Assembly: GCA_030490835.1 (NCBI GenBank)
Contig: CM059972.1
Location: forward strand, 32,653,452 to 32,717,451
Direction of reading: 5' to 3'
Source: Annona cherimola
Taxonomy: Eukaryota; Streptophyta; Magnoliopsida; Magnoliales; Annonaceae
DNA: 64,000 bases
In this document: positions 1 to 64,000 of the stretch, piece by piece
How the letters are laid out: each line of letters opens with the position of its first letter
How positions within the stretch are numbered: the first letter of the stretch is position 1
The notes under the pieces: model-generated
Database searches by the model: none
What the model was told of the DNA's origin: nothing
Seen by the model: only the letters and a program-made list of their open reading frames with translations
Program-made: the position numbers and the translations under genes

Positions 1-1694
1 GAATTAAAATCCATCAATTCAATTGCTCAAAACAACAACTTTTCTCCTAATTTTCTTCACCTTGGACGTCCCCTTCATTATGGCCATACAAACAGATTTT
101 TAAGTTTTATTTTCAGTTGTTTGGACGTCCCATCTTGCTCCATATTTAGGTTATTTTACTCTTATAATCACCTACATATCATGTTGCTTGAGTCATTATC
201 ATTTCCACCCTATTTGAATGGAAATTTTTACCTAGTTGTTAAACAAAAGTTTCACACAACTAAGGTCCATCAAACATGCTTGGTTTAACATATATTAAAA
301 CATGGAAATTATTCACATAATCCATTCATATAACATGATCAAAACAGCAACTTAAATCTGAAATCATTTAAAATTTCAGCATGGTGCATTTGTTGAAAAA
401 ACTCTAGGTCATGCATATCATCTCCTTGATGCTTGAACTAAATCTCTCCTTTCATTTAACATTTAATAACCCTATCAAGGGCTTCATGAATCATCAATAA
501 TTATTCATATTGGCATCAAATTTATGAAACCCTATTTGAGCTAGCAAACTTGAAAATTAACAAACCACAACTTGGCTTTAAGAACCTACTTGAAATGTGA
601 AGTTTGTCTCCTCTTGCTCGAGCTTGGTTTCTTCCTTTCCTTCTCTTCTTTTCTTCTTCTTTTTCTCCTCTTTTTCCTTCTTGCTTGGGACGGCACCTTG
701 CTGGAATTTTTTTCCAGCTTCTGCTAATGCCCCAAAAACATCCCAACAGCCCCCTTTCTCTCCTTATATTATGTTGGATTTTTACCCCTTAATTTCACCT
801 CATTTTGGACTTAAATAAATCCACATTTATCCACTAACTTGCTGCCCAAGTAAGCTTGTTGGGAACATCCTTTTTCCAGCCTTTTTCATGCTAATTTCAT
901 GCATGTTAAAAAATGCAAAATTGCCCCCAAAAATCTCTCCTTGAGACATTGAGTGGAGGTTACAAAAATCAATTTTGGTACCTTTCATTTATCTCAACAA
1001 ATCCTTGTTTGACATATGCCCCATTTGCTTTTCAAAAGTCAACTTTTCATTTATTTGGTTGACTTTAAATCTTGCTTATCACTTATCGCTTTTATTTCAT
1101 TAATGACATGTCACTTTTCATGAGCAAAAGTCAAACGGTTTTAACCCTAAGTGATTAAGAATTTTTTCATGATAATTAGCTTAATCAAATCCATCCATAT
1201 GATAGAACACCTTGTTTTAGCCGTTCATAAAAATTTTCATGTCAAAATGATCGTCCTAGATCAAGATATGAGCATTTGAAAATATCAAATGAAATTTGAT
1301 AAAATTAAATCATTTTCATCAAAATCAAATCATTATCAACATAATCCATTCCATTCATGAAGTAGAGCATGTCAACATGTGCTTACCTTTCAAATTTCAT
1401 GTCAATCCACCCTATGGGCGTCAAGTTACAAATTTTCCAAATAATAACCAAAGTGATCCCATAATTATCATCAACTTAATCATAATTACTGAAATATTTA
1501 ACCATGCCACATCATCATTTCCATACCTCAGTTTTTCTTTTGTGCACATTAGTCCACTTTGGGCAAAGGTGATTAACTAAACCGCCTCACTTGGTCATTT
1601 GCCCGAATCTCATCCATCCACTTTAAAGCATATATTAATAACTCTTGAATACCTAGATTACATTTATTGATCTCTAAATGTTCTAGGTATCACA
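1..1694 (-). mobile_element. Long gypsy LTR, partial (cut by window edge)
   Basis: This is the first ~1.7 kb (U3 side) of a Tekay/Del-type LTR read on the minus strand. It ends on the plus strand in GGTATCACA at 1694, the same terminus as the LTR ending at 23110, and it aligns with 21420-23110 almost throughout (the 'cacc-ttggacgtccc' block, the pyrimidine-rich stretch at 620-690, the terminal 'tgttctaggtatcaca'). The pyrimidine stretch gives purine-rich RNA downstream of the promoter and produces spurious Lys/Arg/Glu-rich reading frames. The flank is 'ataag' (1695-1699); its partner lies outside the window, so I cannot tell a solo LTR from a full element. Confidence 0.8.
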
Positions 1695-3412
1695 ATAAGC
1701 TTAATGAAGGTAGTTTAGAGCTTGTATAAGAATGAGATTTGGAATTTTTATAAAATGAAGGGTATTGGTGTAACCCACATGGGGAATGGAAAATTAGTAG
1801 GAAACTATTAGAATTATATATTCTTTGATTTAAAATGAATGAGATTAGAGCAATCAATTAAACAAAGTGATTAAGATAATCACTTTTGATCAACTTGGAA
1901 AGGCGTGCCACTAAATGACAAAAGAGGAAGTTTCCACTAAAAGATAAAATTAAGAGTCGAGAGTGGTGAGGTGGCATGCACATTTAATTTCATATTCCAT
2001 GTCATTTTACTTTATTATGTGATTAATAGTTTGATTAATTCATATCTTAAGATATACGAGGTGGATTGACATGAAAGTTTAGGGGAATGCCTAAGTTGGC
2101 ATGCCCAACATGATGAACGGTTCGGATTGTGAAAAATATGAATGGAAAGAGATAAATTGATTTGGGTTACATGATATTTAATGAAAAATTCATTTAGTTG
2201 ATATCTTATCACATAGTCATCATTTGAAGATGAAAATTTTTATGTATAGCTAAGTTGAAGTGTTTCATCACATGAATGGATTGATTATGGAAAATCTTAT
2301 TACAAAATTCCAAACCACACTTTATATAAGAATAGCTAATGTCATGATTAATGCCCTTAATTACCATTTCTTTTAACCAAAAAGTCAACTACCATAAATG
2401 TGAGGGTGGACTTTGATGGCTCACTTTTGAGGTGTCATCATGTCATGCATTTGAGTAAGGGATAAGTCAACTAAAGAAAAGTGAGAAATTAATGAGAGGG
2501 CAACCCCTTTGATTGCATCCTAGTTATGAAAATTTGGAGCATTTCAATAAAAAGATGGCAAAAGAAATAAATGAAATGCAGCAGCTTGGAACGTGGACAA
2601 CATGTTTAGGGTGCAAATAAGACAAAAAAAATGGCAGAAAGAAGGGTGGATGAATGGTAGAGAATTAAGCAACAATTAAATATCAAAATTTTAGGTAAAT
2701 AAGAGGGTAATAGGTGGCATTAAGGGATGGTTTCAACAACATATAAAAGGGAAAAAGGGAGTAGCAACATGGACATTTCAGCAACAAGGGGAAAGGAGAA
2801 AAAAAAAGAAAAAGAGAGGAAAGAAGCGAGAGGTACACAGTTCATTTCAACAACTTAGGGGAGAGAAAAGAAGAAAAAGGAAGGAAGAAAAGAAGGGGAA
2901 GAGGAAGGAGGAGTGACATCCGATAGGTACCTCTGTATTTTTATTTTTGATTCATCCATTCTATGCTTCAAATTGATACCCATAAATGTTCAAATTTATG
3001 ATATAAACAAGCACGGATATAAGATGATAAATTTCAGAAATTTCTGTGAATTTAGGTTGCTATTAATTTTAAACTTATGCTTTAAATGATTTAGGAAAGT
3101 TTGGACAATAGATATGAGTATTAAATGAATTGAACTTGGATTAGTATGGGACGTCCAAGCTAGATACTAAGGAAATAAAATTCTGTTATAAATATTATTT
3201 CCATGATTAAACAGATGATATATTTGGAGTTTAAGAATTAAGAACTAATAATTTAAGGATTTTGCTCATTGCTCATGTGTTGGATTAACAGGTGAATATG
3301 AGAGAAAACTTAACGAAATTTGGATGATATAGGGCTCTTTATTAGAAATAAATGTAAACTTCAGAAATTTCATTTGGAAATTAGCCTATTAAAGGTTATA
3401 TACAAGCCTTTG
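1695..3412 (+). mobile_element. AT-rich element-derived DNA with LTR-like promoter
   Basis: No gene is visible. The segment resembles a diverged long LTR in plus orientation. A block at 1870-1950 (aagtgattaag..cacttttgat..ccactaaa) is like 58890-58970 in the plus-oriented solo LTR. A TATA-like ATATAAAAGG at 2741-2750 is followed by a long purine-rich tract (2790-2910), the same promoter layout as the other LTRs here. Neither terminus was found. The last ~150 bp (about 3240-3412) is a partial unit of the ~175-bp tandem repeat that continues after the copia LTR. Confidence 0.45.
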
Positions 3413-4958
3413 TGTTGGTCCCGAGTTGATGGCAATTACCCAAGAGGGGAGGGGTGAATTGGGTATTTAAAAATTTTAAACTTGAATTAGAGACTTTACC
3501 CCGATTTAGTTTAATCCCCTTTAATAAGACAAATGGAAAGCAATAAGATAATGAAAGTGGAAATGAAAAAGCAATAGACAAGATTTATAGTGGTTCGGGC
3601 AACCTTCCCTACTCCACTCTTCCAAGCTTACACTCCCTTGTGACTTGGGTTCCACTATGTATTCCGTGAATACAACTAGAGTCTCCGCTCTCTTCTAGAT
3701 TCTAGCTCTAGGGGGCATATACAACCAGAGCCTCCACTCTCTTCTAGATTCTAGCTCTAGGGGATGTATACAACAAATAGCACAAGTAGGTGACGAGTTC
3801 CACTCCAATCACAACGTTACTTTGCTATAGCTTGGTTTGAAACACCAAAATCAAACCAAGCACCAAAAACCATGAAATAGAAGAAATCTACACTTTACAG
3901 ATTTGTGTAGCAAGTTCCAGCTCAAGGAAGAATCTGTAGAAGCAACGAATCATTTTGCGTTGAAGTAAACAGCAACTTTGAAGCTTGTTCTTCCTTTGAA
4001 AGAGTATAGATCACTCAATTGTAGAGAAAAGTGGATTGAAACTCTTAGTAGCACTTCTTTCCTCTTTTTCAGCTCTTACTTGTGTATTTTCACGTTTGCT
4101 TGAGTGTCTATATATAGAGGAGGGAGAATTTTGAACGTTATAGAGTTGGTTGGCGCGTAATAAATGTTCCAACGTTCAAAAATTCGAACGTTATTTCTCC
4201 AAATCGCAGGTGGAGTCGACTTCGTGTGCGACTTCACCCAAGTCGCATGCTGGAGTCGACTTCGGGTGCGATTTCGGCTATGCTTCATTTGTTCAAGTTC
4301 TTCCTCAGGTCGACTTGGCGTTGGACTTGACCCAAGTCGCATGTGGAGTCGACTTCGGGTGCGACTTCGGATGCTTCAGTTTCCAAGTCTGTCTTCTGGG
4401 TCGACTTGGTCTGAAACTTGACCCAAGTCGCATGTGGAGTCGACTTCGGATGCGACTTCGGATGCTTCAGTTTTCAAGTCTGTCTTCTGGGTCGATTTGG
4501 TCTAAGACTTGACCCAAGTCGATGCTGGAGTCGACTTGGCCTGCGACTTCACCCAAGTTGCAAGTGGAGTCGACTTCATGTGCGACTTCAGCAGCTTTGC
4601 CACCCAATTTCAACTCTGGAAGGAAAGTGTCACTTGAAGTCAATACTGGAGTCGACTTGGTCTGTGACTTCACCCAAGTCGCAGATGGAGTCGACTTCAT
4701 CTGCGACTTTGAGAATTCTTGCTCCCAATTTCAACGTTGGACAGAGGATGACTTTTGAAGTCGAAAATGGAGTCGACTTGGGGAATCGACTTGGCCTAAG
4801 TCGATGCCTGAGTCGACGTGATTTGCGACTTGACCTGTTATATTTTATATTTTTCATCTAAACATTGCACAAAATATATTAGTAGTTAAAACTTACTCAA
4901 ATTGTATTGTTAATCATCAAAACACATGCTTTGGATATTTTACATTTGATTTTCAACA
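3413..4958 (-). mobile_element. Solo LTR, Sirevirus-like copia family
   Basis: A 1,546-bp solo LTR, with ends TGTTGG (3413) and CAACA (4958) and a perfect 5-bp target-site duplication CTTTG (3408-3412 and 4959-4963). It is homologous to the LTRs of the gag-only element at 53381-57700, so its true transcription direction is minus. Landmarks shared by all copies are the 'ttatagtggttcgggcaacc' box, the 'ctctagattctagctcta' box, a TATA box (TATATATA, 4109-4116) and, upstream of it in element orientation, a dozen or so repeats containing AGTCGACTT and TGCGACTT (4205-4830). There is no internal sequence, so it probably arose by LTR-LTR recombination. Confidence 0.9.
4205..4830. repeat. Palindromic tandem array in copia U3
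   Basis: About eleven GTCGAC-containing units of roughly 40-60 bp. Each combines AAGTCGCA, the self-complementary AGTCGACT and TGCGACTT, so a unit can fold on itself. The CpG-dense array contrasts with the AT-rich surroundings. It lies in U3, upstream of the TATA box in element orientation. Confidence 0.85.
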
Positions 4959-4963
4959 CTTTG

Positions 4964-5700
4964 AACATCCATAAAGGTTGTTGATTAATAACCCCAAGAA
5001 TATACATGGTTAAGGTGAAGTTGTAAGAAGTAAAATTTAGTAAAAATGAGCTCAAATAGAGCTGTTTGAGTAGGGGACGAAATTTACAGAAATTTATGGA
5101 AATTTAAATTGCTCAAGATTATATACAAGCCCCTGGAACAATTGCAAGAGTTTTTGATAGATAGTATTTTATGTATATGACACTAAGGTGTAGTTAAGAG
5201 GGTAAAATTCAATGAAAACAAGGTTATATAGGGTTGTTTTGACAAATGAGTATAAATCTTAGAAATTTTGAAGTAAGATTAACTTGTTATAAGTTGTAAA
5301 CAAGTGTTTAAAAGGATCACAAGAATGGTTGATAGGTAGCCCCATGTTTATGCCATTATGGAGTAACTATGAAGGTGAAATGCAGTGAAAGTAAGAATGG
5401 CCTAGAACTGTTTTGAAATGGAGCATTAATTCCAGAATTTTGGAAGAAATTTACCTTGTTATAATTTTTAAATAAGCCCTTGAAATGAGCACAAGGGTTG
5501 TTGGTTAATAACCCTACTGTGCATGTGGTTAAAGTGGAATTGTAAGAAGTGAAACATGGTGGAAATGAGGATATACATGGCAGTTTTGGAAAGGGTAGTC
5601 AATTTCAAAAATTTTGATATGATTTCTATTGCAATAGACTTTAAGTCCCTTGAACTGATTGAGCTAGCCCTCACATGGTTGAGATTTCAAAGTATTAACC
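4964..5700. repeat. Imperfect ~175-bp tandem repeat, about four units
   Basis: Successive units carry the same order of motifs: 'ggttgttgattaataacccc', 'gtagtaagaagtgaaa'-like, 'agaaattt.ggaa' and 'tata.acaagccc.tgaa'. Units start near 4964, 5140, 5311 and 5490, with a degenerate one after 5660. A partial unit at 3240-3412 shows that the copia solo LTR landed inside this array. No coding potential. Confidence 0.7.
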
Positions 5701-6526
5701 AAGAGGAGGTATTAGTTTTGAAGTTACCTCAATTATGTTGATTATGTTACAACAAGCTAGAAAACCAAAGGATAAGTAGAACTTATAAGTTCAAAGGATG
5801 GAATGAGAAAACACTAAGATCATGTAAATAAAGCTCTTGAATTCAAGAGTTAAGGGTTCATAACACAGGTATATCGTTAAAATGCAAGTGTTGAATGAAA
5901 TAAATAATTGTGAAGGGTTAATACTGTGGCGCCCCAACCCGAGACGTCACATCCTTACTCTAAGACCTTATCGATTGGTAAATGTGAATCAGGATTGTTG
6001 CCTTGATCACGCGGTGGGTTCTTAATTGGATCTCGTCTAAATTTTTTTCATTTCACTTCTTTTATCTATTATCATTCATTTCTTTGCATTCCACTCCATT
6101 CATCTTACAAGCGACAATATACTTATAATCAATTGCACATATCAAGTGCACATTTCATTGATAACATCTTAACTTGCCCTTCTACAATAAGGGTCCTCTT
6201 GACTTAATCATGACATTTTCATACATACATTACATACATCCAATCATCAACTCACATAGAACTCAAAACTTTAAATAAATTTATATACATCCACTTAAAA
6301 CATTAAGGCATATCATCTCACACATCATGACTAATCATGTTAGCCCACATTTATATATCATCTCTTACCTTTCCTTAGATGCTCATGTTCTCTACTTCTT
6401 GAGCTTCCCGGTACCTGTCTAAGGTTTGAGAAAATAAATGTGAGTGATAACTCAGTAAGCAAGCATTTTAGGGTAAGACTTTCCTTTAAAATATTTTCAT
6501 AAATATCTTGAAAACTTTTTTACATG

Positions 6527-7014
6527 AGGACATTTTTATGTCCTAAAACATTGTCATATAATCCTTTGTTTATGAGGACAATTCTATGTCCTAGAACATT
6601 TTCATAAACATCCATTCTTAAAACTATTTACAAGTCACAACTGGGCTTGTTAAGGCAAAACATGTGTTTTATCCTCTTTAATTAATTTTCTTTGGTCTTG
6701 TGTGAACATTTATAATGTTCCAAAATATTTACATAAAACCTTCTTTTGCTAATGGACATTTTTACGTCTAAAATATTTTTCATCATAAATTTCTTTAGTC
6801 AAGAGACATTTGATGTCCAAAAACATCTTTGACATAAAATTTCTTCGGCAATGGATATTTATATGTCCTAAAATATTTTTCTTCATAAATTCTTTTGGAA
6901 ACGGACATTCATGTGTCCTAAAATATTTTTCACATAAACTCTTTGGCAATGGACATTCTCATGTCCAAATACATTTTCCATTTAAGCACTTTGGTAATAG
7001 ACATTCTTATGTCC
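6527..7014. repeat. Array of GGACAT/ATGTCC hairpins in LTR
   Basis: Eight imperfect copies of a short palindrome, for example AGGACAT-TTTT-ATGTCCT at 6527-6544. The others start near 6575, 6754, 6804, 6853, 6902, 6950 and 7000, so most are spaced about 50 bp apart. Intervening text repeats 'aaaatatttttc.cataaattctttgg'. In element orientation the array lies downstream of the promoter and would be transcribed. Confidence 0.75.
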
Positions 7015-7404
7015 ATAAACACTTTTCACATAAATCTTTTCCATAATCCCCATCTTGGGGCTTGTTTATAACAAACAAGGCATAAAACACATAATCCATT
7101 TTCATGAAAGCATTCGCATAGAAAATATTTTCTTTCAACCTTGTTATTTACACTTTTGTGTAAAACACCTTGTTTTTTTTATGGTAACTTATTCATAATG
7201 GCTCATAAAATCCTATTTATGATAACTTTTCGTAAAAATCCTTTTATGTTCCAATCTTTGAATTTTTCAAAAGCAAAACATATGCAAATGCATTTCTCCC
7301 CATCCATTAGTGATACTTAGCAAGTGATCATTCTACCTTTTGGAAGAGAATCCATCATTAACAGCATGCTAGTCAGGCGGCTGTTCCTTCATCTTCTCAC
7401 ATCT

Positions 7405-7500
7405 CAGGGAGGGCGCTGCTAGCCTCCTGTCATCCCTTAGCGAATTGGCCATATGTAGAATGGGCCCCGGTCCATCTCCGACCATACTCTACAACTGACT
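7405..7500. other. Conserved GC-rich block of the long gypsy LTRs
   Basis: A GC-rich block (core 'agggcgctgctagcctcc', then 'ttagcgaattggcc' and 'gggccccggtcc') in an otherwise AT-rich LTR. Recognisable homologues occur at 14800-14850 and 14955-15045 (two copies in one LTR), 19530-19640, 47545-47660 and 63866-63975, and in the reverse sense inside 60880-61270. Confidence 0.7.
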
Positions 7501-7568
7501 TTTTTCTTATATTGGTGCACCATACATCATCATCATTAATGTTCATATGCTAGCATGATCTCATAAAA

Positions 7569-7715
7569 CATCACAGACCACAATTTGTGTAGTTTAAAGT
7601 ATCACAGACCGCAGCCCGTGTCCTTTTAAACCATCTTGAAAAACATCACATATCGTAGACTGTCTTTTTAAATCATTTTGAAAAAAAAGAACATCACGGA
7701 CCGCAGTCCGCGTCA
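7569..7715. repeat. Four 'catcacagaccgcagtccgtgt' type repeats
   Basis: Four diverged copies start near 7569, 7600, 7645 and 7693. The last has a GGAC-CGCA-GTCC mini-hairpin. A single copy is found at the equivalent place in the LTR at 18359-23110 (near 19704), so the repeat expanded in this copy. Confidence 0.65.
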
Positions 7716-10700
7716 ACCTATAAAGTGAGCGCACCCACTTTAACAAGTTATCATTTGAAATCTAGTTTTAGGATGACCTTTTTTAAATTCTTTGAGAAAC
7801 ATTTTGAGTAAAATATTTTGATAAGCATTTGAGATGTTTGAGAAAACAATAGATCTTAAAATCCTTATAATAAAAAAACTTCAAAGCTTTTGGATTTTCA
7901 AGAATAAACTACTTATTTTCCTAACATTTTCTTGGTTTCCATTTCAGGTCCTTTTGCTCACAAAGGTTATGCAATTGTACCATCCCCTTCTTAACCACCC
8001 TGAAATCAAATTCTTATCCATATATCTATCTTGCCATTTTTACATAAAGAAGGGCTTGCATAGCCTTTTGCATGTCATTCTAGCAATCCGAAATCAAACC
8101 ATTATATGAAATCAACTTATTGGATTGGTCATCCTTAAACCCCTTTTTAACAACATCCATATAAACATTTTTCAAGACATTCTCAATATATTTCCTTATC
8201 TAAAGGAAATCAAAAATATCATTTCAAACATATGGAATATGTTCAAATTATCATTTATATTTAAATGGCATGGCATAAAAATCAAATCCCTTTTGAAATC
8301 AACATCATAAAGAACTTACTTGCTTAAAATCCATTGGCATAAAGTATGAAATTCTTAAAAAACAGCATCATGAAGAATTTGCCTACTTGTAAGCAAATTC
8401 CTAAATCCATCAACATAAAGTATTTTCAATCTTTGACAACACTTGTGATAAAATAATTATCTTAAAAAGCGTTGCTTACTTCCCATGAAGCAAACCTTGA
8501 GGCTTTCCATTAAAGTCATTCTTTTCCAAAACTTGTGGCTTTTCATTAAAGTCATCCTTTTCAAACTTGTGCTTGCCCATTCATCAAAACATCATCATAA
8601 ACATTATCAATCATGTCAACACATAGAAAGAAAATAATATTTTGAAAAGTTTGTTTGCTTACCTGATATAGCCTTAATCCTTTTCTCCATACCTTTCCTT
8701 GCCTTTGCCTAGATAAATAAAAACGACATTTCATTTATATGCATCAAATTCAAATGCTTGCATCCCTTAGGATTTTCCAACCTACATGAATCTATTTGGA
8801 TTTACGTTAAACTAACTTAACACACTTGCCTTTCAAGTTGGGTGTCCATTTTCTAATTCTCACATTGGTATAAGTTGTGCTTCCATAGCACCCATCCTTT
8901 TAAAATCCACTTCTAATAGGTTAAAACCTCATAATCACTTATGATACTTATTTATATTCCATTTTAAGTTAAATTCCATTACAAAAATTTAGAATTTTAC
9001 ATTTATTTTGATTTATCCCTCAATCTGTCCATAATGCCAAAATCAGACACACTGATCTCTCTAATTTTTAAACATAATCAAATCAAGGAATTTAAATCTG
9101 AAATTTCTCTAATAACTTCATAACTACATGAGTTAACCAAAATAAATATTCCCAGTACAACATATAAAGTATTTATATTTATTTTTGTATTTTTACACTG
9201 CTAGACTGTAGCATCAATTTTTAGATGATTCAAATCACGTTAATTATTAAGTATATTTATACCTTTAAAAAATTAATTTTTATTTTGTGTGAGTGTTATT
9301 CATGATGTCTTACACATCATATAAAATTTTTATCTCCAAATTACTTATATAAAAATTATTAAAAATTATTTGGTGCAGCTGATCCTGACACCCGTTCAAC
9401 CCTATTTAGGTTGATTTTCTCGGATTTTTAATTAACCTACTTATCTTTTTAAGATAAAAATTTGGTCATTCCTTAATAACCCTTTCATGAGTTTCACACA
9501 AATTTTCTTGCTAAAAATCATTCATTTACTATTTTGTTCATATTTTTCTTTCTTACACTAGATTCAATACATATAAACATATCCATGTGATTCATTTCAC
9601 CCTTATAAATATTAAAACATAATATATATATATATATGAGGGTTTTATTTTCTTAATCATTCTGCAAGAATTCAAGGATATATTTACCCACGAATTAAAT
9701 ATTTTTAACCATCTTTACCTTAATCATCAACAAAACATGATTTAGGTTAACGTATATGAATTAAAAACGCATAATACTCACCCAAATTAAACATGAACAT
9801 GGGTAAAACTTGTTGAATCTTTTTTTTCTTCCTTTCTTCTTTCTTTTCCTCCTTGCTTGGCCTGCTTGGGATGACCCTAGCTGCTACTCCTTTTGTGGAG
9901 AAAATTTTCTCTCCCTTTCTCTCTCTCTCTTTCTCTCTCTTTTTTTCTCTCTTTCTCTCCTTGTTGACTTGAACGACCCCCTTGACTTGCTGCCCACTTT
10001 CATCCTTTCTTGCTGTCCAAGAAACTCTTTTATATATATTTGGGATTTTACCCTTGGTTAGCCATCATTTAACCATGGTTAAGGGAGCTTAATTGCCCCA
10101 AAATCCATTCATATTGCTATCCACTTAGAAATGTCCACATGTCATGGACCTTATGAAATTTTCTTGCCACAAAATCAACCCATATCCACGTTCATAACAC
10201 CCCCTAGCTACCTAGGTCATTCAAATGCATATTTTTCATTTTTTTAAAAATCAAAAAAATCAAGGGGGAAGACCCCTTGGACGTCCACACCATGCCAACT
10301 CTCCGTGCCTCTTTGAGGCTAGCCCTTAGCCTCTTAAATCATTATTTAATCCACTTGAATTTTCAAGGATTTTAGCCCTTGACTTAATCCAAAAAATCTA
10401 GTTCAAAGTACCTCCTTTTGACACCTCTCATGGGCATTAAACCAAGCCATTAAGCCACTTGCTTTTTAATAAATCATACTTTTTGGTGCACAAATTCAAT
10501 GCTACTCACCCTTTCTTATTAAGAATATTCTCATGGTAATTAACTTAATCTAATCCTTCCATAGCATAGATTTCATAATTTTATTCAACGGTTTCAAATT
10601 TCATCTCAAACTAACTTTTCTACGTCAAGTTATGATCCTTTAAAAATAACCTTAGAGTGTGAGATTGAAAACAAATAATTATCATCTTAATCCCATCACA

Positions 10701-10823
10701 TTTGCCTTAATCCAATTTACACATAAGGTTGAGCCCAAAGTCATGAGTTTATCTTTCAATTTTCATCTCAATCCACCTTATAGGCGTCAAGTTATGAATT
10801 TTCTACATTTTCTAACATAATTC

Positions 10824-11178
10824 TATGTGAATTGATGGTTGAATATATGTATACAAGTATATCTATCGAACATTAACTATGAGTATATTTTATATGAATA
10901 TGACATGGTCAGGTTGACAAAACCATTGATGTAAGGGAACAAGATGAGATTTTATGAATGATATGTATAATTGATGAATTATCAAGATATATTGCTTGCA
11001 AAAGACTAAATGAGATGAAGGGAACGAAAACAAAGAAAAAATCATTATTATTCTACTAAACGAAATGTATAAAAAAAAATCTCACTACGTGAATATGGCA
11101 ACAATCCTGTGTCATATTTACCAATAAAAAACGATCCCGGGGTAAGGCTATGTGATGCCACGGGTTGGGGACGCCACA
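10824..11178 (+). mobile_element. Inverted U5-end fragment of a long gypsy LTR
   Basis: The reverse complement reads TGTGGCGTCCCCAACCC and then follows the start of the LTR at 18359 for ~355 bp ('attggtaaat', 'aggattgttgcc', 'cttgtatacatatattcaa', 'catcaattcacatagaatt'). It is joined head-on to the truncated LTR 5925-10823, giving a fold-back structure with LTR heads pointing outward at both ends. No convincing target duplication flanks 5925-11178 (aatac versus aaaaa). Confidence 0.75.
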
Positions 11179-11673
11179 AAAAATTAACCCATTTTTAGTT
11201 CAGTCCCGTCGAATGAAACACAAAGAGCAATAAAGAAGCAAAAGAAATAAACATAAGTGGTTTGGGCAACATTCCTTACTTCATTCTTCCAAGCACACAC
11301 CCACTTATGTCTTATGGTCTCAATTTTTCCACAAGGTATACAATTAGAGCTTCAACTCTCTTTTAGATTCCAGCTCTATAAAGCCTTTACAACAGTTACA
11401 CAAGTAGACGACAAGTCTCACTCCAATCGAACACTACTTGTGTTTCAACTTGGCCTTGGCCTCTAACACTAAGCCAAGTAACTAATACAACAGAGAATAA
11501 TTGAATAGAAGGATCTATACTTTATAAATTTGTATAGTACAATTGAAGCTTAGTAAAGACTCTTGAAGATATATAGAAGATGAGAAGATGAAGAACTTTC
11601 AGTAGATTCGAAAATCTTACTTTGAAGAACACTTATTGCACTCTTGATTGCTTGAAAATATGAAGGTAAAGGC

Positions 11674-14208
11674 TGATGCGCACCAAGTGCTTGTCGTTAA
11701 GAGCACTGTGATCACCAGTTTAATTAAAATTAACCGAAATACATTAAAGCTACCACTATGCGGGTGATAGTGTAGAATAACGGTGAGTCGGGTCGAATCC
11801 ACGGAGAGGCTATATAATTTTGAATTATTTTAAGGCAAAATGAAAGAGAAAAGTGAAAGAGGGTATAGAGAAGAGAAAGAAAGAAATTAGATATAAAGGA
11901 AAAGAAATTAGATAGAAAAGAAAAAAATTAGAGAGGAAAGGAAAGAGAATTAGAAAGAGAGAGAAAGGATAGCAAGAAAGCAGATAAAGAAGAGAGAGAA
12001 AGAAACAGAGAAAGGAGAGGAGAAATTGCAATTAACTAAAATTAAATCTAAATTACGACAGTTATTAAAAGACTACAGGAATAAAATTTAATCTACAAAA
12101 ACAGGAATAAAATTGCATTAAACTTAATTTGAAAATTACAATGCATAAAGCGGTAAATCTAGGCTAAATAATACAAATCTAAAATTAACAACTACAAAGC
12201 ATTAAAGAAAAAACTATAATTAACATAAAATTTATTTACCCCAATTCTTGCTCGAAAAACCACTCTTTTGAGAATCAATCCAAGCCCTTGGAGTTTTTCC
12301 CACTTAGCAAAGGTCCCACCTAAATAAGCCCCACTTCAAGTGATGGGAGAGTGTTGTGTATCTTGGGATGAGTGGAGGGACCCCTTTTATAGTTTTAGAG
12401 AACCCCCTTGGCTAGACTTGGAATCCGATGTGGGATTCCTATGAAGTGTCTCTTTTAACGTAGCTGCTCTTGTCTATTTCCTCTTGCTGCGTTAACTTAT
12501 CGGCTGATTTCTCTCAATGCTCGGCTCTTCTGCGTTATAGTTGCCGGCTGTCGAATGACCATCTTGGCACTCAGCGAATTGGGCATTAGAGAGGAGGATA
12601 TAGGGACGGAATCGGGATGTTAGAAGCTTATGTAAGGGCTTCGGGCTCCTATAAAGCAAAGGAAGCATGGATTGGGAAGTACGGCAGTGGGATGCTGCTT
12701 AAGTTTAGGCCGTGAGAATGAGTTTGTGGGCATGAATGATGTTCGGCCGATGCTGATGGTTGGATTTCAAAATTGGTGGTTGTTATCGATTTGCAGGGAT
12801 TGGATTGCTATCGGAGAAGAAAAGGAGAGAGAGGTCGCTGATTTTTCTGCTTGGCCCGTTCAATCATGGTTATCGCTAATATTTTGCAGAAGGCTGGAGA
12901 TTAAGCCGGGCCTTCCAGTTGAGATCTTTAGCTACAAATTTTGCTGCTTGATTTTCTGCCTTTGTCGCTACTTGGTTGAATATCTGCAAGTTAGAAAAGA
13001 ATGGGGGCTGCTCTTTTAATTAGAGAGATGGGTGAATTGCTTGGTTTCGGGATGCAGAGGAGGCAACTAATTTTATTTTGGTGCTGCTAATTGCTGAAAT
13101 TAAAGGGGCTGGATTCTTGTTTGACCGAAATCAAAGGAGATGGGGCAAGAGTGCTGATTTGGGGCGGGAGGATGTTGTAAACAGGCTGCTGCAATATGCT
13201 GCTGGTCGGAGAAGAAGGCTGCTGTTATGAAATCGATGGTGAGTACTACTAAAAATGGGTGCCGTTCGGTGGTCAGTTTTGGCAGCTAGATAAAGAAGCT
13301 GGGGCCGTTTGGATGAATAAACAGTTAGGCGATCAAATGATGGCTTGCTGCTGGATCGTGGCTGTTAGGTGCCGGATTGGGGAAGATGGTGGAGCGGCTT
13401 AAATCGACGACTTGGGCGTGCTGAAATTTTTGGTTTCATGAACAACAGAGGTTTGCTCAGTTAGCTTGATGCTCGTTCTCCATGGTTCGCTGAAGCAGTT
13501 GCTGGAAGCGTTCGTTGCTGCCATGGCTACCTGTTGACGGTTTGCTGAAGCAGAGGAGAAAGATGGACGCGGTGGACGGCAGCTGGATTTTGATTAATGG
13601 CTGCTCGAGCAGTTTGGTCAAGGATTGATGGACGAGAGCAATGGGTATGGCTGGTAATTGAATTGTTTGCTGCCAGCACAGCAAGGAAGATGTAGGGCAG
13701 CACCGGTGGCCATTGAAGAGGAATTGGGGAAAATGATGGAGCACAGAACCAATATTGGTTCCATGCTTAGGCAGTGCAGGGCTGTTCGGTGTACCTGCAG
13801 AACATTTACATGTGAATTTAAACATTAATTTCTGGTCAATTAATTTCATATTATCATAAATATTCTTAATTTAATTTTTAGCTCTTTTATTATATAATAA
13901 TTAATTCTATCTGAAAATTATACAATGACCCAATTTCGTACTATAATGTTAATTCCAATTATATCATTTTATAAATTTTCTTGAATTATATGAAAGTTAA
14001 AATTTTTCTAATCTATTTAATTCCTCTTAGTGTGTGCAATTATCTTTATATTTTATATTACAAAATGACCCATTTTATAGGAAAATTAAGAATTTTATGA
14101 AAAATATAATTTTCACGAAATTTCACTTAACACATGCATTTAATTAACATTTTAATATTTAACAGCGTGAATTTAATATGAAATTAAATGAAATTTTCAG
14201 ACTTATCA
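11674..14208. mobile_element. 2.5-kb TGAT...ATCA LTR-like element, unclassified
   Basis: Ends TGATGCGCACC (11674) and ACTTATCA (14208), with short inverted termini TGAT/ATCA and a perfect 5-bp duplication AAGGC (11669-11673 and 14209-14213). This is the signature of an LTR-retrotransposon insertion, probably a solo LTR or LARD-like element. The opening 'gcgcaccaagtgcttg' and the 'gggtcgaatccacggagagg' motif near 11790 resemble plant gypsy LTR/leader sequences. It is more GC-rich at 12430-13800 and purine-rich at 11830-12020. Reading frames of 115 and 130 codons there show no recognisable domain, and I do not call them genes. Family and strand are undetermined. Confidence 0.75.
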
Positions 14209-14262
14209 AAGGCTCAATGAATACTCTAACTAACCCTCACAACTCCCCTTGATGTGCCTTAA

Positions 14263-15350
14263 TGTGGCGCCTCCATCCCGAGGTGTTAAATCCTTATTCA
14301 AAGGCCGTTATTGATTGATAAACATGAGTCTGGATTGTTGCCCTGGTCATATGGCGAGTTTTTTTTTATTTGATCAATTTTCAGATTTTACGAGTGTTTA
14401 TCACTTGTAATATATTTCAACTCACATTCATAACATCATACATGATTCATTACATCAAAGGTCATCATTACCCTATAAAATCATATTCATAAACATAGCA
14501 TCATCTAATGCATACAGAGGAATACAAGAACATAATTTTTCTTCATTTAAACCTGTTCTCCACTCCTTAATCTTCCTTGTATTTGTCTAGGGTTTGGAAA
14601 AACAAAACATGAGTACTAATACTCAATAAGCAAGCATTTTTCATTTTCAAGCAAAAGGCATTTTCCTATCAAACATTTTTTGTGTCTCAATCTTGGAAAA
14701 TTCATAAAACAATGCATATGTGATGCATCGTTTCTCCTCATAATTGGGTGATACGCTAACTAGGTTACCACCCTCATGATCATGCTCTCAATTCCAGGAG
14801 AACGCTACCGGCCACTAGCCTGTATTAGTAACTTGGTCACATTAGAGGGAGGACAATCGGTTTGCTTATACCTCTAAGTGGATCTAATTTTCGTGTTCCA
14901 TACACTAGCAGATGACACTTTCTAAGTGATCATCCTCCTCACTCACCATTCGAACGTCATCGGCCTCTGGCATATATCAACGACTTGGTCACACTAGAGG
15001 GGGAATCCGGTCTGCTTACACCTCTATAGTAGACCTAATTCTTGAGTTTCATACACTGTGCTCCATGCACCAGCAAATGACACTTACCAAGCGATCATCC
15101 ACCCTACTCATATTTCATGTTAGCATGCTTTTTCCAAAAATAACATTTTTCATAATTATTTCGAATACTAGTTGCACAAAGCAATTATTCAAATTCATTT
15201 GTTAGAACATAAACAAATAGAGATATAGGGATGGCCACCCTTACATAATTTAAAACATTCCAGTAAAACAATTTGTAACAATTTTCCAATATTTGAGGAA
15301 AACTATATTTTCGAAGTCACTCTTGCTTACCTGTAGTTCAACTTGAACCT

Positions 15351-15385
<35 letters not shown>

Positions 15386-17935
15386 TGCCCTTTCCTATAT
15401 AAATGAAAATAGTTACTTTTCATACTTGTATCATATTTTATGCTTGCATGTCTTGCCTTTTATACATTTATATGCATTTATCATTTGTTCCCAACCCTTA
15501 CATGATTTCAATCTATATGTAACCCTGAATAATTTAAGTTTACTCAATTCTTCTTCGAGATGAACACTTTCATCTTTTAAGTTATATATATTTTCACATT
15601 TTCAAATGATGAATCATTCACTTAACTCAAAAGTCATTTACTTGACTCAATAGTCACTCACTTGACTCAATACCCTAATCTAGAGCATTTAATCTATTTT
15701 TAATTATTCAAAATACTTATGTAATACTTACTTGAAACTTTGACAACCAAGTTCAAGCAAGGTTTCTCAACTTCACATTTATCCTTCTAATAATCACTTT
15801 TTCATACCTATATAATCTAGAAATTGATTGCTTTGAACACTAAACTTTTGGAGGCATTCAAGGCAATCATTTACAACTTATATTAAGTAATTCCTTCATC
15901 AACTTTCTGAATTTTAATTCCTTTTATCAAAACAGCCATATACATGTATGAATTCACCATACATTGACTCTAAAATTGCATGTTAATCATTCATACAAGT
16001 ATGGCTAGTACTTAACAACTTTTGTGTTTACTTTAGAGGCTTTTTTATATCATATAACAAGTAATATTTCAAACAAAATTTCTACGATAACAACTTTTCC
16101 TAAAACAGCCACATATATCCTTGTTTTAGGCGAGTTTTCTCCTCATAATTGCATACCAACTAAAGAACATAAAATATACTTACTCAACAAGTATATTTTC
16201 TTTCAACACTCTTAATTATATTATTTGGTAACCTACATATCATATGATAATCAAATTATCACTAAACAAAATTTTGTTTTTAATTATCACCATAGTTGGA
16301 CGTTGCTTAGCATAGGGTAACGAATCATTAAAATACAACACATAACTTAACCTATTTTTTGGACATCCCTATCTCCTACAGATACATCATTTTGACATTT
16401 AAACTTTTAGCAACATATAAACATTAACTTAGCATAGCATAGAATAAATAATTAATAAAACAAAAAAATCAAAATTTGAAACCTGTTGGACGTGGACTAG
16501 TTGCTGCCTTGGATGCCTTCACTTGCTGCCTTTTTGAGGATTTTTTTTCCTCACTTTGATGCCCTTGAAAAAAACGTCCAAGGGATGCCCCTTTACCCCC
16601 TTTATATAGGGTTGAAATTTACCCTTGTTAGCCACCTTTAAACCACGGTAAATGCATTAATTTACCTTAGTGTGCTGCTGAATTTTGGACCGTCCAAGTG
16701 TCCATTCATTCCCCCTTTTCAATTAATTTTGTTGCATCAATCTCAACCATCCATTTGTGTTGAAATTTTGCCATTCAATCTTCTCCATACATGTGCATAT
16801 AGGTTGCCAAATCATGTCATGATCATCCCCCTTATCTAGCTACATTATCACATCATTTTGCATTTTGCAAAAATAAAAAATGCTTCAATTTGTTTTTGCC
16901 CAAATCACGTTCCACCTTGCTGGATTTTGTTGTGATTTTTTTCACAATTTTTATTTTATAAAATCAACCCAATTCACCTCACCTTGCCACCTTAGCCTTA
17001 AAGCATTAAATTATCTCCCTTTCTTTTACTTTTTATCTCTTGCATTTATGACTCTCTATCTATTCCATTTAATGCTCTTGTGATAGGGTTCATTTAATGA
17101 AAATCTCCTTTTTGATAGTCACTTTGCTAGTTATGAGTTTATCATGTGATTTGTCATAATCAAATATATTCACAACTTAGGGAATGTGTCCTTGACTTTC
17201 TATAAAAAATTTCATCCTTAAATGATCAATATTGACTAAGATATGATCATTTAGAATTAATTCAAGGCACTTCATGAAATCCCTAGTTGTTTAACAACTT
17301 GCTAATCAAAATACTCAAAATCTACTCTATTCAACTTATAGGGTACCCTAACTTAGGTTCACTCTAAAAAATTCACATCCAGTTGCCCTATACATCTCAA
17401 GATATGAATTTATCAACTAATTAATCAATTGATGACATGTAAAGGGTCATTAATGACTAAATCGTATCTCGAATTCTCTACAAGTCCTTTGTCTCGTAGT
17501 GAGAATCTCCATCTTTGTCATTTAGTGTCACCTCATCTCTTGCCATTTAGTGCATTTTGCCTTTAGTGCACATCAAAGGTGCTTAACATTAAGAACTTTT
17601 CTTAATCAAATTAGTTAATCTCATCCACTTAGATCATAGAACATGTAGTTCTACACCTTTCCTCAAAATTTCATCTCAATCGGAGTTAAACATGCTTAGA
17701 TATAATGGAATTAGTCATGGATGAATATAAACCCTACATTTGGAATAAATTAGGCATCCAAATTTTCCATTTATTTTTAATTTCTTATAAGTTGAGAAAT
17801 TTTAAACCATTCAACGTAGTATATCTCAAATTTGGAATCCCTTTTCAAAATATTTCTAAAAGTTCATTTATGCTTTGTATCTTGTACAAACTGCTCATTA
17901 CACTTCCTATACTTAAAAGAAACTCGGGTTTCACA
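14263..17935 (-). mobile_element. Long gypsy solo LTR, TSD CTTAA
   Basis: A 3,673-bp solo LTR. Plus-strand ends are TGTGGCGCC (14263) and GGGTTTCACA (17935); the duplication CTTAA is at 14258-14262 and 17936-17940. It has the family head ('tggattgttgccctggtca'), a (CT)n tract at 15352-15382, and a reverse-strand TATA (CTATATAAAG) near 16600-16610. The GC-rich conserved block is duplicated in tandem here (about 14750-14930 and 14930-15110). No internal domain. Confidence 0.85.
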
Positions 17936-17940
17936 CTTAA

Positions 17941-18358
17941 ATAGATGTGAGAGAAACTTGAATGTTAGCGAGTAGGTGGCATGCATTAAAGGTGAAAACA
18001 TTCAAAAATTTTCAACCGTCGCAACTCAAGTCACATTTGGAGTTGACTTCGAATGCGACTCCACCTAAGTCGCAAATTGTAGTTGACTTCACTTACGACT
18101 TTGGCCCTCCAATTTCTTCTATAATATTTTTCTTCATCATGTTTTCTTCAAATTCCATTCTAGAGTCGACTTGGTCTTAGGACTTGACCCAAGTCGCAAG
18201 CAAAGTGGACTTGGGTGTGCAACTTCACTATACATTGAAACGTAAGAACTTTAAATCTTCGTTCTTTGGCTACTTTCTCTTCAAGTCTTGATCTTAGGTC
18301 AACTTGTTAAGAGACTTGGCCTAAGTCACAAGTAAAGTTGACTTGGGTGTGAGACTTC
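17941..18358 (-). repeat. Old U3 repeat segment of the split copia LTR
   Basis: Contains the 'gtaggtggcatgcattaaa' block followed by degenerate AAGTCGCA / GAGTTGACTT / TGCGACTC units at 18030-18358. It continues at 23111 after the inserted LTR. Confidence 0.75.
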
Positions 18359-21300
18359 TGTAGTGCCCCTGACCGGAGGCGTCACAAAGCCTTGGCCCGA
18401 GATCATTATTGATTGGTAAATGTGAGTTGGGATTGTTGCCCTGATCACGCGGCGAGTTCTTAAATTAGATCTCGTCCAAAAAATATTTTTTCGTTTTATT
18501 CCATTTCCATCATTTCATTTCCTTACATTTCACTCCATTCATCTTACAAGCAACGATATACTTGTAATTCGTCACACTTAGCATTTCAAAATACTACTTG
18601 GTTCCTCTTTTTATTCTTATACATGTTCATAATCTCACATTCTAACATTTGTCATCAACTACACATATCGTTTATAAATTTCACCTTATCTCCTTTCATC
18701 ATTGGTTTTATCAATCTGGTCATGTCCTAATCATATAAAATATATTTATAGTCAAGTATTTGACATACATACTTGTATACACACATTCAATCATCAATTC
18801 ACGTAGAATTCAGAACTATCAATAAGTTTGTATACATCAACATCCCTTAAATTCTAGTCATACCATTCCATACAATGCATCTAATCATTTTAACACACAC
18901 ATGAATATCATCTCATACCTTTCCTCAAATGCTCAGGTTCTTTACCTCTTGAGCTTCCTTATACCTATCTGAGGTTTGGAAAAATAAAATATGAGTAGGA
19001 ACTCAATAGCAAGCATTTTATCGACAGGCAAGCATTTTCCTGTAAAATATTTTCATAAACATCTTTTTCATATAAACCTTTTTATATCTCACGTCTGGGC
19101 TTTTTAAAGGTGATGCATATGCATATAAACCCTTTTTAGGTAATCCCCTTTTGTTCTTATGCAAACTTTTTATGTCCCAAGACATTTTTCTTGTAAATCA
19201 TTTTTCATGACCCCATTTTGGGGCTTATTTAAAACAAATAAAGCATATGCATATAATCCTTTTTCATCTATGCATTTGCATAGAAATCTTTTCGTGTAAA
19301 TACTTTTATGACCCTATTTAGGGTAAATTTTTTCGTATAAAATCATATAGCCCAATTTAGGGTAATCTCATATAAATAATTTCATATCATAATTTTTGGA
19401 TTTTTCAAAAGTAAAACATTTGCAAATGCCTTTTTTCTCATTTAGTAGTGATATTTACCAAGTGATCATCTACCTTTTGGAAAAGAAATCTATTATATAA
19501 CAGCAGGCTAGCTGCGACCCTTCCTTGAACCTGCTCCCATCTCAGGAAGGGCGCCGCTGGCCTCCTTCTTTCCCTCAGCGACTTGGCCATATGTAGAAGG
19601 GGTCGCGGTCCATCTGCGACTATCTCTATAATTGGCCTATTCATTGTTCTGGTGTACCATACTACATCATATATGTCCATATGCTAGCATGATTTCATGA
19701 AACATCACAGACCCCAGTCCGTGTCCCTTTTAGCAACTTGAAGAGTGGGCACACCCACTTTAAACATGTTTTTATAAACATTATTTGAAATTTAGTTTTA
19801 GGATGACCACCCTTAAAAAAAATTTAAAATATTTAAGTAAAACATTTTAAATAAACATTTGTAATATTTAAGAAAACAATCTTCCTAAAAGTATTGCTTA
19901 TAATAAATCTAAAAATCATCATTTAAAGAAATTTCAAAGATTTTCAATTTTCGAGAAGAGAAAGCTTTTTCCACTAACATTTTCTTTATTTCCCTTTCAG
20001 AGCTTTTCGTACACAAAGGATATGCAAATTGCATCATCTTCCTTTATCCACCCTGGTATCATATACTGGTCCACATGTCATTCTTGTCATTTTTATGTAA
20101 AGAAGAGCTTGCATAACCCTTTGTATGTTGTTTTAGCACACCGAAATCAATTCATTTTGTGAAATTAACTTATCGGGTTGACTATCCTTATTCCATTTTT
20201 GGAAACATTCGTATAAATATTTTCAAGACATTTTCAAAGTATTTTCATATTTAAAGAAAATCAAAACTTTTCTAATAAACCATTTCAAACAAATAGACCA
20301 TTTTTAAATCATCATTTATTTTTAAGTGTTATGTCGAGAAATAAACAATTTCTTTCTATAAATCAAATTCCTTTTTTTTCTTTCATAATCATACTTTCTT
20401 TTCACAAAATCCTGTGGAAGTAAAATCTAAAAACTTATTTGCAAATATTTTCTTGCAGAAAGGTCAAATAAAATCCTTTAGAAATAGCATCTTAAATAAC
20501 TTGCTTACTCATAAGCAATTCTTAAAATCATCAATGTAAAGCATTTTCAATCATTGCAACACTTGAGATAAAATAAATATTTTAAGAAGTGTTGTTTGCT
20601 TGCAATGAGGCAATTCTGGGGCATTTCATTAAAGGCATAATTTTAAGACTTGTGCTTGCTCGCTTGTAAGAAATTCTTTGAAGCATCATCATAAAATACT
20701 TTCAATCATTTCAACACTTTGAGTGAAACCCATATTTTCAACAGTTTGTTTGCTTACCTATGATAGCTTCAATCCTTTTCTTCAACCATTTTCTTTGCCT
20801 TTGCCTAAAAACATGACAATGATATTTCATTCATATACATAAAATTTCGAATGCTTGCACACCTTAGGGTTTTTCAACCCACATGAATTTACATCAAACT
20901 AACTCAGCCCTCTTTTCTTTCAAGTTTGGTGTCAACTTTTCCAATTCACCTATTAGTGTAACTTATGAGTTAATTATGACTATTCTTCCCATTTGATACC
21001 CCTGTTTAGGGTAAGTTTTCAAGCTCATTATAACCATTGAGTTTAGCTCAACGTATGAAAGTTTAACACCTCCCATTTCTCATTTAACACTCATAATTTT
21101 GCATTTCCATGTTGGTGTTCATTGAAGGCGTCTATTATGAGTTGGGGCAACTAATTTCGATTCCACATTTTGAGATTTCATAATTTTTTTCGAAACAGCC
21201 CTAACTTTTCTCATTTTGCCATATTTTTCTTTCACTTTTGCACTTAAACTAATTATTATACATTATCATTCTCTCCTTGCCATCTATGCCCTTCATGTTT

Positions 21301-23110
21301 ACTCTTTTAATCACACATATATTATGTGTTACGCAAGTTCATATGAAACAGAATTTTTCTTTTCCATTTTGGCTTAGTTTAAGCACTTATTTGCACATTA
21401 ATTAGTGTATAATCATGAAATTAACGCTCATCAATTAAATTACTCAAAACAGCAACTTTTCTCCTCATTTTCTTCACCTTGAACGTCCCCATCATAGGTG
21501 CCATATAAAATAGATTTTTTCATTTTCTGTTTCAGCCCTTTGGACGTCCCATATTTCTCCATTAATGGGATATTTTACCCATATAATTCTCATATATCAT
21601 GTTGCTTCAGTCATGCATCATTTCCACCCTAAATGAATGGAAATTGTATCAAGTCGTGAATTCCAAGTTTCACCCAAATAAGGTCCATCACATAAGCTTG
21701 GTTTAACATAAATTAAATATTAAATCAATTCACATAATCCATACATAAAACATGCTTAAATGAGCAACATAAATCTGAAATTAATTAAAATTTCAGCATG
21801 GTTATCATATTCATAACAACCCTAAATCAAACATATCCTTTTCTCGATGATTGAATGGAGTCTTCTAACTTATTTATCAGTTAATAATCCTATCAAGGGA
21901 TAGATAACCTTCAATTAATATTCATAATGATTCAAATTTTTGAACCATTACTTGAGCTAGAAAACTCAACAATTAATAAACCAAAAATTGGTTTTAAGCA
22001 CCTACTTGTGATGTATAGTTTGCCTCCTCTTGCTGAACTTGGTTTCTTCCTTTTCTTCTCTTCTTTTCCTCTTCTTTTCTTCTTCTTTTCGTTCTCCTTT
22101 TTCCTTCTTGCTTGGACGTCCACCCTGCTGGACTTTTTCTTTTTTTTCTTTTTTTGTCCACCAATGAACGCGCAAGGCTACCCTTTCCTCTCCTTTTATA
22201 ATGGGGTTTTTAATCCCCTTTTTCCACCTTGTTTTAAGGTTAAATAAATTCATATTTATCCCCAATTGAGTTGTCATGTTTATCCCATCTAATTTTCTAT
22301 TTTTACATAATTTTTAACACAAAAAAAATTGCCCACGTGATGTTCACAATCGCGCCCCTAGCCGTCCACTTTTTGGCATTTTGTGAGCTTCAAAAGCTAC
22401 CACTTGATGCCCATTTAATGCCCCTAATTAGCAACCCTTTTTGATGAAATTTTTGAATTTTTTAAAATTACAAAAATTGAGCTAAAAATCTCTCCTTTAG
22501 ACACCTCAATTATACCATTAATTGCTTTAACTTTTGCATTAATTAATCCATTTTTAAAAAAGCAAAAATTCAATGGTTTTTAACCATAAGTGGTTTAACA
22601 TTTTTCCATGGGATTTAGCTTAATCAAATCCATCCATATGATAGGCCACCTTATTTTGGCCATCCATAAAAAAATTCATCTCGAAATGACCTTTCTAATG
22701 CAAGATATGAGCATTTGAAGATGTTTTATAGAATTTGATAAAATTAAATCATCATCATCATAATTTAATCATGAGGTAAAGCACATCAACATATATTTAC
22801 CTTCCAAATTCCATGTCAATCCGCCTTTATACACCTCAGGTAATGAATTTCTCAAGCAATAATCAAAGTGATTCCATAATTATCAATGATTAATCATAAT
22901 TAATGGAGTTAAATAATCATGAAAAATCATCATTTCCTACACCTTGTTTGTCTTTTTGTGCATATTAAATCACATTGGGGAAAGGTGATTAACTTAACCA
23001 CCTTACTTAGTCATTTGCTCTAATCTCATTCATCCAATTCAAAGCACATATTAATAACTTTTAAATGCTTAAATTACATTTATTGATCTCAAAATGTTCT
23101 AGGTATCACA
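18359..23110 (-). mobile_element. Long gypsy solo LTR, 4.75 kb, TSD ACTTC
   Basis: A 4,752-bp solo LTR with plus-strand ends TGTAGTGCCCC (18359) and GGTATCACA (23110), flanked by ACTTC at 18354-18358 and 23111-23115. It is the longest complete LTR in the window and the best reference copy for the family. It carries the GC-rich block at 19530-19640, a reverse-strand TATA-like TATAAAAGG near 22192-22200, and the downstream purine-rich tract (as pyrimidines at 22030-22155). LTRs of 4-5 kb are a known property of Tekay/Del chromoviruses. Confidence 0.9.
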
Positions 23111-23498
23111 ACTTCACTCATGGTACCTAGTCAAATCTTCATATTTCTCTCCCTGAACTCCAAGTCTCAGAACTGAATTGACTTGGCATCCAACTTCACC
23201 CAAATAGTAAGGTGAAGTCGACTTGGAGTTGACTTTATTTTCTAATCTGTAGTCAGATGAGTGTTCAATTGCCTGATGTACTCCAAGTTGCAGTCCGAAG
23301 TCGACTTCAGTTACAACTTTACCTAGGTCGCAAGTGAAGTCGACTTAGAATGCGAATTCAACTATCCAAACATCAGCTTTTCAGATCTGACTCAGGATTG
23401 TTATTCCAAATCAATCATTTGGGTTGACTTTGTTATCGACTTGATTTAAGTCCATGTTGGAGTCAACTTGATTATACAACTTGAGTTGTTTCCTCTTA

Positions 23499-23771
23499 AG
23501 GGTTTGTTTAGTTGGGCAAAAGAAATGTCAACTAAAACTTTTCACTCTCTATAATTGCATATTTTTAATTATTTTTCACATTTTTCTATACAAACTACTC
23601 TAATTTTTATTTTTTTCACACAATTACTCATACAACTAACGTATCTATTTTAACTTTATCCTCTTTACATATCATCATTACTCCTATCATATCACATTAT
23701 TTTCTATCAACTTGAAAACTTTTACCCAAATAACTTTTCATCAAAAAATTTTAACCTCAACCAAACACACT
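23499..23771. mobile_element. Tourist-like MITE
   Basis: 273 bp; inverted termini AGGGTTTGTTTAG / CCAAACACACT; TSD TTA (23496-23498 and 23772-23774). Inserted in the old copia LTR. Shares 'aacttttcactctctataa', 'cacatttttctatacaac' and 'cttttcatcaaaa' with the other copies. Confidence 0.85.
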
Positions 23772-23880
23772 TTAAATTTCAAAGTTCTTACTTCGATCAC
23801 TAAACCAAACATATTAGTACCCTTAACATTCTCAAATTTGATTGCTAATCATCAAAACTTAAGTAATCCTTGATTTGCAA

Positions 23881-24072
23881 TTTAGCTGGTTGAATCCACA
23901 AGGGTGTTGCCCAAACCACTATACCTTCTTGTGAATTTATTTTTATTGACTGGCTCTTTTGCATTGCCTCTATACATTTCATTCAAGGAAAATTAATCTT
24001 AAAGGGGTTAAATTTTAAATTACTCAATTCACCCCTCTCCTCTAGGGTAAAGACATTGATTCAGGACTAACA
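23881..24072 (+). mobile_element. Inverted fragment of a copia LTR, U5 end
   Basis: The reverse complement begins TGTTAGTCCTG and contains the 'aggggtgaattgagta' and 'tatagtggtttgggcaac' boxes in the order found at the starts of the LTRs at 3413 and 30956. It abuts the split LTR in the opposite orientation. Confidence 0.65.
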
Positions 24073-24500
24073 CTATCTTTGTGTACATAACTAGTAGCCT
24101 CAAGATCAAGCCATAAAGTTTGGTCATCACTAATAGTATAAAATTTAAAAATCGTAGCAAGAAAATTTTCTTATCACGTGAGCCTCAAGACCTTTCTAAG
24201 TGTTATTTTTCTTTTAGAGAAGCCTATACTCCATTGTCAAATGATCCATCTTTTCCACGAATAACAAGGCTTCTTTCTCTTCTTACTAATAATTTTATTG
24301 GCATTTTAAGTTAAATTTTCTTGAAGGCTGATTATTGTTAACTGTTACCTGATTTTGAATTTTAACCACGTGAGTCTTAAATTGAACTTACTTGTCTTTC
24401 TTTTACTTAGTCTAGATTTTTCTTCAGTACAAAAATTGAAAGTAGGATCATTTATGTTCATCTTGCCTTTCATCTTTTTAAAATTTTTGCAATAGTTATT
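24073..24500. other. No gene seen; probable decayed copia DNA
   Basis: AT-rich sequence between an LTR fragment and a decayed copia gag, probably more of the same decayed element. The only open frame is 64 codons, with no recognisable motif. Confidence 0.35.
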
Positions 24501-24539
24501 TCAACTAGGTAGCAATTTTGCAATAATGATACTTACAAC

Positions 24540-25110
24540 AATGGACTTATCTATCTTACTACCCTCAGACTCTTAAGTTAATTAATAATATGCAAGATCT
24601 CATGAATTTGTTTAAGGATCAACTCATCATCAGTTATAGTATACTCAAAAGAAATTTCTTGATGCTTACAACATTGGTGTTGTACTTGCACTGAAGCGAG
24701 TCTCATATTTCTTTGGTTGTATCCACCTTCTAATACATGTTAAAGTAAGTCTAATAGTGATTCAACGATGTGGCCCTTGCAAATGTAATTATTCATCTCC
24801 CACTTTATTATTCAATGTTGCTGCTACGACATCTTATCCACACCTTTCTTCAAGTTTCAAAGTGGTGAGAATGCAAACTCCTCTAAGATGAGTTAGGTAG
24901 AGATGAACTTGTTGCTAGCACCCATTGAAGCAGGTACTAATGCAGATATCCAATCTTGAGACATTAAGCTTAGCAAGAGAATTGGTAAATTGAAGAGCCC
25001 TTTTAGGATGATGACAGAAGATAAGAAAGATATTGCTTTTAAGATTGTTGGGGCTGGCACTTTGAATGAAGGAAATAAATTAAGGAAAGTGGAAAAAAGA
25101 TTATACAAAC
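24540..25110 (-). pseudogene. Decayed Ty1/copia gag remnant
   Basis: Minus-strand translation in shifting frames gives the copia gag pattern: a 'NYICKGHIVESLLD' stretch (about 24745-24800), then 'DSLQCKYNT' followed by 'IKKFLLS' and 'QIHEILHI' (about 24570-24710). These are the positions where copia gag (UBN2 type) has the W-D-x-L-x-x-K-Y, K-K-F/Y and H-E-L/I motifs. Frameshifts and stops break it throughout and no zinc knuckle is visible. Upstream (to ~25110) the frame is weaker. It is much older than the intact copia gag at 55287-56954 and of a different subfamily. Identification rests on motif order only. Confidence 0.5.
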
Positions 25111-25199
25111 TAAAAGTAAATAGTTTTCTCCTCCAAGCATGTTACAAATGTCACTTTCCTCAAAGCAATATTTGCTCCCTATGGCTATTGTAGAGCAAG

Positions 25200-25637
25200 G
25201 GTTATATCAATTTCCCACATGATTCAAAAAGAGAACCCAATCTAGAATGAAAAACTTCCTCCCTTCTAGATCTATCACGGGAACAAGTTCGAATGGAATT
25301 GATAAAATAATGAAAAAGAATCTAAATACAAGAATAAGGGAGACATGAGCAGCTTTCAATGGCTGGTGGCAAAATAATGAACAATGATTTGGCTTGTCGA
25401 AGCTTGTCTGAGCAGAGACATTTAACCTATATATAGGCTTTTCCATCCTAAAAGTCGAATTAAAAGCCAAAAATCTCCAACCACGTGGCAAAGAAAATTT
25501 CAATGCAATGTACATGTCCACCATAATATCCCTCATGCAAATAAATTTGAAAAGACCGCTCCCCCAAGACCACACATGAAACTGAAAAATTCAACACGCA
25601 ACCAAGTTGTAGTTTAATTGCAAAAATTTCCAACAAA
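25200..25637. other. Unassigned, no credible gene
   Basis: A 122-codon minus-strand open frame (25207-25575) has no recognisable domain, a hydrophobic and aromatic composition like chance translation, and no homologous copy here. A reverse-strand TATA-like run (CTATATATAGG) near 25428-25437 suggests possible LTR remnant DNA. Confidence 0.3.
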
Positions 25638-25712
25638 CCGAGTTGGTACTAGCACTTGGCATGCACGCCGCTAGTCATGGGATCAAGTCCATGTGCAAGC
25701 TTTGTCTCCCAA
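25638..25712 (+). mobile_element. tRNA-derived SINE head remnant
   Basis: Contains an A-box-like GAGTTGGTACTAGC (25640-25653) and, ~25 bp on, a B-box-like TCATGGGATCAAGTCC (25674-25689). Order and spacing match the pol III promoter of a tRNA or tRNA-derived SINE. The 5' acceptor stem and any tail are not evident, so it is not called a functional tRNA. Confidence 0.4.
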
Positions 25713-25949
25713 AAGTCAGAGCTATTATATCCCGAGTGAAGAGCATTTAATCTCCTCTTTCGCTGATAGTAGGAAATATAGGAAGGATAATTGGGCTAGA
25801 CTTGTAATATGAAATGAGATAAGATATATGGATTTTTTGGATTTGATTTGTAATATGAGTTGAGATGAAATGAGAGGTAATGTTGAAAGACCGATCGAGA
25901 AAAAAGTTCCAAACAGAAGAATGTTCCAAGCATACAATTAGACCGCCCA

Positions 25950-26171
25950 TTAACAAGGAAACAACTTATTCAAATATCACGACATTTGGCGGACGCCATC
26001 AAAACTACTGTTTCACAGGTTTATCAGATACTCTTGGCCGATGATCTTTAGTGCAAGTCTTCCCAGGAAAAACGAGCAAGGTACAAACAAAGGCATATGT
26101 TATGATGCTTATCAAAGATAAAAGACATCCAAATTCGCATGCCTTCTAACACAAGATGACCAACGGCATGT
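25950..26171 (-). other. Likely 3' UTR of the OZI1-like gene
   Basis: About 220 bp after the stop codon with no reading frame and slightly higher GC than the flanks. Assigned only by position; no poly(A) signal could be fixed. Confidence 0.35.
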
Positions 26172-26511
26172 TCAAGAATCTTCTCGGGACTTGACAATAA
26201 AATTCTGCCTGCTGATGGGGTTCATTACAACTGGTGGCCCTGCTGTTCGAGGCCATGCCTGGAACTTCTTATCTGTTTCCTCCCACCATCCTTTGTCGGA
26301 AACAGTTCTTGGAGTTGTGCCTGGTAAAATAATCTCATCAAAGCTATAAGAAGAGAGCAAAAAACCAACAATGAAACTAAAGCGATTCAAATGGACTTGC
26401 TAGTTGCCACAACCAACCTCCAAATAGCTTCTTGTCAGCAATTATGTGGTCTGCTGTAAATGCAATTGCAACAGATGCCAACACAGCTCCGACAATGGCC
26501 TTCGTCGACAT
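26172..26511 (-). CDS. OZI1: DUF1138 / OZI1-like small membrane protein (2 coding exons)
   Basis: The only convincing host gene. Coding exon 1 is 26511-26418 (ATG at 26509-26511); the intron is 26417-26321 (97 bp, GT...AG, acceptor ttttaccag); exon 2 is 26320-26172 (TGA at 26172-26174). Together they give 243 nt, an 80-residue protein. Residues ~5-25 (AIVGAVLASVAIAFTADHII) form one hydrophobic membrane segment. The rest carries the highly conserved plant block GWWEETDKKFQAWPRTAGPP followed by VVMNPISRQNFIVK. I recognise this as DUF1138, which includes Arabidopsis OZI1 (ozone-induced; mitochondrial placement is reported for the family, from memory). Its biochemical role is not established. The intron splits Gly32 (g|gc), restoring the KLFGGTTPR reading. 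The frame is undamaged. An AG acceptor 15 nt upstream of the ATG implies a further 5' non-coding exon. Confidence 0.85.
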
Positions 26512-26530
26512 GATTTCTAATCTGTGCTGA
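26512..26530 (-). promoter_or_regulatory. Probable 3' splice site in the 5' UTR of the OZI1-like gene
   Basis: On the minus strand a T-rich run ending gttgtcag precedes CACAGATTAGAAATC-ATG, so the exon would start at 26526, 15 nt before the start codon. This predicts a 5'-UTR intron whose donor lies to the right. Confidence 0.5.
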
Positions 26531-27039
26531 CAACAAATAAAAGCCCCAGTGACACCTCTAAAAGCAAATATAAACATATGGCAACAATGATAAGGGCCAC
26601 ACTTTTGTAAAATGGGGTTACATGTATAAAATAAGACTATAAAAAGTCAAACACTAATTTTTCACTTTAAAAAGCAGCTCTCAGTGGAAAAAAATTACAA
26701 AGGTGTGCCACTAAACTATGTCATCACGGCTTGTCTGAAAGCAACTGCAAGAGCTACCGGGCTGGAATCAGATTGTTTAGAATCAAAACTAGTTTTTTCA
26801 CCACAGTGGGACCCAATGAAAACTAGTGCCATGCATCTCATTAGTAAAATAGATTATATCTAGACACTTTCGTAAAACCACCAAGAAATAAAGCAATTTT
26901 GGACATACATCTGATTGGTAACTTAAGAGATACAAGCATGATATGAATTAAAAAAAATTTCCCTTAAAAAACACAAAATGGAATTATTCAACTCAATCAT
27001 ATTCTATCAAAACTAAAATTTCAAACTATGTTGATATGG
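26531..27039. other. Intronic or upstream sequence, no gene seen
   Basis: AT-rich, no open frame with a recognisable product. If the 5'-UTR intron is real, this is its 3' part. Confidence 0.4.
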
Positions 27040-27355
27040 TTCCCAGATATATTGGTTGTGTTATTGGGCCCATTGCATGCCATGAAACTTTGGCCATAGC
27101 TTACTGGGTTCAACATTCGGTAGAAAAACATTGGTTTTTTTTTTTTATTGTGAAGAAAAAATAGTAGAAAAACATTGGTCTTATAGAATGTAATATTGAG
27201 TGCACCTCAATTTTCTGATCATGTCTTGAGTGCGTTTTTTTTTTCTTTTTTCTTCCTTTTTTTTTTTTTTTTTTTTTTTGAACTCCTGTATTCATATAGA
27301 AATAATCTTACAGTATGCAATTAGCAAACCATCCTAGGATCAAAAGGGTTTCTTT
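27040..27355 (-). repeat. Left arm of a 13-kb-spaced inverted repeat
   Basis: The reverse complement matches 40685-40910: 'aggatggtttgctaatt', 'aagaccaatgtttttctac', 'ggccaaagtttcatg' and 'cccaataacacaacca' occur in the same order in both. This arm also holds a long poly-T run (27259-27279) and a duplicated 'agaaaaacattgg' segment absent from the other arm. Confidence 0.75.
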
Positions 27356-28137
27356 ATATTGTTATTCACGCTGTTGTTTTCTTTTTTTATTTCGCTGTTC
27401 ATATATAAGCAACAGTCACTTCAGAATTAGTGGTACAAGATGCAGCAAACAGAGCTTCCAAAAGTGCAAAGTTCAAGGGTAATATATGGTTAAATTGGTA
27501 GACAGTTATCAAAGGAAATACCAAACGAATGAAGGAAAAGTATTGAGCTTGGTTTGGGGCCCATGAATGTGATTTTGAAAGCTAAGCCATTAATCTTGTT
27601 TGAAATATCATTTTACCTATTGCAAATAAAAATTATTTCTAAATATAAACAGATACATCAAACTTGATTTAAAAATTTGGAAAAGTTTATATATTGTCAA
27701 ATGATTTTATTTTATGGTATGCTATGATTATTTTATGGAGAAATTTTTTTTTTGTTTCCTAACTAAATATGATGCATTAAAAATGTTGGGTGGCTTATAT
27801 TTCACAAAATCCCCTTAGTGGGAGCCAAAACCAAGCATTTCTACAAAATTGCTGCCCTTTTATATTTTCTTGTATTTATTTTTAGCAAATGACTACATGT
27901 TCGTAGTGTTGTAATTATATTCTATGTAAATTGTATTATATTAGTCCATATTTACGTTTATATTTATGTGATTTACGTTAGTCATTTTTCTTCCCTTATC
28001 TTATTTCGAAAAGATATATTTTCTTCTAGAAGCATACTATATATTACAGGCTTTTCTCCTTAAAGAACTGTTCCAATACACAATGTTAGGAAATACGATT
28101 ACAAATAACCTTATGCATTTGTGCTTGTACAAATCTA
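27356..28137. other. No gene seen
   Basis: AT-rich DNA between the inverted-repeat arm and a MITE. No open frame or repeat stands out. Confidence 0.4.
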
Positions 28138-28398
28138 GGGTGTGTTTGGGAAGTGACAAAACTTTTGGATAAAAACTTTTTTATTTAAAAGTTTTTGAAA
28201 CGGGAGAAAATGATGTAATATAATCGAGATAACAATAAGTAGTAAGTAGAATAAAGTTAAAATAGATAAGTTAGTTGTATGATTAGTTGTGTATAAATAA
28301 TTAAAAATATGATAGTTGTATAGAAAAATGTGAAAAAATAATTTAAAAAAAAATTGTTGTGCAGTTTAAAAAGTTTTTTGTGTAAACAAATATAACCC
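28138..28398. mobile_element. Tourist-like MITE
   Basis: Inverted termini GGGTGTGTTTGGG / AAATATAACCC, flanked by cTA...TAa. Internal sequence is the reverse complement of the other copies ('gttgtatagaaaaatgtgaa'). Confidence 0.75.
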
Positions 28399-28629
28399 TA
28401 ATTAAAATAATTTTTTATATCACGTGAATATCAATGAAGGAGAATATGATGGATGCCTATGAACCTAAAAAGTTTTAAATATGGAAAACCCAAAGGATGC
28501 AGATTGTACGTGGTTTATAAATTCTTACACATTACTATATTTTTTGTAAATTTGGTTAAGCTGTGTTATGGTTTCCACTCACGAAATTTGTTAGTTGTTA
28601 TGTGCTCACAAGAATTTTCAATTGTCATT

Positions 28630-30480
28630 CTTAACTCAAACAAAAACATATCAACATAAAATATATCAACCCGAATTTTGACCAAATTCCAACCTTATTT
28701 ACATAAAGGTAAGGGAGTAACCAGGTACAAGTCAACCTTTCACATATTTCACAGGTATGCATTGGGGGATTTATATAAATGGGTTTGAAAATGGATTGAG
28801 CACAACCCGTATATGCAAATGGGCAGGTCATAAGTTGAAGTTGTCCAAACTGTCAACCAGGGATGTGACCTGTTAAACCATTTACCCTAGTAACCTTATA
28901 CAACCGGCTGTAAGGATAGAAAAAAGTAAAAAGATTATGCCAACAATGGATTTTCATTTCCCATTTCTCCCACTATCGCACCTCCCTGCTACACCCAAAA
29001 CACTTTTTTGCCTCCCATCTTCCTCCTAAAAAGAAAATTTTCATGTCTCAATTTCACTTTCTACTAATCACAAGGATTCTTCATCACTGCTTGAAGTTAC
29101 TAAAGGTGAAGGACATGGTGGTGGATAGTGGAAGATACACAAAGTGAATACTCAAAAAACAGAAGTTGATCTACACTTTGAAGAACCAAGGGTGGGTAAG
29201 GCATTGGGTGTGATATTTTGGGATGGTGGTTCGCAGACTAACTATAGGATATTATCTCATATGGAATTAGATATTTGGCTATTTCAGCATCTACAGTTGC
29301 CTCTGAAACACATTTGACTCAATTCTTTCTGTCTTCTTTCTCTATTTTTTGTGCTTTATCTTGTAGCTTTTTTTTTAGCATTAAATATATACTCATTGAG
29401 CTTTGTAACAACTCTGTGGCTATAACAACTAATGTTAAATCTAGAGTTGATCTTCTCAAACAGTTGTATCTTAAATAGGTAAAAGCAAGAGACTGAACAG
29501 GTGATATATATACTCTATCTTTTGGAAATCGTTGTTATATCTTTAGTTGTTTTTAGTTTTATTTATTACCTTACTATATTTTGAGGAAAGTGTTCAACAT
29601 TGCATAAAAGAAAATAACATGGATGAAGAACCATGAAGACATTGTGGCATTACTTTTAATAGAATGTGTTGTACTTTAAGACATATACCAGTAGGATCAA
29701 GCTTGTTTGACCACGTTTGATTGATGTTGCTTGAGTTTGTTTGAAAAAAGTTTGTAATTTGAGTTTGCTTGAGTTTATTTAATAATAGAATGTCTTGCTT
29801 GATTTGTTCCATTGTTTGATATTACTATACAGATGTCTGTCTCAATCTTTTATATTACTGTGGATTTTTGCCTACATAGATGACATGCACTTCAGGTAGT
29901 GACATTCTATTAGATCAATCAATCAATTAGTAATAATAAATAAATAAGTTGTTGAGTGTGAGTCATTTTATGGGTGAGATTTGCATCAACTGTCCTCACA
30001 GTTCCTTCAACGAGGCTTGCTTCTAAGCTGCAATCATTGATACCCAAGTTTTCTTCTATTATGTCTAACTTGTTGCTTTTAATTCTTAACAGTCCATTAT
30101 TGATCATTCATATAGGTCATATAACTCATCTAGTTCTCAACCTGTTTACAACCTGCATGGTCAACCCTTTTAACAACCCACAACTCAGTATAATAAATGG
30201 GTTATAAACAGATCAAGTTTGAGGTTTTGATAAATGGATTGCAAAAGGATAAAGGTTGATGTTTTATAAATGTGTTAGGATTTTAGGGTTAGGCTCCAAT
30301 TTGTATAACCCAATATGGTTACACACCTAGATAAAGGGTCCCCACTAACTGAAGTTTTTTACGTAACCTTATTCAAATGGTTACTGGGGTCAGGGTTAGG
30401 GTTGAGGTTTAGGTTTTACAAATATGGTTAGGACTATAGTTAGGTTTTAGGTTTTACGAATGAGGTTAAGGCTAGGGCAA
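28630..30480 (+). mobile_element. Decayed hAT-type DNA transposon, approximate limits
   Basis: A hAT transposase C-terminal fragment lies near 29160-29320. It is flanked on both sides (28680-28910 and 30120-30470) by DNA rich in short GGGTTT / AACCC / 'tgacctgttaaacc' type motifs, which resemble plant hAT subterminal repeats. I could not define exact ends or an 8-bp target duplication, so the limits are estimates. No other gene is seen in it. Confidence 0.4.
29160..29320 (+). pseudogene. hAT transposase dimerisation-domain fragment, frameshifted
   Basis: One frame reads 'EVDLHFEEPRV' then 'TNYRILSHMELDI'; a -1/+1 shift then continues 'LAISASTVASET'. This is the hAT C-terminal (dimerisation) order: Y/L-x-E-E-P-R, then W-W-x-x-N with R-Y-P-x-L-S-x-M-A-x-D, and L-A-I-x-x-S-T-V-A-S-E. 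The conserved S-T-V-A-S-E core is present, while the W-W pair is degraded to W-D-G-G. The catalytic part of the transposase is absent. Non-functional relic. Confidence 0.7.
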
Positions 30481-30955
30481 ATCTGAGTTTTATGAGCTCA
30501 AGTTGCCCCCCTATTCCTGAGTCCAGGTCCCAAAATCCCAAAAGACCCAACTGTTTTTCGTCAGACACATTTCACAATGCATGCATTGGATGCATAATGT
30601 CATGGATACAAATTGCTTTGTGTACAAGCAATCTTTCTTTTGTTAAATCCATGAAGTTTTCAACAGTAGAGACTACCGACTATGAAAGCCCTAGATACTC
30701 TCCGCTGCTCCTATGTCTCTTGCCCGAATTTTGAATAACATCATTCTTTTACTTTCCAGTTATTTAGATCAATCTTCAAATGCAAGATTTATCGTTTAGC
30801 TACTTTGACCTTGATTCATCAGATACAAAACTGTTCTTCTCTAATTCTTTGCCCGGGGTGGGTCGAATTTTCATTTGTGTCAAGTAATTACGTATCTGAA
30901 GAGCTCCTTTTTGGTGCAATGATTAGTTATTTTCTAGGACAACCAGTGATCTGTC
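30481..30955. other. GC-richer stretch, unassigned
   Basis: Composition is less AT-rich than the surroundings, with an 80-codon plus-strand frame (30492-30734). I do not recognise the product. The reading resumes after the LTR at 32783-32990 without a convincing continuation. Possibly a gene fragment. Confidence 0.25.
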
Positions 30956-32777
30956 TGTTGGTCCCGAGTTAATGGCAGTTACCCAAGAGGGGAGGGGCGA
31001 ATTGGGTATTTAAAAATTTACAACTTAAATAGAAACTTTACCCCAGATTAATCTAGTCCCCTTTATGAAGAAACAAAATGAGAGCAATAATGTAAAGAGC
31101 AGAAACAAAAATGAACACACAAGATTTTATAGTGGTTCGGGCAACCTCCCTACTCCACTCTTCCAAGCTCACACCCTTTGTGACTTGGGTTCCACTATGT
31201 ATTCCGCGAATACAACTAGAGTCTCCACTCTCTTCTAGATTCTAGCTCTAGGGGGCATATACAACCAGAGCCTCTCCTCTCTTCTAAATTCTAGCTCTAA
31301 GGGGCATCAACAATATACAACACAAGTAGGTGACGAGTTCCACTTTAATCACACACTACTTTGCTTACACTTGTTCTTAGCTACCCAAGCTAAAACAAGT
31401 TCAATACAACAAGTAATAACAAAAGAAAATTTCTACACGTTACTGTTGTGTAGACGCAGATTTGGTGCAGAGAAGAACTTGTAGTGTAGACTTAGAGATT
31501 CAGCAAGCAGCTCTTGGCAATTTGGAAGCAAAGTTCTTCTTCTCAATGTTGGCTTGATCACTTAATGCTCTTGAAGATAGGAGTTATGCACACTTAATGA
31601 ATTCTCAACTCCCCTCTTCGTTCATATTGAATGTCTTTTATAATTGTGGAGGGAATCCGAACGTTTTGGGGTAGGTGGTGCGCATTTAATGCGCCAACGT
31701 TCGAAAATTTTCCGACTGTTGCGACCCAAGTCGCAGATGGAGTCGACTTCGGGTGCGACTTCGCCTATTCGCAACTTCTTCAAGTTCCATTCTGGGTCGA
31801 CTTGGTCCTCGACTTGACCCAAGTCGCAGGTGGAGTCGACTTCGGGTGCGACTTCACCTCGGCAGCTTGCTTGATGAACTTGAAATCCTTAGAATGCCTT
31901 ACTTGCTTGAATCTCTTCATGTTTGGTTGTTCTTCCTTTGATTATACTTAAGATTCCTTAATTCTTCTATCTTAAAGCACATTTTACTCCATGTCTTGAG
32001 TCTTGTGTCTTTGAGTATTGGAATGCATAAGAGAGGTCCAAATGTATGATTTTGATTCTTCATGAAAATATGCAACTTTGCTTGCTCTAGACTTCATTTG
32101 AGTGTTTGAGTTGTTTTGATCTTCATCTCCATTCAATTCTTTTATTTCAGCAATTTCCGCACTGAAGTCGAAACTTGAGTCGACTTGGTCTGCGACTTCA
32201 CTCAAGTCGCAAGCGGAGTCGACTTGGGATGCGACTTCGGCAGTTCTCGTTCTCGATTTCAACTCTGGAAGGAAATGACGTTTCAAAGTCGATGCTGGAG
32301 TCGACTTGGTCTGCGACTTCACCCAAGTCGCGAGCGGAGTCGACTTGGTCTGCGACTTCACCCAAGTCGCAAGCGGAGTCGACTTGGGATGCGACTTCGG
32401 CACCTCTCATTCTCGATTTCAACTCTGGACAGAAATGACGCCTCCAAGTCGCGACTGGAGTCGACTTGGTCTGCAACTTCACCTCAAGTCGCAAGCGAAG
32501 TCGACTTGGGATGCGACTTCGGCACCTCTCATTCTTGATTTCAGCTCTGGAAGAAAGTGGCATCTTGAAGTTGCTGCTTGAGTTGACTTGGGGATCGACT
32601 TGGCCTAAGTCGATGCCTGAGTCGACTTGGAAGTCGACTTGACTTGTCATGCTTGATATTCTTCAAATTTATAACCTTAAGTCATTTCCACAAACATATT
32701 AGTAACCAAAACTTACTCAAATTGATTTGTTAATTATCAAAACATAGACTTGGCTTATTTTCCACATATTTCCAACA
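30956..32777 (-). mobile_element. Solo LTR, Sirevirus-like copia family
   Basis: A 1,822-bp solo LTR with ends TGTTGG (30956) and CCAACA (32777), perfect inverted hexamers, and the perfect duplication CTGTC (30951-30955 and 32778-32782). It is longer than the copy at 3413 because it has two separate U3 repeat blocks: 31727-31850 next to the promoter, and 32160-32640. The latter is organised as a higher-order repeat of ~120 bp with 'cgatttcaactctgga' spacers. No internal region. Confidence 0.92.
32160..32640. repeat. Higher-order palindromic array in copia U3
   Basis: Repeated units AAGTCGCAAGCGGAGTCGAC / TTGGTCTGCGACTT with a spacer 'ttctcgatttcaactctgga' recurring at about 32245, 32415 and 32535. 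Conservation is high, indicating recent amplification. Confidence 0.85.
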
Positions 32778-32782
32778 CTGTC

Positions 32783-34477
32783 CAGACTCCAGCTATTAGG
32801 AAGTTCCAATTTTTAATACACTGGTTAAAACAGGCACTTTAAAGTAGGGTTCCTAAAGTGCTTATTCCAAGTTGCAGATTACATGCCGAGGGCCAGGGAT
32901 TTACAAAGTTGTATGTGTTTGAAGCTTTTTAGAAGTTCCCCATCGAGCAGCAAAGAATTATCATTTACTAGCCTTTTTTGGTGTTTTTTGGAAAGGTCAT
33001 TGCTTTTAAGTATATTATTTGTTTAGATTGTTTAAATTTTTTAATTCTTATTATTTTTTCAATTCTGTAGGGCAATTTTGATAGCAAAAGCCTAGTATAC
33101 CGCTATAATTATTGAATAATTATGGAATTACTTTTTTAACCTTATTATTAACTATTCTTGTCAAGTTTTTAAATTAACATGCAAAGCATCATCAATTCAC
33201 ACTGAATATGTCTTAAGAAGGCTTCACTAAAACTAAGCTTAACAATCATCCTATGCTCCTTTCTCTACAAAATCTTCAATGTGTGTCACCATTTATAGTT
33301 TTCAATGGAAACACATTTTCATTGGCATGGCTGTTTTCATCATTCAGATTATGAAAGGTGGTTTTCATAACCTAAAGGTTCAGCCAAATTAGAAGGTCAT
33401 TCAAGGTCAAGAAATAAGGTGTGCACCAATTTCCTTCTGAGTTTTGCTTTCTTTTCAAAATATTTGAAATTTAAAAATATAATGAATTGTTTAAGTCTTG
33501 GCAAATCACCTTACATTTTATTCAATTATGTGAGCTTCATAGAATTCTGAGTTCGATCAAAATCAAGATATACTTCCTCCAAATCTTTCCCTTTTCTAAT
33601 TGGGTTGAATTCTTCTTTAGTCCTGATCATGGTTTTGAAACTTGCATATGATATGGCCAACACCACTATATCATATATGTATCCAGATACCCAACATTAG
33701 CCTCTTTTGCCAGACCTTAAGTATGAGGCACGTTGGCCATTATACTCAAAAATGATATTTCATATTTGACAATGAGAGGGAACTTACTTTTTTTTACCCT
33801 TCCAATCTGCATTTCCATTCCATTAACATTTCTTTTTAGAAACCATCATAAATAGTCTGATGGATTAAAATAGGTTAGATGAATTAGAACAAGCTTCATT
33901 GATTTTAGAAAAAGAATCGATGTAAGTTGTAAACTGTTTGATTTCTGAAAAAAGAATATACGGGATCCATGCACATTATTTGATTTTTGAAAAAAGGAAT
34001 CCAAAGGATCCATTCAACAATAAAATATTTTTGAAACTAAATGTCAAATTTATATAGATAGTGCTCCCATTATCATAAATATCACCAATAATATCAGTAA
34101 TAATTTCATTTTTGCTTGATAATTTCATTTTGTCCTCCCAGCAATATTAAAATGGATGGGAAAAATATATTCCCCTATAATATTGATATATCATTATATA
34201 TTTCAATATTACCAATACTATCATGATATTTTGAAAATATCATGAGATAATATCGAATAGAAAGACTTCTTCTTACCGTCAGCATATTTCCAAGTTCATA
34301 AAAAGAAACGTTCAGCCATATTTTTTATAATATATATATATATATCAATCATTTGATCATCTACATCTTCTATAATATATCAATCAATTGATCATCTATG
34401 ATTCCGACTAGCCACAAAACCTATTTTTATGTATTCTATTTAGTTTTTCTTTTTTGAAATTGTAAATTCAGATGTAT
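32783..34477. other. No gene seen (1.7 kb)
   Basis: AT-rich intergenic sequence. No open frame with a recognisable product and no clear repeat end. A (TA)n run and repeated 'tcaatcatttgatcatcta' near 34325-34400 are the only structures. Confidence 0.4.
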
Positions 34478-35030
34478 AGGGGTAGTTTGTTAATAACAAA
34501 AACTTTTCAAACTAAAACTTTAAAACCTAAAACTTTTTAGGGTGTGTTTGGCAACATCAAAAAGTTGTCAATTTAAAACTTTTCAATCTAAAACCTTTCA
34601 CTCTCCATAACTATCCTATTTTTTAATTATTTTTTCACATTTTTCTATACAACTACCCTACTTTTCAATCATTTCTACACAACTACCAACACAACAAACC
34701 TATCTATTTCAATTTTATCCTATTTATTCCTCATTATTACCCCTATTATATCACATCATTTGACAACTTCTTATCTCTAAAACTTTTCATCAAAAGTTTT
34801 ATCCATTCCCAAACACACCCTTACTTTCTATAACTACTCTATTTTTTAATTATTTCTTCACATCTTCCTATAAAACAACCTAACTTTTCAATCATCTCTA
34901 TATAACTACCCCTATAATTAACCTGTGTATTTTAATTTTATTCTCTTTATTCATCATCATTACCCCTATCATATTACATCATATTCAAAAACTTTTCATC
35001 AAAAATTTTATTACTTCCCGAACACACTCA
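34478..35030. mobile_element. Tourist-like MITE interrupted by a second copy
   Basis: The outer copy (34478-34539 plus 34821-35030; termini 'gtagtttgttaa' / 'cgaacacactc') is split by the intact inner copy at 34540-34820. The interrupted text 'aaaacttttta|ctttctataac' reads continuously across the insertion. Confidence 0.75.
34540..34820. mobile_element. Tourist-like MITE, intact, nested
   Basis: 281 bp, termini GGGTGTGTTTGG / CCCAAACACACCC, TSD TTA at 34537-34539 and 34821-34823. Best-preserved member of the family and a good reference sequence. Confidence 0.9.
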
Positions 35031-35044
35031 TCTTATTCATCGAC

Positions 35045-36008
35045 CAATATATATATATATAGGAATCTGTTCCGGTGCAGCGTCACTGCACCGGAACAGC
35101 GGTGCAGTGGACCCCAAAATGGGCCCTACATGATCATGAAATCATGATCTACTCCACCCATTGTATTTAGAATAATGTATTCTATTACCATACCAATTTT
35201 CATCCCAATCAGATACTTTAAAGTTGTTATTTACATCAAACTATTTTATTACGTTGGATTTATACCATTTTCAGATGGGGCCCATATACATATCTGATTG
35301 GGATGAAAATTGGTGTGGTAATAGAATATATATATATATGACAGCTGTTCCGGTGCAGTGACGCTGGACCAGAACAGCGGTGCAGTGGGCCCCAAAACGG
35401 GGCCCCAAAACGGGGCCCCACATGATCATGAAATCATGATCTACTCCACCCATTGTATTTAGAATAATATATTCTATTACCACACCAATTTTCATCCCAA
35501 TCAGATATGTATATGGGCCCCATCTGAAAATGGTACAAATCCAACATAATAAAATAGTTTGATGTAAATAACAACTTTAAAGTATTTGATTGGGATGAAA
35601 ATTAGTATGGTAATAGAATACATTATTCTAAATACAATAGGTGGAGTATTTCATGATCATGTGGGCCCCATTTTGGGGCCACTGCACGGCTGTTCCGGTG
35701 CAGTGACGCTGCACCGGAACAGCTCCCTAATATATATATATATATATATATATATAGGATTATATTCCTGTGCAGCATCGCTGTAATGGGCCCCATCTGA
35801 AAATAGTACAAATCCAACGTAATAAAATAGTTTGATGAAAATAACAACTTTAAAGTATCTGATTGGGATGAAAATTGGTATGGTAATAGAATACATTATT
35901 CTAAATACAATGGGTGAAGTAGATCATGATTTCATGATCATGTGGGGCCTATTTTTGGGCTACTGCACCGCTGTTCCGGTGCAGTGACGCTACACCAGAA
36001 CAGCTCTC

Positions 36009-36024
<16 letters not shown>
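35045..36024. mobile_element. (TA)n-embedded fold-back elements with hairpin tips
   Basis: A cluster of long-inverted-repeat elements. The tips are hairpins such as CTGTTCCGGTGCAG-tgacg-CTGCACCGGAACAG (35692-35724). Further tips lie near 35070-35098, 35345-35375 and 35973-36003. Arms (~150 bp) contain 'catgatcatgaaatcatgat', 'ctccacccattgtattta' and 'caattttcatcccaatcag', and recur in both orientations. The outer sides are (TA)n microsatellites (35045-35061, 35321-35338, 35731-35756, 36008-36024). No transposase. At least one nested or rearranged copy (35342-35725) and a half copy (35757-36005). Confidence 0.75.
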
Positions 36025-36044
<20 letters not shown>

Positions 36045-36083
36045 TTTTTATTTTAAAAAATACGTTTCTTAATTTTTCATCAA

Positions 36084-36198
36084 AAAATATTTTTTTAATT
36101 TTCAATATAGGGGAATTATGGTCATTTTCAAAGGCTTACGGATAATATGCATTGAAAATGACCACAATTCCCCTATGTTTAAAATTCAAAAAATATAT
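36084..36198. repeat. Short hairpin element
   Basis: Near-perfect inverted arms around 'ataggggaattatggtcatt' and its complement 'aatgaccacaattcccctat', extended by AT-rich arms to ~55 bp each. MITE-like fold-back without a recognised family. Confidence 0.6.
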
Positions 36199-37279
36199 AT
36201 ACACATCCACAAATGGTAAATGGGTTTATGGATAATATAGATTTACAATTTCTAAAAACAAAAACTCAAAAAAATACAAACAAATGGGTTTTATGACTCA
36301 TTGGAAATGAGGGATTAAAGTATGAGTTGGTAAAAAATCAATGCTCAGCCATATTCATCTACAAGTGCTATCCATATCCATATAACATATCAAGACTCTT
36401 CGATGAGTCGCCCAACTAATGTATGAGATTTAAGCATTCTAGAGCCTAAATTGGCTTTAGAATGCAAGCAAATTATTGTATATCATTGAATATCCGCAAA
36501 TATGTGTATTTATATTTTTTCAATTAATCAAAATGTTTCAATAAAAATTCCTATTTTTTTCCTTAGTTTTTAATTTTTTATATTTTCCGATAAAATTCCT
36601 ACAAAAAACGATATTATCTCAATATATATGACAATATCATCTTAGCCATTAGCCCATTGGAAAAAACCTATTTATTGATAAAATCAACATTGATATAGAG
36701 ACAACTTGAGATATATGTATATATTTTTACCCAAAATGAATATTTTATCGTGTTAATGTAATATTTAAGAAATACCTATTCTATTAAAATATTTTTTAGC
36801 ACCAAAAATCAGTGCTTTTCAACTTAATAAATGACTTTCATGCTTTTAGAAATGCTCTTTAAATTTGTGGGAATGAGATGGCTATCCTCTAAAAATTCCC
36901 TTTAAAACTAGTTATCTTGGAATTTTAAAGAATATTTGGATAAAATAAAGGTATCTTTATAATTTTTTGAAATATTAAGTGGATATATTAGTAAAAGGTG
37001 TAGTTAGATTTGTGCATGTTTTCTTTTTATTTAAGTTTCCAACTTTAGGATTTTAAAAAAAAAAAGAAAGAAAAATATCTTTCCTTTTTAAAGAGTAACA
37101 AATGTAGGCATTATTTTAATCTCAAATATGTTTGATAACAGATGTGACAATGAGTTCTAAATTGAACTCCAATATCTAAATCATTTAAAATTTTTGTTTA
37201 TTAGGTAGTTCACAACAATTTAAAAATGTTTAAGCATTTGTTGTTCATTTATATCAAACAAATTTAATGTCCATATTGG
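36199..37279. other. No gene seen (1.1 kb)
   Basis: AT-rich intergenic DNA, no recognised element. Confidence 0.4.
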
Positions 37280-37559
37280 ACAGTGTTTGGCAATGAGAAA
37301 AGAAAAAAAATTTGTTTTTTTTAACTTCTACACATTTTTCTATACAACTAACAAACTTTGTATATAGCTATCATACTTTTCAATCATTTCTTCACATTTT
37401 TTTCATACAACTCATTTATTTTAACGTGAGTCGAGAAAAATTATCTATTTTAACTTTATTCTCTTTACTACTCTTATCATATCGTATTACTCTCTCGTTT
37501 TTTCTAAAGTCTTTTTCCAAAAACTTTACCCATTTCCTTCGACTTACCAAACACACTCT
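37280..37559. mobile_element. Tourist-like MITE
   Basis: Termini ACAGTGTTTGGC / CCAAACACACT with family-internal motifs ('cacatttttctatacaact', 'tttaactttattctctttact'). Target duplication not clear. Confidence 0.7.
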
Positions 37560-37574
37560 TTGTAACTAATTATC

Positions 37575-38590
37575 ATCAACACAAGTTGTTTCCGACCTAT
37601 TTGGGGTCAACTGCATGGATCTTGTTACACCATTCTTTACAATCATGAACTATGTTTTTAATAATCTCTAATATCTTCCTATCTTGTTTAATAATTCTAT
37701 ACACATTTTTTGCCATCTTCCTTTCAATGCCATTTTAGGCTTCCATTTACCATGTCCAAAGAATTTTAGTTTACTTTCCCTCATTTTATTACCCATTTGC
37801 TTCACCTTAAGATTATCTCAGGTCACTTCATTTTTAATTTTTTTTCTTTTCTTATTTTATCATTCATCAATCTTAACATTGTCATTTCTATTATATTCAT
37901 TTTATATACATATATATATATATATTGTTCATTAATTGTCCAACAATCTTCCCCATATAGCATAGCTGATTTCTTAATTTAATTAAAACTCAATGATCAC
38001 GTAAAGGGGAGTGTTTGTTAACACATAAAACTTTTCATTCTCCAGAACTACTCTATTTTTTAAATTATTTCTTCAGTTCTTCCTCAACTACTCTACTATT
38101 CAATTATTTCTACACAACTGATCATACATCTAACCAATTTATTTTAATTTTATTCTCTTTACTCCTCATCATTACTCCTATTATATCACATCATTGACTC
38201 ACATTTCAAAAAATTTTACACAAAATTTTTCATCAAAAGTTTTATCACTTTCAAAACACAATTTCTTTAGTACCCACCATTTCTTCCATCCTCGGATTTT
38301 ATTTATAATGTCTTGCTTAATTTCTCTTTTTTTTTTTTAAACTAATGATTCTAAATACCAAAAATGATCAATTCTTGGTACAATTTGGTCTAAAATCCTA
38401 ACAGGTTCCTCATTCTAAGTGTTCGCTACTACTAAAATTACATTTCATATATTCAGTTTTCTTCACTAATTATGAAATAATTAAATTCTACAACATTTTT
38501 CCACTCATTTAATTTCAAGTTTACTCCTATAATTTCATCTATTATGATTATATTATCAATAAATATTCAATACAAATACTAACAAAAAGA
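37575..38590 (-). pseudogene. LINE reverse transcriptase C-terminal relic, 3' copy
   Basis: Minus-strand translation, read from right to left, keeps the plant LINE order. An RT catalytic-box relic reads 'FIDNIIIIDE' (near 38545-38562, where active elements have F/Y-A-D-D), followed by 'VNLKLNEWKNVVE'. Then come 'DIINKI' with 'WKKWW' (38270-38310), 'AMLYGEDCWTIN' (37930-37975), 'MLRLMNDKIRK' and 'MRESKLKFFGHGKW' (37750-37790). The tail 'TPNRSE' (about 37590-37605) precedes a 'gttgatgat' type 3' end. A Tourist-like MITE (38005-38262) has landed inside. Two of the catalytic-box residues are altered and stops are frequent, so it is dead. Confidence 0.7.
38005..38262. mobile_element. Tourist-like MITE inside a LINE relic
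   Basis: Termini AGGGGAGTGTTTGTTAAC / CAAAACACAATT; internal 'aacttttcattctccagaac' and 'catcaaaagttttatcac' as in the other copies. Its position separates two consecutive LINE motifs. Confidence 0.7.
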
Positions 38591-38599
38591 TACAAGCCA

Positions 38600-39460
38600 A
38601 ATTAATAGATAGTAACTAACCTTATGGAAAGAATGGACTAATAAACTATCACTTATGCAGCATCCTTTTTCAGTCTCATGTGATACCTTTACCAAGATGA
38701 AGCATTTTCATCTAATTCTTAATGGCTCTAACCGAATTTTCATTGTCATTCCCCTAAGTCATTTATAACCTTCTATTTCCGATAAACTCATTACTTTTAA
38801 CTAATGCCACTTTTATATTCTCTCTCACTTTATTATTTATTGATTTCACCTTTTGGTTTCCCCAGATTATTTCATGTTTAATTTTATCTTTTCTTATGTG
38901 TCATTTATCAATCTCGACATCTTCACTTTCGATTACATTCATTTCAAATTTATGTTGTGTCTAGCATTTCTCTTTATAAAGCACAGCCGGTCCTATCTCA
39001 TAAAAAATTTCCTTTAAATTCAAATGACAATCACATAAAATTCTAGATTAACATGTCATTACTTTCATTTGACTTGAGTTATAGGGGTAAGATACTTCTA
39101 AAACTTTCAAATTTATTAAAGTATTGGCCCGAAATGCCCAGTGGTCATTTGTAATATTATCAAACTCAATTCCTCGTGATTTTGTTATTGTTAAAATTGT
39201 GCGTTGTATATGTAATTTGTGTTATAGTAGTTTTAAAATCTTGAGATTCCAAAGCATGTTGCCATTTACTTGATCTCAAATTTACTCTTGTTGTTGTTCA
39301 TTTATTAAACACTACTATCCACCAACGGACCTCATCTTATAAATGTGTGATGAAATTGAGACCACCCACAACTAGAGTAAAGAGAGAAGGGTTTAGATCC
39401 TAGCCTGATAAGCAACTAAAATTGGAAAGTTGCTCATTTCTCCACTCATGTTTCATTGTT
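38600..39460 (-). pseudogene. LINE reverse transcriptase C-terminal relic, 5' copy
   Basis: A second diverged copy of the same LINE region directly upstream of the first in element orientation. In shifting frames it gives 'FNKFESFRSILP' (near 39085-39120, LINE consensus F-E-S-F-K-Y-L-G-S), 'AVLYKEKC'-like (38955-38990) and 'HIRKDKIKHEIIWGNQ' (about 38860-38905). It then decays before the 3' tail. The side-by-side order, with a complete C-terminal region in each, indicates two insertions or a tandem duplication, not one continuous element. Confidence 0.6.
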
Positions 39461-39541
39461 TCTCATGGTTATTATTCCTCTATCGTAGATGTCATCAATA
39501 ACATCAAACATAACCTTTGGAAACTTTTTCACATTGATCTT

Positions 39542-39996
39542 AGGGGGAATTCCTTTTATACCCCAACTTTTGTACTTAATTCCTAATATACCTACAACGT
39601 TTCACAAATTCATCTTATACTCATAACATTTCACCCTAAATTCCTATTATACCCATCCTGTTAATACGATAGTTATCTCATTGAAAAGACAATTCTGCAT
39701 TTTAAAATTTTCTAATTAAAATAATTCAACCTTAGAATAACTCTTAAATTATTTAATATTATATATTAATGATTTACTATCATTAAGTGAGTCATGTTAG
39801 GGTTAACTTGTCTCAATTAAAAAATTTTGAATGGGCAAAATCATCTTTTCAATAGGGAAGATAACGGCTGTATTAACTACATGGGCCTGAGAGGAATTTA
39901 GAAGTAAAATGTTATGAGTATAAGAGAAATTTATAAAACATTAAGGGCATATAAGGAATTAGGGATAAATGTTATGGGCATGAGAGAAATTTTCCC
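39542..39996. mobile_element. MULE-like non-autonomous element, 455 bp
   Basis: Imperfect inverted termini, left AGGGGGAATTCCTTTTATAC and right (reverse complement) GGGAAAATTTCTCTCATGCC, differing mainly by transitions. An 8-bp direct repeat TTGATCTT flanks it (39534-39541 and 39997-40004). Duplication length suits Mutator-like (8-11 bp) or hAT elements. No coding capacity. Confidence 0.7.
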
Positions 39997-40004
39997 TTGA
40001 TCTT

Positions 40005-40684
40005 GTAACAAACTTTGTTCTTTTTCAAACCACGCTTTTAATTTCTTAGTCTTAGTTATATTCTTTTCTCCAGATTCCTTTTCTTTACATTTCTCCCTAC
40101 AAAAGAAAATAGTCTCAGAAGTTGATCTACCCAACACGCAGCCAAATTGACTTTGTAAAACATCCATTTAATGTCTTAACATTTGTTCAAGTACTTTTTC
40201 TCTAAGTTTCATAAATGACGTCATATTCCATGATGACTTTAAAAACAAAAAAAACTGTGTATTTATTTATTGGTACTGCAATACTTTTCCTCCATCCATT
40301 TGGCCTTTTCTTCGATACTATAAAGAGGCAGCCCACAACTCTAATCCGTGACTTGTCCGAAGGCTCACCTTCTTTGATTATAATTTTATCAAATAAAGTG
40401 GTCATCCAAATTAAATCATATATATATATATATCACTCATGCACTTTCACATGTCAATTGGTATATTGTTTAGACCCACAAATATTCCCATATTCTCAGT
40501 TTGTTGGGGCTTCTTTCGCTTTTGAAACTCTATTTGCTGCAATTCATACCATGAATTGTGAAGTGATTGTTCATTGATTATACATGTGAAAAATAAAACA
40601 ACCAGATATTCTTTTATATTCTTCCCCAACCCCACAATACAGTGAAAGAAAAGAAGAAAATGATAGATTGAACAAAAGATAAAG
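40005..40684. other. No gene seen
   Basis: AT-rich. A 120-codon plus frame (40215-40577) and an opposing 67-codon frame have no recognisable domain and look like chance. Confidence 0.35.
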
Positions 40685-40910
40685 AAACTCTTTTGAGCCC
40701 AGGATGGTTTGCTAATTACATATTGTCAAACTATTTCTATGTGAACAAATGATGTAAAAAACTCAAAGTGGTCAAGAAATGGATGCTCACTCAATTTTAC
40801 AGTCTATAAGTAAGACCAACATTTTTCTACTAAATGCTTAACCCACTACATTGTGGCCAAAGTTTCATGACATGCAATGGACCCAATAACACAACCAGAT
40901 TGTAGTAATC
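40685..40910 (+). repeat. Right arm of a 13-kb-spaced inverted repeat
   Basis: Inverted homologue of 27040-27355 (by eye roughly 75-80% identical over ~220 bp). Shared text ends abruptly at 'acacaacca(ga)'. Confidence 0.75.
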
Positions 40911-41602
40911 TATTTTGAGAAATCATCAGTATCCATCTTATAAGTCATGTAACAAGAAACTATAATGCAAATTTTAAAGTCATAAAGAATGGGCACCAAA
41001 CAAGCACTAAATAGACACATCGTCTAACAAAATCAAAATTGTAGGTTGATGACAGAGAAGCAACCACCCAAAAATAGCTATGGGAAAATTCTATAGCATC
41101 CTGCCAAAGCTTACAGTGTAAATGAATAGATTTGCTTGGAAAATTACACTGTCAGTGTTTGTATGACAAAGAATTCTAACATCTACCAAAGGTTGCCAGT
41201 AATGGAATCAATTTGCTTCAAAAATTCCATTTTCAGGGTTAGTGCCAAATGCACTTGCAACAACAAAGTATTTTTTCCCATATTTCCATTTGAATTTAAT
41301 TTTATTTAATTTAAGTTAGAAATCACCCTTATGATGATGTTACAGAATAGTTTTTCAAGCTCTGTATGATGTTCAAATTCCCTTTTTCGGCATTCTTTGT
41401 ATGATACAAAATCTCTGTTTACGCTTTGTATGATATGATAATTATGTTTTCAGGCATTGAATAATATGAGAATTTAAGATCTATTTCCTGTGTTTGTATT
41501 ACTGCATGCTACCGACCCCTTACAGTTTCCGTTACTATGTAGATTTTTAATCAACATTACCCATTGAATTTAAATTTATTAATTTACAGCTGATATCCCT
41601 TA
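40911..41602. other. No gene seen
   Basis: AT-rich intergenic DNA without recognised features. Confidence 0.4.
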
Positions 41603-42136
41603 TAAGGGTTCCAGTCCTATAGAACTGATTCCATAAATTTGAATTCATGGAACATCTCTATTTAGGACCCCACCTTGATAGTTATATGAAATCCATTCAG
41701 CTCATTACATTTAAAACTATTTGTTTAAATAGAAAACCAAATTTCATCCCAATAAAAGGCATGCATGGCCCCCATTTAGTAAGTGTCAAATCAATATAAT
41801 AAAGTTAACTAATTTCAAAGTTGTTAGTTCAAAATCTAAACCATCTAAAGCATTCTTCCTATATAGATGAATGATTTTATAGATTATTATAACAATCCAA
41901 TGCATCTATGAATGAATCTACGTGCTTTTCATAATTTGTACATTTAAATATTTTTTAAAGCAGGTATTGCCCATTCAAAACTCCGATTGAAATGGTTTTT
42001 AGTAACATGATAAAGAAAATAATTTAAAACTATAAACCAGTTGGATTTCCATTTCATCATCAAGGTGGGCCCCAAATGAAGAGATTCCATGAATTTGAAT
42101 TCGTGGAACCAGTTCCGTATGATTGGGAATCCCTTA
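41603..42136. mobile_element. Long-TIR non-autonomous DNA element
   Basis: Terminal inverted repeats of ~100 bp: the left arm 'taagggttccagtcctat' ... 'gaattcatggaac' ... 'accccaccttgat' matches the reverse complement of the right arm in the same order. Long TIRs with a short middle are typical of Mutator-like MITEs. A clear target duplication was not found. Confidence 0.65.
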
Positions 42137-43035
42137 CAATATTGACATCATTTCAATTTCATCCATTCCACTATAAGAATCTATATATATTATTGACATC
42201 ATTTTAACGGAATCCAATTCCAGCTCAATAGAACAATGTTACCAAAGGTCCTAACACCTATGCATAAAATTTAATTCTCCTTTGTAATTCAAATCATTAC
42301 TTTGTTTCAACAAAAAATAATAGGACAAAAATGTTTGCTCCTTGTAAAGATTTAGGTTCACATGCAAATATTTTTCATTACAACTGCAATGTAAAGGATA
42401 TATTTGATACATAAAAGAAGATAGGCGTAACAATTTACTCCCAAATTTTCTACATAATCTTGTGACAAGCTCATCATGCTGTTTTCGAGTTAAGGTAACG
42501 TGCAAATATTTCACTGTAATTGCAGTGAAAACCACATATATTGGTACATAAAAGAATGTAGGAGTAACCAGTTACACCCAAGTAGATAATTTAAAAATAT
42601 ATAAAAAAAAAACTCATAATGGTGCTTTGATTGGAACAAAATAAAACTTGTTTATTTTTTTTTCCTCTGTGCGTGTTTAACTATATTGGCAAATTCATCT
42701 TACTGGAAATTCTAGTGGGCCATAGAAATCAAAACTTTTTAGATTATATATAAAGCAACATGATTTAATAGTATTTTATAAGTGGCCCACTTTAGTACCC
42801 AATCAAGATAATTTGCACACAAAATTAAACATACACATAATACTAACCCGGTTGCTTACGATATAATTAAAACATCATACCAAGCTCAAATCAAATTTTT
42901 TGGGTGAAACCAGTTACACCTTAATATTTCCTTTCTTATGTATATTTAGCATCGCTAACTTTCTCACATTGAATATGCATATTTACAGGATTAAAAAGGC
43001 ATTTTTCTTAAAACCCATGTGAAGGAAAAAATTAA
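42137..43035. other. No gene seen (0.9 kb)
   Basis: AT-rich. The 'ccagttacacc' motif recurs (about 42570 and 42909), suggesting element DNA, but no ends were found. Confidence 0.35.
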
Positions 43036-43303
43036 AGGTGTGTTTGGGAAGTAATAAAACTTTTGAATGAAATGTTTTTAGTATAAAAATTTTTAACTTG
43101 GAAGTAAATGATGCGATGTAATGAGGATAATGATAATGAATAAAGCGCATAAAGTTAAAATAAATAGGCTAGTTGTATAGTAGTAGAAATGTTTGAAAAG
43201 TATGGTAGTTACATGGAAAGATGAAAAAATGATTAAAAAAGGAGTAGTTATATAGAGTAAAAAGTTTTAACTTAACATTTTTTGTTTATTGCCAAACACA
43301 CCC
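43036..43303. mobile_element. Tourist-like MITE
   Basis: Termini AGGTGTGTTTGGG / GCCAAACACACCC; TSD TAA at 43033-43035 and 43304-43306. Confidence 0.85.
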
Positions 43304-43499
43304 TAAGGCAAGGTTATGGATTACCCCCACTGAAACTAACTGACACAAAAAAGGGGCATCCTCAAGAGGTTTGGGGTTCCACTGATGAAACTCAACATGA
43401 ACAATTTGTGCAGACAAGTGAGTATGAGTGAACAAATAAGAATAAGGCATAACAAAATTGAAAATTATCGGATTGAGTGAACAAATAATAATAAAATTG

Positions 43500-43995
43500 A
43501 AAATTGTCAGAATAGCAAATTTTCTTCACTAAATTTGTCGTGCATCAGCATGTTATTTTCTTTCCTTAAAAAATATCTATTTTGTTTCCAATTTTCATTT
43601 CCAACTATAGACGAGCTCTCCTTAGGGATCGCAAAAAGGGGCAATTGCTTCCAAGAGCTTGGCCGCCCTGGTTGATCGCTCCGCAAAAGCAAAACCTCCA
43701 AACTAATTTCTTGGACAGGATCAATCTTCCGAATAAAAGCAATATTAGAGCGTATAAAAAGGTTGTAGAACTTCTATTTTCCTAAAAATGAGCATCTCGG
43801 ACGAAATAAAAGGAAAAACAGGCTGACAATCATAGTATAGAAAAAACATATCACATCAGATCATTCAACGGATCGATTTGAACGAAGTAAAAGGAAGAGA
43901 AGCGTTGACATCATACCTTGAAAAGTGAAAGGGAAACGACCTTACAGCTAAAAGAGAGATGACAGGGATGATGGGGGAGGGCAGGACGAGGGGTT
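43500..43995 (-). promoter_or_regulatory. Candidate promoter and 5' non-coding exon
   Basis: A GC-richer island in AT-rich DNA. On the minus strand a TATA-like TAAATAAA (about 43994-44001) precedes a pyrimidine-rich leader and the strong 5' splice site TTTTCAAG|GTATGATG (exon end 43918, GT at 43917-43916). Nothing immediately downstream looks like coding exons. The nearest minus-strand gene with an unpaired 5'-UTR acceptor is the OZI1-like gene at 26526. A 64-codon frame (43507-43701) is not recognisable. The link is inference; it may be the start of some other transcript. Confidence 0.3.
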
Positions 43996-44016
43996 TATTT
44001 ACCGGACAAACGTAAT

Positions 44017-44200
44017 GCGCTTTTAATTTTTATGGATATTAGCTGAGCTTATCCCTCGTACGAATTTTTTGCATTTTGGTAAGCATACTTATTTGCTTTT
44101 TCAGCCCTTCGTTTTTAATTTTTATCGATATTAGCTGAGCTTATCCGACGTACGATTTTTTTGCATTTTGGTAAGTATACTTATTTGCTTTTTCAGCCCT
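44017..44200. repeat. Tandem duplication, two 92-bp units
   Basis: Units at about 44017-44108 and 44109-44200 with a few differences (for example tatggata/tatcgata, ccctcgta/ccgacgta). Each contains 'ttagctgagcttatcc' and ends 'ttgctttttcagccct'. Confidence 0.85.
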
Positions 44201-44254
44201 GATGTTTGCATATTTGCGTTTGGAAGTTTCAAAGTTTGGCTTCTTTGCATTTTA

Positions 44255-44525
44255 AGGCATGTTTGGAAATGTAAAATGGGATGAAGAATTGTGATATGGA
44301 ATGATAGTAGAAAATGGAATATTTTGGGAATTGTGAATTAACGAAGAAAGATAAGATTAAAGTTGAAATAAATATGTTTGATGGATGATAGTTTGCAAGA
44401 AAAATTATTAGAATATAGGGTAAAAGTGAAAAATATAGTTATTATTCAAGGAATTATTGTTCTTGGAATCCGTACTCGCCTGCCATGCACTCTCATCTCA
44501 CATTTGTGAATTACCAAACATGGCC
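44255..44525. mobile_element. MITE, second Tourist-like subfamily
   Basis: Termini AGGCATGTTTGGAAATG / ACCAAACATGGCC; TSD TTA (44252-44254 and 44526-44528). The interior differs from the main family. Confidence 0.75.
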
Positions 44526-44756
44526 TTAAAATGTATTATTCTACAGTGTCCAAACAAAAAAAACTAAAATGCTCTCTTAGTACAAAATAGATACCTCTCG
44601 ACGTGAGCTGACTCTTATTGGGAGTTGACCACTTTTTAAAGGATGATGAATGCCTTAAAACGAGTTGACTCTCCTTTTTAGTTGACTTAAATGTGAAAAA
44701 TATTATATACTAACAGAATTTATTTTTATATTATTTTTAACTAAATAAATTTTTTA

Positions 44757-45017
44757 AGGTTTGTTTGAAAAGTAATAAAAATTTTAAATGAAAAATATTT
44801 GTTATAAAAGATTTTAAAATGTGAGAAATTATGTGATATATTAATGATAATAATGAGAAGTAAAAAGAATAAGATTAAAATAGCTTAGTTAGTTATATGA
44901 ATAGTTATACAATAATAATAAAAAATAGAGTAATGGTATAAAAAGATGTGAATAAATAATAATAATGTAGTAGTTGTGAAAAGTTTAAAAAGTTTTATAC
45001 ATAACTAAGCATGTCTC
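44757..45017. mobile_element. Tourist-like MITE, diverged
   Basis: Termini AGGTTTGTTTG / AAGCATGTCTC; TSD TTA (44754-44756 and 45018-45020). Internal motifs of the main family, reverse orientation. Confidence 0.75.
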
Positions 45018-45589
45018 TTACTATGTTTCTAATTTTGTAAATTCCTATTATAACTAACATTAAAATTTAGTATTTTATCACAAAAGAGAAAAATATAAGA
45101 AATTTCTTTTTAAATAGGAAATTTTTATTTTTGAATATGCTTCACAAAATATTCTTCAAAATTTATTCTTGAACATTTCCTCAAAATAAATAAATTAATT
45201 TCACACTATAAATGTTTTAAAAATTAATTTCCTAATTGAACAGATTCCTCGAATAAATTAATTTTATACATAAATGTTAAAGATTAACTTCTTAGCATTT
45301 TAATGAAAAAGTTAATAAAAAATATAAACAAGTCACCTTAGCATTGAAATTGACTCTATAATATTGACAAAGATGTTGACACGACCTACTTAAATAGACT
45401 CACTTAATGAGTCAACTCATCCCCTAATGTGCTCACACTTTCTAAAGTTGACTTCGCTTTGGAGTGGACTTAATATACCCATTATATTAATTTTACTCTT
45501 TGCATGTTAAAGAATTTTTACATTATTTATATCAAAATAATATAAAATGCTCAAACAAATTAAAAATTGTAAGGTAAAAAAATTTTATA

Positions 45590-45758
45590 AATCAAATTTC
45601 TTATATTTTTATCAAGGATGGATATAATTATATAATAATTTGATAAGTTACATAAAATAATTTTTGTATGTATATGTAAAAATTATTTTAAATCATTAAA
45701 TAAATTATTATATAACTATATATATACTTTTAATAAAAATAAAACTAAAAATTTGATT
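45590..45758. mobile_element. Hairpin MITE, ~170 bp
   Basis: Two ~75-bp arms: 'aatcaaatttcttat...tataattatataataattt' faces the complement of 'aaattattatataactata...aaatttgatt'. Very AT-rich fold-back element with no visible host duplication. Confidence 0.65.
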
Positions 45759-46015
45759 GTTCTATTTTTATCATTTAATGCAAAATATGTATTTATTTTA
45801 TTTTTAGTTTTATTTTTTGTCCAACCCTTCTCTTTTTTTTTTGCATTTCATTCGTCCTCTCTTCTATCATGTGTTTGGTTTGGCATCATATCCGTAATAA
45901 ACAAGAGGAAGAGCAACAAATATATATATATATATAAACAAGTTTTATTACATAGAACGATATATAAAAGTCTCTCTCAATTCTTAATTTCATCATCTGT
46001 CTCTCTTTTCTGACC

Positions 46016-46720
46016 TAAGGGTGGGAATTGGGGTAGATTGTAACATGCCCTTAATCTGACCCGTTTTGATCAGATAAAATCTATATTTTTTAACTTGATA
46101 TAGAGATCGGTTAGAAATTTTAACCCAAATTTAAAAATAGGGTCAGGATGGGTTGATTATATCCCAACCCAAAGAGTTCCGACCCGTGTTGCATGTATCC
46201 ATTTATTAAAAATTATGTCTAGGTTTAAATCTTATTATTATTTTCTTTCATAATTCTCATATTTTTTATAATTAATTATATTAACAATATCAGGATCAAT
46301 TTATCTAAAAATAATATAAGAATTAATAAAAGAAATTTGCGTATATATAACTCTTACCCATAATTGTATATTAATATATTTTATTAAAGTTACACTACAT
46401 TTATTCACGTTTTGTTTTAATAATGATGTATTTTTTATTAATTAATAACATATTAAAGCACACAACATTTATACTTATCATAAATGGATCTTTATTTTTG
46501 ATAGGTATATAATTTTTTAAAATTATTTGACCTATATTTTTTACCCGACTATCTGATCCAAAACTAATCATATACTAACCTAAAGTTTCTTTTGAGATCT
46601 ATTGAAAAAAAGTGATCATCAAACTGGCATTGTTTTGATCTGGTATAAAAATATGATCAAACAAAATTTTTAAAAAGTTAAGTCCAGGACTCGTATAGCT
46701 CACCTCGATTCCCAATCTTA
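46016..46720. mobile_element. hAT-like non-autonomous element, ~0.7 kb
   Basis: Inverted termini TAAGGGTGGGAATTGGGGTAG-like on the left and, reverse complemented, TAAGATTGGGAATCGAGGTG on the right. The 'gggtgggaat' terminus and internal 'gacccg'/'gggtcaggatgggttg' motifs are characteristic of plant hAT elements. No transposase and no clear 8-bp duplication. Confidence 0.6.
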
Positions 46721-46807
46721 CCTTTCTCTCTCCCACAATTGACGATCAAGTTTACAAATCCCAATAAGGTTGACCAACTACGATCGACCCTTCCTGCAAT
46801 GAGTAGT

Positions 46808-49800
46808 TATGGCGCCCTATCCCGAGCATCACAACCTTAATTCAAGATCAATAGATTGGTAAGCGTGATCAGGATTGTTGCCCTGTCACTCAGCGAGTCC
46901 TTTGGATATTTATCCCTTTTTATCTTAACTCCTTAGGAGTTTATATCTTTTTATATATTCCATTTGAAATATACACACATTATCTCATAACTTTCCATAC
47001 ATAACCATTTCATAATGAATCATCCTCAATAATTGACCATAAATTTTTTTTCGCTATTTATAGTCATATCATTATATAGTCATAAGCATAAAATAAGCCT
47101 TATACATCATTCAATTCATCAACAATGTCATTACCATACAACCATACAAACTCATAGAGTCAATCACAGGAACTTGTATAAATTCATTTATTTCCTTGAA
47201 TCTCCACCTGTGCTCCTTGCATGGTTCTCTTCTTCACCTGTTTTTAGGATTTGGAAAAAGAAAACTATGAGTCGAAACTCAATAAGCAAGCTATAGGTTT
47301 TCAGGCAATTCATATAAATGCATTTCCCTCCATTCGATTGAAGACACTTACCAAATGATCAACTACCAATGGAGGAGAAATCTTTTCATAAATCATTCAT
47401 GGAAAGACACTTTATACCCGCTCCAGAGTATATTTTTAAACATGTTTCTCATACCCATCTAGGGTATGTCATAAACAATGCAATGCATCATTTGAAATCA
47501 TAACATTCCTTTGGATAGAAGCTAGCTAGGCAACAATCTACTTTCATCCTCTCTCCCAATCCAGGGAGGCGCTGCCGGGCCTCGGCCACCTTAGCGACTT
47601 GGCCACACCAAAGGGGGACATTCAGTCTGCTTACACTTTTGAGGTGGACCTCACGCTTTTGTGCACATGCTTTTTTCATAAACATGACTTGACATGCTAG
47701 CATGATTTTTTATTCATAAATCATGACTTCATCATTTGTCACAAGTACTTGAAAAGCAGTAAGCAATTTATTTATTTCAATAGAAATAACGTTTCAACAC
47801 TCATTTAGACCAGGAATGATCATCCTTAACCAATTTATAAAAAATCAACATCATTCATTTGCTAACTCATATAAACAGTTAGAACATCATTGATAAGCAT
47901 TTTATTACATTTGATAAAACAAAATATTTTAGAAAACTGCTTGCTTACCTTTCTTGCTTAGCTTTTCTTCTCATTAACTTCTTTGCCTTTGCCTGTACAT
48001 AAACATAGCGTTGCATTCATAACAAGTCATTTGCTTGCATTCACTTAGTTTTCCAATCTCATAATCTATATCATTCATAATCAACTTGAATTTTCAAGTC
48101 AATCATATATACAAGATAGAAACTTATGCAATCATAGCATTCATTCCATACTTTCCATAATGTGTTTTAATCCCATATTTAGGGTAAACACATAGCATAC
48201 ATTCATATCTCAATATATGGGGGATTTATATCTCCCATTAACCATTTTTCATGCGTATTCCATTTTTCTTACGTCTATGATCATTCTAAGCATATAAGTG
48301 ACGTTTCAAACTTCTTAAATAAATCTCAAAAATTGAGATAATTAATTCTTAATCATACAGCAACTTCTTCATGCATGTTATCATATTTTCATGCATATTT
48401 TGCATTTTAGCAAATTCTCATAAGTCACATATCAACTATTCACACGTATGCTTTACATATGTTCAACATACAACACATATATTATGTGTTTCTTAAATTT
48501 TCTTGACACAACAACTTCCACCCATTTTCATCATTATTAAACTCCTTAATTAACATATACTTTAGGGTTTAATTTTGGATTTTTAATCCTTTTATCACTG
48601 ATTTCCAAAACAACCATGTTAAGACACATGTTACATCATTTTAACGCTCCTTTCATGACTTAAATCATAACAGATTTTTAAGTCATAAATTTCAGCAACT
48701 AAATATGCTTTTCTTAACCCAAATTTAGGATATGATCTCATCATTTTAACGCTCCTTTCATGACTTAAATCATAATAGATTTTTAAGTCATAATTTCCAG
48801 CAACTAAATATGCTTTTCTTAACCCAGATTTAGGATATGATCTCATATTTTAAATCCAAAATTCTTTGGTTTCTATAACAGCAACATATTCACACATATT
48901 GGGTATCCATTTGACTCTTTTTAACGTGTCCAAAACATATGTCCATAAAATCAGATTTAGGACTAATCTTTTCAAACTCTTTTGAAACTCAAAGTACCTT
49001 AAACATAGGGTATTTTACCCTCTATAATATTCATAAATCATTTCATTAAGAACAGCGACAAAAATCATATGAAAATCATCCTTTTGGCCCCCTTTTGGAC
49101 GTCCCTCAAGCATACCCCAAAAAATCAGATTTAGGGCAAATTAATCCAGCCCACTTTGGCCGTCCAAAGGGTCCTTAATTTAGGGTACTTTACCCTAAAA
49201 TTCATCCATAAACAATTTAAGCACTTCCTTTTATCAATTTTAACCCAAAAATGGAGAAATCGAGTCATTTCTTGAAACTTAGGGTTTCATATTTACTAAA
49301 ATCATCAACCCATGATTAAATCATCATATGTAATTCAAATGAACATGAATTACATCCAAATCAACATGCTCAAATCATACAATAACTTAGTTTAGGATTT
49401 TGAGATTTTCCAAGTTAGTTTTCATCTCAAAATTCAACATAAACTTCTATTTTCACTTTCTTGAACTCTTGATTTCATTTAAATCTTTCAAAAATCATTC
49501 AATACTCATATTAAGGCATCATAACTCAGCCTTTAAGAGTTCTTTATGAACCATATTCATGGCTCATGAATTGAGAGAGAAAAACTTGGTTTAGGTGATT
49601 CAAAACATTGATTTCACTTACGTGAATCAACCCTAACTTGATTCCGACTTGAGTTGTTTTGTTCCTTTTCTTTTTCTCCTCTTTTTTCTTCCTCTTTTTC
49701 TTCTCATTTTTCCTCTTTCCCTTGCTGGTTTGGTCGTGCAAATGAGCTCTCCCACCCTTAGCAACATTTTTGGAAAATTTTCTCCCCCTTTCTCATATAC

Positions 49801-50973
49801 ATGTTACCAAGGGATAAGCTCAAATTTTGATTTTTTTAACCAGCTAGTGGGACCCATTTGCCACATGTCATGAGGGTAATTTATTTTTACCTTATCCCTT
49901 GATGACATGAAATTTTTATATCCAAGTAAAATATGCATTTTCTATTTTACAAAAATCCATAAAATCTATGCATTTAAGCTCAATGTTGCTGTCCATTGGT
50001 AGAAGTCCCCTTTTTATCTAGGTTTTGACATTTTTTTGTCAATTTTTCCACACATTTACACATCCATTTACTTTCCTTAGACATTAGGCAGCTTAGACAT
50101 ATTTTTTAGGATTTTAAAAAATCACATTTCATGCCAAACATGCCCTTGGACGTCCATACATATGCCACATAACCTATGCTCAAATTTGAGCTAAATTTAG
50201 GCATTAAACCAATGCATTTAAATCTGAAATTTTCCAGGGATTTGACCATTAAATAATTCTTAAAAATTCAGCTCAATCCACTCAATTTTTTACACTTTGC
50301 ATAGTATTTAAATATGTTATTTTTAAAAATATTTTTTATTAAATGCTATGGTAGTCTAGGGTACACAAAGTCAATGCTAGGTACATTTCTCTAATTAACC
50401 ACTTTTCTATGGTAATTAGCTTAATCAAATACACTCATTCTATAGATTTCATAATTTTATTTCATCGTTTCAAATTTCATCTCAAACCGATGTTTCTACG
50501 TCAAGTTATGAACCTTTGAAATTTTCTTTGGAGTATTAGATTAAAAATAAATAATTATTACCTTAATCTCATCACTTGTGCCTTAATCCAATCCACTTAT
50601 AAGGTTGAGCCCAAAATCATGAGCTTGCCTTTAAAATTTCATCTCATTTCTCCTTGTAGGCGTGAAGTTATGAATTTTCTATGATTTTCAACACAATTCC
50701 ATAATTTCCATTTTAATCTCCATTAATTAAATCATGGAAATTAAAATAAATATTCATATCACATTAGCATTTTCTAATCCTCATTAAGCCCATTTAGTCA
50801 TCTTGACTCATATAGGCTTTGGCGATTAATCTTAATCACCATTCTTAATTGCAAACCCTAATTGCAAAATTCATAAATTTATGAAACTCATCTAAAATTC
50901 AATTATTTCACACATAAGTCATGCATTACACTTAAATGCAATTATATGAGTCCTACTTGGGTCTGGGTATTAC
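46808..50973 (-). mobile_element. 3' LTR of the chromovirus (Tekay/Del-like)
   Basis: A 4.17-kb LTR in the same orientation as the coding region to its right. Minus-strand start TGTAATACCCAGACC (50973), directly after a polypurine tract; end GGCGCCATA (46808). It matches LTR 5925-10823 closely and contains the GC-rich block (47545-47660), a 105-bp tandem duplication (48634-48846) and the pyrimidine-rich (minus: purine-rich) tract at 49660-49730. The distal flank is 'gtagt' (46803-46807); the proximal target copy is outside the window. Confidence 0.88.
48634..48846. repeat. 105-bp tandem duplication inside the 3' LTR
   Basis: Two units (48634-48738 and 48739-48846) with only a few differences, each with 'cattttaacgctcctttcat' and 'caactaaatatgcttttctt'. 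The translation repeats as well, producing a spurious 71-codon frame. Confidence 0.9.
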
Positions 50974-50990
50974 AATCCTTCCCTCTTATA
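50974..50990 (-). promoter_or_regulatory. Polypurine tract of the chromovirus
   Basis: Minus-strand AAGAGGGAAGGAT lies immediately before the LTR start TGTAATACC, the correct place for the plus-strand primer of reverse transcription. Confidence 0.85.
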
Positions 50991-50999
50991 ATAGGTTTC

Positions 51000-53380
51000 A
51001 TCCCGAAACTGTCTACTTTTGGAATAACTAGGGATACTTTCTTTTTACCTCTTCCTTCAGTTCCCAAGTAGCCTCATTTTCGGAATATCTATTCCATTAA
51101 ACTTTAACGCATTTAATTTCTCTATTCCGAAGCTTTTGCACTTTATGATTCAGAATCCTAACAGGTCTTTCCTCATAATTCAAGTGATCTTGAATTGGTA
51201 GGTTCTCTGCTACTAACACATGTGTTGTATCTGGAACATACTTTCTCAACATTGAGATATGAAAAATATTATGGACTAAAGCTAAGGCTGGAGGTAATGT
51301 TATTCTATAAGTTAACTTTTCAATTTCCTCTAACACTTCAAATGGCCCAATAAACCTGGGATTCAACTTGCCTCTTTTCCCAAACCTTGTGATTCATTTG
51401 AATGGTGTGACCTTTATAAAAACATGTTCGCCGACTTGGATATTCAAATATCTTCTCTTGCAGTCTGTGTAACTCTTTTGCCGACTCTGGGCTGTGAGTA
51501 TACACTGGCGAATAACCTGTACTTTGTCTGTCATTTGTTGAGACAAGTCTGGGACAAGCTTTTTCTCTCCAACTTTATCCCAGTTTAGCGGTGTTCGACA
51601 CCGTTGTCCATATAATGCTTCAAATGGTGCCATTTTACGCGAATTCCACTATCGATACATATTCATCCCACGATCCTCCGAATTCCAATGTACACATACG
51701 GAGCGTATCCTCGATAATCTAATTTACCCGCTCCGTTAGTCCATCAGTCTGGGGATGAAATTTCGTGCTAAACTTTAGCTGGGTGCCTAGAGTTGCATGT
51801 AAACTCTTTCAAAATCGAGACGTGAATGTCGTATCTCAATCGGATATTATGGACTTAGGCACTCCGTAGAGTCGTACAATATCTTTGTAATACACCTTAG
51901 CCAATTTTTTAGTTGTATAAGTTCTCTTTATGGGTATAAAATGTGCAACCTTAGATAATCGATCTACTATTACCCATATAGAGCCATTTTTTGCCTGTGT
52001 TTTTGGTAATCCTTCAATAAAATTCATTGTAATGTCATCCTATTTCCATTCGGGAACTTCTAAAGACTAAAGCTTTCCCGGCATCCGTTGGTGATCTGCC
52101 TTCACCCTCTGACAGGTTAAGCACTTTGATATGTATTCAGCGATCTCCCTTTTCATGTTATTCCAGCAATATGCTTTCTTGAGATCCTGATACATCTTCA
52201 TGCTTCCCGGATGCATCAAAAATGGTGAACAATGAGCTTCTTTGAGAACTTGTTCCTTCAATTCTCCTGAATTAGGTATGCATAACTGACCTTTGTATCG
52301 ATACATACCTTGCTCATCCACAATGAATTCATTCAACCCCTTTTTCTTCATCTTTTCGATATGAGTATGTAGGTCCGTGTCCTCTTGCTGTGCGTCTTGG
52401 ACTTATCCTTAGCTGATGGTACATCGACTGCAAATCTATCTTAAAAAATGTCGTTGCTCCTCTTAACTGATCAAATAGATCATCGATCCTGGGCAATGGG
52501 TACTTATTCTTTACCGTAACCCTGTTCAACTCTTTGTAATCAATACACAACCTAAGACTCCTATCCTTTTTCCTCACAAATAGCACCGGAGCTCCCAAGG
52601 TGATACACCGGGTCTGATAAAACCTTTATCCAATAACTCCTATATTTGAGTTCTCAACTCCATTTCTGCTGGTGCCATTCGATACGGGGCCTTAGAAATT
52701 GGAGCTGTGCTTGGTATAATATCGATTGTAATGTCCATTTCTCTTTCTAGAGGTAATGTAGTCAATTCCTTCGGAAAAACATCTGAAAATTCCTTAATCA
52801 ATAATTTGATTTATTTCCACCTCCTTTTCTTTCTTCACATGTACTGATACCAGATAAGCTTGACAATTTTGGCGGATCATTTTAACCGCTTTCATTGAAG
52901 ATATCCATATTGTTGAATCCTTAGGTTGCCTTAACCTTCTAATAGCTACATCTTTTTCTGTGGTTGCTTCAAACTGTATTTTCTTATTTTTACAATCAAT
53001 CGTCGCTGCCCATTGAATTAACCAATCATGCCTAGTATCACATCAAACTCGGTCATGGGTAATAGGATTAGGTCAGCTTCTAAAATTATTGATCTTATCC
53101 TGATTGGACATGCCTTGCATACTTGGCTAGAGCTGGTTAGTATTGACAGAGGATTCTATATGAATTACTTTATTGGTTTCCTCTACCGGTAGTGCATGCA
53201 TGGTTACATATTGACAAGCAATGAATGAATGACTAGCACCCGAATCAAATAATGCTATAGCCGAATTTTCTAAAATATAAACCATACCTGTAACCACTTT
53301 CTCTTCCTACTCTTGAGACTCAGTCTGGGTCAGAGCATGCACTTGCGCAGGATTCGTAGAGGTTCCTTGTCTGTTATATC
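51000..53380 (-). pseudogene. Chromovirus pol pseudogene (PR, truncated RT, IN, chromodomain)
   Basis: A degenerate Ty3/gypsy pol read on the minus strand. Protease: ALFDSGASHSFI (near 53230-53265). RT N-terminal half: [20 protein letters not shown], then [13 protein letters not shown] and YHQLRI (52420-52700). It then breaks: the Y-x-D-D box and all of RNase H are missing, and the frame resumes at [20 protein letters not shown] (from ~52400). Integrase zinc domain with H-x-H and CLTC (52067-52351); core with WVIVDRLSK, SD and FHPQTDG-x-x-ER (51690-52027); ALYGQRCRTPL; the GPF motif RFIGPFEVLE (about 51330-51360) and HISMLRKYVPD; then a chromodomain end, ENEATWEL (near 51060), after a stop. 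Stops and frameshifts make it inactive. The chromodomain and long LTR place it in the Tekay/Del chromovirus group. Confidence 0.9.
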
Positions 53381-54655
53381 TGTTGGCCCCGAGTTTATGG
53401 CAAAACCCAAGAGGGGAGGGGTGAATTGGGTTCTTGAAAAATTCTTTGGTAAATTAAAACTTAACCCCTTATAATTTCAATCCCCTTGATGAAACGATAT
53501 GAGATAGAATGAGAGGGTGCAAATGGAATATAAAAATGTAAACAATCAAACCAAACAAGAGACAACGATATATAGTGGTTCGGGCAACCTTCCCTACTCC
53601 ACTCTTCCAAGCACACACCCGTTGTGTCTTGGGTTCCACTATTGTATCTTCAATACAATCTAGAGCACCCGCTCTCTTTTAGATTCTAGCTCTAGGGGGC
53701 ATATACAACAATCACTTGTTGGTGAGACCAACTCCAACCAATCAAGCAAAACCCGTTAGTGAGACAAACTCAAACCAACCCCCTGTTTTGCTTCTTCTTG
53801 AATTCGGTCTCCAACACCGATTCAAGGCAACAACACAAAACAAAATAAATAAAAGAGAAATTACACTTTACAATGTGTATTCGATTAAGCACCGGAAGCT
53901 CCTTGTCATGTAGATGATAAACTTGGAAGCGCACTTGAAAGTTGTAGCACTTGAAAGCTTCAATAGTTATTCAAATATCTTCAACACACATGAATATAAG
54001 AAGATGAAAGCTCAACTTGTGTTTTCCTCTTTCTTTTCTCCTTCTCTCTTCTCTCCACGTTCATTCTTCAATGGTATATATAGAGGGAAAAGGGTTCTAG
54101 CCGTTGGAGTGGAGGTTCACGCGCATCTAGAGCTCCAACGTTCGGATTTTCGACCGTTACATGTTGAAGTCGCAAGTGGAGTCGACTTCGGATGAGTGGA
54201 GTCGACTTCGGATGGGTGAAGTCGACTTGGGATGCGACTTCGCCTTGTAAAAACTTGCTGTCCAGAATTTTGCCTTCGAAGTTGCAGATGAAGTCCACTT
54301 GGGTCTGGGACTTCACCCAAGTCGCAGGCGAAGTCGACTTGGGATGAGACTTCACTTTGCTGTCTGTCCGAAGTTGCAGGCGAACTCGACTTGGGTCTGG
54401 GACTTCACCCAAGTCGCAAGTGAAGTCGACTTGGGCTGAGACTTCACTTTGCTGAACTTGCAATTCATGAACTAAAACTCTTGAAACTTAAATTATTTCA
54501 CATTCTCATTTTTATACACATAATTTGAGACAAAACATCTGAGAACACTTAGACAAATGTGTTAGATCCTTTTTAATGATATTGCAATTATTTGTTAATC
54601 ATCAAAATCAAATTAACCATTCTATTCGATAAGCACATGATCAATAATCTCAACA
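53381..54655 (-). repeat. 3' LTR of the gag-only copia element, full length
   Basis: 1,275 bp; minus-strand start TGTTGAGATT (54655), end CCAACA (53381). U3 holds the GTCGACTT palindromic array (54168-54450). The TATA box (minus CTATATATA, about 54083-54075) is followed by a purine-rich leader. Relative to the 5' copy it lacks 37 bp near 53750, probably lost between direct repeats 'actccaacca'. Confidence 0.92.
54168..54450. repeat. U3 palindromic array of the gag-only element
   Basis: About eight GTCGACTT-type units with AAGTCGCA arms, upstream of the TATA box in element orientation. Shorter than the arrays at 4205-4830 and 32160-32640. Confidence 0.85.
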
Positions 54656-55143
54656 ATCTCCCCCTTTTTGATGATTGACAAAACTTAATTGAAATATCTT
54701 CCTTTCTCAAATGAATCACAAATATGTATATATGAAGATCATGAATTTCATCAATAAGCGCAATAATATATATTCTTTTCATGGAAATACTTCTCCCCCT
54801 AAGTTATATGCAATATTATTCTCTTTAAGATATTTCCATACTCTCTCCCCCTTTTTGTCAATCAATACAAAAAGGTAGCACAATGGGGTTCAATGGGACA
54901 TATAAAATAGGTAGTACAAATGAGGCTTTAAAAGATAGGTTCATACTACACTCTTTCTCCCCCTTTTTTTTTCATACTAATCATTCATTTTGAGTCAAGC
55001 ATATGATCAATAATCGATTTCTTTATTAATCATTTTGACTATGGTACCACTTGTTTTATTAGTTTCTTTGGGAGAGCAACATACCTTTACTTACCTTTGA
55101 TTATCATTACTCTTTTGCTCAACTCCCCCTTTCTTTTGCAATT
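54656..55143 (-). promoter_or_regulatory. Multiple polypurine tracts
   Basis: Five purine runs with five or more G on the minus strand: adjacent to the 3' LTR (54656-54669, CAAAAAGGGGGAGAT), and near 54791-54800, 54845-54856, 54958-54972 and 55134-55143. Repeated PPTs are a described feature of Sireviruses. No open frame lies in 54670-55286. Confidence 0.75.
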
Positions 55144-55286
55144 CATGCTCCTTCATTCTCTAGATAGCTTTGAAATAAAAACCTGCATCACAAATATGAT
55201 ATCTTCTTTTCTTTTGGTACCCGTGCTATGGGTCCATGAATGTTAGTACCATAATGCATAGGAACTCAAGGAGACTTGGTTCCACC

Positions 55287-56954
55287 TTAGATATGTCTCT
55301 TTGGCATCCAAACTAATTTGACTCCATTGTAAACCATCTTTCTTGCCTTGCATTGATATATTTTGTGTCCAAACTTATTACAATAATGGCAAGTGATTCT
55401 AGCATAGGTTGGAGTACCATGATAACTCTTTGGTTGCCAAGTAGGTATATTTGTCAATGATCTATCAACAAGCTTCTTAAAATGTCCCCTCACATTTGAT
55501 GTACTAGAAGCCTTAATCCAAATAGGAGAGTTTGTTTTATTTGGTTTGACATTAATGTGCTTTACAAATCCAAGACCTCTCTTATCAACTTGAGTGGTCA
55601 ATCTCAAAAATTTCTGCACATTTTCTCCCATGTTGGAGAACTTAGCCAACGAATCCTTCAGATTTTGGTTCTCCTTTTTCAATGCCTCTGTTTCAATCTT
55701 CAAGGCATTTAGATCATTTTGCAAGGATGCATTCTCCTCTGCCAATTTTCCATTTGCAATGGCAGTTGTGTTGAATTGCCTTTTCTTTTCAATATATTTG
55801 GTACCAAGGCTTTTGAATTCATCAAATAATGAGTCATAAGTTTGTTGTAAATCATTCAACTCATTACATTTAGAACAATCATTAGAAGATGAATAAGAGT
55901 CAGATGAGTTTACCTCGATATCTGTAGATGCATCACTTTCTTCAAAATTTTGGCAAGTTTTCTTTTCATCTTCTACAATGGCCACGCAGCAAATTCTTGC
56001 CCAATTTACTGCATCTTCTCCTTCGCTCGATGAGGTGCTAGAACTTGAGGTAGTATATCTCTTTTTAAGCATTCTTCTAGCTTGTCTCTTTGAAAAACTT
56101 CTCTTATTTTGAATTTCCAAATCATCCGGGGTGGTACATTCGATTTGTATATGTCCAAGACCACCACATTTATAACACTTTGGAAATTCCTTTCTTCTAT
56201 TCTTCATTTTCTTCTTTGAGCTAGAATATTCGTATGAGCTTGATGTAGATTCACTTGAGCTCTTCATCATACTTTTGAGCGCAATAGACTTCTTACTTCT
56301 TAGAGATTCTTCTTTCTTATTTTTGATGAGCTCATGAGACATGAGTGAGCTAATCAAGTCATTTACTTTGAGCTTGTTTAAGTCCTTTGCCTCCTCAATA
56401 GCTGTGATCTTTTCATTCCATGAGTTTGGCAATGCTCTAAGTATCTTCATAACCTGCTCACTTTCAGAAATTGGCTTTTCTAGGCCTTTAAGAGCGTTAG
56501 TGATTTTAGAAAATCTAGCATACATTTCTGAAATTGATTCACCATCTAACATTTGAAATCTTTCAAAATCACCAACAAGGATATTCCTTTTAGTTCCCTT
56601 TACTTGGGAGGAACCTTCATAAATAGATACCAATTTATCCCATATCTCTTTAGCCGTTGTGCATGAAGAAACTCTATCAAATTCTGTTGCAGTCAATGCA
56701 CAAAATAAGAAATTCATAGCTTTGACATTATTTTGGACGGACATAGTTTCTTCTTTAGTCCAAGTGGACGCCTTGTCCCCATTTGGTAATGTAGTGCCGT
56801 CTTGTATGGCTATCCAAGAATTCATATTAGTTGCCATAATGAGTTGTTTCATCCTTAACTTCCAATAACTAAAATTATTGCCATCAAATAGAGGTGGCTT
56901 TAAAAATGATTGGCCTTCGGCAAATGCAGGTACAGAAGTTAAGTAAGTTGCCAT
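55287..56954 (-). CDS. Copia (Sirevirus-like) Gag polyprotein, 555 aa, intact
   Basis: Structural nucleocapsid precursor of the gag-only element. It would form virus-like particles and package element RNA in the cytoplasm. The N-terminus carries the copia gag signature FLKPPLFDGNNFSYWKLRMK (residues ~17-36, DUF4219-like), followed by a UBN2 domain (E-I-W-D-K-L at ~105; QMLDGESISEMYARF at ~135). Basic and Ser-rich stretches follow, then zinc knuckle 1, CYKCGGLGHIQIEC (~259-272, CX2CX4HX4C). A likely coiled coil, with Leu/Glu/Lys/Asn heptads, covers ~385-440. Zinc knuckle 2, CHYCNKFGHKIYQC, lies near the C-terminus (~527-540). The start is the first Met after the PBS (38 nt from it). No stop or frameshift interrupts the frame, unlike every other element gene here. 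The stop codon is not followed by any pol frame. Confidence 0.92.
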   Translation of the reverse strand: MATYLTSVPAFAEGQSFLKPPLFDGNNFSYWKLRMKQLIMATNMNSWIAIQDGTTLPNGDKASTWTKEETMSVQNNVKAMNFLFCALTATEFDRVSSCTTAKEIWDKLVSIYEGSSQVKGTKRNILVGDFERFQMLDGESISEMYARFSKITNALKGLEKPISESEQVMKILRALPNSWNEKITAIEEAKDLNKLKVNDLISSLMSHELIKNKKEESLRSKKSIALKSMMKSSSESTSSSYEYSSSKKKMKNRRKEFPKCYKCGGLGHIQIECTTPDDLEIQNKRSFSKRQARRMLKKRYTTSSSSTSSSEGEDAVNWARICCVAIVEDEKKTCQNFEESDASTDIEVNSSDSYSSSNDCSKCNELNDLQQTYDSLFDEFKSLGTKYIEKKRQFNTTAIANGKLAEENASLQNDLNALKIETEALKKENQNLKDSLAKFSNMGENVQKFLRLTTQVDKRGLGFVKHINVKPNKTNSPIWIKASSTSNVRGHFKKLVDRSLTNIPTWQPKSYHGTPTYARITCHYCNKFGHKIYQCKARKMVYNGVKLVWMPKRHI

Positions 56955-56991
56955 AAAAATATAAAAGAGATCTCCTCAAATAAAATAGAGG

Positions 56992-57006
56992 CCTGCTTTG
57001 ATACCA
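56992..57006 (-). promoter_or_regulatory. Primer binding site of the copia element
   Basis: Minus-strand TGGTATCAAAGCAGG starts two bases after the LTR end CCAACA. It matches the complement of the plant initiator-Met tRNA 3' end (TGGTATCAGAGC...), as is usual for copia elements. Confidence 0.85.
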
Positions 57007-57008
57007 CT

Positions 57009-57700
57009 TGTTGGCCCCGAGTTTATGGCAAAACCCAAGAGGGGACGGGTGAATTGGGTTCTTGAAAAATTCTTTGGTAAATTAAAACTTAACCCCTTAT
57101 AATTTCAATCCCCTTGATGAAACGATATGAGATAGAATGAGAGGGTGCAAATGGAATATAAAAATGTAAACAATCAAACCAAACAAGAGACAACGATATA
57201 TAGTGGTTCGGACAACCTTCCCTACTCCACTCTTCCAAGCACACACCCGTTGTGTCTTGGGTTCCACTATTGTATCTTCAATACAATCTAGAGCACCCGC
57301 TCTCTTCTAGATTCTAGCTCTAGGGGGCATATACAACAATCACTTGTTGGTGAGACCAACTCCAACCAACCAAGTCCAAACGATTGGTGAGACAAACTCC
57401 AACCAATCAAGCAAAACCCGTTAGTGAGACAAACTCAAACCAACCCCCTGTTTTGCTTCTTCTTGAATTCGGTCTCCAACACCGATTCAAGGCAACAACA
57501 CAAAACAAAATAAACAAAAGAGAAATTACACTTTACAATGTGTATTCGATTAAGCACCGGAAGCTCCTTGTCATGTAGATGATAAACTTGGAAGCGCACT
57601 TGAAAGTTGTAGCACTTGAAAGCTTCAATAGTTATTCAAATATCTTCAACACACATGAATATAAGAAGATGAAAGCTCAACTTGTGTTTTCCTCTTTCTT
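57009..57700 (-). repeat. 5' LTR of the gag-only element, lacking U3
   Basis: 692 bp corresponding to positions 53381-54035 of the 3' LTR plus a 37-bp segment. It starts (minus strand) at AAGAAAGAGGAAAACAC, 47 nt downstream of the first T of the U3 TATA box in the other LTR, so it looks like R-U5 only. The target duplication ATATC follows directly at 57701. Confidence 0.88.
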
Positions 57701-58687
57701 ATATCAGCCTTGGCTCTGCGGCCTTTCCATGTCCCTGCGACGTTTGTGCTTTGTTTGGACACTTTGGAGCTATGTGTCCAACTTGGTCACAAACATAATA
57801 TTTCACCATTCTTACGTCTCCTTTGCTACATTCCTTGACTATGTGACCCATTTGTCCACATTTAAAACATTCGTTTGAACATCTCAAACACTCGCCTACA
57901 TGGCGCCTTCGATATACCTTGGAAACAGGTGGTATTCTTTTTCTTAAGGCTCCTTTTCCTTTCTTTTTAACTCCTTTCTTAGCCTTTTCCTTCCCCGTTT
58001 CAACTTGCTTTGTTCCCGAGCTGAACATCTTTCACCCTAACCTTAGTTCTTGAGTTCTCATTGACTCAATTTCCAAGGCTCTAGCCCTTTCTACACTTGA
58101 AGCATAATCGTTAATCAGTAGAGGGGCTAAACTCTCTCTGAGATAGGGTCTTAATCCCTGCTGGAATCGTTGTGCCTTGTTCTCTAGCACATTGGCAATC
58201 CATGGTACATATCTCACCAAGGCATTCAACTTGGTGGAATACTCTGTCACTGTCATCCTCCCTTGGTAGATCCTCTCAAATTCAATAACCTTCTGGCTCT
58301 GCAAACCTACCGGGAGATATTCCTTTTTGAATTTCTCGACAAACATCTGCCAGGTCACCTCCTCAGGGTGTGGCATAGTGATTAACATCATCTCCCACCG
58401 CTCATGTGCATCGTTTATCAACAGATGAGTGACAAATAACACTTTTCGTCTGTCATTGCATGGAGATATTTTGACCAACTTTCTGATCTCCGTCATCCAC
58501 TGTTCAGCTTGGACGGGGTCGGGTTCTCCTGAAAATTTAGGAGGCCTTTGTGAAAGGAATGCATTATTGCCCTCCTGTCCGCTTCCATTAATTGATTATC
58601 ATCCATCATTGGCACTGTAGGTTGAACTGGGTCAGCCATAGGAACGGGTCCTTTTTCAACACTTCCTAGCTGAGCCTGTTGGGTCCT
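57701..58687 (-). pseudogene. Chromovirus gag, middle and C-terminal part
   Basis: Retrotransposon gag domain (PF03732 type): PPKFSGEPDPVQAEQWM in a shifted frame near 58500-58550, then the 154-codon open segment 58496-58032 with ERWEMMLI, TWQMFVEKFKKEYLP, EFERIYQGRMTVTEYS and FQQGLRPYLR. After a break, 58028-57699 carries a Lys-rich linker, zinc knuckle CFKCGQMGHIVKEC and a second knuckle whose first Cys is Tyr (YYVCDQVGHIAPKC). The copia element entered just after this, and the gag/protease frame resumes left of 53376. Several frameshifts; non-functional. Confidence 0.88.
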
Positions 58688-61600
58688 TGTGAAACTCCAA
58701 TTTTAGGAACGTGGATGAAACCCTAGGGTTATAAACCCTGGGTAATATAATGATATTTATATGAAATATATATTAATGATATTTTGCAATATATGGCATT
58801 GGAAGATTAAATAACTAATTATGGAATATTAATTCAGATGAATAGTAAATGTGAATAATAGTGAAATGTGAATAGTAAACGTGGGATTAAGAAATATGTT
58901 AAGTTAATCACTTTTGATTAACTTAATCATAAAAGATAAAAAAGGAAGCTTCCCACTAAAGGACAAAAGTACTTTTTGGATTAAAATAATAATTTTTAGA
59001 TTTTTAGGGATTTTTTGTGAAGAAAATGAAGAAAAATTCATATCTTGCAATCCAGACGTCGGATTGAGATAAAATTTTTTATAGATGGCCAAAATATTAT
59101 GATGAACATGATGAGTGGTCCAAGATTGATCAAAAATCATGAATCAAGGGTCAAGATTAAACGTCATTTGAAGATAAAAAAGTAGCTTTACTTTTTCATT
59201 AATTAGAATTTGACTTTGGATTAATTTTAATTAATTAAATAGATAAATAATAAATGAGAAATCAGAACAAGGCTCAAGGAGGGCAGGGGCATGGGATTTG
59301 GAGCCAAAATCAACGGCTCAAAATCGATCTTATCATAAGATCAACGGTTTAGATGAAATTAGCTTAAAATATGCATTTTTATATAAAATAAAAATAATTT
59401 AAAATGAGTAGCTAGGGGAAAACGTGGATGGGCAGCAAGGGATGGATCTTGGCTCAAAAATATGATTGGGATTTGATGAAAAAGCAATGGCTAAGATGGA
59501 TTCAACCACGAATGATCAACGGTTGAGATTAATCACACCTTTTGATGTAATCAAGCATTAATGGATGGATCAACTCTTGCAACTTGTGGCCAGCAATTTG
59601 CCACCTAGGTAAGGATAAATTGCTTAGAAATGACATAGAAATGATAGATTTGGAATTTAATCCAAAATTCAAGGGGGTAGAATGCAAATACATGAAATTT
59701 GAAGCACTATAAATAGGGAGCAATACTATGAACGAATTTCACATCCCACAAGCACCCAAGCTTGAGCAAGAGCTCATTTTTCCACCCCCACCCACGTTCT
59801 AAGCCAAGAGAAGCAATGAGAGAAGGAGAGGAGAGAGAAAGAGGAGAAAAAATGAGCATATCTTCACTTGAGGTAAGTGAATTCTCCTCAAACTTATTTT
59901 GAATGTTAGATAAGGTAAAATCATGCTTAGATAATGCCTAAGCATGAGAAAATAAGTATAGTTATCATGCCCAAATGGAATTATGCATAGACATCGAAAA
60001 TTTAGAGCAAAGATAGAGCATTCGGAAAAATCATGTATAAAATGTGCAAATAATGCTCTAATATTGCTAAATGATGATTTGGGATGAATATTTATGACAA
60101 TTATGATGTTGAAATGATGATATATTAATCTCATAATTTTTGGATTTAAGGATTATGCTTAAGTGAAATTATGTTGAATTTAAGTATATGGAGATAATAA
60201 TTTAATTAGCCAAGTTAATGATGATAAATTCAAAAATCATAATTTTTTCCATGGTATACTAACTGACAACTATGTCATGGTATTTTTTATTTTTGAAAAA
60301 AATTGTCAATTTTTGGAATCTATGAACAATAACTTCGGATGAACAGTAACCCTCTACAGTAAATATGAATAGTAATAATGAACAGTATCTATGAATAGTG
60401 AACAACATGATTTTGGGAAAAATTAAGATTTATTTTTATAAGGATGTATAGATTTATTTTTAAGGATTTATGGATAAAAATCCATATAAGGAGGTAATGA
60501 CGAATATTTATAAAGGGATAACCTCTATAAAAATGAGGTAATATGTGATTATAAAGCATGCATGGAAAGCAATCTAAGACATGGAATAGATGGATAAAAT
60601 ATCCAATTTTCTTGTATAGAAAGAGAAAAGGAGAAGGTTGAGAACACGGACTGAGAAGGTAAGCAAGTAAACTTTTTTAAAATGTGATTTTATTGCTTCA
60701 TTGTAAGCAAGCAAACCCTTTTAAAAATATGTTTTATTCTCAAGTATTTATGAAATGTGTTTAAGGGTGACCATTCCTATAATGTTTTGAAATGATGAAT
60801 GTTTATGAGTTTTTATGAAAAGTCATCCCGGCATATTAATATCATGTGATGTTCATAGACATGTGCACATGTATGATGCATAATGAAGAGGCTTTGGTGG
60901 AGGTAGAAAGCGGATCAGAGAGTCCCCTTCACTATTGTTGAGTCGTATGGGCTATGTGTCGACGACGTCCTCCCAAGAGGTGGAGGCAAAGGAATGTTAT
61001 GTGTGAATAAATGTATTGCATTTTCATACATGGATTGAAAAGGAAAGCATGGATTTGAAATGATATTTTAAAGGGACGATGTAAATAATTCTCTACATGA
61101 AAATGACAAGTCACCTGGTGTAAGAGGTATATATGCCGGGAAAATCAAAAGTCATGCATGTAGGAGACTAGGTAGGCTAATCAGGGTAAAGGATGTGAGG
61201 TCCCCTTGATGAGGCCAAGTCGGAGAAGCCGGCGTAATGGACCATGCTATGTGAGATATTTCCAAGGCTAGCGTACCCACACACGAAGCTTTATGTCAGG
61301 AATGGAAAGGAAGCATTTGTACATCCAATATTTATGAAACGATTTTTACGAAATGGTTTCTGTGCATTTGATGGTTGATCACTTGGTAAGTATCTTCTAT
61401 CGAATGGAGAGAAATACATTTAAATAAAGAAAAATGCTTGCTTATTGAATTTCGACTCATGTTTTCTTTTTCCAACCTCAGACAGGTATAGGGAAGCCAA
61501 GAGATGAAGGGCGTGTGTTACTAAAGGAAAAGAGAAATCTATAAAAGTTAGTAGATTTTTGTATGAATAGATGCCCTAATGGAATATGATGAGAAAGGAC

Positions 61601-61844
61601 ATAGGTTGTATGAAATTATGAAGTTATGAATAGTATAAGAAATTGATGATTTATGATAATATGGATGAGTCCATTATGAATGATGATGAGTATATGTTAT
61701 GTGATGAAAGCAAAGAAAAAAAAATTAGACGAGATCCAATTAAGTACCCGCCACGTGATCAGGGCAACAATCCTGAGCCACACTTACTAATCGACAAAAT
61801 TCCGGAGGAAGGACTATGTGGACGCCTCGGTTCGGGGCGCCACA
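58688..61844 (+). mobile_element. Long gypsy solo LTR, opposite orientation
   Basis: 3,157 bp; plus-strand ends TGTGAAACTCC (58688) and GGCGCCACA (61844). Target duplication GTCCT (58683-58687) versus GCCCT (61845-61849), one mismatch. It splits the chromovirus gag. This LTR is transcribed on the plus strand: TATA box CTATAAATAG at 59708-59717, a purine-rich leader (59810-59855), and an AAG|GTAA-like donor near 59870. It is a relative, not a close copy, of the other long LTRs. Confidence 0.85.
59708..59717 (+). promoter_or_regulatory. TATA box of the plus-oriented LTR
   Basis: CTATAAATAG, a near-consensus plant TATA box, followed ~100 bp later by the purine-rich leader typical of this LTR family. 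Confidence 0.65.
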
Positions 61845-62167
61845 GCCCTTTCCCACAAGCCTTGTATTATGTTTGCGGCTTGGGTTGCCCAATCACGCGT
61901 AGCCTGTTGCATAGCTTCTTTTACTGCTGAAGCTACTCTTTCCTCAATCATTTGAGCTTGACTTTGCTCTGGCTCTCTTATTGGTTCTACGCTTTCATCT
62001 ACCCTTCTTGGTTGATTTCTTGGGTTTTGCCCTTGTAATCCAGGCCTACTTCTTTTTGGCCTACTTCTTTTTGGCCTACTGGATTCACCAACCTCATGTT
62101 GGCTAGGGACTTCGGTAGCCACTTCTTTTCCTTTATTCTTTCTAACCCTGGACCTTGTATCAACCAT
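61845..62167 (-). pseudogene. Chromovirus gag, N-terminal exon-like piece
   Basis: Starts MVDTRSRVRKNKGKEVATEV at 62167. The piece is basic and Pro/Arg-rich with a duplicated KRSRPKRSRP, followed by an amphipathic stretch (EERVASAVKEAMQQATRDWA). This is typical of the N-terminus of Del/Tekay gag proteins. The frame runs into the solo LTR at 61844 and continues on its far side at 58687. No stop within the remaining piece. Confidence 0.8.
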
Positions 62168-62587
62168 GGTATTTTTTCTGAATATTCAGAAACACATAAC
62201 TTTTATTCATGGTTAGGGTTAGGTCATTATAAACACACTTTATCATCATATAGTTAATTTCACATAACCACATCATTCAATCATAATCATGTCATTTTCC
62301 ATCATTCATCAATCATTCACATGCATTCAAAAACCCTTAGATATAGTTATATCATCATAACTAATCATATCATGCTCATTATCAAAGCATCTCATTCAAA
62401 AAACAAAGCCTTAGCATCTTAACATACCACATCATAGATATATATATGTCATATTACACATATATGTATATATCATAAATCACACCATAATTATACAATC
62501 ATGTGTGTATCACACATAATACCATCATCAAAGTTTCATCAAACCATAATTATACAAACTTTTCAAAAAGGTTCGTACAAATTCAAA
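62168..62587. other. Spacer between extra ORF and gag
   Basis: AT-rich, non-coding, with 'atcatat' and 'tatatat' runs. May hold the leader for gag expression. Confidence 0.5.
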
Positions 62588-63397
62588 TCATCTTCTACCG
62601 GGACCCCTCCTTACGTAACTCCTACGACTAGGCGAAACCTGAGTGGGTTCATTGGTAATCGTGCTCGTGTCTGACCATGCTAGGATATCTTCCTCCCCAC
62701 CATCAAAACTATCACTATCATCGTTCTCTTCGCCAAACTCCTCCTCATCATTTTCACCCTCCTCCTCCTGTATCTCAGGAGCAAGGTACTCCATTGGGTC
62801 GTCATCGTCATTATCACTAGCATTATTGTTTTCACTTCCTGCATTAAGGCGGATAGGTTCCCCATCCCCTGCTATATGGATAACAACTTCATTAAGACCT
62901 GGAGCGGCGGGTGTTTCTAAAATTCTTTGGGCTCAGCGTTCCTCTATCGCCACAGCTACCTCTTTCTCCCTCTGATTGATCCTTTCCCAACTCACCCTGT
63001 GCCTGAACTGCACCAGTCCGCATTCAAACCTATACCGTGGACCATCATCAGGGGGTATGGGTGCTGGAATCTGATCCCAAAATTTTTGGAGATCCTGAGG
63101 GTACATTAGATCTGATGGAACAGGTAGGTCTATCTTGTAAGACACTGCAGTATTCTCAATCTTAAGAAAACAACTCGTAGGCCCTTCTCTATTTGGCCTC
63201 TGAGGACAGGAGTTAACAACGTAATCTCCTTGACTCTGAGTCGAAGGTTGACTAGGAGGAATACCTCCAAGAGGTACTAATGAGAAACACATAGAATTCC
63301 ACCATCTATTGACATTTTCATCTATCATTCTTTTCCGTGCTTCCTCCTCCTTCCTAAGCTCTTCTTCACTCATAGCTTTTTTCCCTCGATCAGCCAT
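62588..63397 (-). pseudogene. Extra ORF upstream of chromovirus gag, one in-frame stop
   Basis: Starts MADRGKKAMSEEELRKEEEA at 63397. After residue 154 a TGA (62933-62935, probably from TGG or CGA) interrupts a frame that otherwise stays open to 62588, about 269 codons in all. The N-terminal part is charged and helical, followed by a Trp/Pro-rich middle (FWDQIPAPIPPDDGPRYRFE). The C-terminal third is strongly acidic (EEEGENDEEEFGEENDDSDS) and ends in a basic tail RRSYVRRGPGRR. I do not recognise the family. It lies on the gag strand, 420 bp upstream of gag and inside the element, so it probably belongs to the retrotransposon. It could be an accessory protein or a captured host fragment. Confidence 0.65.
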
Positions 63398-63596
63398 CTA
63401 CAGTTCAAACATAGCAAGTCAGCTATAATCAAACATCATAATCCAATCATCATAGACAAATCATCATAGAATAAATTGTCTAATCACATACTTATCATCT
63501 TGTCACATAGACATATGATTTAATCTCATAAACATAGCTATCATACACATAGATATAACTTATCATCTATTCTCATAGATTCCATCTCATCTCATA
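63398..63596. other. Leader sequence, AT-rich, no PBS found
   Basis: Repeats 'atcatagacaaatcat' and 'ctcataaacatagctatca'-like runs. A tRNA-complementary primer site expected beside an intact 5' LTR is not visible. Confidence 0.4.
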
Positions 63597-64000
63597 GCTA
63601 TAGGTTTTCAGGAAATTCATTTTCAAGGCAATTCATATAGATGCATTTCCCTCAATTCAATTGAAGACACTTACCAAGTGATCAACTACCAATGGAGTAG
63701 AAATATTTTCATAAATTATTTATGGAAAGCCACTTTATACCCGCTCCAAGGTATATCTTTAAACATGCTTCTCATACCCATCCAGGGTATGTCATAAACA
63801 ATGCAATGCATCATTTGAAATCATGACATTCCTTTGGATAGAAGCCAGCTAGGCAACCATCCACTTTCATCCTCTCTCCCAATCCAGGGAGGCGCCGCCG
63901 GGCCTCGGCCACCTTAGAGACTTGGCCGCACCGAAGGGGGACATTCGGTCCGCTTACACCTTTGAGGTGGACCTCATGCTTTTGTGCACATGCTTTTTTC
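63597..64000 (-). mobile_element. 5' LTR of the chromovirus, truncated at its U5 end
   Basis: From 'ctataggttttcagg' (63599) it matches 47292-47690 in the 3' LTR nearly base for base, including the GC-rich block (63866-63975). The terminal ~490 bp that end in GGCGCCA in the 3' LTR are absent here. The junction lies in the shared 'agctataggttttcagg', so a deletion probably removed U5 and the PBS. It continues beyond the window. Confidence 0.8.

What the first reader, a model, noticed from the sequence alone, without database searches (positions are those of the whole stretch)
53381..57700. Copia insertion with a U3-less 5' LTR and a perfect target duplication
Seen: the 3' LTR is complete (1,275 bp), but the 5' repeat begins 47 nt after the first T of the U3 TATA box, and ATATC directly flanks both outer ends. 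A later deletion would have destroyed the duplication, so the asymmetry existed at integration. Inference: the integrated cDNA had the form R-U5-PBS...PPT-U3-R-U5. This is expected if minus-strand synthesis ran through an uncopied PBS to the 5' end of a second packaged RNA and the second strand transfer never happened. The 5' end may therefore mark the transcription start site, and the copy cannot be re-transcribed from its own 5' LTR.
Basis: partly seen in the sequence, partly recalled or inferred. Interest (0 to 1): 0.75.

Follow-up and report, generated by a model that had tools for sequence, protein, structure and literature searches.

The report
Half-copied jumping gene patched into DNA
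A plant jumping gene sits in the chromosome without its front promoter segment, and because about 12 bases of the interrupted DNA are replaced at the join, it was more likely patched in by DNA repair as an incomplete copy than inserted in the usual clean way.

Summary
A gag-only Copia-type element lies on the minus strand (53381-57700). Its 3' LTR is whole (1,275 bp). Its 5' LTR starts at LTR position 621, 47 nt after the TATA box. ATATC (GATAT on the element strand) abuts both ends. First, the 'perfect target duplication': where the window has GATAT, 39 of 40 relatives of the interrupted Gypsy element carry 13 nt and one 12; none has GATAT. A 23-base pattern of the joined flanks matches nowhere in the genome within 3 mismatches. 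So 12 host bases are replaced by 4 exactly at the insertion, and the host frame breaks there. Second, the start site: chimeric relative L009 carries this family's sequence from position 608, 34 nt after the TATA, so 621 probably lies inside R. The ATAT at the truncated end is also what fold-back extension of the cDNA end would copy. Best reading: an incomplete cDNA captured by end joining (0.5). Main rival: integrase joined it to a target already altered to GATAT (0.3). Among 104 places inspected, no other copy starts at this base.

The parts
53381..54655 (-). complete 3' LTR, 1,275 bp, TGTTGAG...GGGGCCAACA
   Evidence: 13 of 14 other copies checked have exact 5-bp duplications outside the same LTR ends
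54075..54082 (-). TATATATA box in U3 of the 3' LTR (LTR positions 574-581)
   Evidence: TATATATA lies within 90 nt upstream of the R anchor in 100 of 104 places
54656..54669 (-). polypurine tract AAAAAGGGGGAGAT next to the 3' LTR
   Evidence: same sequence before the 3' LTR in other fetched copies
55287..56954 (-). gag-like ORF, 555 aa, Copia-type gag (Retrotran_gag_2) plus zinc knuckle; no second long ORF in the 2.35-kb internal region
56995..57006 (-). primer binding site TGGTATCAAAGC (14 of 22 U5/PBS joints in the fetched sequence read TGGTATCAGAGC)
57009..57700 (-). 5' repeat lacking U3 and probably the first bases of R: LTR positions 621-1275, plus 37 bp that the 3' LTR has lost
53376..53380 (.). 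ATATC against the 3' LTR end (GATAT on the element strand)
   Evidence: GATAT is absent from the site in 40 of 40 relatives
57701..57705 (.). ATATC against the truncated 5' end; its ATAT extends a fold-back hairpin
57659..57704 (+). inverted repeat ATATAAGAA (57659-57667) / TTCTTATAT (57696-57704): stem of the fold-back at the minus-strand cDNA end
57706..58028 (-). interrupted host Gypsy gag, zinc-knuckle part, 5' of the insertion
52400..53375 (-). continuation of the same host Gypsy element, 3' of the insertion

Best explanation
The insertion is an incompletely reverse-transcribed or trimmed linear cDNA of a gag-only Copia element, of the form (R)-U5-PBS...PPT-U3-R-U5. It was captured at a chromosomal break inside a Gypsy element by end joining, not by ordinary two-ended integrase action. 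About 12 host bases were lost and a short filler (GATA or ATAT type) was left at both joints. At the truncated end the minus-strand 3' terminus (...TTCTT) most likely folded back on AAGAA 33 nt away, copied ATAT, and was then joined. Shown: structure, contiguous host flanks, replaced host bases, the fold-back match. Inferred: break capture, the enzyme (polymerase-theta-like), and that the missing U3 reflects an unfinished plus-strand transfer and not trimming of a complete cDNA.
For: Of 40 scored host relatives, 39 carry 13 nt and one 12 nt (TATGGGAGCAGCT and variants) where the window's joined flanks have GATAT; none has GATAT. Whole-genome search for a 23-base pattern of the joined flanks with 3 mismatches: 0 matches. 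In about 1,400 bp of host flank compared with three relatives, the window has four private deletions (2, 1, 2 and 8 bp), and the 8-bp one lies exactly at the insertion, with private substitutions at offsets -3 and 0. The host frame continues through the site in L106 but is broken in the window join, whereas two ordinary insertions of this family, chosen because their flanks are coding (L025, L028), join in frame with one duplication copy. The ATAT at the truncated end turns a 5-bp end pairing into a 9-bp stem; a random 4-mer would do this in about 0.4-1.2% of cases, or up to 4% with laxer rules. Capture of Ty1 replication intermediates at breaks (PMC10802722, passages), fold-back inverted insertions (PMC11724301, abstract) and T-DNA fillers taken from the opposite break end or the other T-DNA end (PMC10923293, passages) are published.
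Against: The same 5 (up to 7) bases stand at both joints, which an integrase duplication explains directly; under end joining the match must be a copied filler or a chance of about 0.2-0.7%. By eye I found no microhomology that would prime copying of one joint from the other, and the T-DNA study did not map fillers under 6 bp, the size here. The U5 end (CCAACA) is exactly intact, as integrase would leave it. The host copy is about 8% diverged from its best relative, so an older private deletion at the site cannot be excluded. The fold-back match was noticed after the fact.
Confidence: 0.5

Rival explanations
1. Integrase inserted a U3-less cDNA, using one normal U5 end and one non-CA end, into a host copy that already carried a private 8-bp deletion. 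GATAT is then a genuine 5-bp target duplication. The cDNA is a minus strand that ran through the PBS into R-U5 and never received the plus-strand strong-stop DNA.
For: Exact 5-bp repeat at both ends, the size that 13 of 14 other copies show; intact CCAACA end. Papers titled as showing that a CA dinucleotide is not required at the U3 end of Rous sarcoma virus DNA (titles seen only in the reference list of PMC5041404). The Ty1/Ty3 model makes this cDNA form a normal intermediate (PMC5371799).
Against: Needs an unseen host variant (0 of 40 relatives, 0 genome matches) exactly at the insertion point, although the host shows only four private deletions in 1,400 bp. [quoted passage not shown] The fold-back match at ATAT is then coincidence.
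Confidence: 0.3
2. A normal full-length insertion lost its 5' U3 by a later deletion that happened to stop next to a copy of ATATC.
For: Later truncation does occur: copy L024 has both LTRs cut, and no one of 40 scored matches spans its joined flanks.
Against: Here both flanks are contiguous in the host, and the bases next to the intact 3' LTR are not host-like either, which a deletion at the other end cannot cause.
Confidence: 0.08
3. An integrase insertion or capture whose 5' end marks the RNA 5' end exactly (transcription start at position 621).
For: Old solo LTR L105 has a U3 deletion ending at 620, one base away.
Against: TATA-to-end distance 47 nt; all-purine sequence at 621; chimera L009 contains this family's sequence from 608. 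L105 is 84% identical and may be a chance deletion.
Confidence: 0.07
4. Assembly or consensus error at one or both joints.
For: Only one assembly is held; no reads could be checked.
Against: Two independent joints show the same bases, and the rest of the flanks align cleanly.
Confidence: 0.04

Closest known systems
Ty1 cDNA captured at chromosomal double-strand breaks (Teng 1996; Moore and Haber 1996: titles in the reference list of PMC10802722, of which passages were seen)
   Same: replication intermediates of a Copia-type element joined into a break without integrase
   Different: here one nearly complete 4.3-kb copy in a plant genome, with one intact and one R-located end; the break itself is inferred
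Ty1/Ty3 minus-strand intermediate before plus-strand transfer (Lauermann and Boeke 1994, 1997, described in PMC5371799; the 1997 paper was asked for and is not held)
   Same: R-U5-PBS...PPT-U3-R-U5 arrangement
   Different: here it is chromosomal, and its 5' end is probably at least 13 nt inside R
T-DNA capture with fillers in Arabidopsis (PMC10923293, passages)
   Same: loss of sequence at T-DNA or genome side, filler at the joint
   Different: inserted molecule is retrotransposon cDNA; filler is only 4-5 bases, below the size mapped there
One-ended aberrant retroviral integration (PMC5041404, passages)
   Same: one normal and one truncated viral end
   Different: here the sequence next to the normal end does not match the host relatives either
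TR-GAG non-autonomous Copia elements (search listing only; definition recalled)
   Same: LTRs, PBS, PPT and gag without pol
   Different: no named TR-GAG element was compared by sequence here

Membership tests
LTR retrotransposon, Copia type | LTRs with TG...CA ends, PBS, PPT | tested here: met
   (this copy's own 5' end is cut)
LTR retrotransposon, Copia type | Copia-type gag | tested here: met
   PF14223 E 9e-31; 36 homologs, every organism named is a plant
LTR retrotransposon, Copia type | Copia order of pol domains | not testable with these tools
   this copy has no second long ORF, so the feature does not apply to it
TR-GAG (gag-only, non-autonomous) | gag present, no long pol ORF, LTR pair | tested here: met
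   internal 2,353 bp; definition recalled
Integrase-mediated insertion | duplication of host bases present at the empty site | tested here: not met
   0 of 40 relatives carry GATAT; the locus's own empty allele was not available
Integrase-mediated insertion | both ends canonical TG/CA | tested here: not met
   5' end is AAGAAAG
Integrase-mediated insertion | short direct repeat of the family's usual size at both ends | tested here: met
   5 bases (up to 7) at both ends; 13 of 14 other copies have exactly 5
End-joining capture | target bases lost or replaced, truncated end, filler or microhomology | tested here: met
   12 bases replaced by 4; fold-back match
End-joining capture | dependence on break-repair enzymes | not testable with these tools
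   needs experiment
Failed plus-strand transfer | 5' end at the RNA 5' end | tested here: inconclusive
   indirect evidence places the RNA start at or before 608; no start-site mapping

The most novel reading that the evidence does not exclude
A plant Copia integrase inserted the pre-plus-strand-transfer intermediate (R-U5-PBS...U3-R-U5) as such, joining a non-CA end with a normal 5-bp duplication. That would be a chromosomal fossil showing that a plant element copies its PBS and 5' LTR from RNA, as Ty1 and Ty3 do.
Probability: 0.2. Interest if true: 0.6.

Novelty: new member of a known kind. Interest (0 to 1): 0.38.

Why it matters
If the capture reading is right, an intact LTR end plus a short flanking repeat is not enough to call an integrase event: comparison with empty copies of the host repeat changed the conclusion here. 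It also gives a concrete example of an unfinished plant retrotransposon cDNA reaching a chromosome, so replication intermediates can be read from genomes. If the integrase reading is right, it bears on how plant Copia elements complete their second strand transfer.

Tried and rejected
Other copies with the same 5' end: an exact 25-base R end followed by a non-T gave 3 places, namely the window and two places 3,726 bp apart (L030, L031) whose LTR runs on after a substitution. A 22-base R anchor has 106 exact places; 104 were read (the 100 listed plus 4 in C1224). 100 of 104 have TATATATA upstream; the 4 exceptions are the window copy, both LTRs of L009, and L041/L105. Copies with a mutated anchor, and 5' truncations elsewhere in U3, were not surveyed.

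Different RNA templates for the two LTRs: the window's 5' and 3' R-U5 differ by 4 substitutions and 37 bp. Three of the 4 substitutions and the 37-bp loss are private to one side; the fourth is shared by the 3' LTR with 1 of 35 other LTRs. Later mutation or copying error suffices.

L024 as a second captured cDNA: rejected, no one of 40 scored matches (of 2,939 candidates) spans its joined flanks.

Copying of the 3'-side filler from a nearby template: ACAGATAT occurs once elsewhere in the region, but by hand about 0.2 occurrences are expected in 5.5 kb on two strands, so it shows nothing.

Pairing of R anchors with U5/PBS joints: 7 of 53 anchors in the listed part of the genome have an exact joint at the right distance; the joint pattern has 188 places, only 100 listed, so this was not used further.

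Literature: the titles and abstract starts listed by the searches showed no report of a plant insertion of this shape; most subscription papers are not in the library. Passages of PMC2533021 treat truncated LTR copies as products of later recombination.
Full report
Setting. The window lies in a genome of 792 Mb held without a name; its content is plant-like. The element is on the minus strand of the window. Read in its own sense it has: a partial 5' LTR (57700 to 57009); a PBS complementary to initiator methionine tRNA (identification recalled); a 2,353-bp internal region with one gag-like ORF of 555 aa (PF14223, E 9e-31, plus a zinc knuckle); a polypurine tract; and a complete 1,275-bp 3' LTR. 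No second long ORF is present, so it is a non-autonomous, gag-only Copia element. The gag has 36 homologs at 24-46% identity, and every organism named among them is a plant.

The observation. The 5' repeat matches LTR positions 621-1275 with 4 substitutions, and the 3' LTR lacks 37 bp that the 5' repeat and all 35 other LTRs aligned carry. TATATATA begins at LTR position 574, 47 nt upstream of 621. ATATC stands directly outside both ends. On the element strand the two flanks read GATATAAG and GATATAAC, so the shared string is 7 bases and the end is defined only within two bases.

Is the repeat a target duplication? The host is a Gypsy element interrupted in its gag zinc-knuckle region. I searched the genome with the two flanks joined by one ATATC. 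Forty matches were scored out of 1,420 first-look candidates; each spans the joint, covering 238-245 of the 245 query bases at 84-92% identity. I read the site in all 40. Between AAGGCT and AACAGAC (or their close variants) 39 relatives have TATGGGAGCAGCT or a variant of it (13 nt) and one (L126) has 12 nt; the window has GATAT. One relative (L120) begins that stretch with GAT. None has GATAT. A 23-base pattern of the joined flanks with up to 3 mismatches found nothing in the genome. In about 1,400 bp of flank compared with L106, L107 and L108 the window has four private deletions, of 2, 1, 2 and 8 bp, and 43 private substitutions; the 8-bp deletion is at the insertion point and two of the substitutions lie beside it. 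The relative L106 reads continuously (GHGKAAWPRLMGAANRQGTSTNPVQVHALT), whereas the window join shifts frame exactly at the insertion.

Controls. Of 14 other copies or solo LTRs (this family and chimera L009) with both outer ends present, 13 have exact 5-bp duplications; L011 has 4 of 5. Of the 12 joins printed I chose the two whose flanks read as coding, L025 and the solo LTR L028; both read through in frame when joined with one duplication copy. The other joins were not judged. So these two clean insertions differ from the window copy. L024, with both LTRs cut, looks like an ordinary later truncation: its two flanks are not found together in any of 40 scored matches.

Where does the RNA start? 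The 47-nt distance from the TATA box is longer than the usual 25-40 nt (recalled), and the surrounding sequence is all purine. A better clue is L009, an element with two LTRs and the duplication CTTAT. Its U3 belongs to a large relative (the U3 probe has 866 places with up to 2 mismatches, of which 100 were listed, many in pairs about 7 kb apart), while its R-U5 is this family's. The seven relatives fetched continue differently after the junction. The shared part begins at position 608, 34 nt after the TATA. If L009 arose by transfer of this family's strong-stop DNA to a relative's RNA, the RNA 5' end lies at or before 608, and the window copy lacks at least the first 13 nt of R. Against this stands L105, an old solo LTR whose U3 deletion ends at 620; with 84% identity and a deletion that could end anywhere, I give it little weight.

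How was it joined? Both main readings agree that the molecule which entered the site lacked U3 at one end. Under end joining, the loss of host bases, the truncated end and the filler are expected. The 3' end of the minus-strand cDNA (...CTCTTTCTT) can fold back on AAGAA at 57663-57667; copying four more bases there gives ATAT, which is what follows (57659-57667 against 57696-57704). Folding energy of the end goes from -4.2 kcal/mol (16 of 200 shuffles as good) to -7.4 (0 of 200) when ATAT is added. For a random 4-mer the chance is about 0.4-1.2%, or up to about 4% with shorter pairing and a wider search. I found this match only after looking, so it is a lead and not a proof. Under the integrase reading, the host must have carried GATAT already, by a private 8-bp deletion and one or two substitutions at exactly this place; that is improbable but not excluded, since the host copy is about 8% diverged from its best relative. 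[quoted passage not shown] The identical 5-7 bases on both sides are natural for integrase and awkward for end joining, unless one joint served as template for the other; [quoted passage not shown] I put end-joining capture at 0.5 and integrase with a pre-altered target at 0.3.

Why the cDNA lacked U3. In Ty1 and Ty3 the PBS is not copied from the tRNA, and the second plus-strand strong-stop DNA anneals to R and U5 already present at the minus-strand 3' end (PMC5371799, sections 4 and 6 read). A molecule that stops there has this form. Premature stop after a normal transfer, or trimming of a complete cDNA back to the hairpin base, would look the same, and nothing here separates them. Ty1 replication intermediates are reported to be inserted at breaks (PMC10802722, a preprint, passages).

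Age. Four substitutions in 655 aligned sites give 0.6% divergence, which is young; with a recalled rate of 1.3e-8 per site per year this is about 0.2 million years (by hand).

Limits. One assembly, no reads, no expression data, no empty allele of the locus itself. 104 of 106 places with an intact R anchor were inspected; copies with a mutated anchor were not.

Noticed in passing
L013, L014 (G000:C1224:1-20000): A 20.4-kb unplaced contig is largely made of head-to-tail LTR-internal units of this element with a 3,672-bp period, as expected from a tandem array or from an assembled one-LTR circle.
   Followed up: partly
G000:C1:14684715-14692016; L021; L022: Further signs of tandem arrangement: three R anchors 3,640 bp apart on C1 (internal regions not fetched), and LTRs preceded by internal sequence in L021 and L022.
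   Followed up: no
L009 sense 653-7732 (G000:C6:58422900-58431000): Chimeric element: both LTRs join the U3 of a large related family to the R-U5 of this gag-only family at LTR position 608, with duplication CTTAT; its U3 has no TATATATA.
   Followed up: yes
L019, L020, L015: 5' and 3' LTRs of single insertions differ by blocks of 13-112 bp in U3, so the LTR pair may come from different templates or from slippage in the tandem GAAGTCGACTT repeats.
   Followed up: no
window 56995-57006: PBS reads TGGTATCAAAGC where 14 of 22 U5/PBS joints in the fetched sequence read TGGTATCAGAGC (5 read GAGA, 3 AAGC including L021); shared PBS variants could show whether the PBS is inherited from RNA.
   Followed up: no
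L105 sense 450-1691 (G000:C1:31355900-31357900): Old solo LTR with duplication CTTTA and a U3 deletion that removes the TATA box and ends at LTR position 620.
   Followed up: partly
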